From: Euzebya rosea
GTDB lineage: Bacteria > Actinomycetota > Nitriliruptoria > Euzebyales > Euzebyaceae
Direction of reading: 5' to 3'
NCBI RefSeq assembly: GCF_003073135.1
Contig: NZ_PGDQ01000013.1
Coordinates: forward strand, 62,001 to 126,000
Length of the DNA: 64,000 bases
The position numbers and the translations under genes are program-made. How positions within the stretch are numbered: position 1 is the first letter of the stretch; the number at the start of each line of letters is the position of its first letter. Shown here piece by piece: positions 1-64,000 of the stretch. A model generated the notes under the pieces. It had not been told where the DNA came from. It worked only from the letters and a program-made list of their open reading frames with translations, and did not search any database.

Positions 1-611
1 TGCTCGGGCCGGCTCGCATCACCGGCGCGACGTCGGTTCCCGTCGACGTCGACGCGGCCCGCCAGGCCGTGGACCGGTGGATGACCACCGACGAGGGCAT
101 GCGGATGCGTGGCACCAGCGCCGGCAGGCAACGCTGGGGCAAGGACGCGCGGGTCGTCACCGAGATCAAGCGCGGCCTCGGCAGCCCCCGCGCCACGGGC
201 ATCCTCCGCGGGCTCGACGAGGTCGACGTCACCGTCGAGGCGCTCGACGACGCGACGGTCGTCACCGTCGAGGCGGACACCCGGAAGATTCAGAAGACCG
301 GCGTGGCAATCGCCGCCGGCTCGACGCTGGCAGGTGTGGCCTTCGGCGTCGGCGCGGCGACGATCATCCCGGACGCGGCCGGCGGGTTCACCGACCTCGG
401 CCAGTTCGGACTGACCTTCGGCGTCTGGACCGCCGGCGGTGCCGCGACCGCCGTCTCCGTGTGCCGGTCGTGGACCACGCGGGTCCGCCGAGCCGTCGCC
501 GACGCCCTCGACGGCATCAACATGACCACCACATGGGACGGCCCGGAGCTCGTGGAGGACCGGCCGGGGTGGCGCAGCACCGTCCTCCGATGGCTGGACG
601 GCAACCGCTGA
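1..611 (+). CDS. unknown protein, C-terminal part (5' end outside window)
   Basis: The frame is open from base 3, so the gene begins before the window; the first in-window start, GTG at 69, is probably internal. About 200 residues are visible. The first half is polar and charged. It is followed by two Gly/Ala-rich hydrophobic stretches, at roughly bases 300-370 and 400-470, that could form a membrane hairpin. The tail after them is basic and then acidic. I recognise no family. The hydrophobic pair after a soluble domain suggests a small membrane-associated protein. It ends 47 bases before hemL, which has its own promoter-like hexamer, so the two need not be cotranscribed. Confidence 0.55.
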
Positions 612-645
612 GCCACCCGGCGTCGTCGGTCGTCGGGGTCGCCGC

Positions 646-651
646 TACGCT
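646..651 (+). promoter_or_regulatory. -10 hexamer TACGCT of hemL, leaderless type
   Basis: TACGCT ends 7 bases before the hemL GTG at 659, which puts the predicted transcription start on or next to the start codon. No Shine-Dalgarno sequence is present. The same arrangement recurs at many genes in this window. Confidence 0.45.
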
Positions 652-658
652 GCGGCCC

Positions 659-1960
659 GTGTCCACCACCCCTGCTTCAGTGCCCGTGTCCGAGTCGTTG
701 TTCGCCCGCGCCGAGGCCGTGATCCCCGGCGGGGTGAACTCACCCGTTCGCGCCTTCCGCGGCGTCGGCGGCACCCCACGGTTCATGGCGAAGGGGGAGG
801 GCCCCCGCGTCACCGACGAGGACGGCCGCACCTACATCGACTACGTCATGTCATGGGGGCCGCTCATCCTCGGCCACAGCCACCCGGACGTGGTCGCCGC
901 CGCCATCGAGGCCACCCGCTCCGGATCCTCCTACGGGGCGCCGACCCGCGGTGAGGTGGAGCTCGCCGAGGAGATCGTCGACCGCATCCCCGGCGTCGAC
1001 CAGGTCCGCTGCGTCTCCTCGGGGACCGAGGCGACGATGAGCGCCATCCGCATCGGCCGCGGGTTCACCGGACGGGACAAGATCATCAAGTTCGCCGGCC
1101 ACTACCACGGCCACGGCGACGCGCTCCTGGTCGAGGCCGGCAGCGGCGTGGCCACCCTCGGCCTGCCCAACTCACCGGGCGTGACCGCAGGCGCGACCGG
1201 CGACACCATCGTCGTGCCGTGGAACGACCGTGCGGCCGTCACCGCCGCCTTCGAGGCACACGGCGACGACATCGCCCTGATCATCTGCGAGCCGGTCGCC
1301 GCCAACATGGGCGTCGTCCCCGCCGCGGACGGCTACCACCAGTTCCTGCGCGACATCACCCGCGAACACGGTGCCCTGCTGCTGGTCGACGAGGTCATGA
1401 CCGGGTTCCGGCTGGCCCGGGGCGGTGCCACCGAGCTGCTGGGCCTCGACCCCGACCTGATCGCCTTCGGCAAGGTCGTCGGGGGCGGCTTCCCCCTCGC
1501 CGCGTTCGGCGGACGGCGCGAGATCATGTCGCAGCTGGCCCCCGTCGGCCCCGTCTACCAAGCAGGCACCCTCAGCGGGAACCCGGTGGCGGTCGCGGCG
1601 GGCCTGACCCAGCTGCGCCTGCTCGACGCCGACGCCTACGCACGGCTGGATGCCCTCGCCGACCGGCTTGTCCGCGGGCTCCTCGGCGCGTTCGCCGACG
1701 CCGACGTCCCCGCCTGCATCCAGCGGGCCGGCAACCTGTTCGGGCTGTTCTTCACCGGTTCGCCGGTCACCGACTACGACGGGGCCAAGGCGGCCGATCA
1801 CGACCGCTACGGCCGGTTCTTCCACGGCATGCTCGCCGAGGGGCACTACCTGCCGCCGTCGGGCTACGAGGCCATGTTCGTCTCGACCGCCCACACCGAG
1901 GACGACATCGACGCCACGGTCGCGGCAGCGGCCCGCGTCGCGGCCACCCTTGCCGGATAG
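659..1960 (+). CDS. hemL: glutamate-1-semialdehyde 2,1-aminomutase
   Basis: This is the PLP enzyme that converts glutamate-1-semialdehyde to 5-aminolevulinate, the last step of the C5 route to tetrapyrroles, in the cytoplasm. The 433-residue length is usual for the family. The N-terminal [12 protein letters not shown] motif, [11 protein letters not shown], the HYHGHGD segment, DEVMTGFR and the GKVVGGGFP lysine region (Schiff-base Lys) are all visible, followed by TLSGNP. The frame is open far upstream, but the family begins near [16 protein letters not shown], so GTG 659 fits; GTG 680 or 686 are alternatives. Haem made from this pathway would serve the cytochrome genes at 8.2-16.9 kb. The downstream gene overlaps it by 11 bases. 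Confidence 0.95.
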
Positions 1961-3128
1961 ACAGCGCGTCGCGGGGACGCAGCTGACCCGACGACACGTC
2001 CTCCGTCGGGCCGGTGTCCTCGCCGCCGCGGGCATGTCAGCAGCGCTGGCGGCGTGCAGCGAGGATGATCCGGACGTGATCGACGTCGAGCAGCTGGAGG
2101 ACCGCGACCCGATGGACATGGAACCGCTCGCCATCACCGGCGTCCGGCAGCCGGGCAGCCCGGACCAGCCGATCACCGTGACGGTGCTCGGCCGCCGCAT
2201 CCATGGCGTCGGCGAGCAGCCGCCCGACGGTGTGCGCACCCTCGACCTCGACGGCGGATGGATCGTGCCCGGGTTCGTCGACAGCCACGTGCACATGCAG
2301 TTCTCGACGCCCGCGGAGGTGCTCGCCGGCGGCGTCACGACCGTCCGCGACCTCGGCGGCCCGCCGACCGCAGCGCAGTCGTTGATCGGCACCACCCCGC
2401 TGAAGGTGCTGATCGCGGGGCGCATCCTCACCCCGATCGGGGGGTACCCCAGCCGATCGTGGGGCGATGACGGCACCGCCCGAGAGATCGCCAGCGCAGA
2501 GGACGCCGTCAGCGCCGTCCGCGAGCAGACCGGATCGGGGGCGACCGTGATCAAGGTGGCGCTGGAGGACTCCGAGGGTCGGCCGCTGTTCGACCTCGAG
2601 ACCCTGCAGGCGATCGTGGCCACCGCCCGCGAGTCCGGCCTGCGCACCACCGCGCACTGCGGATCAGCGGCGGCCCTCGAACGCGCCATCGAGGGTGGGG
2701 TCCGCGAGCTGTGCCACCTGCCATTGCACGACGTCACCCCCACCGAGATGCAGGCCGCAGCCGCCGCCGCCATGGTGCTGGTCCCGACCCTGGAGATCCG
2801 GGGCGACGACCCCTCGGCGCTCGAAGCGCTCGCGGCCTTCCGCGAGGCCGGCGGCGAGGTGCTGTACGGCAGCGACCTCGGCAACGGCGGGACCGCCCCG
2901 GGAATCGAGGTGACCGAGGTGCGGGCGATGCTGGCAGCGGGCATGACCCCCGAGGAAGTCCTTCGCTCGGCCACATCGGACGCCGCGGCGTACCTGTCGC
3001 TGGACACGGGCGTCATCGCCGAGGGGCTGCTGGCCGACCTCGTGGTCCTCGGCGGGGACCCGTTCGAGGATCCCTCCCGCTACGACGACGTCCGGCTGGT
3101 GCTGGCCTCCGGCGAGATCGTCGGCTGA
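1950..3128 (+). CDS. Tat-exported lipoprotein amidohydrolase
   Basis: A metal-dependent hydrolase of the amidohydrolase superfamily (imidazolonepropionase-like group), predicted to act outside the cytoplasm. The N-terminus carries a twin-arginine stretch ([10 protein letters not shown]), a hydrophobic segment and a lipobox ending LAAC. The metal-site signatures are present: HVHM after PGFVDS, a Lys in VIKVALE, AHCGSA, LCHLPLH and a late YGSDLGN aspartate. The final [15 protein letters not shown] block is typical of the family's C-terminal beta-sandwich. I chose TTG 1950 because it keeps the twin arginines; it overlaps the hemL end by 11 bases and suggests translational coupling. The substrate cannot be told from sequence. 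Confidence 0.75.
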
Positions 3129-3134
3129 CCCACC

Positions 3135-6100
3135 GTGGGCGCACGACCCCCTGCGATGTCCCGGGCCGATGTCGCCCGGGTGCTGGGACCCGTCTTCACC
3201 GACCGGGGCCAGCGGTACGCCGCCGACGGACGGGTGCTCGACGCTGCCTGGAACCCCTCGGACCTGTCGCTGTTCGGGACGGTCCGCGGAAGTGCCGGAC
3301 GCCTGTACGAGGCGACCGCGGTCTGGCGGGTGCACCGGGGCCGTGAGCAGTTCGTCGGCGGCGAGTGCACCTGCCCGATGCAGCGCGACTGCAAGCACGT
3401 GGCCGCCGTCGCGCTGATCGGCGGCATGACCGCGAACGGCAGGTCGACCGGTGGCGCGTCCGGTCCGCGGGCGGAGTGGGACCGGGCGCTGGACGCCTGG
3501 ACCCTCGGCGAGGACGTGGCCGACGCCGACGTCGTCCCCCTCGGCCTGCTGGTGTCGGTCGGGGACCACGGACGGGTCGGCATGCGGCTGGTCAAGCCCA
3601 GCGGGCGCGGATGGGTCACCGGCACGCTCGAGTGGCGGTCGATCTCGACGTGGTCGGGGTCGCGCTGGGGGCAGGCAGAGACCTTCGAGGCCGAGCACGT
3701 CCGCATCGCGAAGGCCATCCATGCGCTGTCGGCGGTGACGTCGCAGTTCGGCGCCTACAGCTCGGCCGCCCGGGACCTCGACCTGGCCGAGTTCCCCCAT
3801 CCCCAGCTGTGGGCGCTGCTGGCGGCCGGTGCCGAGGCCGGCATGGTCCTGCGCACCGGTCAGGCAGGTGCGCAGGGAGTTGCCCTGCTGCCACCCCACG
3901 CGGCGGAGGTGCGTGTCGACGTCACCGACACCCCCGACGGGTCCCGCCTGCTGACCCCGTCGGTCTGGGCCGGCGAGGCCCGGCGCACCCCGCTGGCGGC
4001 CGTGGGCGATCCCGCCCATGGCATGGTCGTGGCCCCCGAACCGGGCGAGGACGTCGGGCTGGTCCTTGCCCCGCTGGCCCGCACCGCGCCGATGACCCTC
4101 TGCCGGGCTGCCATCGCCGGCAGCCGCGTCGCCGTCCCGCCGGCCGACCGCGACCGGTTCGCCACCGACGGGTACCTGCGGCTGCAGCGCCTGGTCCGCG
4201 TGACGTCCAGCGACGGGTCCTTCGCGCCGCCCACGATCGGCCCGCCGACGCTCCTGCTGCGCATCGACCCCGAACGTGCCGACCTGCTGCGGACCGAATG
4301 GCTGGTCCGGTACCGCATCGACGACAACCCCAGCGACAGCCCGCTCGTCGACGGCCACGGGGCCCCGTGGCGCGACCCGGACGCGGAGAATGCGCTGCTG
4401 GCCGACCTGCGCCCGCTGCTGGGCGACCTCCCCGCGTCGACCGAGGTCCACGGCGAGGCCGCGGTGGACCTGGCGACCCGAGTCGTCCCGGCGCTGGAGG
4501 CCCACCCGGCGGTCGCGGTGGAGGTCCTCGGTGACGGCCTGCCCGACTACCGCGACGTGGACGGATCGGTCGAGGTGCACCTCGCGACCCGCCTCGCACC
4601 GGAGGAACGCGACTGGTTCGACCTCGACGTGTCACTGTCCGTCGACGGCCGGTCGGTCCTGCTCGGCACGGTCTTCACCGCCCTCGCCGACGGCCGGACA
4701 CGGCTCGTCCTGCCCGACGGGGCCCACCTGTCCTTGCGCACACCGGAGCTGGAGCAGCTGCGGGAGCTGATCGAGGAGGCCACCGCGCTGCAGGAGCGGC
4801 AGGCCGGCCAGCTTCGCGTCAGCCGCTACCAGGTCGACCTGTGGGAGCAGCTGTCGACCCTCGGGGTCGTCACCGCACAGGCCGAGGAGTGGCGAGCCCA
4901 GGTGGAGGCGCTGGCCGACCTGGCGGCGCTGGCCGGTCCGGACGGGACGGAGGCCGTCGTCGCCGACGTCGACGTGCCCGGTGGGTTCCGGGGCACGATG
5001 CGTCCCTACCAGCGGGAGGGCCTCGCGTGGCTGTCGTTCCTGATGGACCACCGGCTGGGTGGGATCCTGGCCGACGACATGGGGCTGGGCAAGACCCTCC
5101 AGGCGCTCGCCGTGATGTGTCGGGCGCGCGAGGCCGACCCGGCGACGGGGCCGTTCCTGGTCCTTGCCCCCGCATCGGTCGTCCACGGGTGGGCCCACGA
5201 GGCTGCGACGTTCACACCCGGGCTCGACGTGCGCACCGTCGGCGCGACGCTGGACACGCTGGGCACGACGGCCGCAGCGGTGGCCGACGGCGCCGACGTC
5301 GTCATCACCAGCTACACGCGCTTCCGCCTGGACGCCGAGGCCTACGGGCAGGTCGCCTGGGCGGGCCTGCTGCTCGACGAGGCGCAGGCGGTCAAGAACC
5401 CCCGATCCAAGCTGTACGGCTGCGTTCGCCGCCTGCGGGTCCCCTTCGCGCTGGCCATCACCGGCACGCCGATGGAGAACGACCTGATGGAACTGTGGTC
5501 GCTGCTGTCCATCACCGCTCCCGGCCTGTTCCCCAACCCGTCGACCTTCAAGGAGGTCTACGCCACACCGATCCAGCGCAACCGGGACGAGGTACGGCTG
5601 GCCCGCCTGCGACGCCGCATCAGGCCGCTGGTCCTGCGCCGGACGAAGGAGCAGGTCGCCGCCGACCTGCCGCCGAAGCAGGAGCAGGTCCTGTCCGTCG
5701 CGCTGACGCCCGCGCACCGCAAGGTCTACGACGGCTGGCTGCAGCGGGAACGCAAGAAGGTGCTGGGGCTGATGGGCGACCTCGACGAGCACCGCTTCAC
5801 CGTCCTGCGATCCCTGACGCTCCTGCGGCTGGCCAGCCTCCATGCCGGCCTGGTCGAGGATCGCCACCACGCCGTCGCCTCGGCCAAGCTCGACGTGCTG
5901 GTCGACCACCTGCACGAGGTCGTCGAGGGCGGGCACCGTGCCCTCGTCTTCAGCCAGTTCACGAGCTTCCTGGACCTGGTGCGCGAACGGCTGGACGCCG
6001 AGGGCATCGACCACGTGCACCTCGACGGGTCCACCCGCAACCGCAGGGCCGTCGTCAGGTCGTTCACCGAGGGCGACGCCCCGGTGTTCACCATCAGCCT

Positions 6101-6383
6101 GAAGGCAGGCGGGGTCGGCCTGAACCTGACCGAGGCCGACTACTGCTTCCTGCTGGACCCGTGGTGGAACCCCGCCACCGAGGCGCAGGCCGTCGACCGG
6201 GCCCACCGCATCGGCCAGACCCGGCGGGTGATGGTCTACCGGCTTATCGCGGCAGGCACGATCGAGGAGAAGGTGCTGGACCTCAGCCAGCGCAAGGCCG
6301 CGCTCTTCGACGGCGTGATGGACGGGGGACAGTCCTTCGGCTCGCGGCTGACCGCGGAGGACATCGCAGCGCTGCTGGGGTGA
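3135..6383 (+). CDS. SNF2-family helicase with N-terminal SWIM zinc finger
   Basis: A 1082-residue DNA-dependent ATPase of the SNF2/HepA class, probably a nucleoid or repair translocase. An N-terminal SWIM zinc finger (C78, C80, C86, H88; CxC...CxH) is followed by about 500 residues of poorly conserved SNF2-associated sequence. The ATPase core begins near residue 620, with RPYQREGLAWL, Walker A DDMGLGKTLQ, motif II as LLDEAQ, and the GTPMEN motif. The second RecA-like half has VFSQFTSFLD, SLKAGGVGLNL and DRAHRIGQ, so all helicase motifs are intact. GTG 3135 lies 6 bases after the previous stop; ATG 3156 is an alternative start. SWIM-SNF2 pairs like this are common in actinobacteria and Bacillus. 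Confidence 0.92.
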   Translation: MGARPPAMSRADVARVLGPVFTDRGQRYAADGRVLDAAWNPSDLSLFGTVRGSAGRLYEATAVWRVHRGREQFVGGECTCPMQRDCKHVAAVALIGGMTANGRSTGGASGPRAEWDRALDAWTLGEDVADADVVPLGLLVSVGDHGRVGMRLVKPSGRGWVTGTLEWRSISTWSGSRWGQAETFEAEHVRIAKAIHALSAVTSQFGAYSSAARDLDLAEFPHPQLWALLAAGAEAGMVLRTGQAGAQGVALLPPHAAEVRVDVTDTPDGSRLLTPSVWAGEARRTPLAAVGDPAHGMVVAPEPGEDVGLVLAPLARTAPMTLCRAAIAGSRVAVPPADRDRFATDGYLRLQRLVRVTSSDGSFAPPTIGPPTLLLRIDPERADLLRTEWLVRYRIDDNPSDSPLVDGHGAPWRDPDAENALLADLRPLLGDLPASTEVHGEAAVDLATRVVPALEAHPAVAVEVLGDGLPDYRDVDGSVEVHLATRLAPEERDWFDLDVSLSVDGRSVLLGTVFTALADGRTRLVLPDGAHLSLRTPELEQLRELIEEATALQERQAGQLRVSRYQVDLWEQLSTLGVVTAQAEEWRAQVEALADLAALAGPDGTEAVVADVDVPGGFRGTMRPYQREGLAWLSFLMDHRLGGILADDMGLGKTLQALAVMCRAREADPATGPFLVLAPASVVHGWAHEAATFTPGLDVRTVGATLDTLGTTAAAVADGADVVITSYTRFRLDAEAYGQVAWAGLLLDEAQAVKNPRSKLYGCVRRLRVPFALAITGTPMENDLMELWSLLSITAPGLFPNPSTFKEVYATPIQRNRDEVRLARLRRRIRPLVLRRTKEQVAADLPPKQEQVLSVALTPAHRKVYDGWLQRERKKVLGLMGDLDEHRFTVLRSLTLLRLASLHAGLVEDRHHAVASAKLDVLVDHLHEVVEGGHRALVFSQFTSFLDLVRERLDAEGIDHVHLDGSTRNRRAVVRSFTEGDAPVFTISLKAGGVGLNLTEADYCFLLDPWWNPATEAQAVDRAHRIGQTRRVMVYRLIAAGTIEEKVLDLSQRKAALFDGVMDGGQSFGSRLTAEDIAALLG

Positions 6384-6408
6384 TGGGGTACCGGCCCCGC
6401 CGAGTCGA

Positions 6409-6414
6409 TACCGT
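6409..6414 (+). promoter_or_regulatory. -10 hexamer TACCGT, leaderless type
   Basis: TACCGT lies 6 bases before GTG 6421 with no ribosome-binding sequence between, so the mRNA probably starts at the start codon. Confidence 0.45.
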
Positions 6415-6420
6415 GGCCGG

Positions 6421-7122
6421 GTGAGCACGTCCGACAACCGACCCTCGCCCGATCACGCAGCCCCGCCCGCGCCGGCCCCGGAGGCCGCTGACGTCGACAC
6501 CTCGCCGACCCCCGGCGGCGGTTCGGGTCGCACGTTGCTGATCGGCATCGTCGCGGTCGTCGCCCTCGGCGTCGCCGCCTTCGCGCTGGCCGCCGGTGGG
6601 GACGGCGCCGACGGCGGTCCCACGGTCGCGTGCGGCGGCCCACCTGCCGAGGCCGACCCCGCGCTGGTCGACGGCGGGGGGCTTGCCCCGCAGGCCGAAC
6701 CCGACGTGCTCCCGCCGGCACAGCTGTGCGCCTTCGCCGACGACACCCCCGTCGACGTCGAGGCCTGGCTCGGGGCAGAACCCCTCGTCATCAACTTCTG
6801 GGCCACCTGGTGCGCCCCCTGCGTGGCGGAGATGCCCGACTTCCAGGACGTCCACGAGGCCTCCGACGGCCGCTTCCGGTTGATCGGCATCAACACCCAG
6901 GACTCCCCGGCGCTCGCCCCGCCGTTCGTGGAGGACCTCGGCATCACCTACGACCTGGTGCGGGACCCCCGCGGCGAGTACTTCAACGCCACCAACGGCT
7001 TCGGGATGCCGACGACGCTGTTCGTCAGCCCCGACGGGGACATCCGCTACCGCCACACAGGCCCCCTGACCGTCGACGCGATGGCCGCGCTGCTGGCCGA
7101 ACACCTCGACGTGCAGCTCTAG
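6421..7122 (+). CDS. membrane-anchored TlpA/ResA-like thiol-disulfide oxidoreductase
   Basis: A 233-residue protein with a proline-rich cytoplasmic N-terminus, one membrane segment near residues 39-58 and an extracytoplasmic thioredoxin fold. The active site is WCAPC (C131 and C134) in the FWATWCAPC motif, followed by the cis-proline region MPTTLFVS. The family keeps haem-binding or protein cysteines reduced outside the membrane. It lies just upstream of the bc-complex and cytochrome c assembly genes, and a second member sits at 12571, so a role in cytochrome maturation is likely. It has its own leaderless promoter and may be expressed separately from the operon starting at 7351. Confidence 0.85.
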   Translation: MSTSDNRPSPDHAAPPAPAPEAADVDTSPTPGGGSGRTLLIGIVAVVALGVAAFALAAGGDGADGGPTVACGGPPAEADPALVDGGGLAPQAEPDVLPPAQLCAFADDTPVDVEAWLGAEPLVINFWATWCAPCVAEMPDFQDVHEASDGRFRLIGINTQDSPALAPPFVEDLGITYDLVRDPRGEYFNATNGFGMPTTLFVSPDGDIRYRHTGPLTVDAMAALLAEHLDVQL

Positions 7123-7215
7123 AACCAGGCGAACCAGCAGGTCGTCGGGCGGTCCAACGGCAACCGAAGGCACCCCTGAACGCTGCACGGTTCGCAGGCC
7201 GGGGGCCCGTCCGGG

Positions 7216-7221
7216 TAGGAT
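7216..7221 (+). promoter_or_regulatory. candidate -10 hexamer of the bc-complex operon
   Basis: TAGGAT lies in the 228-base gap between the TlpA-like gene and the operon. It would give an RNA leader of about 120 bases before GTG 7351. No clear -35 sequence is visible, so this is a weak call. Confidence 0.3.
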
Positions 7222-7350
7222 CAGCACTCCATCCGAGGCAGGTCGTGCCGGGATGGAGACCAGAGCGCCCGAGGCCGGCATCGAGACCCGGTGTTCCCGC
7301 CATCCGGCAGTTGAAAGGTTGACCGAAGTGGACGAAGTGAGTGATCAGGC

Positions 7351-7824
7351 GTGATCCAGGAGTTCTTCACCACGATCCCCGACGTGTTCCGGGAGCTGTG
7401 GCAGTTCGGTGACACGTGGCAGGGCCTGTTCGTCACCATCGGCAGCATCGTCCTGACCGCAGCCTTCACCGTGGGTGCCATGCGCACCCGCGACACGTAC
7501 GGCTGGGTGTCGGCAACCCTCGGCTGCTGCGCCGCGTTCATCGCGGCCCTCTGGGCCTTCGGGATCCTGCCGTCGGCATGGATCTACTTCCTGGACGGCT
7601 CCAAGGACACCCTCACCGACCAGATCGTGCCCAGCCAGATCGCCATCGGCGACTTCGTGGTCATGGGCAACTTCTACCAGGTGTTCCGCGACTCGATCGT
7701 GATGGTCGAGACCTTCGTGGCCATGGGCCTGTTCGGTGCCATCGCCCTGGCCGTCCAGAAGCGGTACCCCCGCGGCCTCGCCGAGGGCGAAGAAGCCCGT
7801 GAACAGTCAGGGGGCTACAAGTAA
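7351..7824 (+). CDS. membrane protein of the bc-complex operon, unknown family
   Basis: A 157-residue protein with three predicted membrane helices (about residues 22-44, 52-78 and 115-137) and a short charged tail. I do not recognise a family. Its stop codon shares one base with the ferredoxin start (TAATG), so the two are translationally coupled. The genes for cytochrome b, subunit IV, Rieske protein and cytochrome c follow directly. The context suggests a small membrane subunit that anchors the ferredoxin or is part of the quinol-oxidising complex. This is inference from gene order only. Confidence 0.7.
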   Translation: MIQEFFTTIPDVFRELWQFGDTWQGLFVTIGSIVLTAAFTVGAMRTRDTYGWVSATLGCCAAFIAALWAFGILPSAWIYFLDGSKDTLTDQIVPSQIAIGDFVVMGNFYQVFRDSIVMVETFVAMGLFGAIALAVQKRYPRGLAEGEEAREQSGGYK

Positions 7825-8168
7825 TGGGTCTCACCGATCAGGGGTTGCACCCCGAGATCTACGACGACTACCGGATCGAGACCGTCGACCCGTCGTGGCT
7901 GCAGGAGCGCGTCAAGCCCAAGCGCCACATCGGCCTGACGCCCGAGCTCTGCATCCTCTGCCGTGCCTGTGAGGACGTCTGTCCCTGGGAGTGCATCTGG
8001 ATGCTGGCCCCCGACGTCATCACCGACGCCGAGAACCCCGAGGTCATGACCCTCGCCCAGTCATCCTCGGCGACGTTCATCATCGACGACAACGAATGCA
8101 CCCGCTGCGCCATCTGCGTGGAGCGGTGTCCCTCCGACGCGCTCTGGCTCGGGCGCGTGGAGTCCTAG
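7824..8168 (+). CDS. 2[4Fe-4S] ferredoxin (NuoI-like) of the bc-complex operon
   Basis: A 114-residue iron-sulfur protein with two complete 4Fe-4S motifs: C43, C46, C49, C53 followed by Pro, and C92, C95, C98, C102 followed by Pro. The arrangement resembles the NuoI subunit of complex I. It overlaps the preceding membrane protein by one base and precedes cytochrome b by 50 bases. There is no signal peptide, so the clusters should lie on the cytoplasmic side. In a bc complex such a subunit could pass electrons between a soluble donor or acceptor and the membrane quinone pool. A ferredoxin is not part of the standard actinobacterial bcc complex, so this association is notable. Confidence 0.85.
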   Translation: MGLTDQGLHPEIYDDYRIETVDPSWLQERVKPKRHIGLTPELCILCRACEDVCPWECIWMLAPDVITDAENPEVMTLAQSSSATFIIDDNECTRCAICVERCPSDALWLGRVES

Positions 8169-8218
8169 GCCCACCCCACCCCGTGCACAGCCCGAAGTAA
8201 CGCAAAGGTTCACCCCTC

Positions 8219-9001
8219 GTGTCACGTCTCTCCATCCCCAAGCCGCCGAAGCCGGACGAGCTGAAGAAGCAGGTTCAGGACAACGTCGTCTGGAAGTCGA
8301 TCTTCCGGCCGGGCTCCATCTACCGCAAGGGCTACCGCGACACGTCGCGCGACCGTGCCCTCGCGGCGATGAACAACATCCTGTACCACCTGCACCCCGT
8401 GAAGGTGAAGCGGCATGGTCTGAAGCTGACCTACACCTACTGCCTCGGCGGGACCAGCTTCTTCCTGTTCATCCTGCTGACCATCACCGGCATCTTCCTG
8501 ATGTTCTTCTACCGGCCCGCCGCGGGTCCCGGTCAGGAGCTCGCCTACGCCGACATGCAGCGGATCATCTCCCAGGTGCAGTTCGGTGACCTGGTACGGA
8601 ACATCCACCGCTGGTCGGCCCACCTCATGGTGCTGACCGTGTTCCTGCACATGGCGCGGGTCTTCTACCACGGCGCCTACAAGCCGCCGCGCGAGTTCAA
8701 CTGGGTCGTCGGCGTGATCCTGCTGCTCCTCACCCTGCTGCTGGCCTTCACCGGCTACCTGCTGCCGTGGGACCAGCTGGCGATCTGGGCCGTGTCCGTG
8801 GGTTCGCAGATGGCGGGCTTCACCCCGGTCTTCGGCCAGCAGGTCCAGTTCGTCCTGCTCGGCGGGGTCGAGGTCGGCCCCGAGACGCTGCTGCGCTTCT
8901 ACGTGCTGCACGTCCTCGCCCTCCCGTTCGTCACCACGCTGTTCCTGGCGGTCCACTTCTGGCGGATCCGCAAGGACGGCGGTATCTCCGGTCCGCTGTA
9001 G
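8219..9001 (+). CDS. cytochrome b6-type subunit (N-terminal half of cytochrome b)
   Basis: A 260-residue membrane cytochrome carrying the four-helix haem core of quinol oxidation. Haem ligands H130 and H144 are 14 apart. H231 and H246 are 15 apart, which is the b6 spacing rather than the 14 of mitochondrial-type bc1. Cys75 in a YCLGG motif matches the cysteine of cyanobacterial b6 and Bacillus QcrB that holds the extra high-spin haem. The protein ends after helix D, and the remaining helices are encoded by the next gene, as in b6f complexes. A basic N-terminal extension of about 60 residues precedes helix A. GTG 8219 follows an AAAGG sequence; subunit IV starts 10 bases after the stop. Confidence 0.93.
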   Translation: MSRLSIPKPPKPDELKKQVQDNVVWKSIFRPGSIYRKGYRDTSRDRALAAMNNILYHLHPVKVKRHGLKLTYTYCLGGTSFFLFILLTITGIFLMFFYRPAAGPGQELAYADMQRIISQVQFGDLVRNIHRWSAHLMVLTVFLHMARVFYHGAYKPPREFNWVVGVILLLLTLLLAFTGYLLPWDQLAIWAVSVGSQMAGFTPVFGQQVQFVLLGGVEVGPETLLRFYVLHVLALPFVTTLFLAVHFWRIRKDGGISGPL

Positions 9002-9010
9002 GAGGCACTG

Positions 9011-9862
9011 ATGTCTGAATCAGTCGAGATCGACCAGGCCGTATACGACAAGCTGATCGCCGAGGGCAAGAGCGAGCGCATCGCCCGCGCCAAGGCGAAG
9101 GCGGCGTTCGTCCGGGCCCAGAAGAAGGCTGCTGGCGAGACGCTCGGCCCGAAGTCGTTCGAGGAGCAGAAGGCCAAGGCCGCTGCCGCCGGTGGCGGGG
9201 GCGGCGGAGGTGGCGGCGGTGCCGCGACCGCCGTGGCCGACGCCGGTGCCCCCACCGGCATGATGAGCGCCGAGGAACGCCAGAAGCGCGTCGCCGAGGC
9301 CCTCTCCAAGAAGTCGGGCAAGGTCGCCGACCTGCAGACGCCCGAGGCCAAGCTGGCCGGCCAGAAGCACACCCACCGCCTGCTCGCGATGGTCCCCCCG
9401 TCGGGGATCCAGCAGATCAAGGGCAAGCAGGAGGACAAGGTCTACACCTGGCCGCACCTGCTGTCCTCCGAGCTGGTCTGCCTGCTGGCCGTCACGGCCT
9501 TCATCCTGCTGCTGTCCATCACGCCGGCGTTCCCGCTGCGCGAGCTGGCCAACCAGAACCAGACCCCGAACCCGTCCAAGGCGCCGTGGTACTTCCTCGG
9601 CCTGCAGGAGCTCCTGCGGTACTTCCACCCGATGATCGCCGGTGTGACCATCCCGGGCATCGTCGGCCTCATGGGCCTGATGGCGATCCCGTACCTGGAC
9701 AAGAACCCGTCGGTGAAGCCGGACAACCGCAAGTTCGCCTACGTGATGATGAGCATGTTCCTCGGCGCCTCGGCGGTGCTGACCCTCATCGGTTCGTTCT
9801 TCCGTGGTCCGGGATTCAACTGGGTCTGGCCCTGGGTCGACGGCCTGTTCTTCGAGATCTAG
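9011..9862 (+). CDS. cytochrome b subunit IV-type protein with long N-terminal extension
   Basis: The C-terminal half of cytochrome b as a separate 283-residue subunit. The quinone-site motif appears as APWYFLGLQELL where most complexes have PEWY. Three hydrophobic helices follow residue 150. Unlike photosynthetic subunit IV of about 160 residues, this one has a cytoplasmic N-terminal extension of about 130 residues. The extension has a Lys/Ala-rich helix, a run of ten glycines (residues 61-70) and a second basic helix. The basic helices resemble a protein- or nucleic-acid-binding module, but its function is unknown. A strong TAGGAGG ribosome site precedes ATG 9011. The Rieske gene follows immediately. 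Confidence 0.9.
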   Translation: MSESVEIDQAVYDKLIAEGKSERIARAKAKAAFVRAQKKAAGETLGPKSFEEQKAKAAAAGGGGGGGGGGAATAVADAGAPTGMMSAEERQKRVAEALSKKSGKVADLQTPEAKLAGQKHTHRLLAMVPPSGIQQIKGKQEDKVYTWPHLLSSELVCLLAVTAFILLLSITPAFPLRELANQNQTPNPSKAPWYFLGLQELLRYFHPMIAGVTIPGIVGLMGLMAIPYLDKNPSVKPDNRKFAYVMMSMFLGASAVLTLIGSFFRGPGFNWVWPWVDGLFFEI

Positions 9863-9871
9863 GTGTCCCTC

Positions 9872-10657
9872 ATGTCTCTTCCTCTCCTCCTCCTCGCCAC
9901 CGTCGCCGGCCTCCTGGTCCTCGCCTTCTGGTGGCTCCGCCCGATCCTGCAGTCCATGGCTGCGGAGCTCGCGGCCACGCCGCAGCGCACCCGTGAGGTC
10001 ACCCCCGGGCTCGCCGACCCCGACTGCGGGATCGGCATCGCCCTGATGGCCTCCGCCGCCGACGGCGGCGGCAGCAGCGCTCCCGCCAAGCCCAAGCGCA
10101 AGAAGCCGACCGGCCCCGACCGTCGCCAGTTCCTGCGCAACGCGTGGCTGGCGTCCTGGGGTGGCGTCGCCGGTGCCTTCGGCCTGTCGGCCCTCGGCTT
10201 CATCTGGCCCCGCCTCGGCGGCGGCTTCGGTGCCGTCATCAACCTCGGCAGCGTCGACGACGTCCTCGCGAGCATCGCCGACGGCGGTGGCCGCCTCGAG
10301 TACCCGGCCGGGCGCCTGTACATGGTCGCCTACGACGCCTCCAAGGACAGCGACGGCGTGTACGCCGACCTGAACGGCGAGTCGCCGGCCATGGCGATCT
10401 ACCAGAAGTGTGTCCACCTGGGCTGTCGTGTCCCGTGGTGCGAGACCTCCAAGTGGTTCGAGTGCCCCTGCCACGGGTCGCGCTACAACCGCTGGGGCGA
10501 GTACCAGTTCGGACCGGCCCCCCGCGGCCTGGACCGTTTCCCGACCGAGGTGCGTGACGGCAACATCTTCGTCAACACCGGCCAGGTCGTCACCGGCCCG
10601 ACCCGCACCACCCAGGCCCTCGGCGAACCCGCCGCCGGGCCGAACTGCAACGGCTAG
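9872..10657 (+). CDS. Rieske [2Fe-2S] subunit of the bc-type complex
   Basis: The iron-sulfur protein that takes the first electron from quinol and passes it to cytochrome c. Counting from ATG 9872, the cluster ligands are C180 and H182 in CVHLGC and C198 and H201 in CPCHGS, with C185 and C200 forming the usual disulfide. A first hydrophobic helix lies at residues 2-22. A second, after a twin-arginine motif (RRQFLRNAW, near residue 85), is typical of Tat-inserted Rieske proteins. Having two or more N-terminal helices resembles the actinobacterial QcrA design. GTG 9863 is a possible alternative start three codons earlier. It continues the operon directly after subunit IV. Confidence 0.94.
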   Translation: MSLPLLLLATVAGLLVLAFWWLRPILQSMAAELAATPQRTREVTPGLADPDCGIGIALMASAADGGGSSAPAKPKRKKPTGPDRRQFLRNAWLASWGGVAGAFGLSALGFIWPRLGGGFGAVINLGSVDDVLASIADGGGRLEYPAGRLYMVAYDASKDSDGVYADLNGESPAMAIYQKCVHLGCRVPWCETSKWFECPCHGSRYNRWGEYQFGPAPRGLDRFPTEVRDGNIFVNTGQVVTGPTRTTQALGEPAAGPNCNG

Positions 10658-10708
10658 CCAACGCCAGCCGTCCGCGTCGCATCTGCGAGACCCTCGAGGT
10701 AACCACGC

Positions 10709-11728
10709 GTGAGCACTGTTTCGATCGCAATCGTGATCCTGGCCATCGGCGCCGGGATCACCCTCGTGCTGCTTCTGGCATCGGGCAACGCCCGACGCAA
10801 GCTGTCCAGCGCCATTCCGCCGGCCATGCGGCCGATGTACGCCGACGACGAGCTCGAGGGCAACCACCTCGAGCGGCTGATGACGTGGGGCGTCGTGCTG
10901 ACGCTGTTCTTCGCCATCTTCCTGCCGGCGTACTGGCTGCGTGAGCCCATCCGTGCGCAGGACAAGCAGGAGGGCCTGTTCGCCCGCGACTACTCCAGCG
11001 GTGAGGCGCTCTACCAGGCCAACTGCACCGAGTGCCACGGCGCCGACGCCCGCGGTGGTGCCGCCCTGTCGCCCTACGGCTCCGACGCCTGGCCCGCCCC
11101 GAACCTGCTGAACATCGTCAGCCGGTACGAGGACAGCCGTGTCGTCACCGACATCCGGGACCACATCGAGACGACGCTGCACCGTGGCCGTCCGGGGACC
11201 CCGATGCCGACGTGGGGTACGGCCTACGGCGGACCGATGACGGACTTCCAGATCGAGGCCATCACCGACTGGCTGCTGACCAACCAGGAGGGCGACGTCA
11301 CCGAAGCCAGCCCGGCGGTCAACACCGAGACCGGTGAAGCGGTGTCCGGGGAGGACCTGTACCAGCAGAACTGCGCCCGGTGCCACGGCAGCGAGCTGCA
11401 GGGCATCGTCGGTCCGTCCCTGATCGGCGTCACCGAGCGCCACAGCGACGACACCATCCTCGGCATCCTGCAGAACGGCATCGCCATCCAGCCCGGCAAC
11501 ATCATGCCGCCGTGGCAGGAGGCCTACATGTACCCCGACGCGCGGTACGACGACGACGCCCTGTCGCGCATCATCGACTACCTGCACGAGGCGCAGCCGG
11601 CCACGCTGCCGGACGACGCAACGCTGTACCAGACCCCCGGCGTCGGCGAGCCCGTCGAGCAGCCCGCGGCCGACGAGGCCGAGGCAGACGCCGAGGCCGA
11701 CTCCGACTCCGACTCCACCGAGGTCTAG
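10709..11728 (+). CDS. membrane-bound diheme cytochrome c of the bc-type complex
   Basis: A 339-residue protein with two N-terminal membrane helices (about residues 5-25 and 58-77) and two cytochrome c domains. The haem motifs are CTECH at 106-110 and CARCH at 222-226; methionine ligands are likely in the PMPTWG and IMPPWQE segments. It is the counterpart of the diheme subunit of heliobacterial and actinobacterial complexes, which passes electrons from the Rieske protein to the terminal oxidase. The last 25 residues are an acidic Asp/Glu/Ser tail. GTG 10709 follows a GAGGT sequence. The next gene begins 6 bases after the stop. Confidence 0.93.
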   Translation: MSTVSIAIVILAIGAGITLVLLLASGNARRKLSSAIPPAMRPMYADDELEGNHLERLMTWGVVLTLFFAIFLPAYWLREPIRAQDKQEGLFARDYSSGEALYQANCTECHGADARGGAALSPYGSDAWPAPNLLNIVSRYEDSRVVTDIRDHIETTLHRGRPGTPMPTWGTAYGGPMTDFQIEAITDWLLTNQEGDVTEASPAVNTETGEAVSGEDLYQQNCARCHGSELQGIVGPSLIGVTERHSDDTILGILQNGIAIQPGNIMPPWQEAYMYPDARYDDDALSRIIDYLHEAQPATLPDDATLYQTPGVGEPVEQPAADEAEADAEADSDSDSTEV

Positions 11729-11734
11729 GCCCCG

Positions 11735-12574
11735 ATGAGCACTCTCACCTCCCTGATCGTCCTCGCCACCGAGGGCGGCATCCCGGCAGACAGCCCGTGG
11801 GCCAAGATCTCGGTCCCGCTGGGCATCCTGCTCTTCGTCGGCCCGATCTTCATGCTGCTGCGGTCCAACCTCGGCACGCGGCTGGGCTACCTGGTCATGT
11901 CGGTCACCCTGTGGGGCTCGATCTTCCTCTTCGCGCTGTTCTGGACCTTCGGCGCGCCGGGCACCCCGGCGTTCACCGGCCCCCAGAACCTCCCGGGCCA
12001 GGAGCTGGACGAGTACCTGCCGATCTGGGTCCCGCTGGCCCAGGACGCCCTGGCCGTGACCGAGGACGGCTCGCCCTACAACGTCATCGCTGGCTACCCC
12101 GACGGGTTCCAGGACGAACCGACGATCGAGGAGGACCTGCTCGAGGACGGCATCGCGGAGATCGGCAACGTCTTCGCGGGCCTGAGCGAGCCCTACACCT
12201 CCCTGCTGACGGGGCTGGAGGAGCCGGTCGAGATCCAGTACGCCACGTCTGACAACGACCGTCCGATCATCGCCGTGACCTTCGGCCGCACCTGCCAGAT
12301 GGACAACGACGGCAACCTGCCCGAGGGCTGCAACGAGGTCGGCGAGGTGGCGCCCGAGGGGTCCGACGCCCGTGGCGAGGACATCACCCTCTTCGCGTTC
12401 TTCGACGCCGGGGCCCCGGCCTTCCCGAGCTACCTGATGCTGGGTGCGACCGCGCTGCTGTTCGCCCTGCACATGGTGCTCTTGGCTCGCGACGAGTCCC
12501 GCGCGAACAGGGAGAAGCTGGCCGAGACGGAGGAGACCGTCGAGGTCGAGGAGAAGGCGACCGTCTCGGCGTGA
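11735..12574 (+). CDS. membrane protein of the bc-complex operon with large exposed loop
   Basis: A 279-residue protein with two N-terminal membrane helices (about 24-42 and 50-73), an acidic 150-residue segment and a third helix near 230-251, then a charged coiled tail. I do not recognise a family. The acidic middle portion contains two cysteines that could pair and probably lies outside the membrane near the cytochrome c. The gene starts 6 bases after the cytochrome c stop and overlaps the next start by 4 bases, so it belongs to the operon. A role as an accessory or assembly subunit of the complex is inferred from position alone. Confidence 0.7.
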   Translation: MSTLTSLIVLATEGGIPADSPWAKISVPLGILLFVGPIFMLLRSNLGTRLGYLVMSVTLWGSIFLFALFWTFGAPGTPAFTGPQNLPGQELDEYLPIWVPLAQDALAVTEDGSPYNVIAGYPDGFQDEPTIEEDLLEDGIAEIGNVFAGLSEPYTSLLTGLEEPVEIQYATSDNDRPIIAVTFGRTCQMDNDGNLPEGCNEVGEVAPEGSDARGEDITLFAFFDAGAPAFPSYLMLGATALLFALHMVLLARDESRANREKLAETEETVEVEEKATVSA

Positions 12575-13143
12575 CCCGCCATTCGTTCACGCGAACGTCG
12601 GCAGCATTGCTGCTGGCGTTCGCCGTTTTCGGCTCCGCCTGCACCCTCGGCATCTCCGAGAACGAGGCGGGCGCCGGGAGCACGTTCATCGGCTCGCTGG
12701 AGCTGATCGACCCGGCCGATCGCGAGCCCGCCCCCGATGTGTGCGGGACCACCACCGATGACGAGGAGCTGTGCCTGGACTCCCTCGTCGGCACCCCGAC
12801 GCTGGTGAACTTCTGGGCCTCCTGGTGCGGACCCTGTGCCAGGGAGATCCCCGAGCTCGTCGAGCTGGACGAGACCCGCGAGGACCTGCACATCGTGGGG
12901 GTCAACGTGCAGGACTCGATCGTCAACGCCCGGTCTTTCGAGCGCGACCAGGGCGTCACCTACCCGTCGTGGTACGACGAGGGGTCGACCATCGCCGGCG
13001 CGTTCGGCGGGATCGCCCCGGAAGCCCTCCCGTCGACGATCCTGCTGGATCGGGAACATCGGGTGGCCATCCGGTTGTTCGGCGCAGTCACCATGGCCGA
13101 CCTCGTGCCCTTCCTCGACCAGCTCGCCTCGGAGCCCGCGTGA
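12571..13143 (+). CDS. ResA/TlpA-like lipoprotein thiol-disulfide oxidoreductase
   Basis: A 190-residue thioredoxin-fold protein with a lipoprotein signal (hydrophobic stretch then FGSAC, Cys24) and the active-site motif WASWCGPC. ResA-type proteins reduce the haem-binding cysteines of apocytochrome c outside the membrane, taking electrons from CcdA. The next gene is ccdA, followed by ResB and CcsB, the complete System II. The start GTG overlaps the previous stop by 4 bases and its own stop overlaps ccdA by 4 bases, so all are tightly coupled. Confidence 0.92.
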
Positions 13144-13952
13144 CCGCCCTGCTCGTCCCGGTGCTGGCCCAGGCGGGCGACATCGCCCAGCAGGCCCAGT
13201 CCGCGATCACCGACGCCAACCTGATCGTCGCCGCAGGTGTGGCGCTGATCGCGGGCATCGTCTCGTTCGCCTCCCCCTGCGTCGTCCCGCTGGTCCCGGG
13301 CTACCTGGCGTACATGACCGGGCTGTCGGGCGCCGACATCCGCGAGGGCAGCGGTGGGGCCGCCGCGCGCGCGAGGGTCCTCAGCGGTGGTCTGCTGTTC
13401 GTGCTGGGCTTCGCCATCCCGTTCACGCTGCTGGGCCTGACGGCCGGCTCGCTCTCGCGGACCCTCGCGACCCGTCCCTGGCAGATCGGGCTGGGCCTGA
13501 TGGTGATGCTCCTCGGCATCGCGTTCACGGGGTTGCTGCCCTTCGACTTCCTGCGACGCGAGGCACGCATCACCGACAACGCCATCGACAAGGGCGTGCT
13601 CGGTGCGCTGCCGCTCGGCTTCGTGTTCGGCGTCGGCTGGACGCCCTGCATCGGACCGGCGCTCGCGGCGATCCTGACCCTCTCCGTCACCTCCGGTGGC
13701 GGTTCGTCGGTGCGCGGCGGCGTGCTGGCGTTCGTCTACGCGGTCGGCCTGGGCCTGCCGTTCATCCTCTTCGGGTTGCTCTTCCATCGCCTCGGCCGCG
13801 TGCTGGGCTTCCTGCGGCGCAACGCCGCCCGGCTGCAGGTCGGCGGTGGCATCATGCTGGCGCTGGTGGGCCTGGCGATCACGACCGGCCTGTGGGACCG
13901 GTTCATCGAGTGGACGCGACCCTTCATCAGCGGGTTCGAACCGCCCATCTGA
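13140..13952 (+). CDS. ccdA: cytochrome c biogenesis protein CcdA
   Basis: A 270-residue membrane protein of the DsbD/CcdA family that moves reducing equivalents from cytoplasmic thioredoxin across the membrane to ResA. The two redox cysteines are visible in [13 protein letters not shown] and [12 protein letters not shown]. About six hydrophobic helices span the rest. The start was set at GTG 13140, overlapping the ResA-like stop by 4 bases; longer frames upstream are shadows of that gene. A 167-base gap separates it from the ResB gene. Confidence 0.93.
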
Positions 13953-14119
13953 CCGGTTGTCGCCGAGCCCGTCCCTCGCGTCGTCCACACCTGTGGACAA
14001 CCTGTTGACATCGCGTTGCCGTCCGTGATCGAGGCGCGCGAAGTGCAACGGCGATGCCATGTCCGTCGGTCGGTTCGGCGCCCCCTCCACGACGGGTCAT
14101 ACTGGACGGTGACGCGCTG

Positions 14120-15769
14120 ATGACCGATACCGTGCCGGCGCGGGCCGCCGACGACGAGCAGCCTGCCGCCCCCCGCCCTCCCGGCCCGCGACTTCCCCTC
14201 CTTCCCACCCCGTGGGAGGTCGCCGGGCGCCTCTGGCGACGCCTGCGACGGATGTCGACGGCCCTCGTCCTGCTGTTCGCGTTGGCCGTGGCCACGCTGA
14301 TCGCCACGTTCATCCCGCAGGAACCCGTCATCGCCTCGACCGTGCGCCTGTGGCGAACCGGCGAGGAAGGACCCGGGGCTGCCGTCTCGGCCGTGCTGGA
14401 CGCCCTGTCCCTCTACGACGTGTTCGGCTCGTGGTGGTTCGGCGTCCTGACGGTCCTGCTGTTCGTCAGCCTGACCGGCTGCCTCGTCCCCCGTTGGGCC
14501 GCGTTCGCGCGCAACGTCCGCAAGCCGCCGGTCCGCGGCCGCAACCTCGACCGCCTGACCCACCGGGCCGAGCTGGCCGTCCCGGCCGAGCTGACGGCCA
14601 CCGAGGTCCTCGCCCGGGCCGAGCGCGCCTTCCACACCTACCGGACGCGGGTCGTCACCACCGATGACACCGCCCCGCAGCTGGCCATCGAACGCGGGCA
14701 CTGGCGCGAGTTCGGGTCCCTCGTCTTCCACTCCAGCTTCTACGTCCTGCTCATCGGCGTGACCCTCGGCGCGGCGTTCACGTTCACCGGGCAGATCGAC
14801 TTCGAGGAGGGGGCCCGGTTCGCCGACACGCCGGTCGGCTACGACACCTTCACGGCCGGGACCCTGTGGGACACCGATCGCCACAACGGGCACATCACGA
14901 CCCTCGACGACTTCGAGGTGACCTACCTGCCCGACGGCTTCACCCCCGACGACTTCGTGTCCACGGTCACCTTCACGTCCGCCGACGGCGAGCGCACGGT
15001 CACCGAGGAGATCCGCGTCAACCATCCCGTGCACTTCGAGGGCCTGACCTACTACCAGCGGGCGTTCGGCTTCGCGCCGACCGTGGCGCTGCGGAGCGGG
15101 CTGAACGGCGCCGAGCTGTTCGAGGACCAGCTGATCCTTCGCCAGGACGGCGGGTTCTGGACCGGACGGGGCAAGGTCAGCGTCGGCAACCCCGCGGCCG
15201 ACCCGCCCCTGCCGCAGATCGCCATCGAGGTGCTGTTCCTGCCCGACGCGGAGTTCGCCGATGACGGCACGGTGCAGTTCAACTCGCCCGAGGCCAACGA
15301 CCCCCGGCTGCTGCTGACGCTGTACCTGGACGACGACCTCGGCCTGGACCGCACCGTGCCGATCAGCCGGCTGGACTGGCCCGAGAGCGCCGTGGTCGAC
15401 CGCGCGATGATCGTTCCGGGCACCCCGGTGGCCCTCGCCGGTGGGCTGTTCGAGGTCGAGTTCGCGGACCTGACGATGTGGAGCGGCCTGCAGATCAGCC
15501 ACCAGCCCTACCGCTGGCTGATCCTCACCGGCGCCTCGATGGTCCTGATGGGCCTGATCCCGTCGCTGTACGCCTATCGCCGCCGGCTGTGGGTCGAGGT
15601 CCGGGACGACCGGATCGTCGTCGCGGGTGTGGCGCTGCACCGGCGCGACCGGTTCGCCGAGACCTTCGATGACATCGTCGACGGCCTCGCCGGTACCCTC
15701 GGGACGGCCCGGATCGCCGCACCTTCCCCCTCGAAGCCGCAGACCGACCCCCAAGGGAGTCCCTCGTGA
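14120..15769 (+). CDS. resB: cytochrome c biogenesis protein ResB
   Basis: A 549-residue System II haem-handling protein that works with CcsB to deliver haem to apocytochrome c. Three membrane helices lie in the first 140 residues (after RMSTALVLLFALAV, in the DVFGSWWFGVLTVLL segment, and around FHSSFYVLLIGVTLG). A large extracytoplasmic domain and a final helix near WLILTGASMVLMG follow. ATG 14120 is the first usable start. A CATACT hexamer at 14098 would start transcription about 10 bases before it. The upstream 167 bases contain a TTGACA at 14005 without a matching -10. Its end overlaps ccsB by 4 bases. Confidence 0.92.
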   Translation: MTDTVPARAADDEQPAAPRPPGPRLPLLPTPWEVAGRLWRRLRRMSTALVLLFALAVATLIATFIPQEPVIASTVRLWRTGEEGPGAAVSAVLDALSLYDVFGSWWFGVLTVLLFVSLTGCLVPRWAAFARNVRKPPVRGRNLDRLTHRAELAVPAELTATEVLARAERAFHTYRTRVVTTDDTAPQLAIERGHWREFGSLVFHSSFYVLLIGVTLGAAFTFTGQIDFEEGARFADTPVGYDTFTAGTLWDTDRHNGHITTLDDFEVTYLPDGFTPDDFVSTVTFTSADGERTVTEEIRVNHPVHFEGLTYYQRAFGFAPTVALRSGLNGAELFEDQLILRQDGGFWTGRGKVSVGNPAADPPLPQIAIEVLFLPDAEFADDGTVQFNSPEANDPRLLLTLYLDDDLGLDRTVPISRLDWPESAVVDRAMIVPGTPVALAGGLFEVEFADLTMWSGLQISHQPYRWLILTGASMVLMGLIPSLYAYRRRLWVEVRDDRIVVAGVALHRRDRFAETFDDIVDGLAGTLGTARIAAPSPSKPQTDPQGSPS

Positions 15770-16923
15770 CCGACCTCGCGCTGGCCGAGACGTCCAACTC
15801 GCTGTTCAACGTCGCCTTCTTCGTGTACCTGATCGCGATGATCGCCTACTTCTTCCGGTTGGCGTTCACGCGGGTCAGCGCCGACGGGGTGCAGACGTCC
15901 ACGGCGGCCGGCCGCCGTGTCGGGCACTTCGGCCTCGCCGTCCTGGTGGGCGGCTTCGTCGTGCACCTGACCTCGTTCGTCATGCGGGGCGTCGCCGCCG
16001 GTCGCGTGCCGTGGGGGAACATGTACGAGTACGGGTCGGGCATCGCGCTGCTCGCCATCGCCACCGCGCTGGTCGTCGTGCAGCGTCGCTACGGTCATCT
16101 CGTCGGCTTCGTCATCGCGGGGTCCCTGCTGATGATGACCACCTCCCTGCTGCTGTTCACCGATGCCGGTCCGCTGGTGCCGGCGCTGGAGTCCTACTGG
16201 CTGCAGATCCACGTCAGCGCGATGATGTTCTCCTCCTCGGTGTTCATCGTCGGGTTCGTGGCCACCGCGCTGTACCTGGTGAAGGACCGCGCCGAGACCA
16301 CGCTCGCCCGCACGGGCAGCTTCACGGGCTCGACCGTCGGTGCCGCTCGTTCGGCCACGGTGACCCCCACCGGCGAGGGTGATGTCGAGGGTCGTGTCGC
16401 CGACGCCGATGTCGGCGTCGAGGACGTCCAGATCGCCTCGGCCACCGCCCAGCGCGACGTCCTGAACCCCGTGCTGTTCCCGGTCGTGCCCTTCGTCGGT
16501 GTGCTGCTGTTCGTGCTGGTCGTGTGGCGCGCCCCCGTGCCGGCCATGCTGGCCGCGAGCGTGGCTGCGCTGATCGGGTCGAGCGTCTGGTACGCCGTGC
16601 CGTACCTGCCGCCCGCTGCCAAGCTGGACAACCTCGCCTACCGCACCACCGCGTTCGCGTTCCCCCTGATCACCTTCGGGATCATGTGCGGGGCCATCTG
16701 GGCGGAGGAGGCCTGGGGCCGCTACTGGGGCTGGGACCCCAAGGAGACCGGCTCGTTCGTCACGTGGGTCCTCTACGCGTCCTACCTGCACGCCCGGTCG
16801 ACCTACGGTTGGCGCGGTCGCCGCGCCGCCTGGGTCGGCGTGACGGCCTTCACCGCGCTGCTGATCACGTACTACGCGGTGAACCTGTTCGTGGTGGGCC
16901 TGCACAGCTACGCCGGCGTCTGA
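15766..16923 (+). CDS. ccsB: cytochrome c biogenesis protein CcsB (CcsA/ResC type)
   Basis: A 385-residue polytopic haem-export and ligation protein of System II. The tryptophan-rich WWD motif is seen as EEAWGRYWGWDPKETGS, followed by the conserved THIS-like helix and the YYAVNLFVVGLHSYAG end. Histidines expected to bind haem lie in helices at RVGHFGLAV, YWLQIHVSAMMF and LHSYAG. A polar insert of about 60 residues in the middle (residues 185-240) is typical of actinobacterial members. GTG start with 4-base overlap to resB. It closes the respiratory block. Confidence 0.93.
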   Translation: MTDLALAETSNSLFNVAFFVYLIAMIAYFFRLAFTRVSADGVQTSTAAGRRVGHFGLAVLVGGFVVHLTSFVMRGVAAGRVPWGNMYEYGSGIALLAIATALVVVQRRYGHLVGFVIAGSLLMMTTSLLLFTDAGPLVPALESYWLQIHVSAMMFSSSVFIVGFVATALYLVKDRAETTLARTGSFTGSTVGAARSATVTPTGEGDVEGRVADADVGVEDVQIASATAQRDVLNPVLFPVVPFVGVLLFVLVVWRAPVPAMLAASVAALIGSSVWYAVPYLPPAAKLDNLAYRTTAFAFPLITFGIMCGAIWAEEAWGRYWGWDPKETGSFVTWVLYASYLHARSTYGWRGRRAAWVGVTAFTALLITYYAVNLFVVGLHSYAGV

Positions 16924-16990
16924 TCGCCTCGGGCGGGGCGTGCCGGATCGCCGGTCCGGCGGACCCGTGACACTGTCCGGAAACAGACCC

Positions 16991-17020
16991 TTTACAGATC
17001 CCGACATCTGTCGGTAGGGT
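16991..17020 (+). promoter_or_regulatory. promoter with palindromic operator for a short RNA
   Basis: TTTACA at 16991-16996 and TAGGGT at 17015-17020 form -35 and -10 boxes with an 18-base spacer. The spacer holds a perfect palindrome, CCGACATCTGTCGG (17001-17014, 6-base arms), abutting the -10. An overlapping CAGAT...ATCTG pair is at 16995-17010. A repressor bound there would block polymerase. Confidence 0.6.
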
Positions 17021-17026
17021 TCTCGT

Positions 17027-17183
17027 CACCGGAGGGGTCGTGGGGCCGCGAGGTGATGCCCCACCCAAGACAGGGTTGACCCGCGACCAGCACGACGAGG
17101 TGATGGTCAGCGGCCCCCGAGCCGAGCGACCCCCCCACCGACACCGCCGGGACGAGCGATCGTCCCGGCGGTGTTGGTCTTTT
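17027..17183 (+). ncRNA. candidate small RNA of about 155 bases
   Basis: The region runs from the predicted start of the promoter at 16991-17020 to the strong terminator at 17141-17183. No reading frame with a stop fits inside it: the GTG at 17040, although preceded by GGAGGGG, runs through the terminator. A stem GTGGGGC/GCCCCAC (17040-17046 with 17058-17064) and further GC-rich pairings are possible. It does not match SRP RNA, 6S RNA, tmRNA or the common riboswitches as far as I can see by eye. It lies between ccsB and a minus-strand zinc-ribbon gene. Confidence 0.5.
17141..17183 (+). terminator. strong intrinsic terminator
   Basis: A perfect 15-base stem (17141-17155 with 17160-17174) with a 4-base GCGA loop is followed by TGGTCTTTT. 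It is the cleanest intrinsic terminator in the window and acts on the plus strand. Confidence 0.8.
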
Positions 17184-17242
17184 CCGGCGGTCTTGGTCTT
17201 TCCGGCGGTGGTGCGCTGCTGGGCTCACCCGGCAGCGGCGCG

Positions 17243-17527
17243 TCAGTCCTCGTCGGCGTCGGCGTCGTTGTCGGCGTCGGCGTCTTCGCTGGTGTCGGCG
17301 TCGTCCTCGTCGTCGTCCATCAGCAGGTGGGCCGGGACGTCGGGGACCGCCGAGGCCAGCGAGGACCGGGGCACGGCCCGCACGCCGCAGTCCGGGCAGT
17401 CATCGCGCCATTCCGGCACCTCGCGACGGCACTGGGGACACGACATCAGGCCGAGGTCCACGATCAGCCCCGTGGCACCCGGCAGCTGCTCGTCGGCCTT
17501 CTTCGGATCGTTGGTGACAAAGCCCAT
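17243..17527 (-). CDS. small zinc-ribbon protein with acidic tail
   Basis: A 94-residue protein with a four-cysteine zinc ribbon (CPQC near residue 30 and CPDCG near residue 45) and a C-terminal tail of about 30 residues made almost only of Asp, Glu and Ala. Such small ribbons are frequent in actinobacteria and usually of unknown role; the acidic tail may bind basic partners. A TACGCT hexamer (17534-17539) ends 6 bases before the ATG, so the mRNA is probably leaderless. It converges on the small-RNA terminator. Confidence 0.7.
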   Translation of the reverse strand: MGFVTNDPKKADEQLPGATGLIVDLGLMSCPQCRREVPEWRDDCPDCGVRAVPRSSLASAVPDVPAHLLMDDDEDDADTSEDADADNDADADED

Positions 17528-17533
17528 GTCGAC

Positions 17534-17539
17534 AGCGTA
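17534..17539 (-). promoter_or_regulatory. -10 hexamer TACGCT, leaderless type
   Basis: On the minus strand TACGCT ends 6 bases before the ATG at 17527 of the zinc-ribbon gene. Confidence 0.45.
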
Positions 17540-17690
17540 GCGGCGGGCCCGTGCGGACCGCCTCGGCGTGATGGCCGGGCGAGGTCACCGAACGTGGTCC
17601 TGAACAACAATCAGCTGCAGGAAGGAGTTCGGGGGGTGCATGTCGAACCGGGCAGACACGACCGACCCTCCAGGAGGACCTCGAGCCACC

Positions 17691-18365
17691 ATGCGTGCAC
17701 GACTGACCACCATCATCGCCCTCTTCGCGATCGCCGCGCTGGCCCTGCCGGCCAGCGCGACCCCCCAGCCCGGCGAACCCGGCTTCGAGCCGACGCTGCG
17801 CACCGAGCAGACGTACTTCCACTGCGCCAGCCCGGTGAAGGTGCAGAACGTCGACGCCATCCAGGGCAACACGCCGTCCTGGGACACCACGGCCCCGACC
17901 ACGTCGTTCACCGCGGGCGGTGGCTGCGGCTTCTACGACAACATCCTGTCCGGCACCGCCCTGAACGGCCCGACCAACTCTGCGATCTGGACCGGCACGT
18001 TCACGGGCAACCTGGACAGCATCGGCGTCGAGCTGCACCGCCTGCTCGCCGGCGCCGGTGGCTCGGTCACCTTCCCGGCGCTGGTCATGACGCTGACCGT
18101 CGACGGCAACGTCCTCTACGACGGTGACGTCGACGGCTTCATGTGGATCGAGAGCAGCACCGGTGCCTCGGAGTCCGCCACCATGACGTTCACCGACCTC
18201 GGTTTCCTGACCGAGCACGGCGACGGCACCATCGAGCGCACGATCACCCTGCAGGTCGACTCCTACAACGAGGCGCAGACCGCTTGGGTCTTCGACGCAA
18301 GCGAGGTACCTGCCGGCCTGACCTTCAACCCGGAGGACGCGACCTTCCCGACGGTCAAGGCCTGA
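17691..18365 (+). CDS. secreted protein of unknown function
   Basis: A 224-residue protein with a classical signal peptide (MRARLTTIIALFAIAALALPASA) and then an exported domain rich in Thr, Gly and Asp, with three cysteines and no membrane anchor. I recognise no family; its composition suggests an all-beta extracellular domain. ATG 17691 was chosen because the signal peptide begins there and AGGAGG lies 13 bases upstream. An in-frame ATG at 17640 is possible but would put 17 polar residues before the signal. A GC-rich hairpin follows the stop codon. Confidence 0.7.
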   Translation: MRARLTTIIALFAIAALALPASATPQPGEPGFEPTLRTEQTYFHCASPVKVQNVDAIQGNTPSWDTTAPTTSFTAGGGCGFYDNILSGTALNGPTNSAIWTGTFTGNLDSIGVELHRLLAGAGGSVTFPALVMTLTVDGNVLYDGDVDGFMWIESSTGASESATMTFTDLGFLTEHGDGTIERTITLQVDSYNEAQTAWVFDASEVPAGLTFNPEDATFPTVKA

Positions 18366-18372
18366 CACCCTC

Positions 18373-18400
18373 CCGGGGCAGCGCAGCCGTGCTGCCCCGG
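18373..18400. terminator. hairpin between convergent genes
   Basis: A 10-base stem, CCGGGGCAGC with GCTGCCCCGG, and an 8-base loop lie just after the secreted-protein gene. No T-run follows, so it may be a weak or factor-assisted terminator. Confidence 0.45.
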
Positions 18401-18479
18401 ATACAGTCTCCACGCGACGGCCGCCCGACCCACTCGGTGCGGTCGTCGCGCTTCTCGGGGTCGGTGGGCCCGGCCGCGC

Positions 18480-19787
18480 TCAGCGGTGCAGGGCAGCCGG
18501 GGTCAGCACGCCCTCGCCCGCCCTGGCCATGACGTGCACCTCGTCGGGCCTCGTCGGCATCGCCTGGAGGATCCGGTCGCGCCACACGCCACCGTCGACC
18601 CCCGACGCCCAGTGGCAGGACGCCGCCGCCACCGGATGGGCGCCGTCGACGCCGAGCACGTCGACGACGTCCTCGCCCGGTCCGCCCCACCACTCACCGC
18701 ACGACACCCCGGTCTGCTCGGCCATCCAGTCGGCCGCGACACCGGTCCACGCCGCAGCCTGTGAGGCAGCGATGCGGTCGGCCTTGCGTCGCAGCACCGC
18801 CGCACCCCGCCCGAGCTCGAAGGCGTCACGGTGGGGGAGGACCACACCGAGCCAGAGCCGCAGGAACGGGTCGCGTACCCGGTAGCGGACCCTGCGGGTG
18901 CGGCGGGGGTCCTCGCCGGCCGGGGTGATGCGGTCCAGCAGCCCGAGGCGCTCCAGGCTGGTCAGCGCCTCGCTGGTGGTCGCGGGGGCAAGGCCCGCCC
19001 GGTCCCGGATGGTGGTGAAGGTGGAGGCATCGAGGGCGACGAGCTCGAGCACCCGAGCAGCCGCCGAGCCGGGGGTCAGCTCCTGCAGGACGACGGTGCC
19101 CTCGTCGCCGAGCGGCGCGCCGGGCCCGTCCAACAGCTCGGCCAGGTTGGTCGCGGCGTCGTGGCGGGGATCCCACAGCGCCAGGTACCGCGGCATGCCC
19201 CCGAGGGTCACGAAGGCCTCCATCCACACGTCCGGGTCGTCCCCGCCGACCAGAAGCGGCGCGTGGCGCCACGAGAACGGTCCGAGCCGCAGGTGCATGT
19301 CGGGACGGCCGAAGAGCGGGGCGTCGGTGGAGACCAGCTCCTCCATCAGGCCCACGTGGCTGCCGGCGAGGATGATCGACAGCTGTGACTCGCCGCGGTG
19401 GTCCCACCGTGCCTGCAGGGTCGACGGCAACGATGGGTCGGCTTCGCACAGGTAGGGGAACTCGTCGAGGACGAGCAGCAGCGGGTCGTCCATGGACCGC
19501 GCGATCAGGTACCCGAGCGCGGTGTCCCACGTCTCGAAGTGCCCGAGGTCCAGCAGGTCGCCGGCCTGCGGCGGGACGACCGCGCGCACCCGCTCCTCCA
19601 GACGGCGCAGCGCCTCTCCGATCGGGGCCCGCGTGCCCGGCAGGAACACCGACGCCCGCTCGGTGGAGAAGTGGTCCAGCAGGGCGGTCTTGCCCACCCG
19701 ACGACGTCCGCTGACCACGGCCATGCCCGGATCGCACGCACGGGTGAGGGCGCGCAGCTCTTGTTCACGGTTGACGAACTTCGGCAT
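18480..19787 (-). CDS. archaeal-type ATPase with DUF234-like C-terminal domain
   Basis: A 435-residue P-loop ATPase of the STAND-like group often annotated as archaeal ATPase. Walker A is GRRRVGKTALL near residue 30 of the protein, Walker B is LLLVLDEFPYL, and an AGSHVGLMEEL sensor segment follows. A winged-helix-like region near residues 260-305 (ATTSEALTSLERLGLLDRI) and a C-terminal nuclease-like DUF234 region complete it. The FVNREQELRAL start is characteristic, so I chose ATG 19787; a start at 19835 would add 16 unlikely residues. It is a lone gene, converging with the secreted-protein gene. The family's function is not established. Confidence 0.8.
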   Translation of the reverse strand: MPKFVNREQELRALTRACDPGMAVVSGRRRVGKTALLDHFSTERASVFLPGTRAPIGEALRRLEERVRAVVPPQAGDLLDLGHFETWDTALGYLIARSMDDPLLLVLDEFPYLCEADPSLPSTLQARWDHRGESQLSIILAGSHVGLMEELVSTDAPLFGRPDMHLRLGPFSWRHAPLLVGGDDPDVWMEAFVTLGGMPRYLALWDPRHDAATNLAELLDGPGAPLGDEGTVVLQELTPGSAAARVLELVALDASTFTTIRDRAGLAPATTSEALTSLERLGLLDRITPAGEDPRRTRRVRYRVRDPFLRLWLGVVLPHRDAFELGRGAAVLRRKADRIAASQAAAWTGVAADWMAEQTGVSCGEWWGGPGEDVVDVLGVDGAHPVAAASCHWASGVDGGVWRDRILQAMPTRPDEVHVMARAGEGVLTPAALHR

Positions 19788-19886
19788 GACCGAAGTTTGG
19801 CAGAACCGATCAAGTGTAGGTGGGAGGTGTGACATCGAGGTCCGCGCCCACCCCCGACCCCGTGCCCTCGGGCTGCCGTCGAGCGG

Positions 19887-20387
19887 TCAGTCGACCGCGG
19901 CCAGCGCGGCGCGGAGCACCGCGTCGGCCGGCTGGGCGGCGTCGACGATCACGTCGGCGACCTCGCGGTACAGCGGACGCCGACGGCGGTCGAGGGTGCG
20001 GACGACCTCCTGCGGGTCGCCGTAGTCCGGCCGGTGGTCCGAGCTGGCCATGCGGGCGGCCAGCACCTCCGCCGGGGCGTCCAGCCACAGGACCAAGGCA
20101 TCCGCCATCGCTGCACGGACCTCGGGCCGCTCGATGACCGACGCCGCGGCCGCGATGACCACCCTGTCCTCGGCGAGGGCGTCCAGCGCATGCTGCGCCT
20201 CGAGGTCGTGCAGGGTGGGCGCCTCGGGATCGGCCGCGACCAGCGCCGCTGCCGTCCGTCCCGTGGCGGCCTCGATGTCGATGTCGGAGTCCCGCAGCGG
20301 CCACCCGAGGTGCTGGGCGATGGCACTGGCGACGGTCGTCTTGCCCGCCCCCATGAGCCCGAGCACCACGACGGACCGCGGCGTCAC
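19887..20387 (-). CDS. shikimate-kinase-like P-loop kinase, substrate unknown
   Basis: A 166-residue nucleoside-monophosphate-kinase fold with Walker A GLMGAGKTT (residues 10-18), DSDIDIE and a lid region RRRPLYREVADV, the overall pattern of AroK. Several shikimate-binding positions are changed: the GGG loop of AroK is AAAAS here (79-83) and the FR..E arginine is replaced in LHDLEAQ. It is therefore probably not a shikimate kinase; gluconate-kinase-like or other small-molecule phosphorylation is possible. The GTG start overlaps the upstream TetR stop by 4 bases (GTGA), so kinase and regulator are one transcription unit. Confidence 0.75.
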   Translation of the reverse strand: MTPRSVVVLGLMGAGKTTVASAIAQHLGWPLRDSDIDIEAATGRTAAALVAADPEAPTLHDLEAQHALDALAEDRVVIAAAASVIERPEVRAAMADALVLWLDAPAEVLAARMASSDHRPDYGDPQEVVRTLDRRRRPLYREVADVIVDAAQPADAVLRAALAAVD

Positions 20388-21115
20388 GCCCTGCCGTCCG
20401 GTGGGTCCAGCCGGGCGAGCACCCGGTCCAGCTTCGCGTCGATCTCGGCCAGGCCCGGCGGGGCGGGGGGTGGCCCCGGGGTCGGATCGGTGCGCGACCC
20501 GGCGCCGTTGAGCAGCAGGTCGATCACGTCGTCGGCGGCCGCGACGAGGTCGTCGGGCCGCCCGGTCGCGGCGTGGCCGAGCAGCAGGTGTTCGGTCGTG
20601 CCGAAGAACGCATCACGCACGACCCGGGTGGGGACGTCCGGCCGCATGACCCCGGTGTGGACGAGGTCGTCGAGGAGGCGGTCGACGACCCGGGTGACCC
20701 GCCGGTTGCAGGCCCTGAACGCCTCCACGACCTCGTCGCTGGTCGTGCGGCGGCCCTGTCGCCCGAAGACGGCCATCAGGGGTTGGTGTGCAGCGGTGTG
20801 CGGCATCCACCAGCGTGCGAAGGCGGTCAGGCGGTCCAGCGGCGCATCGGCGGAGTCGATGACGGCGTCCATGTGCTGCAGCAGGTCGTCGTAGTAGTCC
20901 TGCATGACCGCGACGAGCAGCCCCGCCTTGGAGCCGAAGTGGAAGGCGATGGTGGGCTCGGACACCCCGGCGTCGGCCGCGATCCTGGCCCCCGTGGCCC
21001 GTTCGAACCCGTCGGCGGCGAACCGATCCCGTGCGGCGGCGACCACGGCGGCACGGGTGCGGTCGCCCCGTGTGCCGGTGTCGGGACGTCGGCCGGCTGC
21101 GGACGGGCCTGGCAC
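20384..21115 (-). CDS. TetR-family transcriptional regulator
   Basis: A 243-residue regulator with an N-terminal helix-turn-helix (TRAAVVAAARDRFAADGFERATGARIAADAG..., recognition segment ending AFHFGSKAGLL) and a longer ligand-binding half. The last 30 residues are a coiled segment after a proline-rich linker. GTG 21115 was chosen because GGAGGAGG lies 9 bases upstream; the frame extends further but without support. A TATCCT hexamer at 21153-21158 on the minus strand could be its -10. It is coupled to the kinase gene downstream. Confidence 0.85.
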   Translation of the reverse strand: MPGPSAAGRRPDTGTRGDRTRAAVVAAARDRFAADGFERATGARIAADAGVSEPTIAFHFGSKAGLLVAVMQDYYDDLLQHMDAVIDSADAPLDRLTAFARWWMPHTAAHQPLMAVFGRQGRRTTSDEVVEAFRACNRRVTRVVDRLLDDLVHTGVMRPDVPTRVVRDAFFGTTEHLLLGHAATGRPDDLVAAADDVIDLLLNGAGSRTDPTPGPPPAPPGLAEIDAKLDRVLARLDPPDGRA

Positions 21116-21211
21116 GACGGTGTTCCTCCTCCAGCGGGTGCGGTCCCGACGGAGGATAGCCCCGGCCGCGTGTCGGGTCCTTGCGACGGGCGGCCCGTTG
21201 CCCGACACGCG

Positions 21212-22381
21212 TCAGCGGTCGATGACCGGCCACTCGCCGGTACGCGAGGGGTCGGGGTTCGGCACGTCGTCGGGACCGGGGCTGCGCATGGGCGCCGGGG
21301 GCGGCGACGAGGGACGCAGCGTCGACGGGTCGGGCGCCGCCTCGAGCAGGCGGGTGGTCGGCAGCGCGTGGGGGTGGTGCTCGGCCAGCCACACGAGGAT
21401 CCCCTCGCGGACCGCGCACCGAAGGTCCCAGGCGTTGTGAGAGTTCTGGCTGCTGACGAGGCCGCGCACCTTCACCGTCGGCCCGGTCACCTCGATGACC
21501 TGCAGCACCGCCACGTCGCCGTCCCACAGCGGATGTTCCTCGACCTGGCGGTGGAACTCCTCCCGCATGGCACCCATCGGCACGCGGTGGTCGAGCTGCC
21601 ACACCACGTCACCGATGATCTGGGCGCCGTACATCGACCAGTTCTCGAACGGCGTCGACACGAACCAGGAGGTGGGCAGGACGATCCGCCGGCGGTCCCA
21701 GGTGCGCACCACGACGTAGGTGAGGGACAGCTGCTCGATGTTGCCCCAGTGGCCCTCGACGACCACCACGTCGTCGATGCGGATCGGCTCGGCGACGGCG
21801 ATCTGGATGCCCGCGACGATGTTGGCCAGCGTCGACTGCGCAGCCACACCGACGACCAGGCCCAGGATCCCCGCCGAGGCCAGGAGCGAGGTGCCGACCG
21901 TGCGTGCCGTCTCGAAGGTCAGCAGCACCGAGCCGAACCCGACCATGAGGATGAGCGCCGAGGAGATGCGGCGCAGGAGGATGGCGCGCGTCGTCCGGCC
22001 GCGCGCCCAGGAGTTGTCCTCGGCCTCCATGTCCAGGCCGGACAGGATCGACACCTCCACCGCCACGGCCAGGCGCATCAGGGTGACGGTGCCGGCGAGG
22101 ATGGCCAGCACCAGGAGGAGGTGGGTGAGGCCCTCGGTGACTCCGTCGGGCAGCTCGGTGAACAACATCCCGCCGAGCAGGCCGACCAGCACCGACGTCG
22201 TCCGTGCCGGCCACTTGGCCCGCGCGGTTGCCTCCTGGGCGAACCGGTCCGATCGGCCCAGCCGGAAGATGGCCCGGACGGCCAGCAGGTGCACGCCGAG
22301 GGCGAGGATCCCGGCGATCGCCAGCACGCCGACGCTCAGGGCGGCGTTGGTGGCCTGTTCGACGAGTTCGGTTTCCGGCAT
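21212..22381 (-). CDS. MscS-family mechanosensitive channel
   Basis: A 389-residue member of the small-conductance mechanosensitive channel family, which releases solutes on osmotic downshock. Four hydrophobic helices precede the pore helix SAGILGLVVGVAAQSTLANIVAGIQIAVAE; the beta domain begins at EPIRIDDVVVVEGHWG, and TYVVVRTWDRRRIVLP is typical. The C-terminus is a Pro-rich tail of about 45 residues. ATG 22381 gives the normal membrane start; a 23-residue upstream extension is basic and unlikely. The gene diverges from the racemase gene. Confidence 0.9.
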   Translation of the reverse strand: MPETELVEQATNAALSVGVLAIAGILALGVHLLAVRAIFRLGRSDRFAQEATARAKWPARTTSVLVGLLGGMLFTELPDGVTEGLTHLLLVLAILAGTVTLMRLAVAVEVSILSGLDMEAEDNSWARGRTTRAILLRRISSALILMVGFGSVLLTFETARTVGTSLLASAGILGLVVGVAAQSTLANIVAGIQIAVAEPIRIDDVVVVEGHWGNIEQLSLTYVVVRTWDRRRIVLPTSWFVSTPFENWSMYGAQIIGDVVWQLDHRVPMGAMREEFHRQVEEHPLWDGDVAVLQVIEVTGPTVKVRGLVSSQNSHNAWDLRCAVREGILVWLAEHHPHALPTTRLLEAAPDPSTLRPSSPPPAPMRSPGPDDVPNPDPSRTGEWPVIDR

Positions 22382-22484
22382 GGGGGGTGGCGCCAGTCGG
22401 GGTGCGGGACGCGCCGTGCGGCCCCTTCTACCCCGCGAGCACCCACACAAACGGGAGGTGATGCGACCCCGCCACGCCGCCCGC

Positions 22485-22490
22485 TACCGT
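22485..22490 (+). promoter_or_regulatory. -10 hexamer TACCGT, leaderless type
   Basis: TACCGT ends 7 bases before ATG 22498. No ribosome-binding sequence is present between them. Confidence 0.45.
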
Positions 22491-22497
22491 CCCGTCC

Positions 22498-23226
22498 ATG
22501 ACTGCCGACCGCTGCCTGGGCCTGCTGGGAGGGATGGCATGGCCGTCCACGCTGGAGGCCTACCGCCGCCTGAACCGCCTCGTGAACGACGCGCTCGGAG
22601 GGGTTCACTCCGCCGACCTGGTCGTCCGCTCCTTCGACTTCGCGGCGGTCGAGGCCCTGCAGGCCGACGGGGACTGGGACGGTGCCGGCCGGCTGCTGGG
22701 TGCGGCGGCCGGTGGACTCCGTGCCTGCGGTGCCGACGCGATCATGATCTGCACCAACACGATGCATCGCGTCGAGGCCGACGTGCGGCGCATCAGCGGG
22801 CTGCCGGTGCTGCACATCGCCGACGCCACCGCCGCCGCCGTGCGTGCGGCCGGGATCCAGCGCGTGGGGCTGCTGGGGACCGCCTACACGATGGAGGGGG
22901 ACTTCTACCGAGGACGGCTCGGCGCCCACGGCCTGGAGGTGGTGGTCCCCGACGCCGCCGGCCGGGCCGCCATCCACGGCATCATCTACGACGAGCTGGT
23001 CAACGACGTGGTCACCGAGGACAGCCGCGCGGTCGCCCGCCAGCTCGTCCGGGACCTCGTCGCCGACGGCGCACGGGGGGTGATCGCCGGGTGCACCGAG
23101 ATCGAGCTGCTCATCGGCGGCGACGACGTGGACGTCCCGTGGTTCCCGACCACGGAGATCCACGTCGACGCGGCGGCCGGATGGCTGCTCGGATGCCCGT
23201 TCCCGGGGCCCCCGCCGGGGAGCTGA
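22498..23226 (+). CDS. aspartate/glutamate racemase family protein
   Basis: A 242-residue cofactor-independent racemase. The two catalytic cysteines are present in CTNTMH and AGCTEIELL, and the N-terminal GLLGGMAWPST matches the substrate-binding loop GxxGGMGWEST of the aspartate racemase (RacD/YgeA) group. It probably interconverts an acidic amino acid, supplying a D-amino acid for cell wall or turnover. Leaderless promoter; no clear operon partner. Confidence 0.88.
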   Translation: MTADRCLGLLGGMAWPSTLEAYRRLNRLVNDALGGVHSADLVVRSFDFAAVEALQADGDWDGAGRLLGAAAGGLRACGADAIMICTNTMHRVEADVRRISGLPVLHIADATAAAVRAAGIQRVGLLGTAYTMEGDFYRGRLGAHGLEVVVPDAAGRAAIHGIIYDELVNDVVTEDSRAVARQLVRDLVADGARGVIAGCTEIELLIGGDDVDVPWFPTTEIHVDAAAGWLLGCPFPGPPPGS

Positions 23227-23396
23227 TCGGGTGGGTCGAACCCTCGACCCACACTTGACGTGTACTCGTGCCGGATACCCCTTGACGGGCTCGACGCACT
23301 ACGGTGTCGTCCGACGCCGACGCCCGCTCCAGGGTTCGTGTCGTGTGCAGTCCGCACCGCCTTCCCGCCGGTCAGACCGGCACCCCTCTTCCCCGC

Positions 23397-25280
23397 ATGA
23401 TCCTTCCTCGCTCGTCTCCCCTTCGCTTCAGTGTCGGGCCGGTTCGCAGCCTGCCCTACATGCCGGCGCTCGATGGGCTGCGTGCGCTGGCCGTGATGGC
23501 CGTGATCGTCTACCACGCCGACGCGGCGTGGCTGCCGGGCGGGTACCTGGGGGTCGAGGTCTTCTTCGCCATCTCCGGCTACCTGATCACGGCGTTGCTG
23601 ATCACCGAGTTCGACCGCACCGATCGGATCGACTTCGTCGACTTCTGGAAACGACGGGCCAAGCGGTTGCTGCCGGCGCTTGGGGTCCTGCTGATCGGCG
23701 TGGCCCTGCTGGCGATGTTCACGGCGCGTGATGCGCTCGGCAGCCTCTGGGGCCAGTCGGTCGCGGCGTCGACCTACGTGATGAACTGGTCGTTGATCGC
23801 GACCGAGCAGTCCTACTTCGAGTCCTTCGGTCGGCCGCCCCTGCTGCAGCACCTGTGGTCCCTCGCGATCGAGGAGCAGTTCTACCTGCTCATGCCGGCC
23901 CTCTTCCTGGCCGGCCGACGCCTGCTGGGCCGGCGGATCACGCTCGGCGTGGTGCTGGCCGGCATCGTGGCCTCGGTCACCCTGATGTGGACCGGGTTCG
24001 ACCCGACGGTGGACCCCTCGCGGCTCTACTACGGCACCGACACCCGGGCGGCCGGCATCCTCGTCGGCGTCGCCATGGCCATGGTCTGGCGGCCGTGGGT
24101 GGCCGGCGGCCCGCTGACCGAACGCCTGCGGGCGTCCGCCTGGCCCGACATCGCCGGCGTGGCCGGACTACTCGTCATCGGCCACCAGCTGTGGACCCTC
24201 GGCGCCTACGACGCCCGGCTGTACCGCGGTGGGTTCCTGCTGATCGCCGTCGCCACCGTCGCGGTGGTCGCCGCCGTCGCCAACCCCGGCTCGTTGGTCG
24301 CCGTGCCGTTGTCGGCCAAGCCCCTTCGCTGGATCGGGCAGCGGTCCTACGGCCTGTACCTGTGGCACTGGCCGGTCTTCATGGTCCTTCGTCCGGGCGT
24401 GGACACCATCGTCTCCGAGCCGTGGCTGACCGTCCTGCGCCTCAGCGCCACCGTGGCGCTCGCCGAGCTGTCGTTCACCTTCATCGAGCGGCCGGTCCGG
24501 GAGGGCCGGTTCGGCCAGCAGGTCGTGGCGTTGTTCCGCAGCGCCCCCGAGACCCCGGTGCTGCGTCGCGGCGTGGCGATCGTGGCCATCTCCGGCATCT
24601 CGCTGTTCGCGGTCGGCAACGTGCAGCTGGCCCGGCAGAGCCCCGCGGCGGCGGCCCCCATCGAGCTGGCCACCACCGACGGCACGACCCCGTCCTACAT
24701 CCCGAAGGGTGTCCGTGGTGAGGTCATGGTCGCCGAGCACGTCGACGGCCCGCCCACCCCGCTGTCCACCGACGAACCCGTCGACGAACCCCCCGCCGAC
24801 CCCGACACGTTGCCGGCCTACGACTTCGGCCGCGTCTTCGTCGTCGGTGACAGCGTCATGGTCGGCGCCGCCGAGCAGGTGGAGACCCTCGACGGCGTCG
24901 TGATGGACGCCCGGATCGGTCGGCAGTGGCACGAGCTGCTGGAGATGCCGGAGGTCGATCCGGGACCCGACGATGCCGTCGTGATCCACCTCGGCAACAA
25001 CGGCGCCGTCACCACCGACACCCTCGACGCCGTGCTGGAGCGCTTCTCCGACGCCGGTCGCGTGGTGCTGGTCACCGTCCGCGTGCCCCGTCCGTGGGAG
25101 TCCCAGGTGAACCGAGCGCTGTCCGGCGCCACCGGCCGGTACCCCAACACCGTCCTCGCCGACTGGCAGGGCGCCTCCGACGGGACCCCGAACTGGTTCG
25201 GCGGCGACGGCGTGCACCTGACGCAGAGCGGTGCCAAGGCCCTCCGCGACACGATCGCCTACGCCCTGCGGGTCGACTGA
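23397..25280 (+). CDS. OatA-like acyltransferase 3 with SGNH domain
   Basis: A 627-residue membrane acyltransferase that transfers acyl groups to an extracellular polymer such as peptidoglycan or polysaccharide. The N-terminal acyltransferase-3 domain has LDGLRALAVMAVIVYHADA, the GYLGVEVFFAISGYLIT motif, HLWSLAIEEQFYLLMP and about ten membrane helices. The extracellular SGNH domain from residue 475 carries GDSVMVG, GNNG and DGVHLT, so Ser, Asn, Asp and His are all in place. ATG 23397 begins just before the domain. Upstream, a TACGGT at 23300-23305 could be a -10, giving a leader of about 85 bases. Confidence 0.9.
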   Translation: MILPRSSPLRFSVGPVRSLPYMPALDGLRALAVMAVIVYHADAAWLPGGYLGVEVFFAISGYLITALLITEFDRTDRIDFVDFWKRRAKRLLPALGVLLIGVALLAMFTARDALGSLWGQSVAASTYVMNWSLIATEQSYFESFGRPPLLQHLWSLAIEEQFYLLMPALFLAGRRLLGRRITLGVVLAGIVASVTLMWTGFDPTVDPSRLYYGTDTRAAGILVGVAMAMVWRPWVAGGPLTERLRASAWPDIAGVAGLLVIGHQLWTLGAYDARLYRGGFLLIAVATVAVVAAVANPGSLVAVPLSAKPLRWIGQRSYGLYLWHWPVFMVLRPGVDTIVSEPWLTVLRLSATVALAELSFTFIERPVREGRFGQQVVALFRSAPETPVLRRGVAIVAISGISLFAVGNVQLARQSPAAAAPIELATTDGTTPSYIPKGVRGEVMVAEHVDGPPTPLSTDEPVDEPPADPDTLPAYDFGRVFVVGDSVMVGAAEQVETLDGVVMDARIGRQWHELLEMPEVDPGPDDAVVIHLGNNGAVTTDTLDAVLERFSDAGRVVLVTVRVPRPWESQVNRALSGATGRYPNTVLADWQGASDGTPNWFGGDGVHLTQSGAKALRDTIAYALRVD

Positions 25281-25320
25281 CGCCGTTCGTCCCGGCAGGT
25301 CCGGGCGTCCGCGAGCGCCG

Positions 25321-26124
25321 TCAGCTGAGGACGTCGCGGCGCAGGAACCGCCACCAGGCGAACCCGAGGAACAGCGCCGCCCAGGGAATCTGCAGCCACA
25401 TCCCGCGGACGAGGTCGCCCCATCGCGGTGGGTCGGCCAGCAGGCCCAGCCATGCCGAGGACTCGTGGACCGGCAACCACATGCGGATGTCGCCCAGCGC
25501 GGTGATGTTGTCCATGATCTGCACGACGATGACGAGGACGATCGTGCCGGCGACGGCCCCAACGGGTTCGTCGGTGACGACCGACAGGGCGAACGCCAGG
25601 CAGGCGACCCAGGCGCCGTTCCACAGGACGCAGCCGAGGATCGCCAGGATCCGCACGATCGCCTCCCCCTCCGCTAGCACCCCGAACGGGGTCTCGACCG
25701 GTCCCCAACCGAAGGCGATCGTCCCGGCGACCAGTCCCGCGAGCACGACCACCAGCCCGGCGGTCACCGACAGGCCGAGGCCGACGACGAGCTTTCGGCC
25801 CAGCAGCCGGGTCCGGCTGACCGGCCTGGTCAGGAGGTACCGCAGGCTGCCCCACGACGCCTCGGAGGAGACCGGGTCGCCGGTGAACAACGCGATCACC
25901 GACAGCAGCAGGAACGGGGCGGTCGCCGCCACGCAGGTGATGGTGAAGTTGAGCGCCGACAGGCGGGTCAGGTCGAACAGGCCCGTCGGGTCGCCACCGC
26001 CGCCGTCCCCGTCGCCCGTGGTCAGCGCGAACGCCAGGGCCAGCAGGACCGGCACCAGCGCCAGCCCGCCCAACCCCAGCAGGGTCCGGCGGCGCCGCAG
26101 CTGTCGGTTCAGCTCCGCACGCAC
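25321..26124 (-). CDS. ABC-2 type transporter permease
   Basis: A 267-residue membrane subunit with six hydrophobic helices and the ABC-2 pattern SEASWGSLRYLLTRPVSRTRLLGRKLVVG. It starts 31 bases after the stop of the hydrolase-ABC ATPase fusion gene, behind GGAGGAGG, and the two clearly form one transporter. Export of a drug, lipid or lantibiotic-like compound is usual for this family; the cargo is unknown. GTG 26124 is the start. Confidence 0.88.
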   Translation of the reverse strand: MRAELNRQLRRRRTLLGLGGLALVPVLLALAFALTTGDGDGGGGDPTGLFDLTRLSALNFTITCVAATAPFLLLSVIALFTGDPVSSEASWGSLRYLLTRPVSRTRLLGRKLVVGLGLSVTAGLVVVLAGLVAGTIAFGWGPVETPFGVLAEGEAIVRILAILGCVLWNGAWVACLAFALSVVTDEPVGAVAGTIVLVIVVQIMDNITALGDIRMWLPVHESSAWLGLLADPPRWGDLVRGMWLQIPWAALFLGFAWWRFLRRDVLS

Positions 26125-26155
26125 ACGAGCCTCCTCCGCACGGTGGTGTCCGTGG

Positions 26156-28903
<2,748 letters not shown>

Positions 28904-28936
28904 CGCCCCGGTGCGGTCAGGGGGCGGCCGTGGATG

Positions 28937-30046
28937 TCAGTCCCCGCAGGCGGTGGCGGCGCGGCGCAGGACGTCCAGGTCGGGGTCGGTGACCACGGAC
29001 TCCTCGGCGATGACGAACAGCTCGGCGACCGTGCCGCAGTTGGCCTCCAGCCAGCCGCGGGCGAGCGAGAACGGCATGATCACGCCGCTCTCCAGCCCCG
29101 CGACCGGACCGCCGACCAGCGCGCGGGCATCATCGCCGTCGGGCACGATCACGATGCGGGAGGGCAGGAACTCCCGCAGCTCCGTGCCGGTGTCGGCGAC
29201 GTCGACCGGTCCGGACACCGTGACGACGCGACCGTCGAAGGCCGTGATGGGCGACGCGGTGACGACCTGCTCGATGTCCATGCGTGCCAGCGCGTCGAGG
29301 GTCGGGCCGGGCAGGGCGCCGCTCTGGCTGTACAGCACCGGCAGTGGCGCCGCACGACCGGCGGCCAGCCCACCCGCGGCCAGCCCGGTGGCGACGTCCT
29401 CGGCCGGGACGACCAACGCCGTGCGCAGGCCGTCGAGCACGCCGACCTCGCCGTTGGCGGTGAACAGCTCGGCGACACGGACCGCCGTGTCGAACCGGGA
29501 GTTGCCGGCGATCCGGATCGTCTCCAGGCCCATCTCGTCGGCGAAGGTGCGCTCGACCTCCCCGTTGAGGGCGCTGGTGCCACCGATCAGGATCGCCCGC
29601 TCGGTGTCCAGCTCGCGGATGACGTCGCGGGTCTGCGGGCTGACGACGGTGGCCTCGTTGAGGAGGATCGGGGCCCGGAGGATCCCCGCCAGGCCGGTCG
29701 CGGCCACCCCGTCGGCCAGGGCGTCGACGCTGACGACCACCACGGTCTCGGCGCGGCCGCCGTGGGCCTCACGGGCCGCCGACGCGGCCACGCGGATCGG
29801 ATCCTCACCGGTGACCCGGACCACCCGGACGTCGCGGACCTCGCGTGACAGCAGGCCGAGCTCGTTCAGGCCGAACAGGATCGCGGCCGCGAAGACGAGG
29901 ACCTGCACCAGCCGGAAGAAGGGATGCTCCAGACGCGACGTGGGGACGTCGCCCCACCCCTGCTGGTCGTCGGGATCCCGCCGCCTGACCCGGCGGCTGG
30001 GCTCAGGCGGCGCCGCCGTTGGTCTGCCCCTCCGAGGCGTCCACAT
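28937..30046 (-). CDS. membrane-anchored protein with cell-wall-binding-2 repeats
   Basis: A protein of about 369 residues with a basic N-terminus, one membrane helix (LVQVLVFAAAILFGL) and an extracytoplasmic region with cell-wall-binding-repeat-2 features, most clearly RIAGNSRFDTAVRVAELF and AILIGGTSALNGEVE. These repeats bind wall polymers in clostridia and are abundant in some actinobacteria. The start is uncertain: ATG 30046 overlaps the preceding small gene by 44 bases, while GTG 29908 would begin at the membrane helix itself. It lies 33 bases upstream of the hydrolase-ABC gene in the same direction and is probably cotranscribed. Confidence 0.75.
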   Translation of the reverse strand: MWTPRRGRPTAAPPEPSRRVRRRDPDDQQGWGDVPTSRLEHPFFRLVQVLVFAAAILFGLNELGLLSREVRDVRVVRVTGEDPIRVAASAAREAHGGRAETVVVVSVDALADGVAATGLAGILRAPILLNEATVVSPQTRDVIRELDTERAILIGGTSALNGEVERTFADEMGLETIRIAGNSRFDTAVRVAELFTANGEVGVLDGLRTALVVPAEDVATGLAAGGLAAGRAAPLPVLYSQSGALPGPTLDALARMDIEQVVTASPITAFDGRVVTVSGPVDVADTGTELREFLPSRIVIVPDGDDARALVGGPVAGLESGVIMPFSLARGWLEANCGTVAELFVIAEESVVTDPDLDVLRRAATACGD

Positions 30047-30257
30047 GGGTTCCGGCGGTGCTCGGCACGGCGGCTTCGTCGGCAGGCATGGAGCCCACGA
30101 ACCCGGCCCAGATGCCACCGGCGAGGACCATGATCGCGCCCACGATCCACGAGAAGGGGGAGTCGGTGACGAAGGTGCTGAAGATCGCGACGAAGCCCGC
30201 GAGGACCACCAGGTTGGCGATCACGGGGCTGGTCGGCTCGTCGGGGATGGCGGCCAT
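30003..30257 (-). CDS. small two-helix membrane protein
   Basis: An 84-residue protein with two hydrophobic helices (about residues 12-31 and 36-55) and a polar C-terminus. I recognise no family. A TACAAGAT sequence just before the ATG (minus strand, about 9-16 bases upstream) could act as -10, so it may be the first gene of the minus-strand cluster down to 25321. Its coding end overlaps one possible start of the wall-binding gene. Confidence 0.6.
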   Translation of the reverse strand: MAAIPDEPTSPVIANLVVLAGFVAIFSTFVTDSPFSWIVGAIMVLAGGIWAGFVGSMPADEAAVPSTAGTHVDASEGQTNGGAA

Positions 30258-30317
30258 GGCCCCATCTTGTACACCAGCACGGCCGCGCTGGCGAAGACGA
30301 CGTGCCGACCGTGGGGC

Positions 30318-31511
30318 CTACCCAGCCTCCGTGGCGACGGCGCGTTGCAGGGCCAGGCGGTCGACCTTGCCCGACGGCAGGCGTGGCAGCGCGTTGACCA
30401 CGACCAGGTCACGAGGTGCGGCGTAGCGAGGCATGCGCTCGGCCACGAAGCTGCGGAGGATGGCCAGGGACAGGACCGCACCGACCTGGTCGGGGACGAC
30501 GACGGCGACCGCGCGCTGGCCCCACTCGGCGTCGGGCACCCCGACGACCTCGGCCTCGGCGATGGCCGGGTGCTGCTCGAGCAGGCTGGCCACGCTGGCC
30601 GCCACGACCTTCTCCCCGCCGGTGACGATCACGTCGTCGGCCCGCCACATCACGGTCACCCGACCATCGTCGTCGACCTCGCCGACGTCGGAGGTGACGA
30701 ACCGCCCGTCGACCAGGCCCTGTCCCACCTCGGGCGTGGTGGTCCGGTAGCCGGTCATCACCGTCGGCCCGCCGATGGTCAGGCGGCCGTCGTCGGTGGT
30801 GCCCACGTCGACACCGGGCAGCGGCACGCCGTCGTACACGCAGCCGCCGCTGGTCTCGCTGGACCCGTAGGTCGTCGTCAGGCCGGGGACGCGCTCGACC
30901 AGTCCGTCGGTCAGGCGGGCCCCGCCGACCAGCACCGTGCCCCAGCCGTCAGGGTCGACGCCGGCGTCCAGCAGGCGGCGCAGCATCGTCGGGACGACGG
31001 CCAGGTGCACCGGGCCGTCGATGCCGCGGATCGCATCGACGTCGAAGTCGTCGTGCAGCACCGCCGGGGTGCCCGTGACGATCGCGCGGAGCAGGACGAG
31101 GACGCCGGCCACGTGGCTGGTCGGCAGGCAGCACAGCCACGGCACGTCGGGGTCGCTGCCGGTGGCCTCGAGGCCCAGCGTGACGCTTGCCTCCAGCGCA
31201 CTGCGGGACAGCATCACACCCTTGGGCTTGCCGGTCGAGCCGCTGGTCGGGACCACGACGACCGTGTCGTCGGGCACCGGTTGGCCGCCGGGCAGGCCGA
31301 CGAGGCCGCCGGGCTTGACGATCGCACCGGGCTTGAGGTCGGCGACCAGGCCGCCACGCGCCCGTGGGGGCAGCCGTGGGTCCAGCGGCAGCACGGCCGG
31401 CCCGCCCGCCCACGCGTCGCGGAGGGCCGCGTCCATCCTCGCCGGGGTGGCCTCCACCGCCAGCAGCAGCCGTCCGTTGCCGTTGTGGGTCGCGGAGCCG
31501 TCGTCAGTCAC
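30318..31511 (-). CDS. menE: o-succinylbenzoate-CoA ligase
   Basis: A 397-residue member of the acyl-adenylate superfamily that activates o-succinylbenzoate with CoA in menaquinone synthesis. The ATP-binding loop PTSGSTGKPKGV, TYGSSETSGG and the C-terminal SGKVDRLAL are visible. It is shorter than most ligases, as is normal for actinobacterial MenE. GTG 31511 was chosen because TACCGT ends 7 bases upstream; longer starts have no support. It diverges from menA across a 136-base gap holding both promoters. Confidence 0.9.
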   Translation of the reverse strand: MTDDGSATHNGNGRLLLAVEATPARMDAALRDAWAGGPAVLPLDPRLPPRARGGLVADLKPGAIVKPGGLVGLPGGQPVPDDTVVVVPTSGSTGKPKGVMLSRSALEASVTLGLEATGSDPDVPWLCCLPTSHVAGVLVLLRAIVTGTPAVLHDDFDVDAIRGIDGPVHLAVVPTMLRRLLDAGVDPDGWGTVLVGGARLTDGLVERVPGLTTTYGSSETSGGCVYDGVPLPGVDVGTTDDGRLTIGGPTVMTGYRTTTPEVGQGLVDGRFVTSDVGEVDDDGRVTVMWRADDVIVTGGEKVVAASVASLLEQHPAIAEAEVVGVPDAEWGQRAVAVVVPDQVGAVLSLAILRSFVAERMPRYAAPRDLVVVNALPRLPSGKVDRLALQRAVATEAG

Positions 31512-31518
31512 GGTCGAC

Positions 31519-31524
31519 ACGGTA
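31519..31524 (-). promoter_or_regulatory. -10 hexamer TACCGT of menE, leaderless type
   Basis: On the minus strand TACCGT ends 7 bases before the menE GTG at 31511, which decides that start. Confidence 0.5.
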
Positions 31525-31633
31525 TCCGCCCATCCGATCCTCCCCACGCCCCTGCGGACCCCCCTCCCGACGCGCTGCGGACCCCCTCCCGGCACGGTGC
31601 GGCCGCGCGTGTGTGTCATCGGGACCACGTCCG

Positions 31634-31639
31634 TACGAT
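31634..31639 (+). promoter_or_regulatory. -10 hexamer TACGAT of menA, leaderless type
   Basis: TACGAT ends 8 bases before GTG 31648. No -35 box is obvious and no ribosome site is present. Confidence 0.4.
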
Positions 31640-31647
31640 CTGGACCC

Positions 31648-32508
31648 GTGAACGCCTATGTCGAAGCGGCCCGGCCGCGCACCCTCACCGCCGCGGTCGC
31701 GCCGGTCATCGTCGGAACGGCCACCGCGGCCACGTTCATCGCCTGGCGGGCCCTCGCCGCGCTGATCGTCTCGGTCAGCGTGCAGGTGGCCGTCAACTAC
31801 GCCAACGACTACTTCGACGGGGTGAAGGGCGTCGACACCGAGGACCGCATGGGCCCTCGACGCGCCGTCGCCTCCGGGATGATCAGCCCGCCGGCCATGA
31901 AGCGCGCCATCCTCAACGCCTTCGTCGTGACCGCCCTGGCGGGCCTGGCGCTGGCCGCCGCGACGACGTGGTGGCTGGTGGCGGTCGGGGCGCTGTGCTT
32001 CCTCGCCGCCCTGGGCTACTCCGGTGGCCCGAAGCCGTACGCGTCGGCGGCGCTCGGCGAGGTGTTCGTGTTCGTGTTCTTCGGCCTCGTCGCCACCGTC
32101 GGCAGCGCCTTCGTGCAGGACGAGGCGGTGACCGTGACCGCGCTCCTCGCCGCCGTGCCGGTCGGCCTGTTCGCCGTGGCGATCCTGATCGCCAACAACC
32201 TGCGGGACATCCCCACCGACAGCCTCGCCGGCAAGCGCACGCTGGCCGTCGTGCTCGGTGACCGGGGGACCCGCCAGCTGCTGATCGGCACGATCATCGG
32301 TGCGTTCGCCTTCCTCGGGGTCATCGGCCTGAGCGTCGGATCCGCCTGGCCCTTCCTCGCCCTGCTGGCCGCCGTGCCGATCGCCCGACCCCTCGAGGCC
32401 GTCCGGGAGGGCGCGGTCGGCCCGGGCCTGATCCCGGTGCTCGGCGGGATCGCGCGCACCCAGCTGACCTTCGCGGTGCTGCTGACCATCGCCCTCGTCC
32501 TGGCGTGA
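31648..32508 (+). CDS. menA: 1,4-dihydroxy-2-naphthoate polyprenyltransferase
   Basis: A 286-residue membrane prenyltransferase that joins the isoprenoid tail to dihydroxynaphthoate. The first Asp-rich motif appears as NYANDYFDGVKGVDTED and the second as NNLRDIPTDSLAGKRT; about eight hydrophobic helices follow the UbiA pattern. It heads the menA-menC-menD operon; its stop overlaps menC by 4 bases. Confidence 0.94.
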   Translation: MNAYVEAARPRTLTAAVAPVIVGTATAATFIAWRALAALIVSVSVQVAVNYANDYFDGVKGVDTEDRMGPRRAVASGMISPPAMKRAILNAFVVTALAGLALAAATTWWLVAVGALCFLAALGYSGGPKPYASAALGEVFVFVFFGLVATVGSAFVQDEAVTVTALLAAVPVGLFAVAILIANNLRDIPTDSLAGKRTLAVVLGDRGTRQLLIGTIIGAFAFLGVIGLSVGSAWPFLALLAAVPIARPLEAVREGAVGPGLIPVLGGIARTQLTFAVLLTIALVLA

Positions 32509-33473
32509 GCGCGCCGCACCCGTTCGCCATCCCGCTGGTCACCCGGTTCCGGCGGGTGACCTCCCGGTCCGGCGTGCTGATCCGCGGCGCTGCCGGCTGG
32601 GGGGAGTTCTCGCCGTTCCCCGACTACGGCCCGGATGTCACCCGCTGGTGGTGGCTCGCCGCGCAGGAGGCTGCGGAGGAGGGGTATCCCGCCCCTGTCC
32701 GTGACCACGTCGAGGTCAACACGATCGTGCCGGTCGTCGATCCCGAGCGAGCCCACGCGATGGTGACCGCCAGCGGCTGCCGGACCGCCAAGGTGAAGGT
32801 CGCCGACCCCGGGGTGTCGTTGGCCGACGACGAGGCCAGGATCGAGGCCGTCCGCGACGCGCTGGGGCCGGACGGGCTGATCCGCATCGACGCCAACGCC
32901 GCCTGGGACGTCGACCGAGCCGTCCACGCCATCGGCCTGCTCGAGCGGGCGGCCGGGGGCCTGGAATACGTCGAGCAGCCCTGCGCGACGCTCGCGGAGA
33001 TGGCGGCCCTCCGCCGGCGGGTCGAGGTGCCGCTGGCTGCCGACGAGTCAGTCCGCACCGCCGAGGATCCCTTGCGCATCGCCGGGCTGGAGGCCGCCGA
33101 CATCGTCGTGGTCAAGGTGCAGCCGCTCGGCGGGGTGCGACGGGCCCTGGCGGTGATCGACGCGGCCGGGCTGCCCGCGGTGGTGTCCTCCGCCGTGGAG
33201 ACATCGGTGGGCCTGGCCGCGGGGCTGGCCCTGGCGGCCGCGCTGCCGGAGCTGCCCCACGCGTGTGGCCTGGGCACCGCGACGCTGCTGGCCGGTGACG
33301 TCGTGGCCGAGCCGCTGGTGCCGGAGGGGGGACGGCTCGGGGTCCGGCGGGTCGAGCCCGACCCCGCCCTGCTGGCGCAATGGGCACCCGAGGACCCCGA
33401 GGTCGTGCTGGACCGCTACCGTGCAGCCGCCGCGGCCGCCGGGGCGGCGGTGCCCGAGGAGGGTGGACTGTGA
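32505..33473 (+). CDS. menC: o-succinylbenzoate synthase
   Basis: A 322-residue enolase-superfamily enzyme that dehydrates SHCHC to o-succinylbenzoate. The KVKV lysine pair, metal ligands in IDANAAW, YVEQP and ADESV, and the later KVQPLGG lysine are visible. It starts with GTG overlapping menA by 4 bases and ends overlapping menD by 1 base. The GGAGGG before its end serves as the menD ribosome site. Confidence 0.93.
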   Translation: MSAPHPFAIPLVTRFRRVTSRSGVLIRGAAGWGEFSPFPDYGPDVTRWWWLAAQEAAEEGYPAPVRDHVEVNTIVPVVDPERAHAMVTASGCRTAKVKVADPGVSLADDEARIEAVRDALGPDGLIRIDANAAWDVDRAVHAIGLLERAAGGLEYVEQPCATLAEMAALRRRVEVPLAADESVRTAEDPLRIAGLEAADIVVVKVQPLGGVRRALAVIDAAGLPAVVSSAVETSVGLAAGLALAAALPELPHACGLGTATLLAGDVVAEPLVPEGGRLGVRRVEPDPALLAQWAPEDPEVVLDRYRAAAAAAGAAVPEEGGL

Positions 33474-35248
33474 TGCCCGATCAGCAGCCGAGCGCGACCG
33501 CCGTTGCCCTGACCCTGGTCGACGAGCTGGCGGCGCAGGGCGTGACCGACGTAGTGGTGTCCCCGGGGTCCCGGTCGGCCCCGCTGTCGCTGGCCGTCGC
33601 GGCCCACGAGGGGCTGCGCATGCACGTCCGGGTCGACGAGCGGTCAGCGGCGTTCCTGGCGCTGGGGTTGGCCCGCGGGGCGGGGCGTCCGACGGCGCTG
33701 GTCTGTTCGTCGGGAACGGCGACGGCGAACTACCACCCGGCGGTGATGGAGGCCGATGCCGCTGGGGTCGGGGTGATCGTGCTGACCGCCGACCGGCCAC
33801 CCGAGCTGCGCGACATCGGCGCCAACCAGACGGCCACGCAGCAGCACCTCTACGGCGGTGCGGTCCGCTGGTTCCACGAGGTGTCGGCCGGCGGTGACCG
33901 GCCGGGCGCGTACCTGCGGTCGGTGGTCGCCCGTGCAATGGCGCTGGCGGCCGGCGGGGTCGCCCCGGCCGGCCCCGTCCACCTCAACGTCCCGCTGCGC
34001 GAGCCGCTCCTCGACGACACGGCCACCGCCCTCCCCGGCCACCCGGGTGGTTCGACCGTGGCCGCGTCCCCTTCGGCGCGATCGGGGCCTGCATCGCGCA
34101 TGGGCGACGCAGGCCCCGATCGTGCCGGTCCTCGGCCGGCCGGGTCGGCGGGCACGGGGGCGGCCACGTGGCTGCCCGCCCCCGTCGAGGTCCTGGCGGG
34201 GCGACGTGGACTGGTGATCGCGGGGGAGGGGGCGGTCGGGGGCGACGACGTGCTCGACGTCGCCGCGGCGCTGGGCTGGCCGGTCCTCGCCGAGCCCACC
34301 TCCGGCCTGCGTCACCGTGACCCCGCCATCCGCACCGGGCACTGGCTGGCCGCCAGCGAGGCGTTCGTCGGGGGCCACCGGCCGGAGGTGGTCGTGCAGC
34401 TCGGCCGGCCCGTCCTGTCCCGCCCCGTCGGTGCGATCGTGGCCGGCTGCGAACAGGTCGTCGTCTGCGACCCCCTCGACCGGGGGTGGGATCCGCAGCG
34501 CAACGCCCGACTGGTCCTGCCCGTTGCCTTCGCGGAGTGGGCTGCCCCCGCGGTCGACGGCGCCGAGCGGGTCGAGGGGTGGCTCGACGCGTGGCGGGAC
34601 GCCGATGACCGTGCCGGGGCAGTGCTCGACCGCCTCCTCGACGAGGGCACCGACCCGACCGAGCTGGGGCTGGTCCGTGACCTCGCTCGGGCGCTGCCCG
34701 ACGACAGCGTGCTGACCGTCGCGTCGAGCCTGGCGATCCGCCACCTCAACGAGACCATGCCCGTCCGGAACGGCCTGCGGGTGGTCGGCAACCGGGGGGT
34801 CTCCGGCATCGACGGGTTCGTCTCGACCGCCGTCGGCGTCGCGCTCGCCCACGACGGCCCCGCGGTGGCGCTGGCCGGTGACCTGTCGATGGTCCACGAC
34901 ATGACCGGGCTGGTCATCGGCCCCGACGAACCCGTGCCCGCCCTCCCGATCGTCGTCATCAACAACGACGGGGGCGGCATCTTCGACCTGCTGCCCTACG
35001 GCTCCGGCGTGGCCCCGGCCACGTTCCGACGGCTGTTCGCCACACCACACGGCGTGCCCCTCGGCGGGCTGGCGATCACGACCGGGGCGGGGTACCTCGG
35101 CCTCGACGAGATGGCCGACCTGCCCGGTGCGCTGGACGACGCCTGGGCCAACCCGGGCATCACGATCGTGGAGGTCACCACCGACACCCCGACCGAGACC
35201 GCCCGCTACCACCGGATCCGCGAGGCCATCGCCGCCGAGCTCGGCTGA
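33473..35248 (+). CDS. menD: 2-succinyl-5-enolpyruvyl-6-hydroxy-3-cyclohexene-1-carboxylate synthase
   Basis: A 591-residue thiamine-diphosphate enzyme that joins isochorismate and 2-oxoglutarate. SPGSRSAPL, the DERSAAFLALG catalytic Glu region, GNRGVSGIDGF, GDLSMVHDMTGL and NNDGGGIFDLLP (ThDP-binding) are all present. It is slightly longer than usual. The linker between the first and middle domains (residues about 185-235) is low-complexity and contains the perfect inverted repeat at 34079-34122. ATG 33473 overlaps the menC stop by 1 base. Confidence 0.94.
   Translation: MPDQQPSATAVALTLVDELAAQGVTDVVVSPGSRSAPLSLAVAAHEGLRMHVRVDERSAAFLALGLARGAGRPTALVCSSGTATANYHPAVMEADAAGVGVIVLTADRPPELRDIGANQTATQQHLYGGAVRWFHEVSAGGDRPGAYLRSVVARAMALAAGGVAPAGPVHLNVPLREPLLDDTATALPGHPGGSTVAASPSARSGPASRMGDAGPDRAGPRPAGSAGTGAATWLPAPVEVLAGRRGLVIAGEGAVGGDDVLDVAAALGWPVLAEPTSGLRHRDPAIRTGHWLAASEAFVGGHRPEVVVQLGRPVLSRPVGAIVAGCEQVVVCDPLDRGWDPQRNARLVLPVAFAEWAAPAVDGAERVEGWLDAWRDADDRAGAVLDRLLDEGTDPTELGLVRDLARALPDDSVLTVASSLAIRHLNETMPVRNGLRVVGNRGVSGIDGFVSTAVGVALAHDGPAVALAGDLSMVHDMTGLVIGPDEPVPALPIVVINNDGGGIFDLLPYGSGVAPATFRRLFATPHGVPLGGLAITTGAGYLGLDEMADLPGALDDAWANPGITIVEVTTDTPTETARYHRIREAIAAELG
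34079..34122. repeat. perfect inverted repeat inside menD
   Basis: Two 14-base arms (34079-34092 and 34109-34122, starting CGATCGGGGC) match perfectly around a 16-base centre, which itself can pair 4 more bases (TCGC/GCGA). Outside the arms, bases 34074-34077 pair with 34124-34127 across one wobble position. It lies in the poorly conserved linker of menD and keeps the frame. Confidence 0.75.
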
Positions 35249-35328
35249 CCACCGGGTCGGCTCGGCCCCTGCCCGGCCCGTCCCTCGCATCACGTTTCGT
35301 CCCACCCCCCGCGGGCCATGTTCGTCGC

Positions 35329-36120
35329 ATGCCCGACAACTCCCCCTCCCTCGGCCAGATCGGGTTCGCCGGACGAGCCGTCCTCTACGCGACCACCGGC
35401 TTCCTGGCCGGTCGCATCGCCGTCGGCCTGCCCGGCGACGCCGGGGCGCAGGGGGCGATGCAGCAGCTCGGCCAGCTGCCGTTCGGGATGGTCCTGCTGG
35501 GCATCCTGTCGCTGACCCTCGCGGTGTTCGCCTTCTGGGCAGGCGTCCAGGCGATCGGCGGCGACGACGGGGAGCTCGACGTGATGCACCGCCTGGGGAG
35601 GGGTGTGCAGGCGTTGTTCTACGGCGGGCTTGCCGTGCTCGCGGCCAAGCAGGTGTTCGCCGGCGGGTCCAGCGGCGGCGGTGGGTCCCAGTCCGCCCTG
35701 ACGGCGACCGTGATGGAGAACCCCGTCGGTCGCGCCGCCATCGGCATCGCCGGTGTCGTCTTCGTCGTCGTCGGCATCCGTCAGCTCTGGCGGGCGTGGA
35801 ACGGTGACCTGCGCGAGGAGCTCGACGGGATCGGGCACCCGTCGTGGGCACGCGCCGTCGGTCGCCTGGGCTACGCCGGCCGCGGCCTCAGCTACCTGCT
35901 GATCGGGGCTTTCGTGACCCACGGCGCCGTGGTGTTCGACCCCGACGAGGCGACGGGACTGGACAAGGCCCTCGACGAGCTGTCGCGAACCGTGCCCGGG
36001 CGAGTGGCCGTCGCCGTCGTGGCGCTGGGACTCGTGACGCTGGCCGTCTGGTTCGGCCTGGTCGCCCGCCACGGCGTGCGGGACGAGGTCGACGCGACCC
36101 CGGAACCCGCGAACGGCTGA
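35329..36120 (+). CDS. DUF1206 membrane protein
   Basis: A 263-residue protein with six predicted membrane helices in three pairs, each pair beginning with an R-x-Y or R-x-x-Y/F motif (GRAVLYATTGFLAG, GRGVQALFYGGLA, GRGLSYLLIGAF). This is the DUF1206 layout. Function is unknown. ATG 35329 follows the menD stop by 80 bases. A strong bidirectional hairpin terminator lies 40 bases after the stop. Confidence 0.85.
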   Translation: MPDNSPSLGQIGFAGRAVLYATTGFLAGRIAVGLPGDAGAQGAMQQLGQLPFGMVLLGILSLTLAVFAFWAGVQAIGGDDGELDVMHRLGRGVQALFYGGLAVLAAKQVFAGGSSGGGGSQSALTATVMENPVGRAAIGIAGVVFVVVGIRQLWRAWNGDLREELDGIGHPSWARAVGRLGYAGRGLSYLLIGAFVTHGAVVFDPDEATGLDKALDELSRTVPGRVAVAVVALGLVTLAVWFGLVARHGVRDEVDATPEPANG

Positions 36121-36158
36121 CCGCTCCGGGACAGCCGCCGGGCCGGCTGACACGTTTC

Positions 36159-36206
36159 GGGAAAAGAACGAAGCGCCCGGAGGAGCCGATCTCCGGGCGC
36201 TTCTTG
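36159..36206. terminator. bidirectional intrinsic terminator
   Basis: A 13-base stem (36170-36182 with 36191-36203) with an 8-base loop. On the minus strand it is followed by GTTCTTTT, a good terminator for menF; on the plus strand by TTCTTGAG after the stem, serving the DUF1206 gene. Confidence 0.8.
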
Positions 36207-36367
36207 AGCGATGGACTCCGGAGACACCTGGAGCAAAGAGGGCGGAGCTTCAAGGTCCGGATCCGTCGCTGGACCACAGAATGCGGTGGGTGTGTGGCCG
36301 TTGTGCAACGTCAATGTAACGATGTTGTGTCAGCGAACATAATGCGCGGTCATCGCACGAACGCGGT
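36207..36367. other. non-coding stretch with AT-richer patch
   Basis: No gene is seen. A patch around 36300-36350 is less GC-rich than its surroundings and contains CATAAT (36338-36343), five of six bases of a consensus -10 on the plus strand. However, no good -35 box precedes it and it would read into the menF coding region as antisense. Confidence 0.3.
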
Positions 36368-37459
36368 TCAGTTCGTTCGCGCGCCGAGCGCCTGCTGCAT
36401 GGTGTTGAGCTTCAGGCGCGTCTCCTCCAGCTCGGCCTCCGGCAACGATCCCGCCACGATCCCGCAGCCGGCGAACAGGCGGGCACGGCGAGCCGTCAGC
36501 TGCGCGCAGCGCAGGGCGATGCCGAACGTGCCGTCACCGTTGCCCCGAACCACGCCCACCGGTCCGGCGTACCGCGCCCGGTCCATGCCCTCCAACGACC
36601 CGATGAGGGGAACCGCCACCTCGCGAGGTGTTCCCCCGACGGCGGCCGTGGGGTGCAGGGCCCCGACCAGCTCGAGGACGTGGGTGGGTTCCCGCAGGGT
36701 GCCGGTCAGGCGGGTGGCGAGGTGCTGGAGGTTGTCCAGCCGCAGCAGCCACGGGTCGGCGTCCACCTCGAGGTCGTCGCAGAGGGGCGCGAGGGCGGTC
36801 CGGGCCGACTCCCTGGCGTACCCGTGCTCCTCCCGGTCCTTCTCGCTGGACAACAACGCCCGGCCGGCTGCGTCGTCGGGGGTGGTCGTGCCGGCGAGCA
36901 CGACGCTCTCGACCCGGTTGCCGATGCGACGGACCAGCAGCTCGGGGGTGGCGCCGACGAACCCCTCGTGCACGAAGGTCATGCAGGAGGGGAAGCGGGC
37001 GGCGAGCTTCTCGGCCAGCCCGATCGGGTCCAGGACGTCGTCGGCCCAGACCTGCAGGTCGCGGGCCAGGACGACCTTCTCGTAGCGGCCCTCCCGGATC
37101 TGTGCGGTGGCGGTGGCGACGGCCTCCATCCAGTCGACCTCCGAGACCGAGGCGCCGGCGTAGCGGACCTTGCCGACGCCGTTGACCAGCTCCGCACGAC
37201 CGCTGGTCCCGGGGCCGTCCACCCGGACGAGCTGCTCGGGGATCGCGACTGCGCTGCCGTCGCTCCCGGCGTCGAAGGTGAAGGAGGCGAACGCCACCCC
37301 CTCGGGTGCGAGCCGGTCGGCCAGCCACTCCGCAGAGCTGGTGAAGCGGTCGAGGGTGGTGGGCGGCTCGAACCGGTCGGCCACCCCGTTGCCGACCCAG
37401 CCCTGCTGCTGCTGGACGAACGCGTAGCCCGCCGGGTCGGTGAGGGCGTCCAGCGTCAT
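36368..37459 (-). CDS. menF: isochorismate synthase
   Basis: A 363-residue chorismate-binding enzyme that makes isochorismate for menaquinone. The family signatures are visible: EKVVLARDL, VHEGFVGATPELLVRR, LAGTTTPD in the place of the metal-binding loop, LHPTAAVGGTP and FAGCGIVAGSLPEAELEET. Siderophore-type isochorismate synthases look alike, but the menD, menC, menE and menA genes close by favour menaquinone. Its ATG overlaps the MerR gene stop by 4 bases, so regulator and enzyme form one unit. Confidence 0.9.
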   Translation of the reverse strand: MTLDALTDPAGYAFVQQQQGWVGNGVADRFEPPTTLDRFTSSAEWLADRLAPEGVAFASFTFDAGSDGSAVAIPEQLVRVDGPGTSGRAELVNGVGKVRYAGASVSEVDWMEAVATATAQIREGRYEKVVLARDLQVWADDVLDPIGLAEKLAARFPSCMTFVHEGFVGATPELLVRRIGNRVESVVLAGTTTPDDAAGRALLSSEKDREEHGYARESARTALAPLCDDLEVDADPWLLRLDNLQHLATRLTGTLREPTHVLELVGALHPTAAVGGTPREVAVPLIGSLEGMDRARYAGPVGVVRGNGDGTFGIALRCAQLTARRARLFAGCGIVAGSLPEAELEETRLKLNTMQQALGARTN

Positions 37460-38181
37460 GCCCGTGCGGCCTCGTCGGCCTCGAGCCGTTCGCGCGCAGC
37501 GGTGAGCAGGCGACGGCGGAAGGTGTGGGCGATGATCTCGGTGGCCGCGGGCAGCATCGTCTGCAGCGCCTCGACCATCCGTCGGGCCGCCTCGTCCTCG
37601 TCGTCGACCCGGGCGCGGATCGGGTCGCGCACGAACCGGGCGAAGAGGTCGACGGCCTGGTCGGCGATGCCGCCGATCGCGGCGTCGTGCTCCCGGGCGA
37701 GGGCCAGCAGCTCACTGATCGGCACCCCGGCGTCGAGCAGGGCCTGACCGGCCCGGACGGCGGCGACGTCCTCGGCCCCGTAGGGGATGTCCTCGTCGGT
37801 CGAGGGGATGAGGATTCCCTGGCGGGCGACGGACTCCAGCACCGTGAGCGACACGCCGGTGTGCGTCGACAGCTCCGGCAGGTCCATCGGGCCGATGGGT
37901 GCGAGGTCGGCCCCCTCGGCGGCGGGCCGCTGGATGGCGGCGGCCAGCGCCTCCTCCCCGGCGTCGAGCTCGCCCGCCAACGCCCGCTTGACCATCGCGA
38001 GGGTGAACCCCTGCGCTTTCAGGTCCCGGATCCGCCCCAACGTCGCGACATGGTCGTCGTCGTACCAGGCCGCCCGCCCCTCCCGCTCGGGTGCGTCGAG
38101 CAACCCCAGCGACTGGTAGTAGCGGATGGTGTCGACCGACAGGTCACAACGGCTGGCGAGCTCTTCGACGCGGTATCGCAC
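37456..38181 (-). CDS. MerR-family transcriptional regulator
   Basis: A 241-residue regulator with the N-terminal winged helix typical of MerR (YRVEELASRCDLSVDTIRYYQSLGLLDAPER, then YDDDHVATLGRIRDLKAQGF). The effector half is long and has one arginine-rich helix near the end but no cysteine cluster, so a metal sensor is unlikely. GTG 38181 was chosen because TACAGT ends 6 bases upstream and CTGACA lies a further 17 bases up. The frame continues upstream only through repeat DNA. It is cotranscribed with menF, so control of isochorismate supply is likely. Confidence 0.88.
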   Translation of the reverse strand: MRYRVEELASRCDLSVDTIRYYQSLGLLDAPEREGRAAWYDDDHVATLGRIRDLKAQGFTLAMVKRALAGELDAGEEALAAAIQRPAAEGADLAPIGPMDLPELSTHTGVSLTVLESVARQGILIPSTDEDIPYGAEDVAAVRAGQALLDAGVPISELLALAREHDAAIGGIADQAVDLFARFVRDPIRARVDDEDEAARRMVEALQTMLPAATEIIAHTFRRRLLTAARERLEADEAARA

Positions 38182-38187
38182 CGCGCC

Positions 38188-38216
38188 ACTGTACGAGCGG
38201 TTGCTCGAACTGTCAG
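38188..38216 (-). promoter_or_regulatory. merR-menF promoter with palindrome in the spacer
   Basis: Minus strand: -35 CTGACA (38211-38216), 17-base spacer, -10 TACAGT (38188-38193), and GTG 6 bases later. The spacer contains CGAGC-GGTT-GCTCG (38194-38207), the position where MerR regulators bind, suggesting autoregulation. Confidence 0.6.
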
Positions 38217-38741
38217 TGTTCGTTGGTCCTCGCTCCGCTCGTCGGGTCCTCGGGCTCGTGACCGACGATCCGCTGCGCCGATTCTCGCCTCTCGCAGGCT
38301 CGTGGCTGCGAGTCTTGCTCACGGAGCGTCGGCGCCCTGCGGCGGTCTGTGCTCGGTTCGGCTGCGGTGGCTGGCGTGTGCGATAGGCCCCTCTGGGGGC
38401 GGTCGACCGCACCCAGGGTCAGGCCTCGTGTGGCATGCGCGCCCCCGGACGGCGTCGACCGCGCACACCGAGCAAGGGTGGGTGCGATCCACTCCACCTC
38501 GCGCGCTCGAACGCACACACCAGTCGTGTGCGGGACCCACCGAGGGGGCCCACGCACCGCCGCAGGGCGCCGACGACTCCGTGGTGGCTCCCGCAGCGCC
38601 CCGATGCGAAGCGAGGGGTCGAGGAAGCCGCAGCGGATCGTCGGTCACGAGCCCGAGGACCCGACGGGCGAAGCGAGGACCAACAAACATCGTCGGTCAC
38701 GAGCCCGAGGACCCGACGAGCGGAGCGAGGACCAACGAACA
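38217..38741. mobile_element. fold-back (MITE-like) element with 53-bp inverted ends
   Basis: The left end (38217-38269) is an exact inverted copy of the right end (38689-38741). A second copy of the right-end unit lies directly next to it at 38637-38688, with 3 mismatches in 52 bases, so the unit occurs once inverted and twice in tandem. Inside is another perfect 19-base inverted pair (38327-38345 and 38557-38575). No transposase gene fits and no clear target duplication is seen. It fills the gap between the merR promoter and the end of the minus-strand gene at 38744; the short frames crossing it look spurious. Confidence 0.65.
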
Positions 38742-38743
38742 AC

Positions 38744-40096
38744 TCACAATGTCGTCGCGAGGTACCAGGCGATCGCGACGAGGGCGACCAGGAAGAGGGT
38801 GCCAGCGGCGAGCTGGAGGGGGCCGCGGGGGGAGATGGTGTCCTCGGTGACCGGCTCGAGCTCGTAGGTCGGCTCGACGCGGGGCGGGCCGGCGGGCAGG
38901 TCCTGGAGGTCCAGGACGGAGGGGGCGTCGGGGGCGAGGTCGTCGACGGTGACGCCCCGCGGTCCGCCGGTTCGGGGCAACGAGCTGGTTGGCGGCAGGA
39001 CGACGGCCCACTCCTCGTGTACGGCAGGGGGAGGGTCGGTCGGCGTGTCGAGGGCGGCGGGCACGACCGTCGAGGGGTCCAGCTCGGGCAGCTCGGTGGT
39101 GATCCGGTCCGACGGGGTGCGTTCCAGCTCGGGTGGGAGGTGGGCGGCGCGGGCGAACAGCGGCACGGTGTCCTCCTGCCGGGGCTGCCGCTCGGGGGTC
39201 GGATCGCCGGTGTCCTCCTCCGTCGGCCCGTGCAGCTGCTGGAAGAGCGACCGGGCCACCGCTGGGCCGTCGGGTGCGGGCGGGCCGGGGAGCGGCGGCA
39301 ACGGCTCCATCACCGGCATGGCGTGGTCGCCCGGCTGGGCCAGTCGACGTCCGGTGGCCGCCGGGGGCAGGTAGCTGGGGGTCTCCAGCGTGTGCCCCGC
39401 GAGCACTCGGCCGGGTACCCAGCGTCGCTCGACGGCGTCGACGTGGCTGCGCCGCAGGCCGGCTGGGGGTGTGGCGTCGGCCGACCACCGGATGGCCGGC
39501 TCGGCGCCGGGTGTCGTGGCGGGTGCGGCAGGGGTCGCAGCGGACGAGGTCGTGGAGGGGGTGGTGGCGGGCGGCGCGGGGGAGGAGGGGGTCGGCCCGC
39601 CAGCGGACGTCGGCTGCTGGCTGCCGGGTACCTCCCTGATCGGCAGGGGGGCCGGTTCGTCGGCGTCGCCTGCCATCGCCGACGCCGACATCGCCGCCAC
39701 ACCCTCGCCACCGCCGGCCATCCGTTCGACCAATCGCGGCGACGGGGTGGTGAACGCGTTCTGCGTCAGCGCCGGGATGGCCGGGGACAGCTCCGCGTCG
39801 GGCAGCACGATCGTGACGTCCGGCTCGGAACCCTCCTCGGACGAATCGTCGCGCGCCTCGTGGTCCTGCGAGTCCTCGTCCTCGGCCGCACGGGCAGCCA
39901 GCTCGGCCAGGATCTCGGCGGCCCGGTCGGGGTCGACGACCTGGTGGCCCAGCGCGCAGCGGCCCCGGTCGTCGATCGCGACGACCTGCCGGCACTTGTC
40001 GCACCGCTCGCCTGCCTCGACATCGTGGCGCAGTCGACCGCGCCCACGGCCGAGGCGGTTGCCGCGGCTGGCGCGAGGTGTGTCGGTCTGGCTCAT
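38744..40096 (-). CDS. zinc-ribbon, proline-rich, tail-anchored membrane protein
   Basis: A 450-residue protein with a basic N-terminus, a short putative metal site (C32, C35, C47, H51), a long acidic then Pro/Ala/Thr-rich region of low complexity, and a single membrane helix at the very end (about residues 425-447). I recognise no family. The layout suggests a cytoplasmic protein held to the membrane by its tail. ATG 40096 lies 21 bases from the divergently read amidohydrolase-like gene, so their promoters overlap. Confidence 0.65.
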   Translation of the reverse strand: MSQTDTPRASRGNRLGRGRGRLRHDVEAGERCDKCRQVVAIDDRGRCALGHQVVDPDRAAEILAELAARAAEDEDSQDHEARDDSSEEGSEPDVTIVLPDAELSPAIPALTQNAFTTPSPRLVERMAGGGEGVAAMSASAMAGDADEPAPLPIREVPGSQQPTSAGGPTPSSPAPPATTPSTTSSAATPAAPATTPGAEPAIRWSADATPPAGLRRSHVDAVERRWVPGRVLAGHTLETPSYLPPAATGRRLAQPGDHAMPVMEPLPPLPGPPAPDGPAVARSLFQQLHGPTEEDTGDPTPERQPRQEDTVPLFARAAHLPPELERTPSDRITTELPELDPSTVVPAALDTPTDPPPAVHEEWAVVLPPTSSLPRTGGPRGVTVDDLAPDAPSVLDLQDLPAGPPRVEPTYELEPVTEDTISPRGPLQLAAGTLFLVALVAIAWYLATTL

Positions 40097-40117
40097 GTGC
40101 GTAGACTCCAGCGCTCG

Positions 40118-41431
40118 TTGCCGAACATCTGCTATTCCGCGTCCGTCGTCTGCCCGATGTCAGGACCGCCGCTTGCCGACGGGGCCGTCCTCGTGGCCGA
40201 CGGCGTCATTGTGGCGGTCGGACACGCCAGTGACCTAGCACCCTCGGCTGACCGGCACCACCATCTCGACGGTGTGCTGCTGCCCGGTCTGGTCGACGGA
40301 CACACCGTGCTCGAGCACTCCGACGTGCGTGCCATCGCCCGCCCGGGGCCCTTCCACATGTGGCTTCGCGCCGTGCTCGGCTACACCCGCGGGTGGGACG
40401 GCGAACGGTGGATGCGGTCGGCCCACCGTGGGGTCCAGGACGCCCTGCGGCACGGCGTGACCACGGTCGTGGACTCCGTCGTCCGCGGACCTGCGGTGCC
40501 CGCTGCAGGGCGTGCGGGCCTCCGTGGCCACTCGCTGGTCCAGGTGATGATGGTCGACATCACCGAGCACGACGCGGTGCTCGAGGCCGTGCGGACCTCG
40601 CTGTCCAGGCCGGCCAACGGCCGCACGATCGGCGTCGCCCCCCACTCGCCCTACACCCTCGGCACGGGCGTCCTGCAGGCCCTCGGCGCACTCGCCCGCG
40701 AGCTAGGCCGCCCCCTGCAGATCCGCGCGGCGGAGTCCAACGCCGAGATCGCCGCCATCCGCCAGGGCGACGGCCCCCTGGTCGACCTCGCCACCGAAGC
40801 CGGCCTGGACGTGGAGTGGGCACCCGACGGCGTCGGCAAGGGCGCGGTCGGCTACCTGGACTCCCTCGACCTGCTGGCCCCCGGCACCTCCGTCGTGCAC
40901 GGCGTCTGGGCCGACCTCGCCGAAGCGCGCATGCTGGCCCGCGCCGGCGTGCCCGTCGTCTGCTGCCCCCGGGCCAACGCCATGCTGCAGGTCGGTGAGG
41001 CCCCGCTGGAACGCTTCGCCGAAGCCGGTACGCCGCTGGCGCTCGGCACCGGCAGCGCGGCCGCCGCCGGCGACGCCGACCTGCTCGCCGACGCCGCCGC
41101 GTGGGCGCGGGTCGCCCGCAACCGCGAGCTCGTCCTGTGGCCATCCCCCTCCGCCGGCCCCATCTCGCTGGAGGAGGCCGCGGTCCGGCTTGCCACCGTC
41201 GACGGCGCCCGAGCGCTCGGCCTCGGTGACATCGCCGGTGTCCTGGAACCCGGTCGTCCCGCCGACATGGTGGGTGTCGCGATCGACACGACACCCGGCA
41301 GCGTCTACCGCGACCTGGTCGAACGCGGTCCGGGCCGGCAGGTCCTGACCGTCCTCGGCGGCCTCCGCAAGTCACGCCGCAAGGACCCCGACATCCCGTG
41401 GCCCGAGCTCGAAGAATGGAAGGACATGTGA
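40118..41431 (+). CDS. amidohydrolase-like protein with missing metal ligands
   Basis: A 437-residue homologue of the ATZ/TRZ and aminodeoxyfutalosine deaminase group. The fold is clear: SASVVCPMSGPPLADGAVLVADG at the start, APHSPYTLG, VVHGVWADLAEA, and the ending ILEPGRPAD-type segment. The metal-site positions are altered: HTV (62-64) instead of HTH, an Arg in IRAAES where a His is expected, and LGTGS instead of LGTDS. It is probably not a functional deaminase. TTG 40118 gives the normal family N-terminus; the frame upstream is a shadow of the minus gene. Its stop overlaps menG by 4 bases. Confidence 0.8.
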   Translation: MPNICYSASVVCPMSGPPLADGAVLVADGVIVAVGHASDLAPSADRHHHLDGVLLPGLVDGHTVLEHSDVRAIARPGPFHMWLRAVLGYTRGWDGERWMRSAHRGVQDALRHGVTTVVDSVVRGPAVPAAGRAGLRGHSLVQVMMVDITEHDAVLEAVRTSLSRPANGRTIGVAPHSPYTLGTGVLQALGALARELGRPLQIRAAESNAEIAAIRQGDGPLVDLATEAGLDVEWAPDGVGKGAVGYLDSLDLLAPGTSVVHGVWADLAEARMLARAGVPVVCCPRANAMLQVGEAPLERFAEAGTPLALGTGSAAAAGDADLLADAAAWARVARNRELVLWPSPSAGPISLEEAAVRLATVDGARALGLGDIAGVLEPGRPADMVGVAIDTTPGSVYRDLVERGPGRQVLTVLGGLRKSRRKDPDIPWPELEEWKDM

Positions 41432-42159
41432 CCGCTGGTTCCCTGCCCGACCCGCGCCCGACCGAGGACAAGGACGCGGCCCTCGTCCAGGACATGTTCG
41501 ACCGGGTGGCCCCGCGCTACGACATCGCCAACGCGATCCTGTCGTTCGGTTCCGACCAGCACTGGCGCCGCGTCGCCGTCCGGGCGGTCGACCCGCAGCC
41601 GGCCGAGCGGATCCTCGACGTGGCCACCGGCACCGGGCTGCTGGCCCGCGAGCTGGACCGGGCCGGCGCGGACACCGTGGCGCTGGACTTCTCGTGGAAC
41701 ATGCTGGCCGCGGGCAAGCGCAGCGAACGCCGGACCGGCCAGCGGCCGCTCGCGTGGCTGAACGGAGACGGCACCGCGTTGCCGTTCGCCGACGACAGCT
41801 TCGACGCGGTCACCATCAGCTTCGGCCTGCGCAACCTCCCCGACCCCCGAGCGGGCCTGCGGGAGTTCGCGAGGGTGACCAAGCCGGGCGGCCGCGTGGT
41901 CGTGATGGAGTTCTCCAGCCCCACCAACGCGCTGTTCCGCCGGGTCTACCGGGACTACCTCGTCCGCGCCCTGCCGCGCATCGCCGAGGTCGTCACCTCC
42001 GACCCGGCTGCCTACCGGTACCTGGCCGACTCCATCCTCGAGTGGCCCGACCAGCCCCGGCTGGCCAGATGGTTCGTCGACGCGGGCTGGACCGGCCCGC
42101 GCTGGCAGAACCTGACCGGCGGCATCGTCGCCATCCACACCGCCCGCCTGCCCGGCTGA
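41428..42159 (+). CDS. menG: demethylmenaquinone methyltransferase
   Basis: A 243-residue SAM-dependent methyltransferase of the UbiE/MenG family that completes menaquinone. [19 protein letters not shown], the SAM motif [11 protein letters not shown], the FGLRNLPDP segment and the late WLTGG-like LTGGIVAIH are visible. GTG 41428 overlaps the amidohydrolase-like stop by 4 bases, linking the two in expression. Confidence 0.94.
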
Positions 42160-42229
42160 GCCGGTCGCCCCGGAGGGGCCGGAGGACAGCCCGGGCCGGT
42201 CCCGGGTTTCGCCCCCTCCACCCGCGTGC

Positions 42230-42235
42230 TACGCT
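42230..42235 (+). promoter_or_regulatory. -10 hexamer TACGCT for ribosomal protein L36
   Basis: TACGCT here predicts transcription from about 42242, leaving a leader of roughly 100 bases before ATG 42344. That is long compared with the leaderless genes nearby and could hold control sequences. Confidence 0.4.
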
Positions 42236-42343
42236 TCTTCGTCCACGGCTGCGCGCCGCCATGCGTCGTGCGCGCGTCTGTGCCCATCATCGCCCCACGG
42301 TGGGCACCAACGAGAACCACCCCTTCCCCACGAGGAGCATCCC

Positions 42344-42490
42344 ATGAAGGTCGTCAACTCCATCGGCACGCTCAAGAAGCGCCACCCCGACTGCCAGGTC
42401 GTGAAGCGCAAGGGCCGTATCTACGTGATCAACAAGACCAACCCCCGCTTCAAGGTCCGCCAGGGCGGCGCCAAGAAGAAGCGCTACTAG
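42344..42490 (+). CDS. rpmJ: 50S ribosomal protein L36, type B (zinc-independent)
   Basis: A 48-residue protein too short for ordinary gene lists. It matches type B L36: [14 protein letters not shown], then [19 protein letters not shown]. The zinc-binding cysteines of the type A form are absent; only one Cys remains. Type B L36 often replaces the zinc form under zinc limitation and is then Zur-controlled, though I see no clear Zur box here. GAGGAG lies 6 bases before ATG 42344. A hairpin terminator follows 24 bases after the stop. Confidence 0.93.
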
Positions 42491-42513
42491 GCGACCCCCA
42501 AGGGATCGAGTCG

Positions 42514-42546
42514 ACGCCACCCCGCGGGGTGGCGTTCGTCGTTCTT
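42514..42546 (+). terminator. intrinsic terminator after rpmJ
   Basis: A 10-base stem (42514-42523 with 42526-42535, ACGCCACCCC) followed by TCGTCGTTCTT. The tail is only moderately T-rich. Confidence 0.6.
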
Positions 42547-42602
42547 GCCCCCCGCGGGACCCGCTCGCAGGGGTCGACGTCCCGTTTCTCACCCGGTCGG
42601 TG

Positions 42603-42631
42603 TTCACATGGGGGCTCGCTGCCGTTAGGTT
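42603..42631 (+). promoter_or_regulatory. ppc promoter
   Basis: TTCACA (42603-42608), a 17-base spacer and TAGGTT (42626-42631), then 6 bases to GTG 42638. Both boxes are close to consensus and predict a leaderless mRNA. Confidence 0.6.
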
Positions 42632-42637
42632 CGTCGT

Positions 42638-45388
42638 GTGGAACAACGAACCCCCTCCGTCGACCTGCCCGAACGCCTTCGCGGCGAGATCCGCCACCTC
42701 GGCCGCCTGCTCGGCCGGGTGATCGCCGAAGAAGCCGGTGAACGGACCTACCAGCTGGTCGAGGACCTGCGCCGTGCCGCCGTGGCCGCGCGCCGCGACG
42801 GGGCCGACCGGTCACCGATCGACGAGCTGGTCGCCGAGCTCGACGTCGAGACGGCCGAGGACGTCGCCAAGGCGTTCACGATCTTCTTCCAGCTGACCAA
42901 CCTGGCCGAGCAGCGGGTACGGATCCGCGAGCTGCGCCGTCGCGACGACGGGGTCACCCCGGTGGAGGACTCCCCGGCGGCCAGCATCGCCGCGATCCGC
43001 CGGGCCCAGCCCGCCGACGACGACGCCCCGGACCTGCTGGCCGGCGTGCTCGCCAAGCTCGAGGTGCACCCGGTCTGGACCGCCCACCCCACCGAGGCCC
43101 GTCGGCGCGCCGTGGTCGACAGCCTGCGTCGCATCGACGCCGAGCTGTCCCGCGGCGACACCGACATGCTCGGCCACGGGCAGCAGGCCGACATCACCCG
43201 GCGACTCCTCGAGGAGATCGCGATCCTGTGGCGCACCGCCCAGGTCCGCTCCAGCCGCCCGACCCCGGTCGACGAGGTCCGCAAGCTGATGGCCGTCTTC
43301 GACGCGACGGTCTTCCGGGTGGTGCCGGAGGTGTACCGCTCGGTCGAGCGGGCCATGCACGGTGACGCCAGCGGGGTCGCCGAGCCCGAGGTGCCGCCGT
43401 TCCTGACCTTCGGCTCGTGGGTCGGCGGCGACCGCGACGGCAACCCCCGGGTGACCTCCACCGTCACCGCCGAGACCGCCGCGTTGATGGCCGACCGCGT
43501 GCTGCGCGGCCTGGAGAACGCCACGACGCGCATCGCCCGGACCCTGAGCGCCACCGAGGAGGTCACCCCACCCTCACCCGAGCTGGTGGAGGTGCTGGCC
43601 GACCTCGACCAGCGCTTCCCGACCTGCGCCACCGCCCAGATCATGCGTGCGGCCCGGTCCCCCCACCGTCGGATGCTGAGCATGGCGGCCGAACGGCTTG
43701 CCGCCACCCGTACCGGGCGTGGCGTCGACGACGACATGGCCTACACGAGTCCCGAGGAGTACACCGCCGACCTGCGGCTGGTCCGCGACTCCCTCGTCCG
43801 GGGCAACGCCGCCCGGCTGGCACACGGTGAACTGCAGCACCTGATCTGGCAGGCCGACACCTTCGGGTTCCACCTGGCCTCCCTGGAGGTCCGCCAGCAC
43901 ACCGACGTGCACGCCGAGGCGCTGCGGAGGCTGGGCATCGACCCGGACGATGCCGACGCCCTGCGCGCCGTCGTGGCCGACCCGCCTCCGCTGCCCGACG
44001 ACCTGACATGGCCGTCGCCGCCCCACCCCGTCGCGGTCGCCTCCGCCCCGCACCGCGACCTGTCGCCGACCGACCGGTCCGCCGGTGAGGTCGCTGCTGC
44101 GGACCCAGCCGGCGACGTGCTGCCGACGATGCGGACGGTCGCGGAGATCCAGGCGCGGTTCGGCCGTCGCGCCTGCGAGCGGTGGGTCATCTCCTTCACC
44201 ACCTCGCTGGTCGACCTGCTGCGGGTCAAGGCCCTGACCGCGATCGCCGGCCTCGACGTCCAGATCGTCCCGCTGTTCGAGACCCGCGCCGACCTCGACG
44301 CCGCGCCGGCGGTGCTGGAGGAGTGGCTCGCCGAGCAGCCCGGGACCACCCACCTCGAGGTCATGCTCGGCTACTCCGACTCGGCCAAGGACGCCGGCTT
44401 CCTCGCCGCCAACGTGGCCCTGCACCGTGCGCAGCGTGGCCTCGTGGCCTGGGCTGCCGACGCCGGCGTCGAGCTCACGTTGTTCCACGGCCGCGGAGGT
44501 GCCCTCGGTCGTGGTGGCGGACCCACCAACCGCGCGGTGCTGGCCCAGCCACGCGGTGCGGTGGCCGGCCGCTTCAAGGTCACCGAGCAGGGCGAGGTCA
44601 TCAACCAGCGCTACGGCAAGCGCGCGCTGGCCGTGCGCCACCTCGAGCAGGTCACCAGCGCCACCATGCGCGCCGAGCTCGACGACCTGACCACCCAGCC
44701 CGACACCGTGATGGACGACGAGGCCGACCTGGTGGCCACGATGGCCAAGGCCAGCGAGGAGGCGTGGCGCGAGCTCGTCGGCGCCGACGGGTTCCCCGAC
44801 TTCTTCCGCACCGTCACGCCCATCGACGAGATCGGCGCCCTCCAGATCGGCTCCAGGCCCTCCAAGCGGAAGACGGGCAACGGCCTGTCGTCGTTGCGGG
44901 CGATCCCGTGGACGTTCGCCTGGGCCCAGGCACGCATCAACGCACCCGGCTGGTACGGCCTCGGCACCGGACTGCAGGCAGGGGTGGACGCCCGGGGGCT
45001 GGCCGAGCTGCAGGACCTGAACCGTCGCTGGCCGTTCTTCGCCAACCTGATGGAGAACGCCGAGATGAGCCTGGTGAAGGCCGACGCGACCGCGGCACGC
45101 GTGCTGCTGGACGCCGGGGGCCGTCCCGACCTGACCGAGCGGATCATGGACGAGCTGGACCGCACCACCGAGCTGGTGCTGCAGATCACCGGCCAGCGAC
45201 AGCTGCTGAAGCGCCGGCCGACGCTGGCCCAGGCGACGGCGCTGCGCAACCCCTACCTCGACGTGCTCGGGGCGGTCCAGCAGCGCTGGCTGCGCCACTC
45301 CCGCCGCACCGACGCCACCGAGGACGACCAGCGGGTCGTCATGCTCACGATGAACGGCATCGCCGCCGCCCTCCAGAACACCGGCTGA
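42638..45388 (+). CDS. ppc: phosphoenolpyruvate carboxylase
   Basis: A 916-residue enzyme that adds bicarbonate to PEP to make oxaloacetate, refilling the TCA cycle. The catalytic motifs are present: VWTAHPTEARRR (active His), WVGGDRDGNP, LGYSDSAKDAG (catalytic Lys) and FHGRGGALGRGGGP (loop with Arg), and the C-terminal end reads LTMNGIAAALQNTG. The length is usual for the bacterial enzyme. A leaderless promoter precedes it; the reductase gene follows after 25 bases. Confidence 0.96.
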   Translation: MEQRTPSVDLPERLRGEIRHLGRLLGRVIAEEAGERTYQLVEDLRRAAVAARRDGADRSPIDELVAELDVETAEDVAKAFTIFFQLTNLAEQRVRIRELRRRDDGVTPVEDSPAASIAAIRRAQPADDDAPDLLAGVLAKLEVHPVWTAHPTEARRRAVVDSLRRIDAELSRGDTDMLGHGQQADITRRLLEEIAILWRTAQVRSSRPTPVDEVRKLMAVFDATVFRVVPEVYRSVERAMHGDASGVAEPEVPPFLTFGSWVGGDRDGNPRVTSTVTAETAALMADRVLRGLENATTRIARTLSATEEVTPPSPELVEVLADLDQRFPTCATAQIMRAARSPHRRMLSMAAERLAATRTGRGVDDDMAYTSPEEYTADLRLVRDSLVRGNAARLAHGELQHLIWQADTFGFHLASLEVRQHTDVHAEALRRLGIDPDDADALRAVVADPPPLPDDLTWPSPPHPVAVASAPHRDLSPTDRSAGEVAAADPAGDVLPTMRTVAEIQARFGRRACERWVISFTTSLVDLLRVKALTAIAGLDVQIVPLFETRADLDAAPAVLEEWLAEQPGTTHLEVMLGYSDSAKDAGFLAANVALHRAQRGLVAWAADAGVELTLFHGRGGALGRGGGPTNRAVLAQPRGAVAGRFKVTEQGEVINQRYGKRALAVRHLEQVTSATMRAELDDLTTQPDTVMDDEADLVATMAKASEEAWRELVGADGFPDFFRTVTPIDEIGALQIGSRPSKRKTGNGLSSLRAIPWTFAWAQARINAPGWYGLGTGLQAGVDARGLAELQDLNRRWPFFANLMENAEMSLVKADATAARVLLDAGGRPDLTERIMDELDRTTELVLQITGQRQLLKRRPTLAQATALRNPYLDVLGAVQQRWLRHSRRTDATEDDQRVVMLTMNGIAAALQNTG

Positions 45389-45413
45389 CCGCGGCGGGGG
45401 TGGGTAGCCTCGG

Positions 45414-46718
45414 ATGGCGATGGCCTCTGCGATGGACTCCCCTGCCGCCCCCCTTCCCACCAGCCCCACCGACACGGCCGACGTCGTCGTCGTGGGCGCC
45501 GGCCCCGGCGGTTCGGCCGCCGCGTACTTCCTGGCCCGCGCGGGTCACGACGTCGTCCTGCTGGAGAAGGACGCCTTCCCGCGCGACAAGGTCTGCGGCG
45601 ACGGGCTGACCCCGCGGGCGGTCCACGCCATGAAGCTGCTGGGCCTGGAGGAGGAGGCCGAGGGCACCCCCGACGGCTGGGCCCGCCAGTCCGGACTGCG
45701 GATGTACGGCGGCGGGGTCACCTGGAACATGCCGTGGCCCGAGACCGACGACTTCCCGACCCACTCCATCACCGCCACCCGCGCGCTGTTCGACCACACG
45801 CTGGCCAAGAACGCCGCCAACGCCGGCGCCCACCTGTGGGAGGAGACCAAGGCCGTCGCCCCGCTGTGGATCGACGGGCGCGAGGACCGCATCGCCGGGG
45901 TCGCCTACGAACGGGCCGACGGCACCACCGGTGCCATCCGTGCCCGCACCGTCGTGCTGGCCGACGGGGGCTCGTCCCGTCTGGCCATCGAGATGGGCCT
46001 GCACCGCGACGAGTCCCGCCCGATGGGTGCGGCGATCCGCGCGTACTACCGCTCGCCCCGCTCCACGATGGACCACATGGAGGGCTTCCTCGAGCTGAAG
46101 AAGGGTGACGAGCTCCTCCCCGGCTACGGCTGGATCTTCCCCCTCGACGACGGGCTCGTGAACGTGGGCTGGGGGCTGATCTCGACCTCCAAGCACTTCC
46201 AGACGACCAGCTACCGCAAGGTCCTCAACGACTGGGTCAGCGGCTTCCCCGAGGAGTGGGGGATGACGCCGGAGACCATGGTCGGCAAGCCGAAGGGCGC
46301 CGGCCTGCCGATGGGCCACAACCGCCACCCCCACGTCTGGAAGGGCGCGGTGCTGGTCGGTGACTCCGGCGGCATGGTCAACCCGTTCAACGGCGAGGGC
46401 ATCTCCTACGCCATCGAGGCCGCCGAGATGGCCGCCCGCGCCATCGACGACGCGCTGCGCACCCGCCGCGACGACGCGCTGCTGGCCTACCCCGCGGAGC
46501 TCAAGCGGGCCTGGGGTGGCTACTTCCAGCTCGGTCGGGTCTTCCTGACCGTCATGGCCGACCCGACCGTGATGAAGATCGCCACCCAGTACGGCATGCC
46601 CAAGCGGCGGCTGATGGACTTCGTCTTCCGGACCATGGCGCACCTGGTCAACGAGAAGAACCGCAACGTGACCGACGTCGTCATCAACACCCTGTCCCGC
46701 GCGGTGCCCGCCGCATGA
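45414..46718 (+). CDS. geranylgeranyl reductase-family flavoprotein (menaquinone reductase-like)
   Basis: A 434-residue FAD-dependent reductase with the Rossmann motif VVGAGPGGSAAAYFLARAG, the RDKVCGDGLTP motif of the family and GDSGGMVNPFNGEGISYAIEAA. Relatives saturate isoprenoid tails; the mycobacterial MenJ reduces one unit of menaquinone. The closeness to menG and other men genes makes a MenJ role likely but unproven, and archaeal-type lipid reductases look similar. TAGCCT (45405-45410) points to a start near ATG 45414 or 45420. Its end overlaps the peptidase start by 4 bases. Confidence 0.88.
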   Translation: MAMASAMDSPAAPLPTSPTDTADVVVVGAGPGGSAAAYFLARAGHDVVLLEKDAFPRDKVCGDGLTPRAVHAMKLLGLEEEAEGTPDGWARQSGLRMYGGGVTWNMPWPETDDFPTHSITATRALFDHTLAKNAANAGAHLWEETKAVAPLWIDGREDRIAGVAYERADGTTGAIRARTVVLADGGSSRLAIEMGLHRDESRPMGAAIRAYYRSPRSTMDHMEGFLELKKGDELLPGYGWIFPLDDGLVNVGWGLISTSKHFQTTSYRKVLNDWVSGFPEEWGMTPETMVGKPKGAGLPMGHNRHPHVWKGAVLVGDSGGMVNPFNGEGISYAIEAAEMAARAIDDALRTRRDDALLAYPAELKRAWGGYFQLGRVFLTVMADPTVMKIATQYGMPKRRLMDFVFRTMAHLVNEKNRNVTDVVINTLSRAVPAA

Positions 46719-48769
46719 CCGGCAACCAGCCCGCAGCAGTCCCCGCCGCCAAGCGCGTCCCCCACACCTGGGACCGTCCGACCGGCGAGGCCCGGGACCA
46801 CTACGCCTGGCTCCGCGACCGCGAGGACCCCGACACGGTCGGCTACCTCGAGGCCGAGAACGCCTTCGCCGACAGCTGGTTCGCCCCGCACGGCGAGACG
46901 ATCGAGGCGATCTACGAGGAGATCCGCTCCCGGGTGCAGGAGACCGACGACTCCCCGCCGGTCCGCGACGGTGACTGGTGGTACCAGCGCCGCACGGAGG
47001 AGGGGAAGGCGTACTCCATCCACACCCGTGGCCGCAGCGCCGAGACCGCCGGCGAGCAGCTGGTGCTGGACACCAACGTCGAGGCGGATGGCCACGACTT
47101 CTTCTCCCTCGGCATGCTCAACGTCAGCCCCGACCACACGCTCGCCGCGTGGTCGGCCGACACCGACGGGTCCGAGCGCTACACCGTCCGGTTCCGGGAC
47201 GTCGCCAGCGGCACCGACATCGACGACGTGCTCGAGGGCACCAAGTCAGGCGCGTCGGCATGGTCCGCCGACGGCAGCTGGTTCCTCTACATGCTGCCCG
47301 ACGCCACCGAGCGCCCCTACCGGGTGATGCGGCACCGGATGGGCACGCCGCAGGCCGACGACCTCGAGGTCTACACCGACGACGACGAGCGCTTCTTCGT
47401 CGGGGTCGGCACGACCCTGTCGGAGGGCTGGATCATCATCTCCAGCCAGTCCAAGATCACCTCGGAGTCCTGGCTGCTGCCCGCCGACGACCCGACCGCC
47501 GAACCGGTCCTCGTCCGCGCCCGCGAGACCGGCGTGGAGTACGACGTCGACGACTGGGACGACACGCTGGTCGTCCACACCAACCTCGACGCCGAGGACT
47601 TCCGGGTCATGACCGCCCCGCACGACGCCCCGGGCGAGTGGACCGAGCTCGAGCCCCACCAGCCCGGCACGCGCATCACGGGTGTCGCCCCGTTCGCCGG
47701 CCACCTGGTCATCCACGAGTGGCACGACGCCCAGCCGCGCATGCGGCTGCTGTTCCGCGACGGCACCCGACGGGTCCTCCCGGGCCTGGATGCCCCCCAC
47801 TCCATCGGCTTCGCCGGCAACCGCACCTGGGACACCGACGTCCTCCGGGTCGGCATGCAGTCCATGGTCGACCCGCACCGGATCGTCGACATCGACGTGC
47901 GCACGGGCGAGCAGACCCTGGTCAAGCAGCACCCGACCCCCAACGTCGACCTCGGCGACTACACCGCCGAGCGCATCTGGGCGACCGCCGAGGACGGCAC
48001 CCGCGTGCCCGTCGACGTCGTCCGCCACGTCGACACCCCCGTCGACGGATCGGCTGCCTGCCTGCTGTACGGATACGGCAGCTACGAGCACTCCATCCCG
48101 CCGTCCTTCAGCGTCGCGCGACTGTCGCTGCTCGACCGTGGCATGACCTACGCGCTGGTCCACCCCAGGGGAGGAGGGGAGGGCGGCCGCCGCTGGTACC
48201 TCGACGGCAAGCTGCTGGCCAAGCGCAACACGTTCACCGACACCCTCGCCGCCGCCGACCACCTGGTCGAGACGGGCTGGTCGGCCCCCGACCGGCTGGC
48301 GATCCGTGGGGGATCCGCCGGTGGCCTGCTCGTCGGCGCCTGCATCACGATGCGGCCCGAGCGCTTCGCCAGCGCCGTGGCCGACGTGCCGTTCGTCGAC
48401 ATCGTGACGACCATGTCGGACCCGACGCTGCCGCTGACGGTCACGGAGTGGGAGGAGTGGGGCGACCCGCGCGAGGAGCCGTACGCCAGCTACATGCTGA
48501 GCTACTCGCCCTACGACAACACCGTCGCCGCCGACTACCCGGCGATCTACGTGACGGCCGGCCTGAACGATCCGCGGGTCAGCTACCACGAGCCGGCCAA
48601 GTGGGTGGCCCGCCTGCGCGAGGTGCACACCGGCACGCGACCCATCGTGATGAAGACCGAGATGGGAGCGGGCCACGGCGGTCCCTCGGGTCGCTACGAG
48701 GCGTGGCGCGACGAAGCCCGCACCCTGGCGTTCCTGCTGTCGACGACCGGCGTGATCAGCTCGAGCTGA
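46715..48769 (+). CDS. ptrB: prolyl oligopeptidase-family serine peptidase (oligopeptidase B-like)
   Basis: A 684-residue S9A peptidase that would cut short peptides after basic residues. The N-terminal half is the beta-propeller (HTWDRPTGEARDHYAWLRDRED start). The C-terminal hydrolase has YGSYE, HPRGGGEGGRRWY, nucleophile RGGSAGGLL, Asp in GLNDPRV and His in GAGHGGPSGR. All catalytic residues are present and no signal peptide is seen, so it is cytoplasmic. The ATG overlaps the reductase stop by 4 bases. It meets the minus-strand acetyltransferase stop to stop. Confidence 0.92.
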   Translation: MTGNQPAAVPAAKRVPHTWDRPTGEARDHYAWLRDREDPDTVGYLEAENAFADSWFAPHGETIEAIYEEIRSRVQETDDSPPVRDGDWWYQRRTEEGKAYSIHTRGRSAETAGEQLVLDTNVEADGHDFFSLGMLNVSPDHTLAAWSADTDGSERYTVRFRDVASGTDIDDVLEGTKSGASAWSADGSWFLYMLPDATERPYRVMRHRMGTPQADDLEVYTDDDERFFVGVGTTLSEGWIIISSQSKITSESWLLPADDPTAEPVLVRARETGVEYDVDDWDDTLVVHTNLDAEDFRVMTAPHDAPGEWTELEPHQPGTRITGVAPFAGHLVIHEWHDAQPRMRLLFRDGTRRVLPGLDAPHSIGFAGNRTWDTDVLRVGMQSMVDPHRIVDIDVRTGEQTLVKQHPTPNVDLGDYTAERIWATAEDGTRVPVDVVRHVDTPVDGSAACLLYGYGSYEHSIPPSFSVARLSLLDRGMTYALVHPRGGGEGGRRWYLDGKLLAKRNTFTDTLAAADHLVETGWSAPDRLAIRGGSAGGLLVGACITMRPERFASAVADVPFVDIVTTMSDPTLPLTVTEWEEWGDPREEPYASYMLSYSPYDNTVAADYPAIYVTAGLNDPRVSYHEPAKWVARLREVHTGTRPIVMKTEMGAGHGGPSGRYEAWRDEARTLAFLLSTTGVISSS

Positions 48770-49357
48770 TCAGCGGTCCTCCCCGGCCGCGACGGCGTCC
48801 CGGGTGAGGCCGAACACCAGCGTGTCACGGCGTCCTTCGCCGACCTGTGCCGGTTCGCCCCGCAACGTGCCCTCCAGCAGCATGCCGGCCTTCTCCGCCA
48901 CCCGTCGCGACGCAACGTTGCGGACGTCGCAGCGCCATTCCAGGCGCTCCCATCCCCAGGCGTCGAACCCCCAGCCGAGCAGGGCGCGCAGCACGTCGGT
49001 GCCGAGGCCCCGACCGGCGGCGTCGCCGCTGATCCACATGCCGATCTCGGCCACCCCGTCCTGCCAGCCGAACCCGTCCCGGAGGTGGAACCCCGAGCCG
49101 CCCAGCACCCGGGCCCCCTCGGGGTCCCAGATCGACAGCACGTAGTCCTCGTTCAGCAGCCACCTGGCCCGGAACCGACGGACGCGCTCCTCGTTGACGT
49201 CCTCGGGTTCTTCCCGCACGGCCCAGGACAACCAGGGCCGCAGGTGCTCGTACGACGCCAGGCTTGCATCCCGCAGGGCAGGACCATCGCCCGGCATCCA
49301 GCAGCGAATCACGAACCGGTCGGTTTCCAAGCGCTCGGGCGGGAAGAACGTGGTCAT
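48770..49357 (-). CDS. GNAT-family N-acetyltransferase (RimJ/RimL type)
   Basis: A 195-residue acetyltransferase. LETDRFVIRCW at the start, the acetyl-CoA loop AGRGLGTDVLRALLGWGFD and VRNVASRRVAEKAGM are typical of the RimJ/RimL group that acetylates protein N-termini or small amines. ATG 49357 was chosen. TAGCGT ends 8 bases upstream on the minus strand, suggesting a leaderless mRNA, and a TTGACC lies 14 bases further up, shorter than ideal spacing. Confidence 0.88.
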   Translation of the reverse strand: MTTFFPPERLETDRFVIRCWMPGDGPALRDASLASYEHLRPWLSWAVREEPEDVNEERVRRFRARWLLNEDYVLSIWDPEGARVLGGSGFHLRDGFGWQDGVAEIGMWISGDAAGRGLGTDVLRALLGWGFDAWGWERLEWRCDVRNVASRRVAEKAGMLLEGTLRGEPAQVGEGRRDTLVFGLTRDAVAAGEDR

Positions 49358-49387
49358 GTGGATGGACGCTAGCAACCACCGGACAGG

Positions 49388-51346
49388 TCAACCCGCAGGA
49401 TGTTCCCCCACGCTCGACCCACGTAGCGGCAGGTGGTCCGGGCACGCCCCCACGTCGACGGCCAGCGCACAGACGACCTCGCCCGTGCCGTCGCCCAGCC
49501 ACTCGGCCACCGGGGTCGGAACCGACTCTCCGGCGACCGGCAGGACCACCGCGTCGCGACCCATGGCCTGTGATGTGGCCGTGAACCCGGCCGTCCAGCC
49601 GTCGGGGGCGGTGCCGTCGACAAGCACGATGGTGTCGACATCGGCGCCGGACTCGTGGCCCGCGGCGCGTGCCAGCTCCACGGCCGTCTCGAAGCGGGTC
49701 GGGCCCCCGGCGCGAGTCACGCCCAGTCCGAGCGCGCGGAGATCCGCCTCCACCACCGCGGACACGGCCGACTCGCCCCCGGCGACGACCACGTCGGTGA
49801 GGGTGCTGGCCTCCAGCCACGCGGCGGTCGCCGGCGACAGGCCGTCGGTCGCCGTCAGCAGGACCGGCGCGTCAATGGACACGCCGAGCGCCCCGGCCCC
49901 GAGGGCGTCGACGAAGGCCGCCGTGCCGGGGCCGTCCGCCCTGGCGATCACCGCGGTCGTCACCTCGGTGCCGGCAGCGGCCGCTGCGGCGATCGCGGCG
50001 TCGGCGACGGCGAGTGCAGTGGCGATCCGCTCCTCGCCCGCCAGCCGTGACACCGCGTAGCCCAGGTCGACCAGCGCCTGCTCGACCGCAGGTGACACCG
50101 CCGCCTCGCCGCCGAGCAGGTGGACGCGCTCGGCACCCAGCCGGACCAGCTCGGCCCGCACCCGACCGTCGAGCACGTCGCCGTCGGTCAGCAGCAGCGG
50201 CGCCTGCAGCAACCCCTGCGCGGCGCCCGCACCGAGCGCATCGGCGAACACGTCGTCACGGGCCAGCAGCACGTCGGGGGCGTAGGCGAAGGCCCCGCGC
50301 TCGGCCACGACCGCAGGACCGGACGCGGAGAACGCCAGGCCGGCGAAGCGCAGCGCCTCGCTGACCGCATCGCGCTCGATCGTCCCGGCGGTGCCGGGGC
50401 AGAGCGGATCGACCACCGACGGGTTGCCTCGGACGTCCGCAGGGACGGCGCTGCCCCCTGCGTCGATCCGTCCACGGGCGACGTCGGGACGGTTGGTGAA
50501 GATCCCGTCCACGCCCATGGCCAGCAGCCGGTCCATCCGTGCGGCGTCGTCGACGGTCCAGGTGTGGACCTCTCCCCCGTTGGCGTGCACCGCATCGACG
50601 TACAGGGGATGGGCGGTCAGGAACGCGGCGTTGGGCGCCATCACGTCGGCGACGGCGGGCATCTGGCCGGTCAGGGCCTCGAGCAGCGTCACGTTGGCCT
50701 GGTCCGGCGCCGCGAACAGCAGCGCGGTGGCCAGGCGGGGCTCCAGGTCCTTCACGATCTCCAGGCTCCGACGGCTGAAGGACTGCACGATCGCGAGGTC
50801 GGCCTGCGGGGAGGGGGCCTCGGCGGGGACCAACCCCCGGGCGTCGAGGACGCGGACCAGCTCCTCCTCCATCGCCCCGCCCAACGAGTCGGGCGACTTG
50901 GTCTCGATGTGGAAGCGCAGCCGAGGGTTGACCGCGGCGTAGCAGTCCAGCTGCTCCTCGAAGGGGACGACCTGCGCGCCGGCGAACCGTGCGCCGACGG
51001 CCGGGTCGCTCGCCTCGAACCAGCTGCCCCAGTCGAGCTGGCGGAGCTCGGCCAGCGTCAGCTGCTCGACGTCGCCCGAGCCGTCGGAGGTCCGGTCCAC
51101 CGTCGAGTCGTGCACGCAGACCAGGACCCCGTCGCTGGTCATCTGCAGGTCGCACTCGAGGAAGTCGGTGTCCTGCTCGACCGCCAGGTCGTAGGCGAAG
51201 AAGGTGTGCTCGGGGGCGTAGGCGCTGGCGCCACGGTGGGCGAGGACGCTGACGGCGCCGACCGGCTCGCCGTCCTGGGCGAGGGCTGCCGTCGGAACGG
51301 ACGACGCGAGCAGGGCGAGCAGGAAGGCGAGGGCGCGAAGGGACAT
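49388..51346 (-). CDS. glycerophosphodiester phosphodiesterase fused to cell-wall-binding-2 repeats
   Basis: A 652-residue exported protein with a signal peptide (residues 1-23). The first 300 residues form a GDPD domain with LAHRGASAYAPEHT (H37 and R38), FLECDLQMTSDGVLVCVHD, HIETK and HTWTVDD. The second half has about three cell-wall-binding-2 units (SRLAGEERIATALAVADAAI, HLLGGEAAVSPAVE, TRAGGPTRFETAVELARAAG). It would hydrolyse glycerophosphodiesters, perhaps from teichoic-acid-like polymers, while bound to the wall. It diverges from the TasA-like gene across the operator region 51432-51509. Confidence 0.9.
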   Translation of the reverse strand: MSLRALAFLLALLASSVPTAALAQDGEPVGAVSVLAHRGASAYAPEHTFFAYDLAVEQDTDFLECDLQMTSDGVLVCVHDSTVDRTSDGSGDVEQLTLAELRQLDWGSWFEASDPAVGARFAGAQVVPFEEQLDCYAAVNPRLRFHIETKSPDSLGGAMEEELVRVLDARGLVPAEAPSPQADLAIVQSFSRRSLEIVKDLEPRLATALLFAAPDQANVTLLEALTGQMPAVADVMAPNAAFLTAHPLYVDAVHANGGEVHTWTVDDAARMDRLLAMGVDGIFTNRPDVARGRIDAGGSAVPADVRGNPSVVDPLCPGTAGTIERDAVSEALRFAGLAFSASGPAVVAERGAFAYAPDVLLARDDVFADALGAGAAQGLLQAPLLLTDGDVLDGRVRAELVRLGAERVHLLGGEAAVSPAVEQALVDLGYAVSRLAGEERIATALAVADAAIAAAAAAGTEVTTAVIARADGPGTAAFVDALGAGALGVSIDAPVLLTATDGLSPATAAWLEASTLTDVVVAGGESAVSAVVEADLRALGLGVTRAGGPTRFETAVELARAAGHESGADVDTIVLVDGTAPDGWTAGFTATSQAMGRDAVVLPVAGESVPTPVAEWLGDGTGEVVCALAVDVGACPDHLPLRGSSVGEHPAG

Positions 51347-51453
51347 GCCGCGGGACCGTGGGGGACGCGGATGACACGAGGGAGGACGGCGAGTGGCCGG
51401 ACGGCGACGGCCGGGTGATCACCGCGACATGGCTGGAGGCGATCCACGGAGGA

Positions 51454-51509
51454 GCTTGAGGTGGTCGAGAGGTGACGGGCGGTGACCCGTGAGGAGCCGA
51501 CCGCACAGT
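51454..51509 (+). promoter_or_regulatory. triple-repeat operator and -10 for the TasA-like operon (site A)
   Basis: Eight-base units GCTTGAGG (51454), TCGAGAGG (51465) and CCGTGAGG (51487) lie at offsets 0, 11 and 33. Nine bases after the last is CACAGT (51504-51509), a -10-like hexamer. The geometry is identical at 53559 and 56484. A further GCTGGAGG at 51432 is one more 22-base step upstream. Confidence 0.65.
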
Positions 51510-51548
51510 GCGTGATGTCACACACCACAGACCCCAAGGAGACACCCC

Positions 51549-52235
51549 ATGACCCCCTCGTCCACCGCTCCCTCGTCCACCGCCCGCTCGTCCACCGTCA
51601 GCCCGTCCGCCGCGCACCCCGCCGCCGTCCGCCAGCGTCGTGAGCGCATCCTGCTGAGCGGCCTCCTGCTGGTCCTCGCACTGATGCTGTTCGGCGCCGG
51701 CGCGTCGGCCATGTTCACCGCCTCGACCGCCGGCACCACGTCGGTCGCCTCCGGCACCGTCGTGCTGGACCTCGGCGCGGACGGCACCGCCGCCAACCGC
51801 CTGTCCATGGACGCCGCCAACATCGCGCCCGGGGACATCGTCGAACGTGCAGTCGACGTCATCAACAGCGGCACGCTGGACCTCTCGCAGCTGACGCTGA
51901 CCACGTCGGCCTCTCGCTCCTCCCTGCTGGACACCGACACCGCCGACGGCCTGCAGATGACCGTCCGTGGCTGCTCGATCCCGTGGACGGAACGCAGCGT
52001 CGAGAACGGCTTCGCGTACTCCTGCGCTGGTGCCACCAGCACGCTCGTCAGCCCGCGCCCCGTCATCGGCACCGACATGGACCTCTCGGCCACCGCCGCC
52101 ATCACCGCGGGGGAGACCGCACACCTGGCCATCGAGCTGGTCCTGCCGGAGACGGCCGGCAACGAGTTCCAGGGCCAGACCACGACCGTGGACTACGTGT
52201 TCGACGCCGTCCAGCGGACCGCCGAGCGCCGGTAG
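51549..52235 (+). CDS. TasA/camelysin-like secreted protein
   Basis: A 228-residue protein with a Ser/Thr-rich basic N-terminus, a hydrophobic signal (ILLSGLLLVLALMLFGAGASA) and then MFTASTAGTTSVASGTVVLDL, the pattern of SipW-processed TasA/CalY proteins. The rest is a beta-rich domain with a cysteine pair. Such proteins form matrix fibres or coat the cell. The next gene is a SipW-type signal peptidase. AAGGAG lies 6 bases before ATG 51549, and the promoter carries the triple-repeat operator. A strong hairpin follows the stop. Confidence 0.75.
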   Translation: MTPSSTAPSSTARSSTVSPSAAHPAAVRQRRERILLSGLLLVLALMLFGAGASAMFTASTAGTTSVASGTVVLDLGADGTAANRLSMDAANIAPGDIVERAVDVINSGTLDLSQLTLTTSASRSSLLDTDTADGLQMTVRGCSIPWTERSVENGFAYSCAGATSTLVSPRPVIGTDMDLSATAAITAGETAHLAIELVLPETAGNEFQGQTTTVDYVFDAVQRTAERR

Positions 52236-52242
52236 CCAGGAG

Positions 52243-52274
52243 CGCGGGGCCGGACACGGACGTCCGGCCCCGCG
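52243..52274 (+). terminator. strong hairpin between TasA-like and signal peptidase genes
   Basis: A perfect 13-base stem (52243-52255 with 52262-52274) and 6-base loop just after the stop of the TasA-like gene. No T-run follows. It may lower expression of the peptidase gene or protect the upstream mRNA end. Confidence 0.55.
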
Positions 52275-52313
52275 TGCACCCCTTCCCCGACCCGGCCAAT
52301 CCGGAGGTCCCAC

Positions 52314-53558
52314 GTGTCCCGAGCCACCCGAATCCGTGTTCGCCCGACCCAGCTGATGCTGCTCGCCAGCGTCGTCGTCCTCGCCGGCGTCGTCGTGCTG
52401 CAGATGCTCGGCACACATCGCTTCGTGCCCGTGCTGTCGGGCAGCATGTCGGGATACGTCGAGGCAGGGGACGTCAGCGTCCTGACCCCCCTCGACGCGG
52501 CCGACCTCCGGGTCGGCGACGTCATCGCCTTCCACCCGCCCACGCCCGAGGCCGCGCTGACCCTGCACCGCGTGGTCGAGGTCCTCGACGTCGGCGAACG
52601 GCCGGTGGTGCGCACGAAGGGTGACGCCAACGAGCACCCCGACCCGTGGACTGCTCGCCTGGACGGCCCCGAGCTGTGGCAGGCGACGGGACGCATCCCG
52701 ACGATCGGCCACGCCGTCCTCTGGCTGCAGCATCGGCAGGTCCGGCTGCTCGTCCTGGGCGCGATCGTGGGGCTCCTCGTGCTCGTCGGCATGCGCAGGA
52801 TCTGGGCGCCTGCCGGGGAGGAGGCCCCGGCCGAGCCCGTGGCGGCGGCGCCGTCGACGCGACGACGCCCGGCCGTGGGACCCGGCCTCGCCGTCCTCGC
52901 GGTGCTGTCGGTGGGCATCGTCGGTGTCGCCGGCGGACTGCGGCCCGGCAGCGCCGCCTTCACCGATCGGACCGACGGAGGGACGACCGTGGGCACGACA
53001 TCGGTCAGCCCGCCGTCGGACCTGCGTGCCCAGCTGCTCTGCGAGGTCGACGCCCCCACCGCCGTCCGGCTGACGTGGACGCCGTCATCCGGCATGGGCC
53101 TCGTCGGCCAGGAGGTGTGGCGTCGCCCCCTCGACGGCAGCGCGGTGCTGGTCGCCACGGTGGGCCCCGACGCTGCGTCGCACGACGACGTGCTCGTGGA
53201 CACCCTGCTCGGCACCTCGATCACCTGGGTCGTGCGTGCCGTCAGCGAGGGATGGACCTCCGACTTCACCAACGCGGCCTCGTTGCTGGACACCTGTGAG
53301 CCGGACCCCCTGCCGACTGACGTCCCCCTGCCCGGGCCGACGCCGGACCCGACCCCGGAGCCGACGCCGGAGCCCACGCCGGAGCCGACGCCGGAGCCCA
53401 CGCCGGAACCGACGCCGGAGCCGACGCCGGAGCCGACCCCGACGCCGGAGCCGACCCCGACGCCAGCGCCCGAGCCGACCCTCGAGCCGGCGCCCGATCC
53501 GTGCAAGAACCTGCCGCCCGGCGCCCAGGCCCCGGGCAAGTGCAGGGACCCGCAGTGA
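52314..53558 (+). CDS. SipW-type signal peptidase fused to TasA-like signal, beta domain and PTPE repeats
   Basis: A 414-residue protein. Residues 1-165 are a type I signal peptidase of the SipW/archaeal type: membrane helix 14-33, Ser44 in SGSMSG, His85 in TLHRVV where bacterial enzymes have Lys, the KGDANE aspartate, and a second helix near 143-160. A third hydrophobic stretch (188-208) followed by [14 protein letters not shown] resembles the substrate signal of TasA/camelysin. A fibronectin-like beta domain (about 235-330) and a proline-rich tail of PTPE repeats follow, ending with two cysteines. The reading frame is continuous. GTG 52314 is preceded by GGAGGT at 5 bases. Confidence 0.8.
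53338..53500 (+). repeat. 12-bp tandem repeat encoding PTPE
   Basis: About nine 12-base units of the type CCGACGCCGGAG, with variants later in the run, encode a PTPE/PTPT spacer near the C-terminus of the signal peptidase fusion. Copy number is likely to vary between strains. Confidence 0.8.
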
Positions 53559-53614
53559 TCTTGAGGTTGTCTTGAGGAAACGGGGACGGGGCCGTGAGGA
53601 CCCCTGCCTACCGT
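53559..53614 (+). promoter_or_regulatory. triple-repeat operator and -10 for the lipoprotein-kinase operon (site B)
   Basis: TCTTGAGG (53559), TCTTGAGG (53570) and CCGTGAGG (53592), offsets 0, 11 and 33, then 9 bases and the -10 TACCGT (53609-53614). Transcription should start near 53621, before ATG 53665. Confidence 0.7.
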
Positions 53615-53664
53615 CCTCCTCGACGGGGGAGCACCGGGCTCCCGACCCCATCGAGGAGGACGAC

Positions 53665-54255
53665 ATGACGACCACACGACCCACGGCGCTGGCCGCCATC
53701 ACGATCGCCCTGTGCATCCTGGCGACGGCGTGCACGACCGCAACCGACCCCGACCCCGTGGCGGACCGGGGCTACGAGCGGATCACCGAGGCCGCCATCG
53801 GACCCGGGGAGGCGATCCCCGCACCGACCGGCGATGTCGTGCTGACCATCACCGGCGCCATCACGACCACCAACGTCGACGGCGTCCTGGCCCTCGACAT
53901 GGACACGCTCGAGTCGCTCGGACTGGTGAGCTACGAGGTCGACGACGACCAAGCGGAGGGACGCCGTGTGATGTTCACCGGGGTCCTGCTCAGCGACCTG
54001 CTCGCCGCGGCCGGGATCGCGGAGGATGCCGAGGTCCTGGAGATGACCGCCCTCAACGACTACGTGGTCGACGTCCCCGTCGCCGACGCAGAGGCGTCGC
54101 CGGTGATGGTCGCCACGATGTCCGACGAGGACCGCATGCCCGTGTCCAACTACGGCCCGACCCGTCTCGTGTACCCCTACGACAGCCACGACCTCAGCCC
54201 CACCATCCACGACCCCCGGTGGATCTGGCAGCTGGCCTCCATCGACGTCCGCTGA
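53665..54255 (+). CDS. lipoprotein with molybdopterin-oxidoreductase-like fold
   Basis: A 196-residue lipoprotein (signal ending ILATAC, Cys near residue 21). The domain shows the pattern of the small molybdopterin-binding fold: VVLTITGAI, LDMDTLESLGLVSY, GVLLSDLLAAAGI, and a final Trp/Leu strand. No cysteine occurs in the mature domain, so the molybdenum ligand of true enzymes is missing and the fold is probably a binding or sensing module. GAGGAGGA precedes ATG 53665. The sensor kinase starts 2 bases after its stop, so it is a likely input partner of that kinase. Confidence 0.7.
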   Translation: MTTTRPTALAAITIALCILATACTTATDPDPVADRGYERITEAAIGPGEAIPAPTGDVVLTITGAITTTNVDGVLALDMDTLESLGLVSYEVDDDQAEGRRVMFTGVLLSDLLAAAGIAEDAEVLEMTALNDYVVDVPVADAEASPVMVATMSDEDRMPVSNYGPTRLVYPYDSHDLSPTIHDPRWIWQLASIDVR

Positions 54256-54257
54256 CC

Positions 54258-56489
54258 ATGCACGGCCCGAGATCCAGCCCCGAGCGCGCGCCCCGGCTCT
54301 ACGGACGAGCGTTCGCCGCGGTCGTCGCCGGCCTGCTGATCAGCATCGGCTTCGTCGGTGTGGCGTTGCTGGAGCAGAACAGCGCGCTGTCGGGGCAGCT
54401 CGGCGCGGTTGACCCCATCGTCAACGGCAACGTCCGCGTACTGAGCCAGACCCAGCGCGAGCTGCTCCGCCTGGACGCGCTGATCGCCTCGGGGAACCCG
54501 GACCGAGAGCTGGTCCGGTTCCACGCAGACCTGGTGACCCAACGGATCAGGGAGGCGGGGCTGTCCTATCAGATCAACACCCTCGGCAGCCCGGAGCTGC
54601 TGGCCCAGTCCGGCACGCTCGGCCTCATCTGGACCTCCCGGGCCGAACCCCTGCTCGACGGGGCAGTCGACGGGAGCCCCACCGCACGGGCCGAGCTCAG
54701 GGCGCTGATCGACGAGATCGAGCTGGGCTTCAACCGGCTGGTCAGCGAAGCGGAGATCAACCGTCGCTTCAACGCCGTGGAGGCCAACACCGCGACGTCG
54801 GAGGTGCTGGGCAGGACCCGAGGGGTCCTCGTCGGTGGTGGCGTCAGCGTGGTGCTGTTGCTGGCCGGTGCTGGCCTCGCTGGCCTCGGCTTCGTCCGCT
54901 TCGACCGGCAACGGGCTCGGACGGCCCAGCTGATGTCGGAGCTCAACGACGAGATGCGCATCCTGTCCGCCGTGGCCAGCCACACCAACGCCATGGTGGT
55001 CATCACCGACGCCGACGGCGTCACCACCTGGGTCAACGACGCGTTCGTCGAGTCGACCGGCTATCCCGCAGAGGCCATCGTCGGCCGACGTCCGGGGGAC
55101 GTGCTGCAGGGCCCCGAGACCGACCCGGACACGGTGGCCCGCATGGCCCGTCACGTGTCCGCGGGAGAGGCGTTCACCTGCGAGGTCGTCAACTACTCCG
55201 CCGACGGGGTGCCCTACTGGGTCCGCATCGAGGTCCAGCCGGTCACCGATGACCACGGGACGCTCGTCAACTTCATCGCCGTGGAGTCCGACATCACCGC
55301 CGACCGCGAGGCACAGCGCCGCCTGGAACGGGCGAAGGAGGTCGCGGAGGAGGTCGCCACGGCCAAGTCCAGCTTCCTCGCGACGATGAGCCACGAGATC
55401 CGCACGCCGCTGAACGCCGTCATCGGCCTGACCTCGCTGCTGCAGGGCACCCCGCTCGACGACCAGCAACGCGAGTACGTCACGACCGCCGCGTCGTCGG
55501 GCCGGCTGCTGCTCGACGTCATCAACGACATCCTCAGCTGGTCGGCCCTGGGGTTCGATGCGGTCGAGCTCGAACGCCGGCCGTTCAGTCCGCAGGAGCT
55601 CGTCGAGCAGACCGTCGAGCTGGCCCGTGCGAACGCCACAGCCAAGGACATCCGGGTGACCAGCACGGTGGCCGACGACGTCCCGACGACCCTGGAGGGC
55701 GACCCGACCCGGCTTCGCCAGGTGCTGGTCAACATCGTCGGCAACGCGGTGAAGTTCACCGACGAGGGACACGTCGCCGTGCACGTCGACATCGTCGACC
55801 ACGCCCCGGACGAGGCCACCGTCCCCGTGCGGATCCGGGTGGTCGACACCGGGATCGGCATCCCCGCGGACCAGGTCGATCGGCTCTTCCTGCCCTTCAG
55901 CCAGGCCGATGCCTCGACGACGAGGAGGTACGGCGGCACCGGCCTCGGGCTGGCCATCAGCAACGACCTGGTGGCGCTCATGGGCGGTCGGATCGACGTC
56001 GAAAGCACCCCGGGGACGGGGACCGAGGTCGTGATCCAGCTGGACCTCCCCGTCGGCCGGGACGCGTCGCCGGGACTGGCGTCGACCGCCGAGGTGGACG
56101 CCCCGCCGTCAGCCGACCTCAGGGTGCTGCTGGTCGAGGACGATCCGGTCAACCAGATGGTGGCGTTCCACATGCTGGACCGGCTCGGGTTGACCGCCGA
56201 CGTGGCCGACAACGGACAGGCCGCCCTCGAGGCGGTCCACCGTTGCGACTACGACGTGGTGCTCATGGACGTGCACATGCCGGTCATGGACGGGCCGACC
56301 GCAGCACGGCACATCCGGCAGGAGCTGCCGGCGGCCCGGCAGCCCACGATCGTGGCGATGACGGCCAACGCCATGCCCGGCGACCGCGAACGACTCCTCG
56401 CCGCGGACATGGACGACTACGTGGCCAAGCCGGTCCGCCTCGGCGACCTGGCCACGACCCTGCGTGCGGTGGGAGCCACCCAGTCGTGA
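54258..56489 (+). CDS. hybrid sensor histidine kinase with PAS and receiver domains
   Basis: A 743-residue membrane kinase. Membrane helix 16-37, an extracytoplasmic helical sensor domain (40-188), helix 190-213, a PAS domain (about 235-350) and a HisKA domain with SHEIRTPLN (H379) follow in order. The HATPase domain then has NIVGNAVKF, DTGIGIP and GGTGLGLAI, and the receiver domain has D671 in VLMDVHMP and a late Lys in AKP. All phosphotransfer residues are intact. Phosphate would pass to the HPt protein at 58102 and on to a receiver. It follows the lipoprotein gene by 2 bases. Confidence 0.93.
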   Translation: MHGPRSSPERAPRLYGRAFAAVVAGLLISIGFVGVALLEQNSALSGQLGAVDPIVNGNVRVLSQTQRELLRLDALIASGNPDRELVRFHADLVTQRIREAGLSYQINTLGSPELLAQSGTLGLIWTSRAEPLLDGAVDGSPTARAELRALIDEIELGFNRLVSEAEINRRFNAVEANTATSEVLGRTRGVLVGGGVSVVLLLAGAGLAGLGFVRFDRQRARTAQLMSELNDEMRILSAVASHTNAMVVITDADGVTTWVNDAFVESTGYPAEAIVGRRPGDVLQGPETDPDTVARMARHVSAGEAFTCEVVNYSADGVPYWVRIEVQPVTDDHGTLVNFIAVESDITADREAQRRLERAKEVAEEVATAKSSFLATMSHEIRTPLNAVIGLTSLLQGTPLDDQQREYVTTAASSGRLLLDVINDILSWSALGFDAVELERRPFSPQELVEQTVELARANATAKDIRVTSTVADDVPTTLEGDPTRLRQVLVNIVGNAVKFTDEGHVAVHVDIVDHAPDEATVPVRIRVVDTGIGIPADQVDRLFLPFSQADASTTRRYGGTGLGLAISNDLVALMGGRIDVESTPGTGTEVVIQLDLPVGRDASPGLASTAEVDAPPSADLRVLLVEDDPVNQMVAFHMLDRLGLTADVADNGQAALEAVHRCDYDVVLMDVHMPVMDGPTAARHIRQELPAARQPTIVAMTANAMPGDRERLLAADMDDYVAKPVRLGDLATTLRAVGATQS

Positions 56490-56539
56490 GGTGATCTTGA
56501 GGATCCGTCCGCATGGGCTTGAGGCCCCCCGCGTACACC
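56484..56539 (+). promoter_or_regulatory. triple-repeat operator and -10 for the receiver-EAL gene (site C)
   Basis: TCGTGAGG (56484, overlapping the kinase stop), TCTTGAGG (56495) and GCTTGAGG (56517), offsets 0, 11 and 33. Nine bases later is TACACC (56534-56539), with ATG 56547 7 bases further, so the mRNA is probably leaderless. Confidence 0.65.
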
Positions 56540-56546
56540 TTGGACC

Positions 56547-58109
56547 ATGATCACGGCACCTTCCCCCGACCGCGCCCGCACCGGGTGCGTCCTGGTCGTC
56601 GAGGACGACCCGACCCAACGCCTCACCTACGCCGCGATGGCCGGACTCACCGGCCTGGACGTCCTGGACTTCCCCGACGCCGAGTCGGTCATCGCACACC
56701 TCGACACCGCCGACGACGCCGAGGTCGCCCTGATGGTCCTCGACGTCGACCTCGGTACGGGCAGCGGCCTCGACGTCCTGCGGTGGGCTCGCGGCCGACG
56801 GCAGCTGGCCACGGTGCCGGTGATCCTGCTGACGGGACACGACGACGTCGACGCCCGCGTGGCGGGGCTCGGTGCCGGGGCCAACGACTACGTCGGCAAG
56901 CCCGTCCATCCCCGCGAGCTACGAGCACGCATTGATGCCCACCTGCGCACGACCACCTCGTGGAACACCGTGCTGCAGGACGACCTCACCCGCCGTGCGG
57001 CCCTCGGCGAGGCCGTCGCCGCGGCGGCCGTGGACGCCGGGCCCGAACGGGTTCGCGACGTCATCGAGGCGCTCGTCGCCGACCTGCCCGGGGCGCGACG
57101 AGCCATCGTCGTCCCGCTGACCGCCGCCGGGACCGACGCCGCCACCGGCGCCGGACGCGACGACGGCGCCGTCACCGCCGCCGTGCTGGCCCACCACCGC
57201 CAGCAGGGGGCCTTCGTGTTCGCCCACGACGACCGGTCCCTGGCCTGCGCCCCGCTCGGCATCGGGGACCGCACGGGTGGGCTGCTGCTCGTGGAGCGCG
57301 ACAGGAGTTCCGGTGTGTCCGCGGACCGGCTGCTGGCATCGTGCATCGATGCGGCCACGGTCATCGCGCCGGTGCTGGCCGAGCACGTGCTGGGCCCGAG
57401 CGCCCTTGCCGTCACCCATGACCGGATCAGCCGGATCATCGAGTCGAGCGCACACAAGCCCGTGTTCCAGCCGATCGTGGACCTCGGGTCGGGCGAGGTC
57501 GTCGGGTACGAGGGGCTGACCAGATTCCCCGACGGACGCCCTGACCTGGTCTTCGCCGACGCGGCCAGGGTCGGGCTGTCTGCGCTGCTCCACCGTGCGA
57601 CCGTCACCTCGATGCTCGATGCCGCCGCGGGACTGCCCGACCACTGCTACGTGGCGATCAACGCCTCGCCCGATGTCGTCGTCGGAGGGCACCTGACCGG
57701 GCTGCTGCCGACGGACCGCGACGTCGTCGTGGAGATCACCGAGCACGACCGGGTCGAGGACTACGACCGCCTCGTCACCGCCGTCCGAGGGCTGGGTCCG
57801 CGGGTTCGCCTCGCCGTGGACGACGCCGGGGCCGGCTACTCCTCCCTCCAGCACATCCTCTCGCTGCGTCCGGACTTGATCAAGCTCGACCGGTCCCTGG
57901 TCGCGGGGTTGCACACCGATCCGGGACAGGAGGCGATGGTGGCGGGGCTCGTGCACTTCGCTGGCCGGACGGGGGCCCGGATCGTCGCGGAGGGCATCGA
58001 GGACGCCGATGAGATGCAGGCTGCCCGGGCCCTGGGCGTGGACTACGGGCAGGGGTACCACCTGGGGCGCCCGGCACCGGTCGGCGAGGCGGCGGTGTCC
58101 CGTGGCTGA
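56547..58109 (+). CDS. receiver-GAF-EAL protein, c-di-GMP phosphodiesterase
   Basis: A 520-residue response regulator. The receiver domain (10-130) has ED at 20-21, phosphoacceptor D66 in VLDVDLG and Lys in GKPVHP. A GAF-like domain (about 150-285) follows. The EAL domain from about residue 300 has EGL (E322) for EAL, INASPD, VEITEHD, VDDAGAGYSS, IKLDRSL, VAEGIED and GQGYHLGRP, so the metal and catalytic residues appear complete. It should lower c-di-GMP when phosphorylated or dephosphorylated. It is preceded by the third triple-repeat operator. Its end overlaps the HPt gene by 8 bases. Confidence 0.92.
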   Translation: MITAPSPDRARTGCVLVVEDDPTQRLTYAAMAGLTGLDVLDFPDAESVIAHLDTADDAEVALMVLDVDLGTGSGLDVLRWARGRRQLATVPVILLTGHDDVDARVAGLGAGANDYVGKPVHPRELRARIDAHLRTTTSWNTVLQDDLTRRAALGEAVAAAAVDAGPERVRDVIEALVADLPGARRAIVVPLTAAGTDAATGAGRDDGAVTAAVLAHHRQQGAFVFAHDDRSLACAPLGIGDRTGGLLLVERDRSSGVSADRLLASCIDAATVIAPVLAEHVLGPSALAVTHDRISRIIESSAHKPVFQPIVDLGSGEVVGYEGLTRFPDGRPDLVFADAARVGLSALLHRATVTSMLDAAAGLPDHCYVAINASPDVVVGGHLTGLLPTDRDVVVEITEHDRVEDYDRLVTAVRGLGPRVRLAVDDAGAGYSSLQHILSLRPDLIKLDRSLVAGLHTDPGQEAMVAGLVHFAGRTGARIVAEGIEDADEMQAARALGVDYGQGYHLGRPAPVGEAAVSRG

Positions 58110-58467
58110 GTCGCCGGTGGCGTACGACGACGCCGGCCTGGTCGCCGAGACGCTCGGGGTCCTCCAGGAGCAGGTCGGTGGGCCGGACGTGGTGTCGATG
58201 ATCGTGACCACGTTCCTCGACGGACTGGCGGGTCGACTGGACGCGCTGGCCGCCGCCGCCACCGCAGGGGACCACGACGGGGTGGGACGGACGGCGCACA
58301 CGCTCAAGTCCGCGGCCGCCCTCGTCGGGCTGCACGGGCTCTCGGCCCGGGCGCAGGCGCTCGAGCTGGCCCCCGCCGACGCCGGCCACCTCGCCGACGT
58401 GCGTGCTGCGCTGCGGGCCTGCACGGCGCCGCTCCGCATGGGCATGGCTGACCTCCGGGCCGGCTGA
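58102..58467 (+). CDS. HPt phosphotransfer protein
   Basis: A 121-residue four-helix histidine phosphotransfer protein with the active motif RTAHTLKSAAALVG (His66). GTG 58102 overlaps the EAL gene end by 8 bases. It supplies the missing link of a phosphorelay from the hybrid kinase receiver to the receiver of the EAL protein or to a regulator elsewhere. Confidence 0.85.
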   Translation: MAESPVAYDDAGLVAETLGVLQEQVGGPDVVSMIVTTFLDGLAGRLDALAAAATAGDHDGVGRTAHTLKSAAALVGLHGLSARAQALELAPADAGHLADVRAALRACTAPLRMGMADLRAG

Positions 58468-58499
58468 CCCCCACCGGGGACCGTCGCGCTCGTGGGGCG

Positions 58500-59777
58500 T
58501 CAGGCCAGGTCCATCTCCCTCGCGGCTCGGAGGAGCTCCTCGCGATGGGCAGGATCGGCGATCCCGATCAGCTGGGCGGCTCGCTCGCGCAGCGATCGGC
58601 CACGCAGCTCGGCGACCCCGTGCTCGGTCACGACGTGGTCCACGGTGTTCTTGAGGGTGGTGACCACCGAACCGGTCGTCAGCCGGCCGACGATGCGCGA
58701 GACGTTGCCGCCCCGGGCCGTGGAGGGAAGCACGATGAACCCCTTGCCCCCGGGCGAGTGCAACGCCCCCCTCGCGAAGTCGGCCTGCCCTCCCGAGGAC
58801 GACCAGTACCTGCCGTTGATGGTCTCCGACGCGCACTGGCCGTACAGGTCGACCTCGACGGTCGCGTTGATCGACACGAAGCTGGGGTGCTGGGCGATCT
58901 CCTCGCGGCTGTTCACCACGTCGACCCGGTGGAACTGCACCGTCGGGTTGTCCTCGATGTAGTCGTAGAGGGCCTGGGTGCCGAGGGCGAACGTCGTGAT
59001 GGCCGGCCGATCGAGGCGCACGGCTCCAGAGGTGGCCAACCCCATCAGCCCGTCGGCGAACAGCTCGGTGTGGATCGACAGGTCGCGATGGCCGGCCAGC
59101 TTCGCCAGCAGGGCCTCCGGGACCGCGCCGATCCCGGCCTGGATCGTCGCCCCGTTGGGCACGCGCTCGGCGACGTGGTCGGCGATCCGGTTGGCGGTCG
59201 CGTCGGGCACGGGCGGCGGGACCTCGACCAGCGGGTAGTCGGCGTCGCACCAGCCGACGACGTCGTTGATGTGCACGCGGTTGCGGCCCCGGGTGGCCGG
59301 CATGCGGGCGTTGGCCTCGATGAAGAACGGCACCTTGCCGATCAGCGCCGAGGTGTAGCCGCCCGTCGTGCCCAGGGAGAAGAAGCCGTGCTCGTCGGGT
59401 GGCGCGGCCGACGCAACGACCAGCTCGACGTCCCGTGCGGTGTCCAGCAGCACCGGGACCTCGCTGAAGTGGTTGGGGATCAGGTCGATCGTGCCCGCGT
59501 GGAAGGCCGGACGGGTGACGTGGGACAGGAAGTAGGAGATGTGGCGCAGGCCATCGATGCGTCCGTGCAGGTAGTCGCGGTCGTGGAGCGCGTGCATCTG
59601 GTGCAGCCGCACGTCCCGCAGTCGTCCGGCCCGTCCGGCCAGTTCGATCGCGTCGAGCACCGTCACCGGCTCGCCGTTGGCGATCGGCACGACGACATCG
59701 ACATCGGGTCGCAGGTGGTCCAGGACGGCGTCGGCGGCACCTCGCCGGCGGTCGAGCAGCTGCTGGATGTGGTCCAT
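58500..59777 (-). CDS. acetyl-CoA hydrolase/transferase family protein
   Basis: A 425-residue CoA-transferase of the 4-hydroxybutyrate/acetate CoA-transferase type. GIGAVPEALL, IHTELFADGLMGL (with the likely catalytic Glu) and GGQADFARGA with PGGKGFIVLPSTARGG are characteristic. It moves CoA between acyl groups such as acetate, succinate or propionate in the cytoplasm. A GAGG sequence lies close before the ATG. It converges with the HPt gene, leaving 32 bases. Confidence 0.9.
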   Translation of the reverse strand: MDHIQQLLDRRRGAADAVLDHLRPDVDVVVPIANGEPVTVLDAIELAGRAGRLRDVRLHQMHALHDRDYLHGRIDGLRHISYFLSHVTRPAFHAGTIDLIPNHFSEVPVLLDTARDVELVVASAAPPDEHGFFSLGTTGGYTSALIGKVPFFIEANARMPATRGRNRVHINDVVGWCDADYPLVEVPPPVPDATANRIADHVAERVPNGATIQAGIGAVPEALLAKLAGHRDLSIHTELFADGLMGLATSGAVRLDRPAITTFALGTQALYDYIEDNPTVQFHRVDVVNSREEIAQHPSFVSINATVEVDLYGQCASETINGRYWSSSGGQADFARGALHSPGGKGFIVLPSTARGGNVSRIVGRLTTGSVVTTLKNTVDHVVTEHGVAELRGRSLRERAAQLIGIADPAHREELLRAAREMDLA

Positions 59778-59852
59778 GTCCTCGATCCTCGCCCAGATGG
59801 GGGGGCTCGTGCCCGGATCGCCGGCGTATCCGAGCCCCTGCCCGTGTCCGAC

Positions 59853-60383
59853 TCAGGTGCGGGGGACGGGGAACGGCAGGTCGGCCGGCCGCACCCACCC
59901 GCGGTCCAGCACCCCCCACAGGCCGACCATGATCGCGTCGGCGGTGTCGCTGCGGAGGGGCCCCTTCGGGGCAGGTGGCACGTCCGGCCCTCCTGTGGCC
60001 CGTGACCACTCGATGACCTGCACGGCGCGGTCCTTCGCGGCCGCCTTGGCCGTGGCCGACGGCGTCCGGTCGCGAGGCCAGAGGAGCACCGCACGCCATC
60101 GTTCGGGGGTCACGTTGGCGGTGGTTGCCCCCAGCCGCCCGGCGGCCCTCGCCCAGATCTCGCCCATGGCACGGTCGCCCTCGACCACGACCTCGTCGAC
60201 CGGCGCGACGTCGCGCAGCATGCGTGGTGCAGCCCGCCTGAGCGTCGCGCGGGATCCCAGGTGCGTGGAGGAGTACCGACGCAGGCGCACGACGCCGGCT
60301 GCATCGGGGGCGTAGACGGCGACACCGGTGCGCAGGCCGAGGTCGACCCCGACGAGGGTCCCGGGTGTCGCGTCGTCGTCCAC
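59853..60383 (-). CDS. RuvC-like RNase H-fold protein
   Basis: A 176-residue protein with the acidic residues of RuvC-type nucleases in the right order: D14 in VGVDLGLRTG, E68 in VVVEGD, and D146 and D149 in SDTADAIMVGLWG, with the D-x-x-D spacing of RuvC. It lacks other RuvC signatures and is not next to ruvA or ruvB, so it is probably a separate family of Holliday-junction or RNase H-like nucleases. ATG 60383 follows the next gene's end by 63 bases. Confidence 0.65.
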   Translation of the reverse strand: MDDDATPGTLVGVDLGLRTGVAVYAPDAAGVVRLRRYSSTHLGSRATLRRAAPRMLRDVAPVDEVVVEGDRAMGEIWARAAGRLGATTANVTPERWRAVLLWPRDRTPSATAKAAAKDRAVQVIEWSRATGGPDVPPAPKGPLRSDTADAIMVGLWGVLDRGWVRPADLPFPVPRT

Positions 60384-60446
60384 GACGGCCGAGTGTCCCC
60401 GATCGGCCGGCCCTGGACACGGCTCGAGGGCCAGGGGACGGGCGGG

Positions 60447-60710
60447 TCAGCCCGGCAGCGCGGCTCGCGACCGGTTGTCCACGGCCAGGCGGGAGACGGC
60501 GACCGCGCCGACGTGGCCGACGAGGACCGGCCAGAAGCCACCGAAGAGGACGAGGTCGACCACGCCGCCGGCGACGGCGCCGACGAGGAACCCGAGCCAG
60601 GCGCCGACCAGGCCGGCGCCGGCGATGGGGCCCGCCGACACGCGACCTCCCCGACGGGAGAACGCGGTCCACAGGCCGATGGCGGTCACGGTGAGGAAGG
60701 GAACGATCAT
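60447..60710 (-). CDS. small membrane protein
   Basis: An 87-residue protein with three short hydrophobic helices rich in Gly, Ala and Val. I recognise no family. ATG 60710 was chosen because GGAGGAGGG lies 8 bases upstream on the minus strand; the frame extends further without support. Possibly cotranscribed with the RuvC-like gene. Confidence 0.6.
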   Translation of the reverse strand: MIVPFLTVTAIGLWTAFSRRGGRVSAGPIAGAGLVGAWLGFLVGAVAGGVVDLVLFGGFWPVLVGHVGAVAVSRLAVDNRSRAALPG

Positions 60711-60787
60711 GCAGCCAACCCTCCTCCTCGCCCCGGCGGGACACCATCGGGGACATCCCTGTCGGGGACACACCGGAGGCATCCCGT

Positions 60788-60793
60788 TACCCT
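60788..60793 (+). promoter_or_regulatory. -10 hexamer TACCCT, leaderless type
   Basis: TACCCT ends 7 bases before ATG 60801; GGGACA at 60765-60770, 17 bases upstream, is a possible -35. Confidence 0.45.
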
Positions 60794-60800
60794 GCCCGAC

Positions 60801-61076
60801 ATGGAGCCCACGGCCATCACCATCGTCAGCCAGCTGATCACCGACGCCCGCACCCGGTTCGGGGCGGACGCCGTCGGACGACTCGACGTCCCGGGCGACC
60901 TGCTGGACGACACGATGGAGGCCGTCCTGCAGCTCGGCGGTTCCGTCGACGCCGACGGCTGCGTGGTCGAGGGCGTCACCATCCGCGAGCTGCCCGCCGG
61001 GGAACCGGTGTCACGGGCGTGGGTGATCGGCGAGGACGCACCGCGTCCGTTGACCCCGCTGGAGGGCGACGGCTGA
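60801..61076 (+). CDS. small acidic protein, unknown
   Basis: A 91-residue acidic cytoplasmic protein with no cysteine cluster or membrane helix. It looks like a compact alpha/beta domain (ITIVSQLITDARTRFGADAV, then AVLQLGGSVDADGCVVEGVTI). I recognise no family. The leaderless promoter supports it as a real gene. Confidence 0.6.
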   Translation: MEPTAITIVSQLITDARTRFGADAVGRLDVPGDLLDDTMEAVLQLGGSVDADGCVVEGVTIRELPAGEPVSRAWVIGEDAPRPLTPLEGDG

Positions 61077-61155
61077 CCGGCCCCGACGGGGACCGACGAC
61101 GAGCCACCCGGAGACCACCACCGACGCACAGGCGCTGGCCCACCCCACGGCCGAT

Positions 61156-61253
61156 GTGCAGCTCCGCCGCCCCGGCGGCGAAGCTGCACAACTCGGCCGG
61201 GTGCTGGTGCACCTCGGCGCCCACGTCGGCCGAAGTGCACAATCGCGCGGTGA
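61156..61253. repeat. palindrome and degenerate direct repeats between convergent genes
   Basis: Bases 61156-61189 form a 34-base palindrome with a single mismatched pair (ends GTGCAGCT/AGCTGCAC). A related sequence, GAAG-TGCACAA followed by a CG-rich block, occurs at about 61180-61203 and again at 61232-61253. No gene is seen in 61077-61278. Confidence 0.55.
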
Positions 61254-61278
61254 TCCCGGACGGGCCGGCCGAGCACCC

Positions 61279-62076
61279 CTAGGCGTCGATGACGACGCCG
61301 TCGACCTCCGTGGTCACCGCGTCACCGAAGAAGCAGCGGTGGTCGGCGATGCGGGCGGCGTCGTCCAGCGGGTCGGGGTACCCCCAGGCCACGTCGTCCG
61401 CCGAGCCGTCGGCCATCGACCAGTACGCGGCGTCGCCCTTGTAGGCGCAGTGCGTGCGGGTGGTCGACCCGACGAGGAGGTCGGTGCGGATGTCGGCCTC
61501 GGGCAGGTAGAAGCGGTTCGGCAGGCCGGTCTCGCTGAGCACCATCGGGCGGCCCGACCGAGCGACCTCCACGTCGCCGACGCGGACGACGACGGTGCGA
61601 CTGCTGCGGCGGACGTCGACCCGGTGGTACGGGTCGCGCAGGTGCCCCTCCACCTGCTCGTCCTCGTCGAACCAGGCGTCGAACCGGTCGAAGTACGGGG
61701 CGACGTAGCCCGCCAACCACGGGGCGTCGGCGTTGGGCTCGGGGTAGCCCCAGACGGCGTTCTCCAGCGTTCGATCGCCGACGACGACCGACCAGTAGCT
61801 GGCGTCGCCCTTGAACGGGCAGTGGGTCGACAGCTCGGTCGGCTGCAGCAGGTCCATGCGCACGTCCTCGACCGGCACGTACAGGGCCGGCAGGATGTTG
61901 GACTCGTGCAGCAGCATGCCGCGCGTCGTGTCGATGACGACCTCGCCGTTCACCACGCCACGCACGCGCCGGGGGAATCCGCTGAACAGGATCCGGTGGG
62001 CCGGCCCCTCGATGGTGTAGTTGGTGGTCTCGGGCGGGTTGGTGCCGAGGGGTCCGTCGGACAACGACAGCGTCAT
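61279..62076 (-). CDS. protein with two DUF427 domains
   Basis: A 265-residue protein with two tandem DUF427 domains. Each carries the pattern YLP..D followed by T.C..KG.A.YWS and GYPxP, seen at THCPFKGDASYWSV with WGYPEP and at THCAYKGDAAYWSM with WGYPDP. Function is unknown. ATG 62076 has AGGAGC 6 bases upstream, which decides this start over longer frames. It diverges from the transporter operon. Confidence 0.88.
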   Translation of the reverse strand: MTLSLSDGPLGTNPPETTNYTIEGPAHRILFSGFPRRVRGVVNGEVVIDTTRGMLLHESNILPALYVPVEDVRMDLLQPTELSTHCPFKGDASYWSVVVGDRTLENAVWGYPEPNADAPWLAGYVAPYFDRFDAWFDEDEQVEGHLRDPYHRVDVRRSSRTVVVRVGDVEVARSGRPMVLSETGLPNRFYLPEADIRTDLLVGSTTRTHCAYKGDAAYWSMADGSADDVAWGYPDPLDDAARIADHRCFFGDAVTTEVDGVVIDA

Positions 62077-62158
62077 GGGGAGCTCCTGATGGGGTTTGGC
62101 ATGGCGTGAACATGGGCATGGGGGCCTTGCGTCGTGCCGAGGGTCGGCGGACGCCGGA

Positions 62159-62164
62159 TAGGGT
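62159..62164 (+). promoter_or_regulatory. -10 hexamer TAGGGT, leaderless type
   Basis: TAGGGT ends 6 bases before ATG 62171 of the transporter permease. Confidence 0.45.
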
Positions 62165-62170
62165 CGCCCC

Positions 62171-62947
62171 ATGGTTCGACAACGCGACAACGACGCTCTT
62201 GTTCCCGAAGGGGAGCGGAAAGTGCTCACCATCGCCGCCGCTCTCGGCGGCGTTCTGCTGCTGCTGCTCGCCTGGAGGCTGGTCACCGCCTTCGACGGCG
62301 TGGTCAGCTGGGTGGAGTTCGTGGCCAGCCGGCCCGACGACATCCTCCAGCTGACGATCGAGCACACGGTCCTGACGGTCACCGCGATGCTGACCGGCGC
62401 GGCGATCGCCATCCCGCTCGGGGTGGCCGTGCATCGCAGCCCGGTCGGGAAGCAGGTCGCGCTGACCCTGTCGAGCATCGCCCTGACGATCCCGTCCCTG
62501 GCCCTGTTCGCGGTGTTCATCCCGCTGGTCGGCATCGGCTTCATGCCGCCGTACCTCGCGCTGACGATCTACTCGATCCTGCCGATCCTGCGGAACACCA
62601 TCACGGGCCTCGACCAGGTCGACCCGGCGATCGTGGAGGCCGCCAAGGGCATGGGGCTGTCCAACATGCAGCGCATCCGAAAGGTGCAGCTGCCCCTGGC
62701 GTGGCCGGTCATCCTGACCGGCATCCGCGTGGCCACGGTGCTGACGATCTCGATCGCCGCCATCGCCACCCTCGTCGCCGGCGGGGGGCTGGGCGACTTC
62801 ATCAAGGACGGCCTCGCCCGCTTCCCGCTGCCCACGTCGGTGGAGCGCATCTGGACCGGCACCGTCTTCATCATCCTCCTCGCCCTGGTCTTCGAGCGCC
62901 TCTTCGCGCTGCTGACCAAGGTCACCACCTCGAAGGGACTCCAGTGA
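62171..62947 (+). CDS. osmoprotectant ABC transporter permease (ProW/OpuCB-like)
   Basis: A 258-residue permease with six hydrophobic helices and the EAA loop VEAAKGMGLSNMQRIRKVQLPLAWPVILTGIR typical of glycine betaine or choline importers. It works with the ATPase gene that overlaps its end by 4 bases. The N-terminus is charged, followed by a membrane helix at about 20-38. Confidence 0.92.
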   Translation: MVRQRDNDALVPEGERKVLTIAAALGGVLLLLLAWRLVTAFDGVVSWVEFVASRPDDILQLTIEHTVLTVTAMLTGAAIAIPLGVAVHRSPVGKQVALTLSSIALTIPSLALFAVFIPLVGIGFMPPYLALTIYSILPILRNTITGLDQVDPAIVEAAKGMGLSNMQRIRKVQLPLAWPVILTGIRVATVLTISIAAIATLVAGGGLGDFIKDGLARFPLPTSVERIWTGTVFIILLALVFERLFALLTKVTTSKGLQ

Positions 62948-64000
62948 CCGCCATCCCCACCACCGAGCCGACGTCGGGCCTCACATCCGACGCGGCACCC
63001 CGGACCATGATCCACCTCGACAAGGTGTCCAAGGTCTACCCCGGTACCGCCGTGCCTGCGGTGGAGGACCTGACGCTGGACATCCCCGAGGGCGAGATCC
63101 TCGTCCTCGTCGGCCCGTCCGGCTGCGGGAAGTCCACGACCCTGCGCCTGATCAACCGGATGATCGAGCCGTCGTCGGGACGCATCGTCTTCGACGGCGA
63201 GGACGTCACCGACGTCGACGCCGACCGGCTGCGTCGCCGCATCGGCTACGTCATCCAGCAGATCGGCCTGTTCCCCCACATGACGATCACCGACAACATC
63301 GCGACGGTGCCGCGCATGCTCGGCTGGGACGACACCCGCATCTCCTCGCGGGTCGACGAGCTGCTGGACCTGGTGGGCATGGACCCCTCGCTCTACCGCG
63401 ACCGGTACCCCAAGGAGCTGTCGGGCGGCCAGGCGCAGCGCGTCGGCGTGGCCCGTGCGCTCGCTGCCGACCCGCCCGTCATGCTGATGGACGAGCCGTT
63501 CGGGGCGATCGACCCGATCACCCGCGACCGGCTGCAGAACGAGTTCCTGCGCGTGCAGGCCGACCTGAAGAAGACCATCGTCTTCGTGACCCACGACATC
63601 GACGAGGCCATCAAGATGGGTGACCGGATCGTGGTGCTGAAGGAGCGGTCGCAGATCGCGCAGTTCGACACCCCCGAGCGCATCCTCGCCCACCCGATCG
63701 ACGACTTCGTCGAGGACTTCATCGGCAGCGGTGCCACCCTGAAGGGGCTGGACCTCGAGCGGGTTCGTGACCTCGACCTCGCGCCGGTCCTGACGATCCT
63801 CCCCGGTGAGAGCAGGGACGAGGTGCAGCGCAAGCTGCGGCAGTCCGACGACGGCTGGGTCCTGCTGCTGGACGAGAAGAACCGTCCGCATCGCTGGATC
63901 GGTGAGCACCACCTGCAGCGCACCGACCGCCCCCTGCACGAGGTCGGGCCCCGGGTGACCGCCACCGTGGAACCCAACGCCACCCTGCGCGACGCCCTCG
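62944..64000 (+). CDS. osmoprotectant ABC transporter ATP-binding protein (OpuCA-like), 3' end outside window
   Basis: At least 352 residues before the window ends, with no stop. Walker A GPSGCGKSTT, Q-loop IGYVIQQIGLFPHMT, signature LSGGQAQRVGVARALA, Walker B VMLMDEPFGAIDP and H-loop VTHDIDEA are intact. QQIGLFPHMT is the version found in betaine/choline importers. After residue 280 a CBS-like regulatory region begins (DEVQRKLRQSDDGWVLLLDE), which senses ionic strength or nucleotides in OpuA-type systems. GTG 62944 overlaps the permease stop by 4 bases. Confidence 0.92.
   Translation, partial: MTAIPTTEPTSGLTSDAAPRTMIHLDKVSKVYPGTAVPAVEDLTLDIPEGEILVLVGPSGCGKSTTLRLINRMIEPSSGRIVFDGEDVTDVDADRLRRRIGYVIQQIGLFPHMTITDNIATVPRMLGWDDTRISSRVDELLDLVGMDPSLYRDRYPKELSGGQAQRVGVARALAADPPVMLMDEPFGAIDPITRDRLQNEFLRVQADLKKTIVFVTHDIDEAIKMGDRIVVLKERSQIAQFDTPERILAHPIDDFVEDFIGSGATLKGLDLERVRDLDLAPVLTILPGESRDEVQRKLRQSDDGWVLLLDEKNRPHRWIGEHHLQRTDRPLHEVGPRVTATVEPNATLRDAL

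Follow-up and report, generated by a model that had tools for sequence, protein, structure and literature searches.

The window analysed here, a 64,000-nt stretch of Euzebya rosea DNA, contains three neighbouring pairs of genes behind promoters with similar short repeats. The question that it raises is whether these repeats are operators of a single kind and, if so, which regulator would read them. The features concerned are as follows:

51454..51494, plus strand: operator A, with units GCTTGAGG at 51454, TCGAGAGG at 51465 and CCGTGAGG at 51487 (1 mismatch genome-wide)
51504..51509, plus strand: promoter A, -10-like hexamer CACAGT, N9 after the last unit
51549..52235, plus strand: Peptidase_M73/TasA-like secreted protein gene, first after A (PF12389, E 3.7e-13)
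52314..53558, plus strand: SipW/archaeal-type signal peptidase I gene (TIGR02228, 63.1 bits, cut-off 51.85)
53559..53599, plus strand: operator B, with units TCTTGAGG at 53559, TCTTGAGG at 53570 and CCGTGAGG at 53592 (0 mismatches genome-wide)
53609..53614, plus strand: promoter B, -10-like hexamer TACCGT, N9 after the last unit
53665..54255, plus strand: lipoprotein-like gene, oxidoreductase molybdopterin-binding fold, first after B (PF00174, E 2e-8)
54258..56489, plus strand: hybrid sensor kinase gene, second after B (domain matches to PAS, HisKA, HATPase and receiver)
56484..56524, plus strand: operator C, with units TCGTGAGG at 56484, TCTTGAGG at 56495 and GCTTGAGG at 56517
56534..56539, plus strand: promoter C, -10-like hexamer TACACC, N9 after the last unit
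56547..58109, plus strand: receiver-EAL (c-di-GMP phosphodiesterase-like) gene, first after C (EAL, E 1.4e-41; Response_reg, E 6.2e-20)
58102..58467, plus strand: Hpt (histidine phosphotransfer) gene, which begins before the EAL gene ends (PF01627, E 1.6e-12)

The repeats lie where the first-pass annotation had placed them (nine of nine units and three of three hexamers). At A, B and C alike, 8-base units stand at 0, +11 and +33 and the -10-like hexamer follows exactly 9 nt past the last unit, and the linkers between units differ among the sites, as had also been reported. The proposed consensus YCKTGAGG holds in a loose form, the first unit of A and the third of C starting with G and the second unit of A having GAG for TGA. 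A similar qualification applies to the proposal that the last unit replaces the -35 box: no -35 hexamer was found beyond chance level at these promoters, in keeping with the proposal, although the last unit sits inside the -35 to -10 interval.

Operator B begins directly after the stop codon of the signal peptidase gene, and the first unit of operator C overlaps the stop codon of the hybrid kinase gene. The ATG of the EAL gene is 7 nt downstream of the promoter C hexamer, so that its transcript would be leaderless; such an mRNA would arise at window positions 56534-56549 and likewise at L077 9869-9883, where an in-frame GTG of a Nocardioides lipoprotein gene follows the -10 by 6 nt. The product of 51549..52235 matches the TasA equivalog weakly, far under its cut-off, and a long tail of PEPTP-type repeats is encoded in the signal peptidase gene (window 53300-53500).

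Within the 64-kb window, a search at three mismatches without the -10 found 3 matches against 2.2 expected from shuffled windows, a count that is uninformative, and genome-wide and cross-genome tests were therefore used. Across the 5.5-Mb genome, B and C, which lie within 3 kb of each other, are the sole exact matches to TGAGG-N6-TGAGG-N17-TGAGG, and 60 relatives have none. The scan of the relatives came up empty because the unit sequence differs there, and their operators came to light only by scanning around the regulator clade described below. When ANNNT was required at the -10 position and up to three mismatches were allowed, with a reversed pattern as control, B matched with no mismatch, A, C and a new site, D, with one each (C having none in the TGAGG-only pattern), and nothing with two; the four matches at three mismatches are at background level (5 in all for the control). 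In this genome-wide scan A, B and C, together with D, stand clear of the background.

The remaining two-mismatch matches in the genome, from the search without the -10, lie mostly inside genes or repeats, and one is a different, CTCAGAG-type site. In three species of the genus (L012 1501-1538, from G000 C6; G003 C1:5004226; L043, from G002), repeats of the CTCAGAG type stand before a gene for a small secreted protein and adjoin an aroQ-like gene; they look like an operator that serves some other OmpR-type regulator. In a same-genus genome, four TGAGG/TGAGA units stand in series at exact 11-bp steps (L045 1501-1538; G003 C1:1885069). A repeat scan at strict 6-of-7 identity was unsuccessful. A weak site, E (CCGCGAGG AAA CCTTGAGG N14 CGGTGAGC; L016 17500, minus strand), is flanked by the gene of the C3 HisKA-HATPase-Hpt kinase and a gene for a membrane protein; it has no -10 at +50 and was not counted as part of the regulon.

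The annotation had noted that no DNA-binding regulator is encoded in the locus, and indeed the whole contig that holds the window has no gene for a Trans_reg_C protein. Site D (TCTTGAGG AAG CCGTGAGG N14 GGGTGACG N9 CACAGT; L016 11688, minus strand) points elsewhere. Its third unit (GGGTGACG) is weak; its 9-nt spacing is that of A-C and its hexamer is identical to that of A. It begins about 30 nt past the stop codon of the gene given in the next line, and two STAS genes lie downstream of the site:

contig C3:319720-320427 (L016:11718-12428), minus strand: C3RR gene, OmpR/PhoB-type response regulator (Response_reg + Trans_reg_C)

C3RR, one of about ten full-length OmpR-family regulators in the genome, combines a receiver and a winged-helix domain with an operator-type site adjoining its gene. 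It scores below the cut-offs for PhoB (191.5 bits, cut-off 296.2) and for the heavy-metal regulators CzcR/SilR/CopR (TIGR01387; 155 bits, cut-off 279.2). Its nearest solved relatives by sequence are MtrA, PrrA and RegX3 of mycobacteria (MtrA, E 6.2e-52), and its 216 bits against the MtrA equivalog cut-off of 300 indicate that it is not MtrA.

In a maximum-likelihood tree, C3RR groups with the L077 regulator and with regulators of G001, G045, G059, G056 and G011 (clade support 100/98), and all other regulators of its own genome fall outside. Around these clade genes the spaced units recur as CTTGAnn at 0, +11 and +33/34, followed by 9 nt and then [T/C]ANNNT; C3RR itself lies inside the supported clade and has CTTGAnn operators at 0/+11/+33 nearby. 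With a full-score threshold of at least 19, we counted 12 matches in 94 kb around clade members drawn from 396 Actinomycetota genomes, not all of these matches independent because some come from near-identical genomes (L130-L132; three matches), and 10 in a second set of family loci, besides 3 in the window (A, B and C) and 1 in the C3 locus (D). There were none in 233 kb of control loci, which included seven other OmpR-regulator loci of the same genome (L099-L105), and none in 20 trials with shuffled flanks. CTTGANG was the best of 180 letter orders, beating 179 others, and the second best, GTTGANC, corresponds to the unit in its CTTGATC form.

The third unit was found only at 33 or 34 (with one stray at 44), and the distance of 9 nt to the -10 accounted for 12 and 10 matches in the two sets, the next best distance, 11 nt, for 5 and 4. 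In the scored set, part of the -10 signal comes from the score itself, a bias from which a two-unit scan blind to the -10 is free; there ANNNT stood at +50 in 12 of 32 matches, A and B among them, and at no other offset in more than 4. A distance to the -10 that is kept with the third unit at either 33 or 34 is what an RNA polymerase contact replacing the -35 box would require.

A unit at +22 is also present in several relatives (L092, L093, L077, L122, L124 and L127), so that the ancestral array probably had four half-sites for two dimers. Information content is low in the columns at +22 (0.1-0.5 bits); in units 1 and 2 the CTTGA core has 1.4-2.0 bits, and unit 3 has 0.8-1.4. The array underlying the present sites probably comprises four half-sites spaced 11 bp apart, of which that at +22 is degenerate. 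A variant geometry, CTTGAcc at 0, 11 and 31, occurs near a clade regulator at L126 1438 (minus) and 3257 (plus); the minus-strand copy has a further CTTGAcc unit at 42, and the variants have no -10 at the usual place.

A counterpart of site B and its genes lies in Nocardioides sp. GY 10127 (L077), which encodes a 53% identical relative of the site-B lipoprotein, the only one found in the species-genome collection, followed by a homologous hybrid kinase (41%). The lipoprotein gene is preceded by a related operator, TCTTGTCG CAA TCTTGCCG CTG CCTTGCGG AGC GCTTCCTG N9 GACCCT, and the reciprocal best hit of C3RR is an OmpR-type regulator about 2 kb away. An upstream site was sought and not found at distant relatives of the fibre and the lipoprotein in other genomes of the class, and the regulon itself is therefore kept only partly, with Nocardioides.

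The arrangement has a close parallel in the Pho box of Escherichia coli PhoB, which consists of 8-bp direct repeats with 3-bp linkers; the last repeat takes the position of the -35, some 10 bp before the -10 (PMC1906773; PMC4971064). The repeat length, the linkers, the distance to the -10 and the regulator family are shared, whereas here the unit is CTTGAGG instead of that of the Pho box, the +22 half-site is degenerate, the targets are not phosphate genes and C3RR falls under the PhoB cut-off. The cyanobacterial SphR box is made up of three or more 8-bp direct repeats separated by 3-bp linkers and has the unit CTTAACCT (PMC1906773), which resembles CTTGAnn; its repeats are contiguous, whereas one position is skipped here, and SphR serves the phosphate regulon in a different phylum. 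The PmrA (BasR) box, with head-to-tail CTTAAG-N5-XTTAAT half-sites at an 11-bp step (PMC3973317), shares orientation and step with the present operator but has two half-sites against three or four, and CTTAA against CTTGA; C3RR is nearer MtrA than PmrA. A search of the open-access literature returned no description of this motif. The C3RR clade and its operator are apparently an undescribed, PhoB/SphR-like regulator-operator pair found across the phylum Actinomycetota.

The annotation's reading of the sites as OmpR/PhoB-type operators is supported by site D beside an OmpR-type gene, by the clade-wide geometry and by the absence of both control matches and a -35 box; the direct repeats keep the 11-bp step of that type (0, +11 and +33), and the last one lies at its expected distance of about 10 bp from the -10 (a fixed 9 nt). 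We consider it likely, from the sequence comparisons above, that one OmpR/PhoB-family response regulator, most likely C3RR, uses A, B and C as class II activator operators. Recognition by another OmpR-family regulator of the genome is unlikely in our judgement: there are other candidates, and 11-bp direct repeats are used by several OmpR-type regulators, but loci L099-L105 are without such sites, only C3RR belongs to the site-carrying clade, and only C3RR has an adjoining site.

A repressor or anti-activation site, rather than an activator operator, appears decidedly improbable. The repeats are near the -10, where a bound protein could block RNA polymerase; against this, the promoters have no -35 hexamer, and the 9-nt spacing is the same whether the third unit stands at 33 or at 34, as in PhoB-type activation. 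That the three sites owe their resemblance to chance in high-GC sequence is scarcely credible: shuffled windows do match equally often at three mismatches without the -10, but the only two exact matches in the genome lie less than 3 kb apart, four sites have no more than one mismatch, and no site has two, when the -10 is included, and the pattern recurs in other genomes with no control matches.

Taking A, B and C as activator operators of C3RR, we can outline how they might work. The four half-sites at 11-bp steps would be occupied by two head-to-tail dimers, with the strong half-sites at 0, +11 and +33 and the +22 one degenerate in this genome. The promoter-proximal dimer, its last half-site 9 nt upstream of the -10, would replace the missing -35 box, and C3RR, phosphorylated by local or C3 kinases, would bind there and recruit RNA polymerase, activating rather than repressing. 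The TasA-like fibre and signal peptidase (A), the lipoprotein and hybrid kinase (B), the receiver-EAL and Hpt proteins (C) and the STAS operon beside C3RR (D) would thereby come under its control, with a possible role in biofilm or c-di-GMP control. A, B, C and D likely form a single C3RR regulon, with the fibre, hybrid-kinase and EAL operons as predicted targets. The grouping of fibre, sensor kinase and EAL protein in one regulon, which the annotation had proposed, gains from site D and from the recurrence of the geometry in the clade; it needs amending in that the kinase gene comes second after B, behind the lipoprotein-like gene.

The regulon appears to have been rewired, since in relatives the sites are found before or near SHOCT, cupredoxin and DUF302 genes (cupredoxin genes also neighbour the clade regulators themselves) and those described here precede fibre, kinase, EAL and STAS genes. 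The recognition helix of C3RR reads SKLRRK against AN/GN-LRRK in the clade; helix and unit both differ from the clade, and the link between C3RR and the operator consequently rests on co-variation. We infer that the change of helix is linked to that of the unit from CTTGACG/ATC to CTTGAGG. It is possible, and we suggest it only tentatively, that the clade pair normally runs SHOCT/cupredoxin promoters and that here the helix went from ANLRRK to SKLRRK in step with a shift of the unit from CTTGACG to CTTGAGG, with rewiring to the TasA-like fibre, a phosphorelay and c-di-GMP breakdown.

In summary, a sequence pattern has been turned into a specific regulon prediction with a nominated regulator, and an operator grammar common across Actinomycetota makes it possible to predict the targets of this regulator clade elsewhere in the phylum. 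Should the regulon in the window be real, it would couple the production of an extracellular fibre to a phosphorelay and to the turnover of c-di-GMP, in an actinobacterial lineage that has been little studied.
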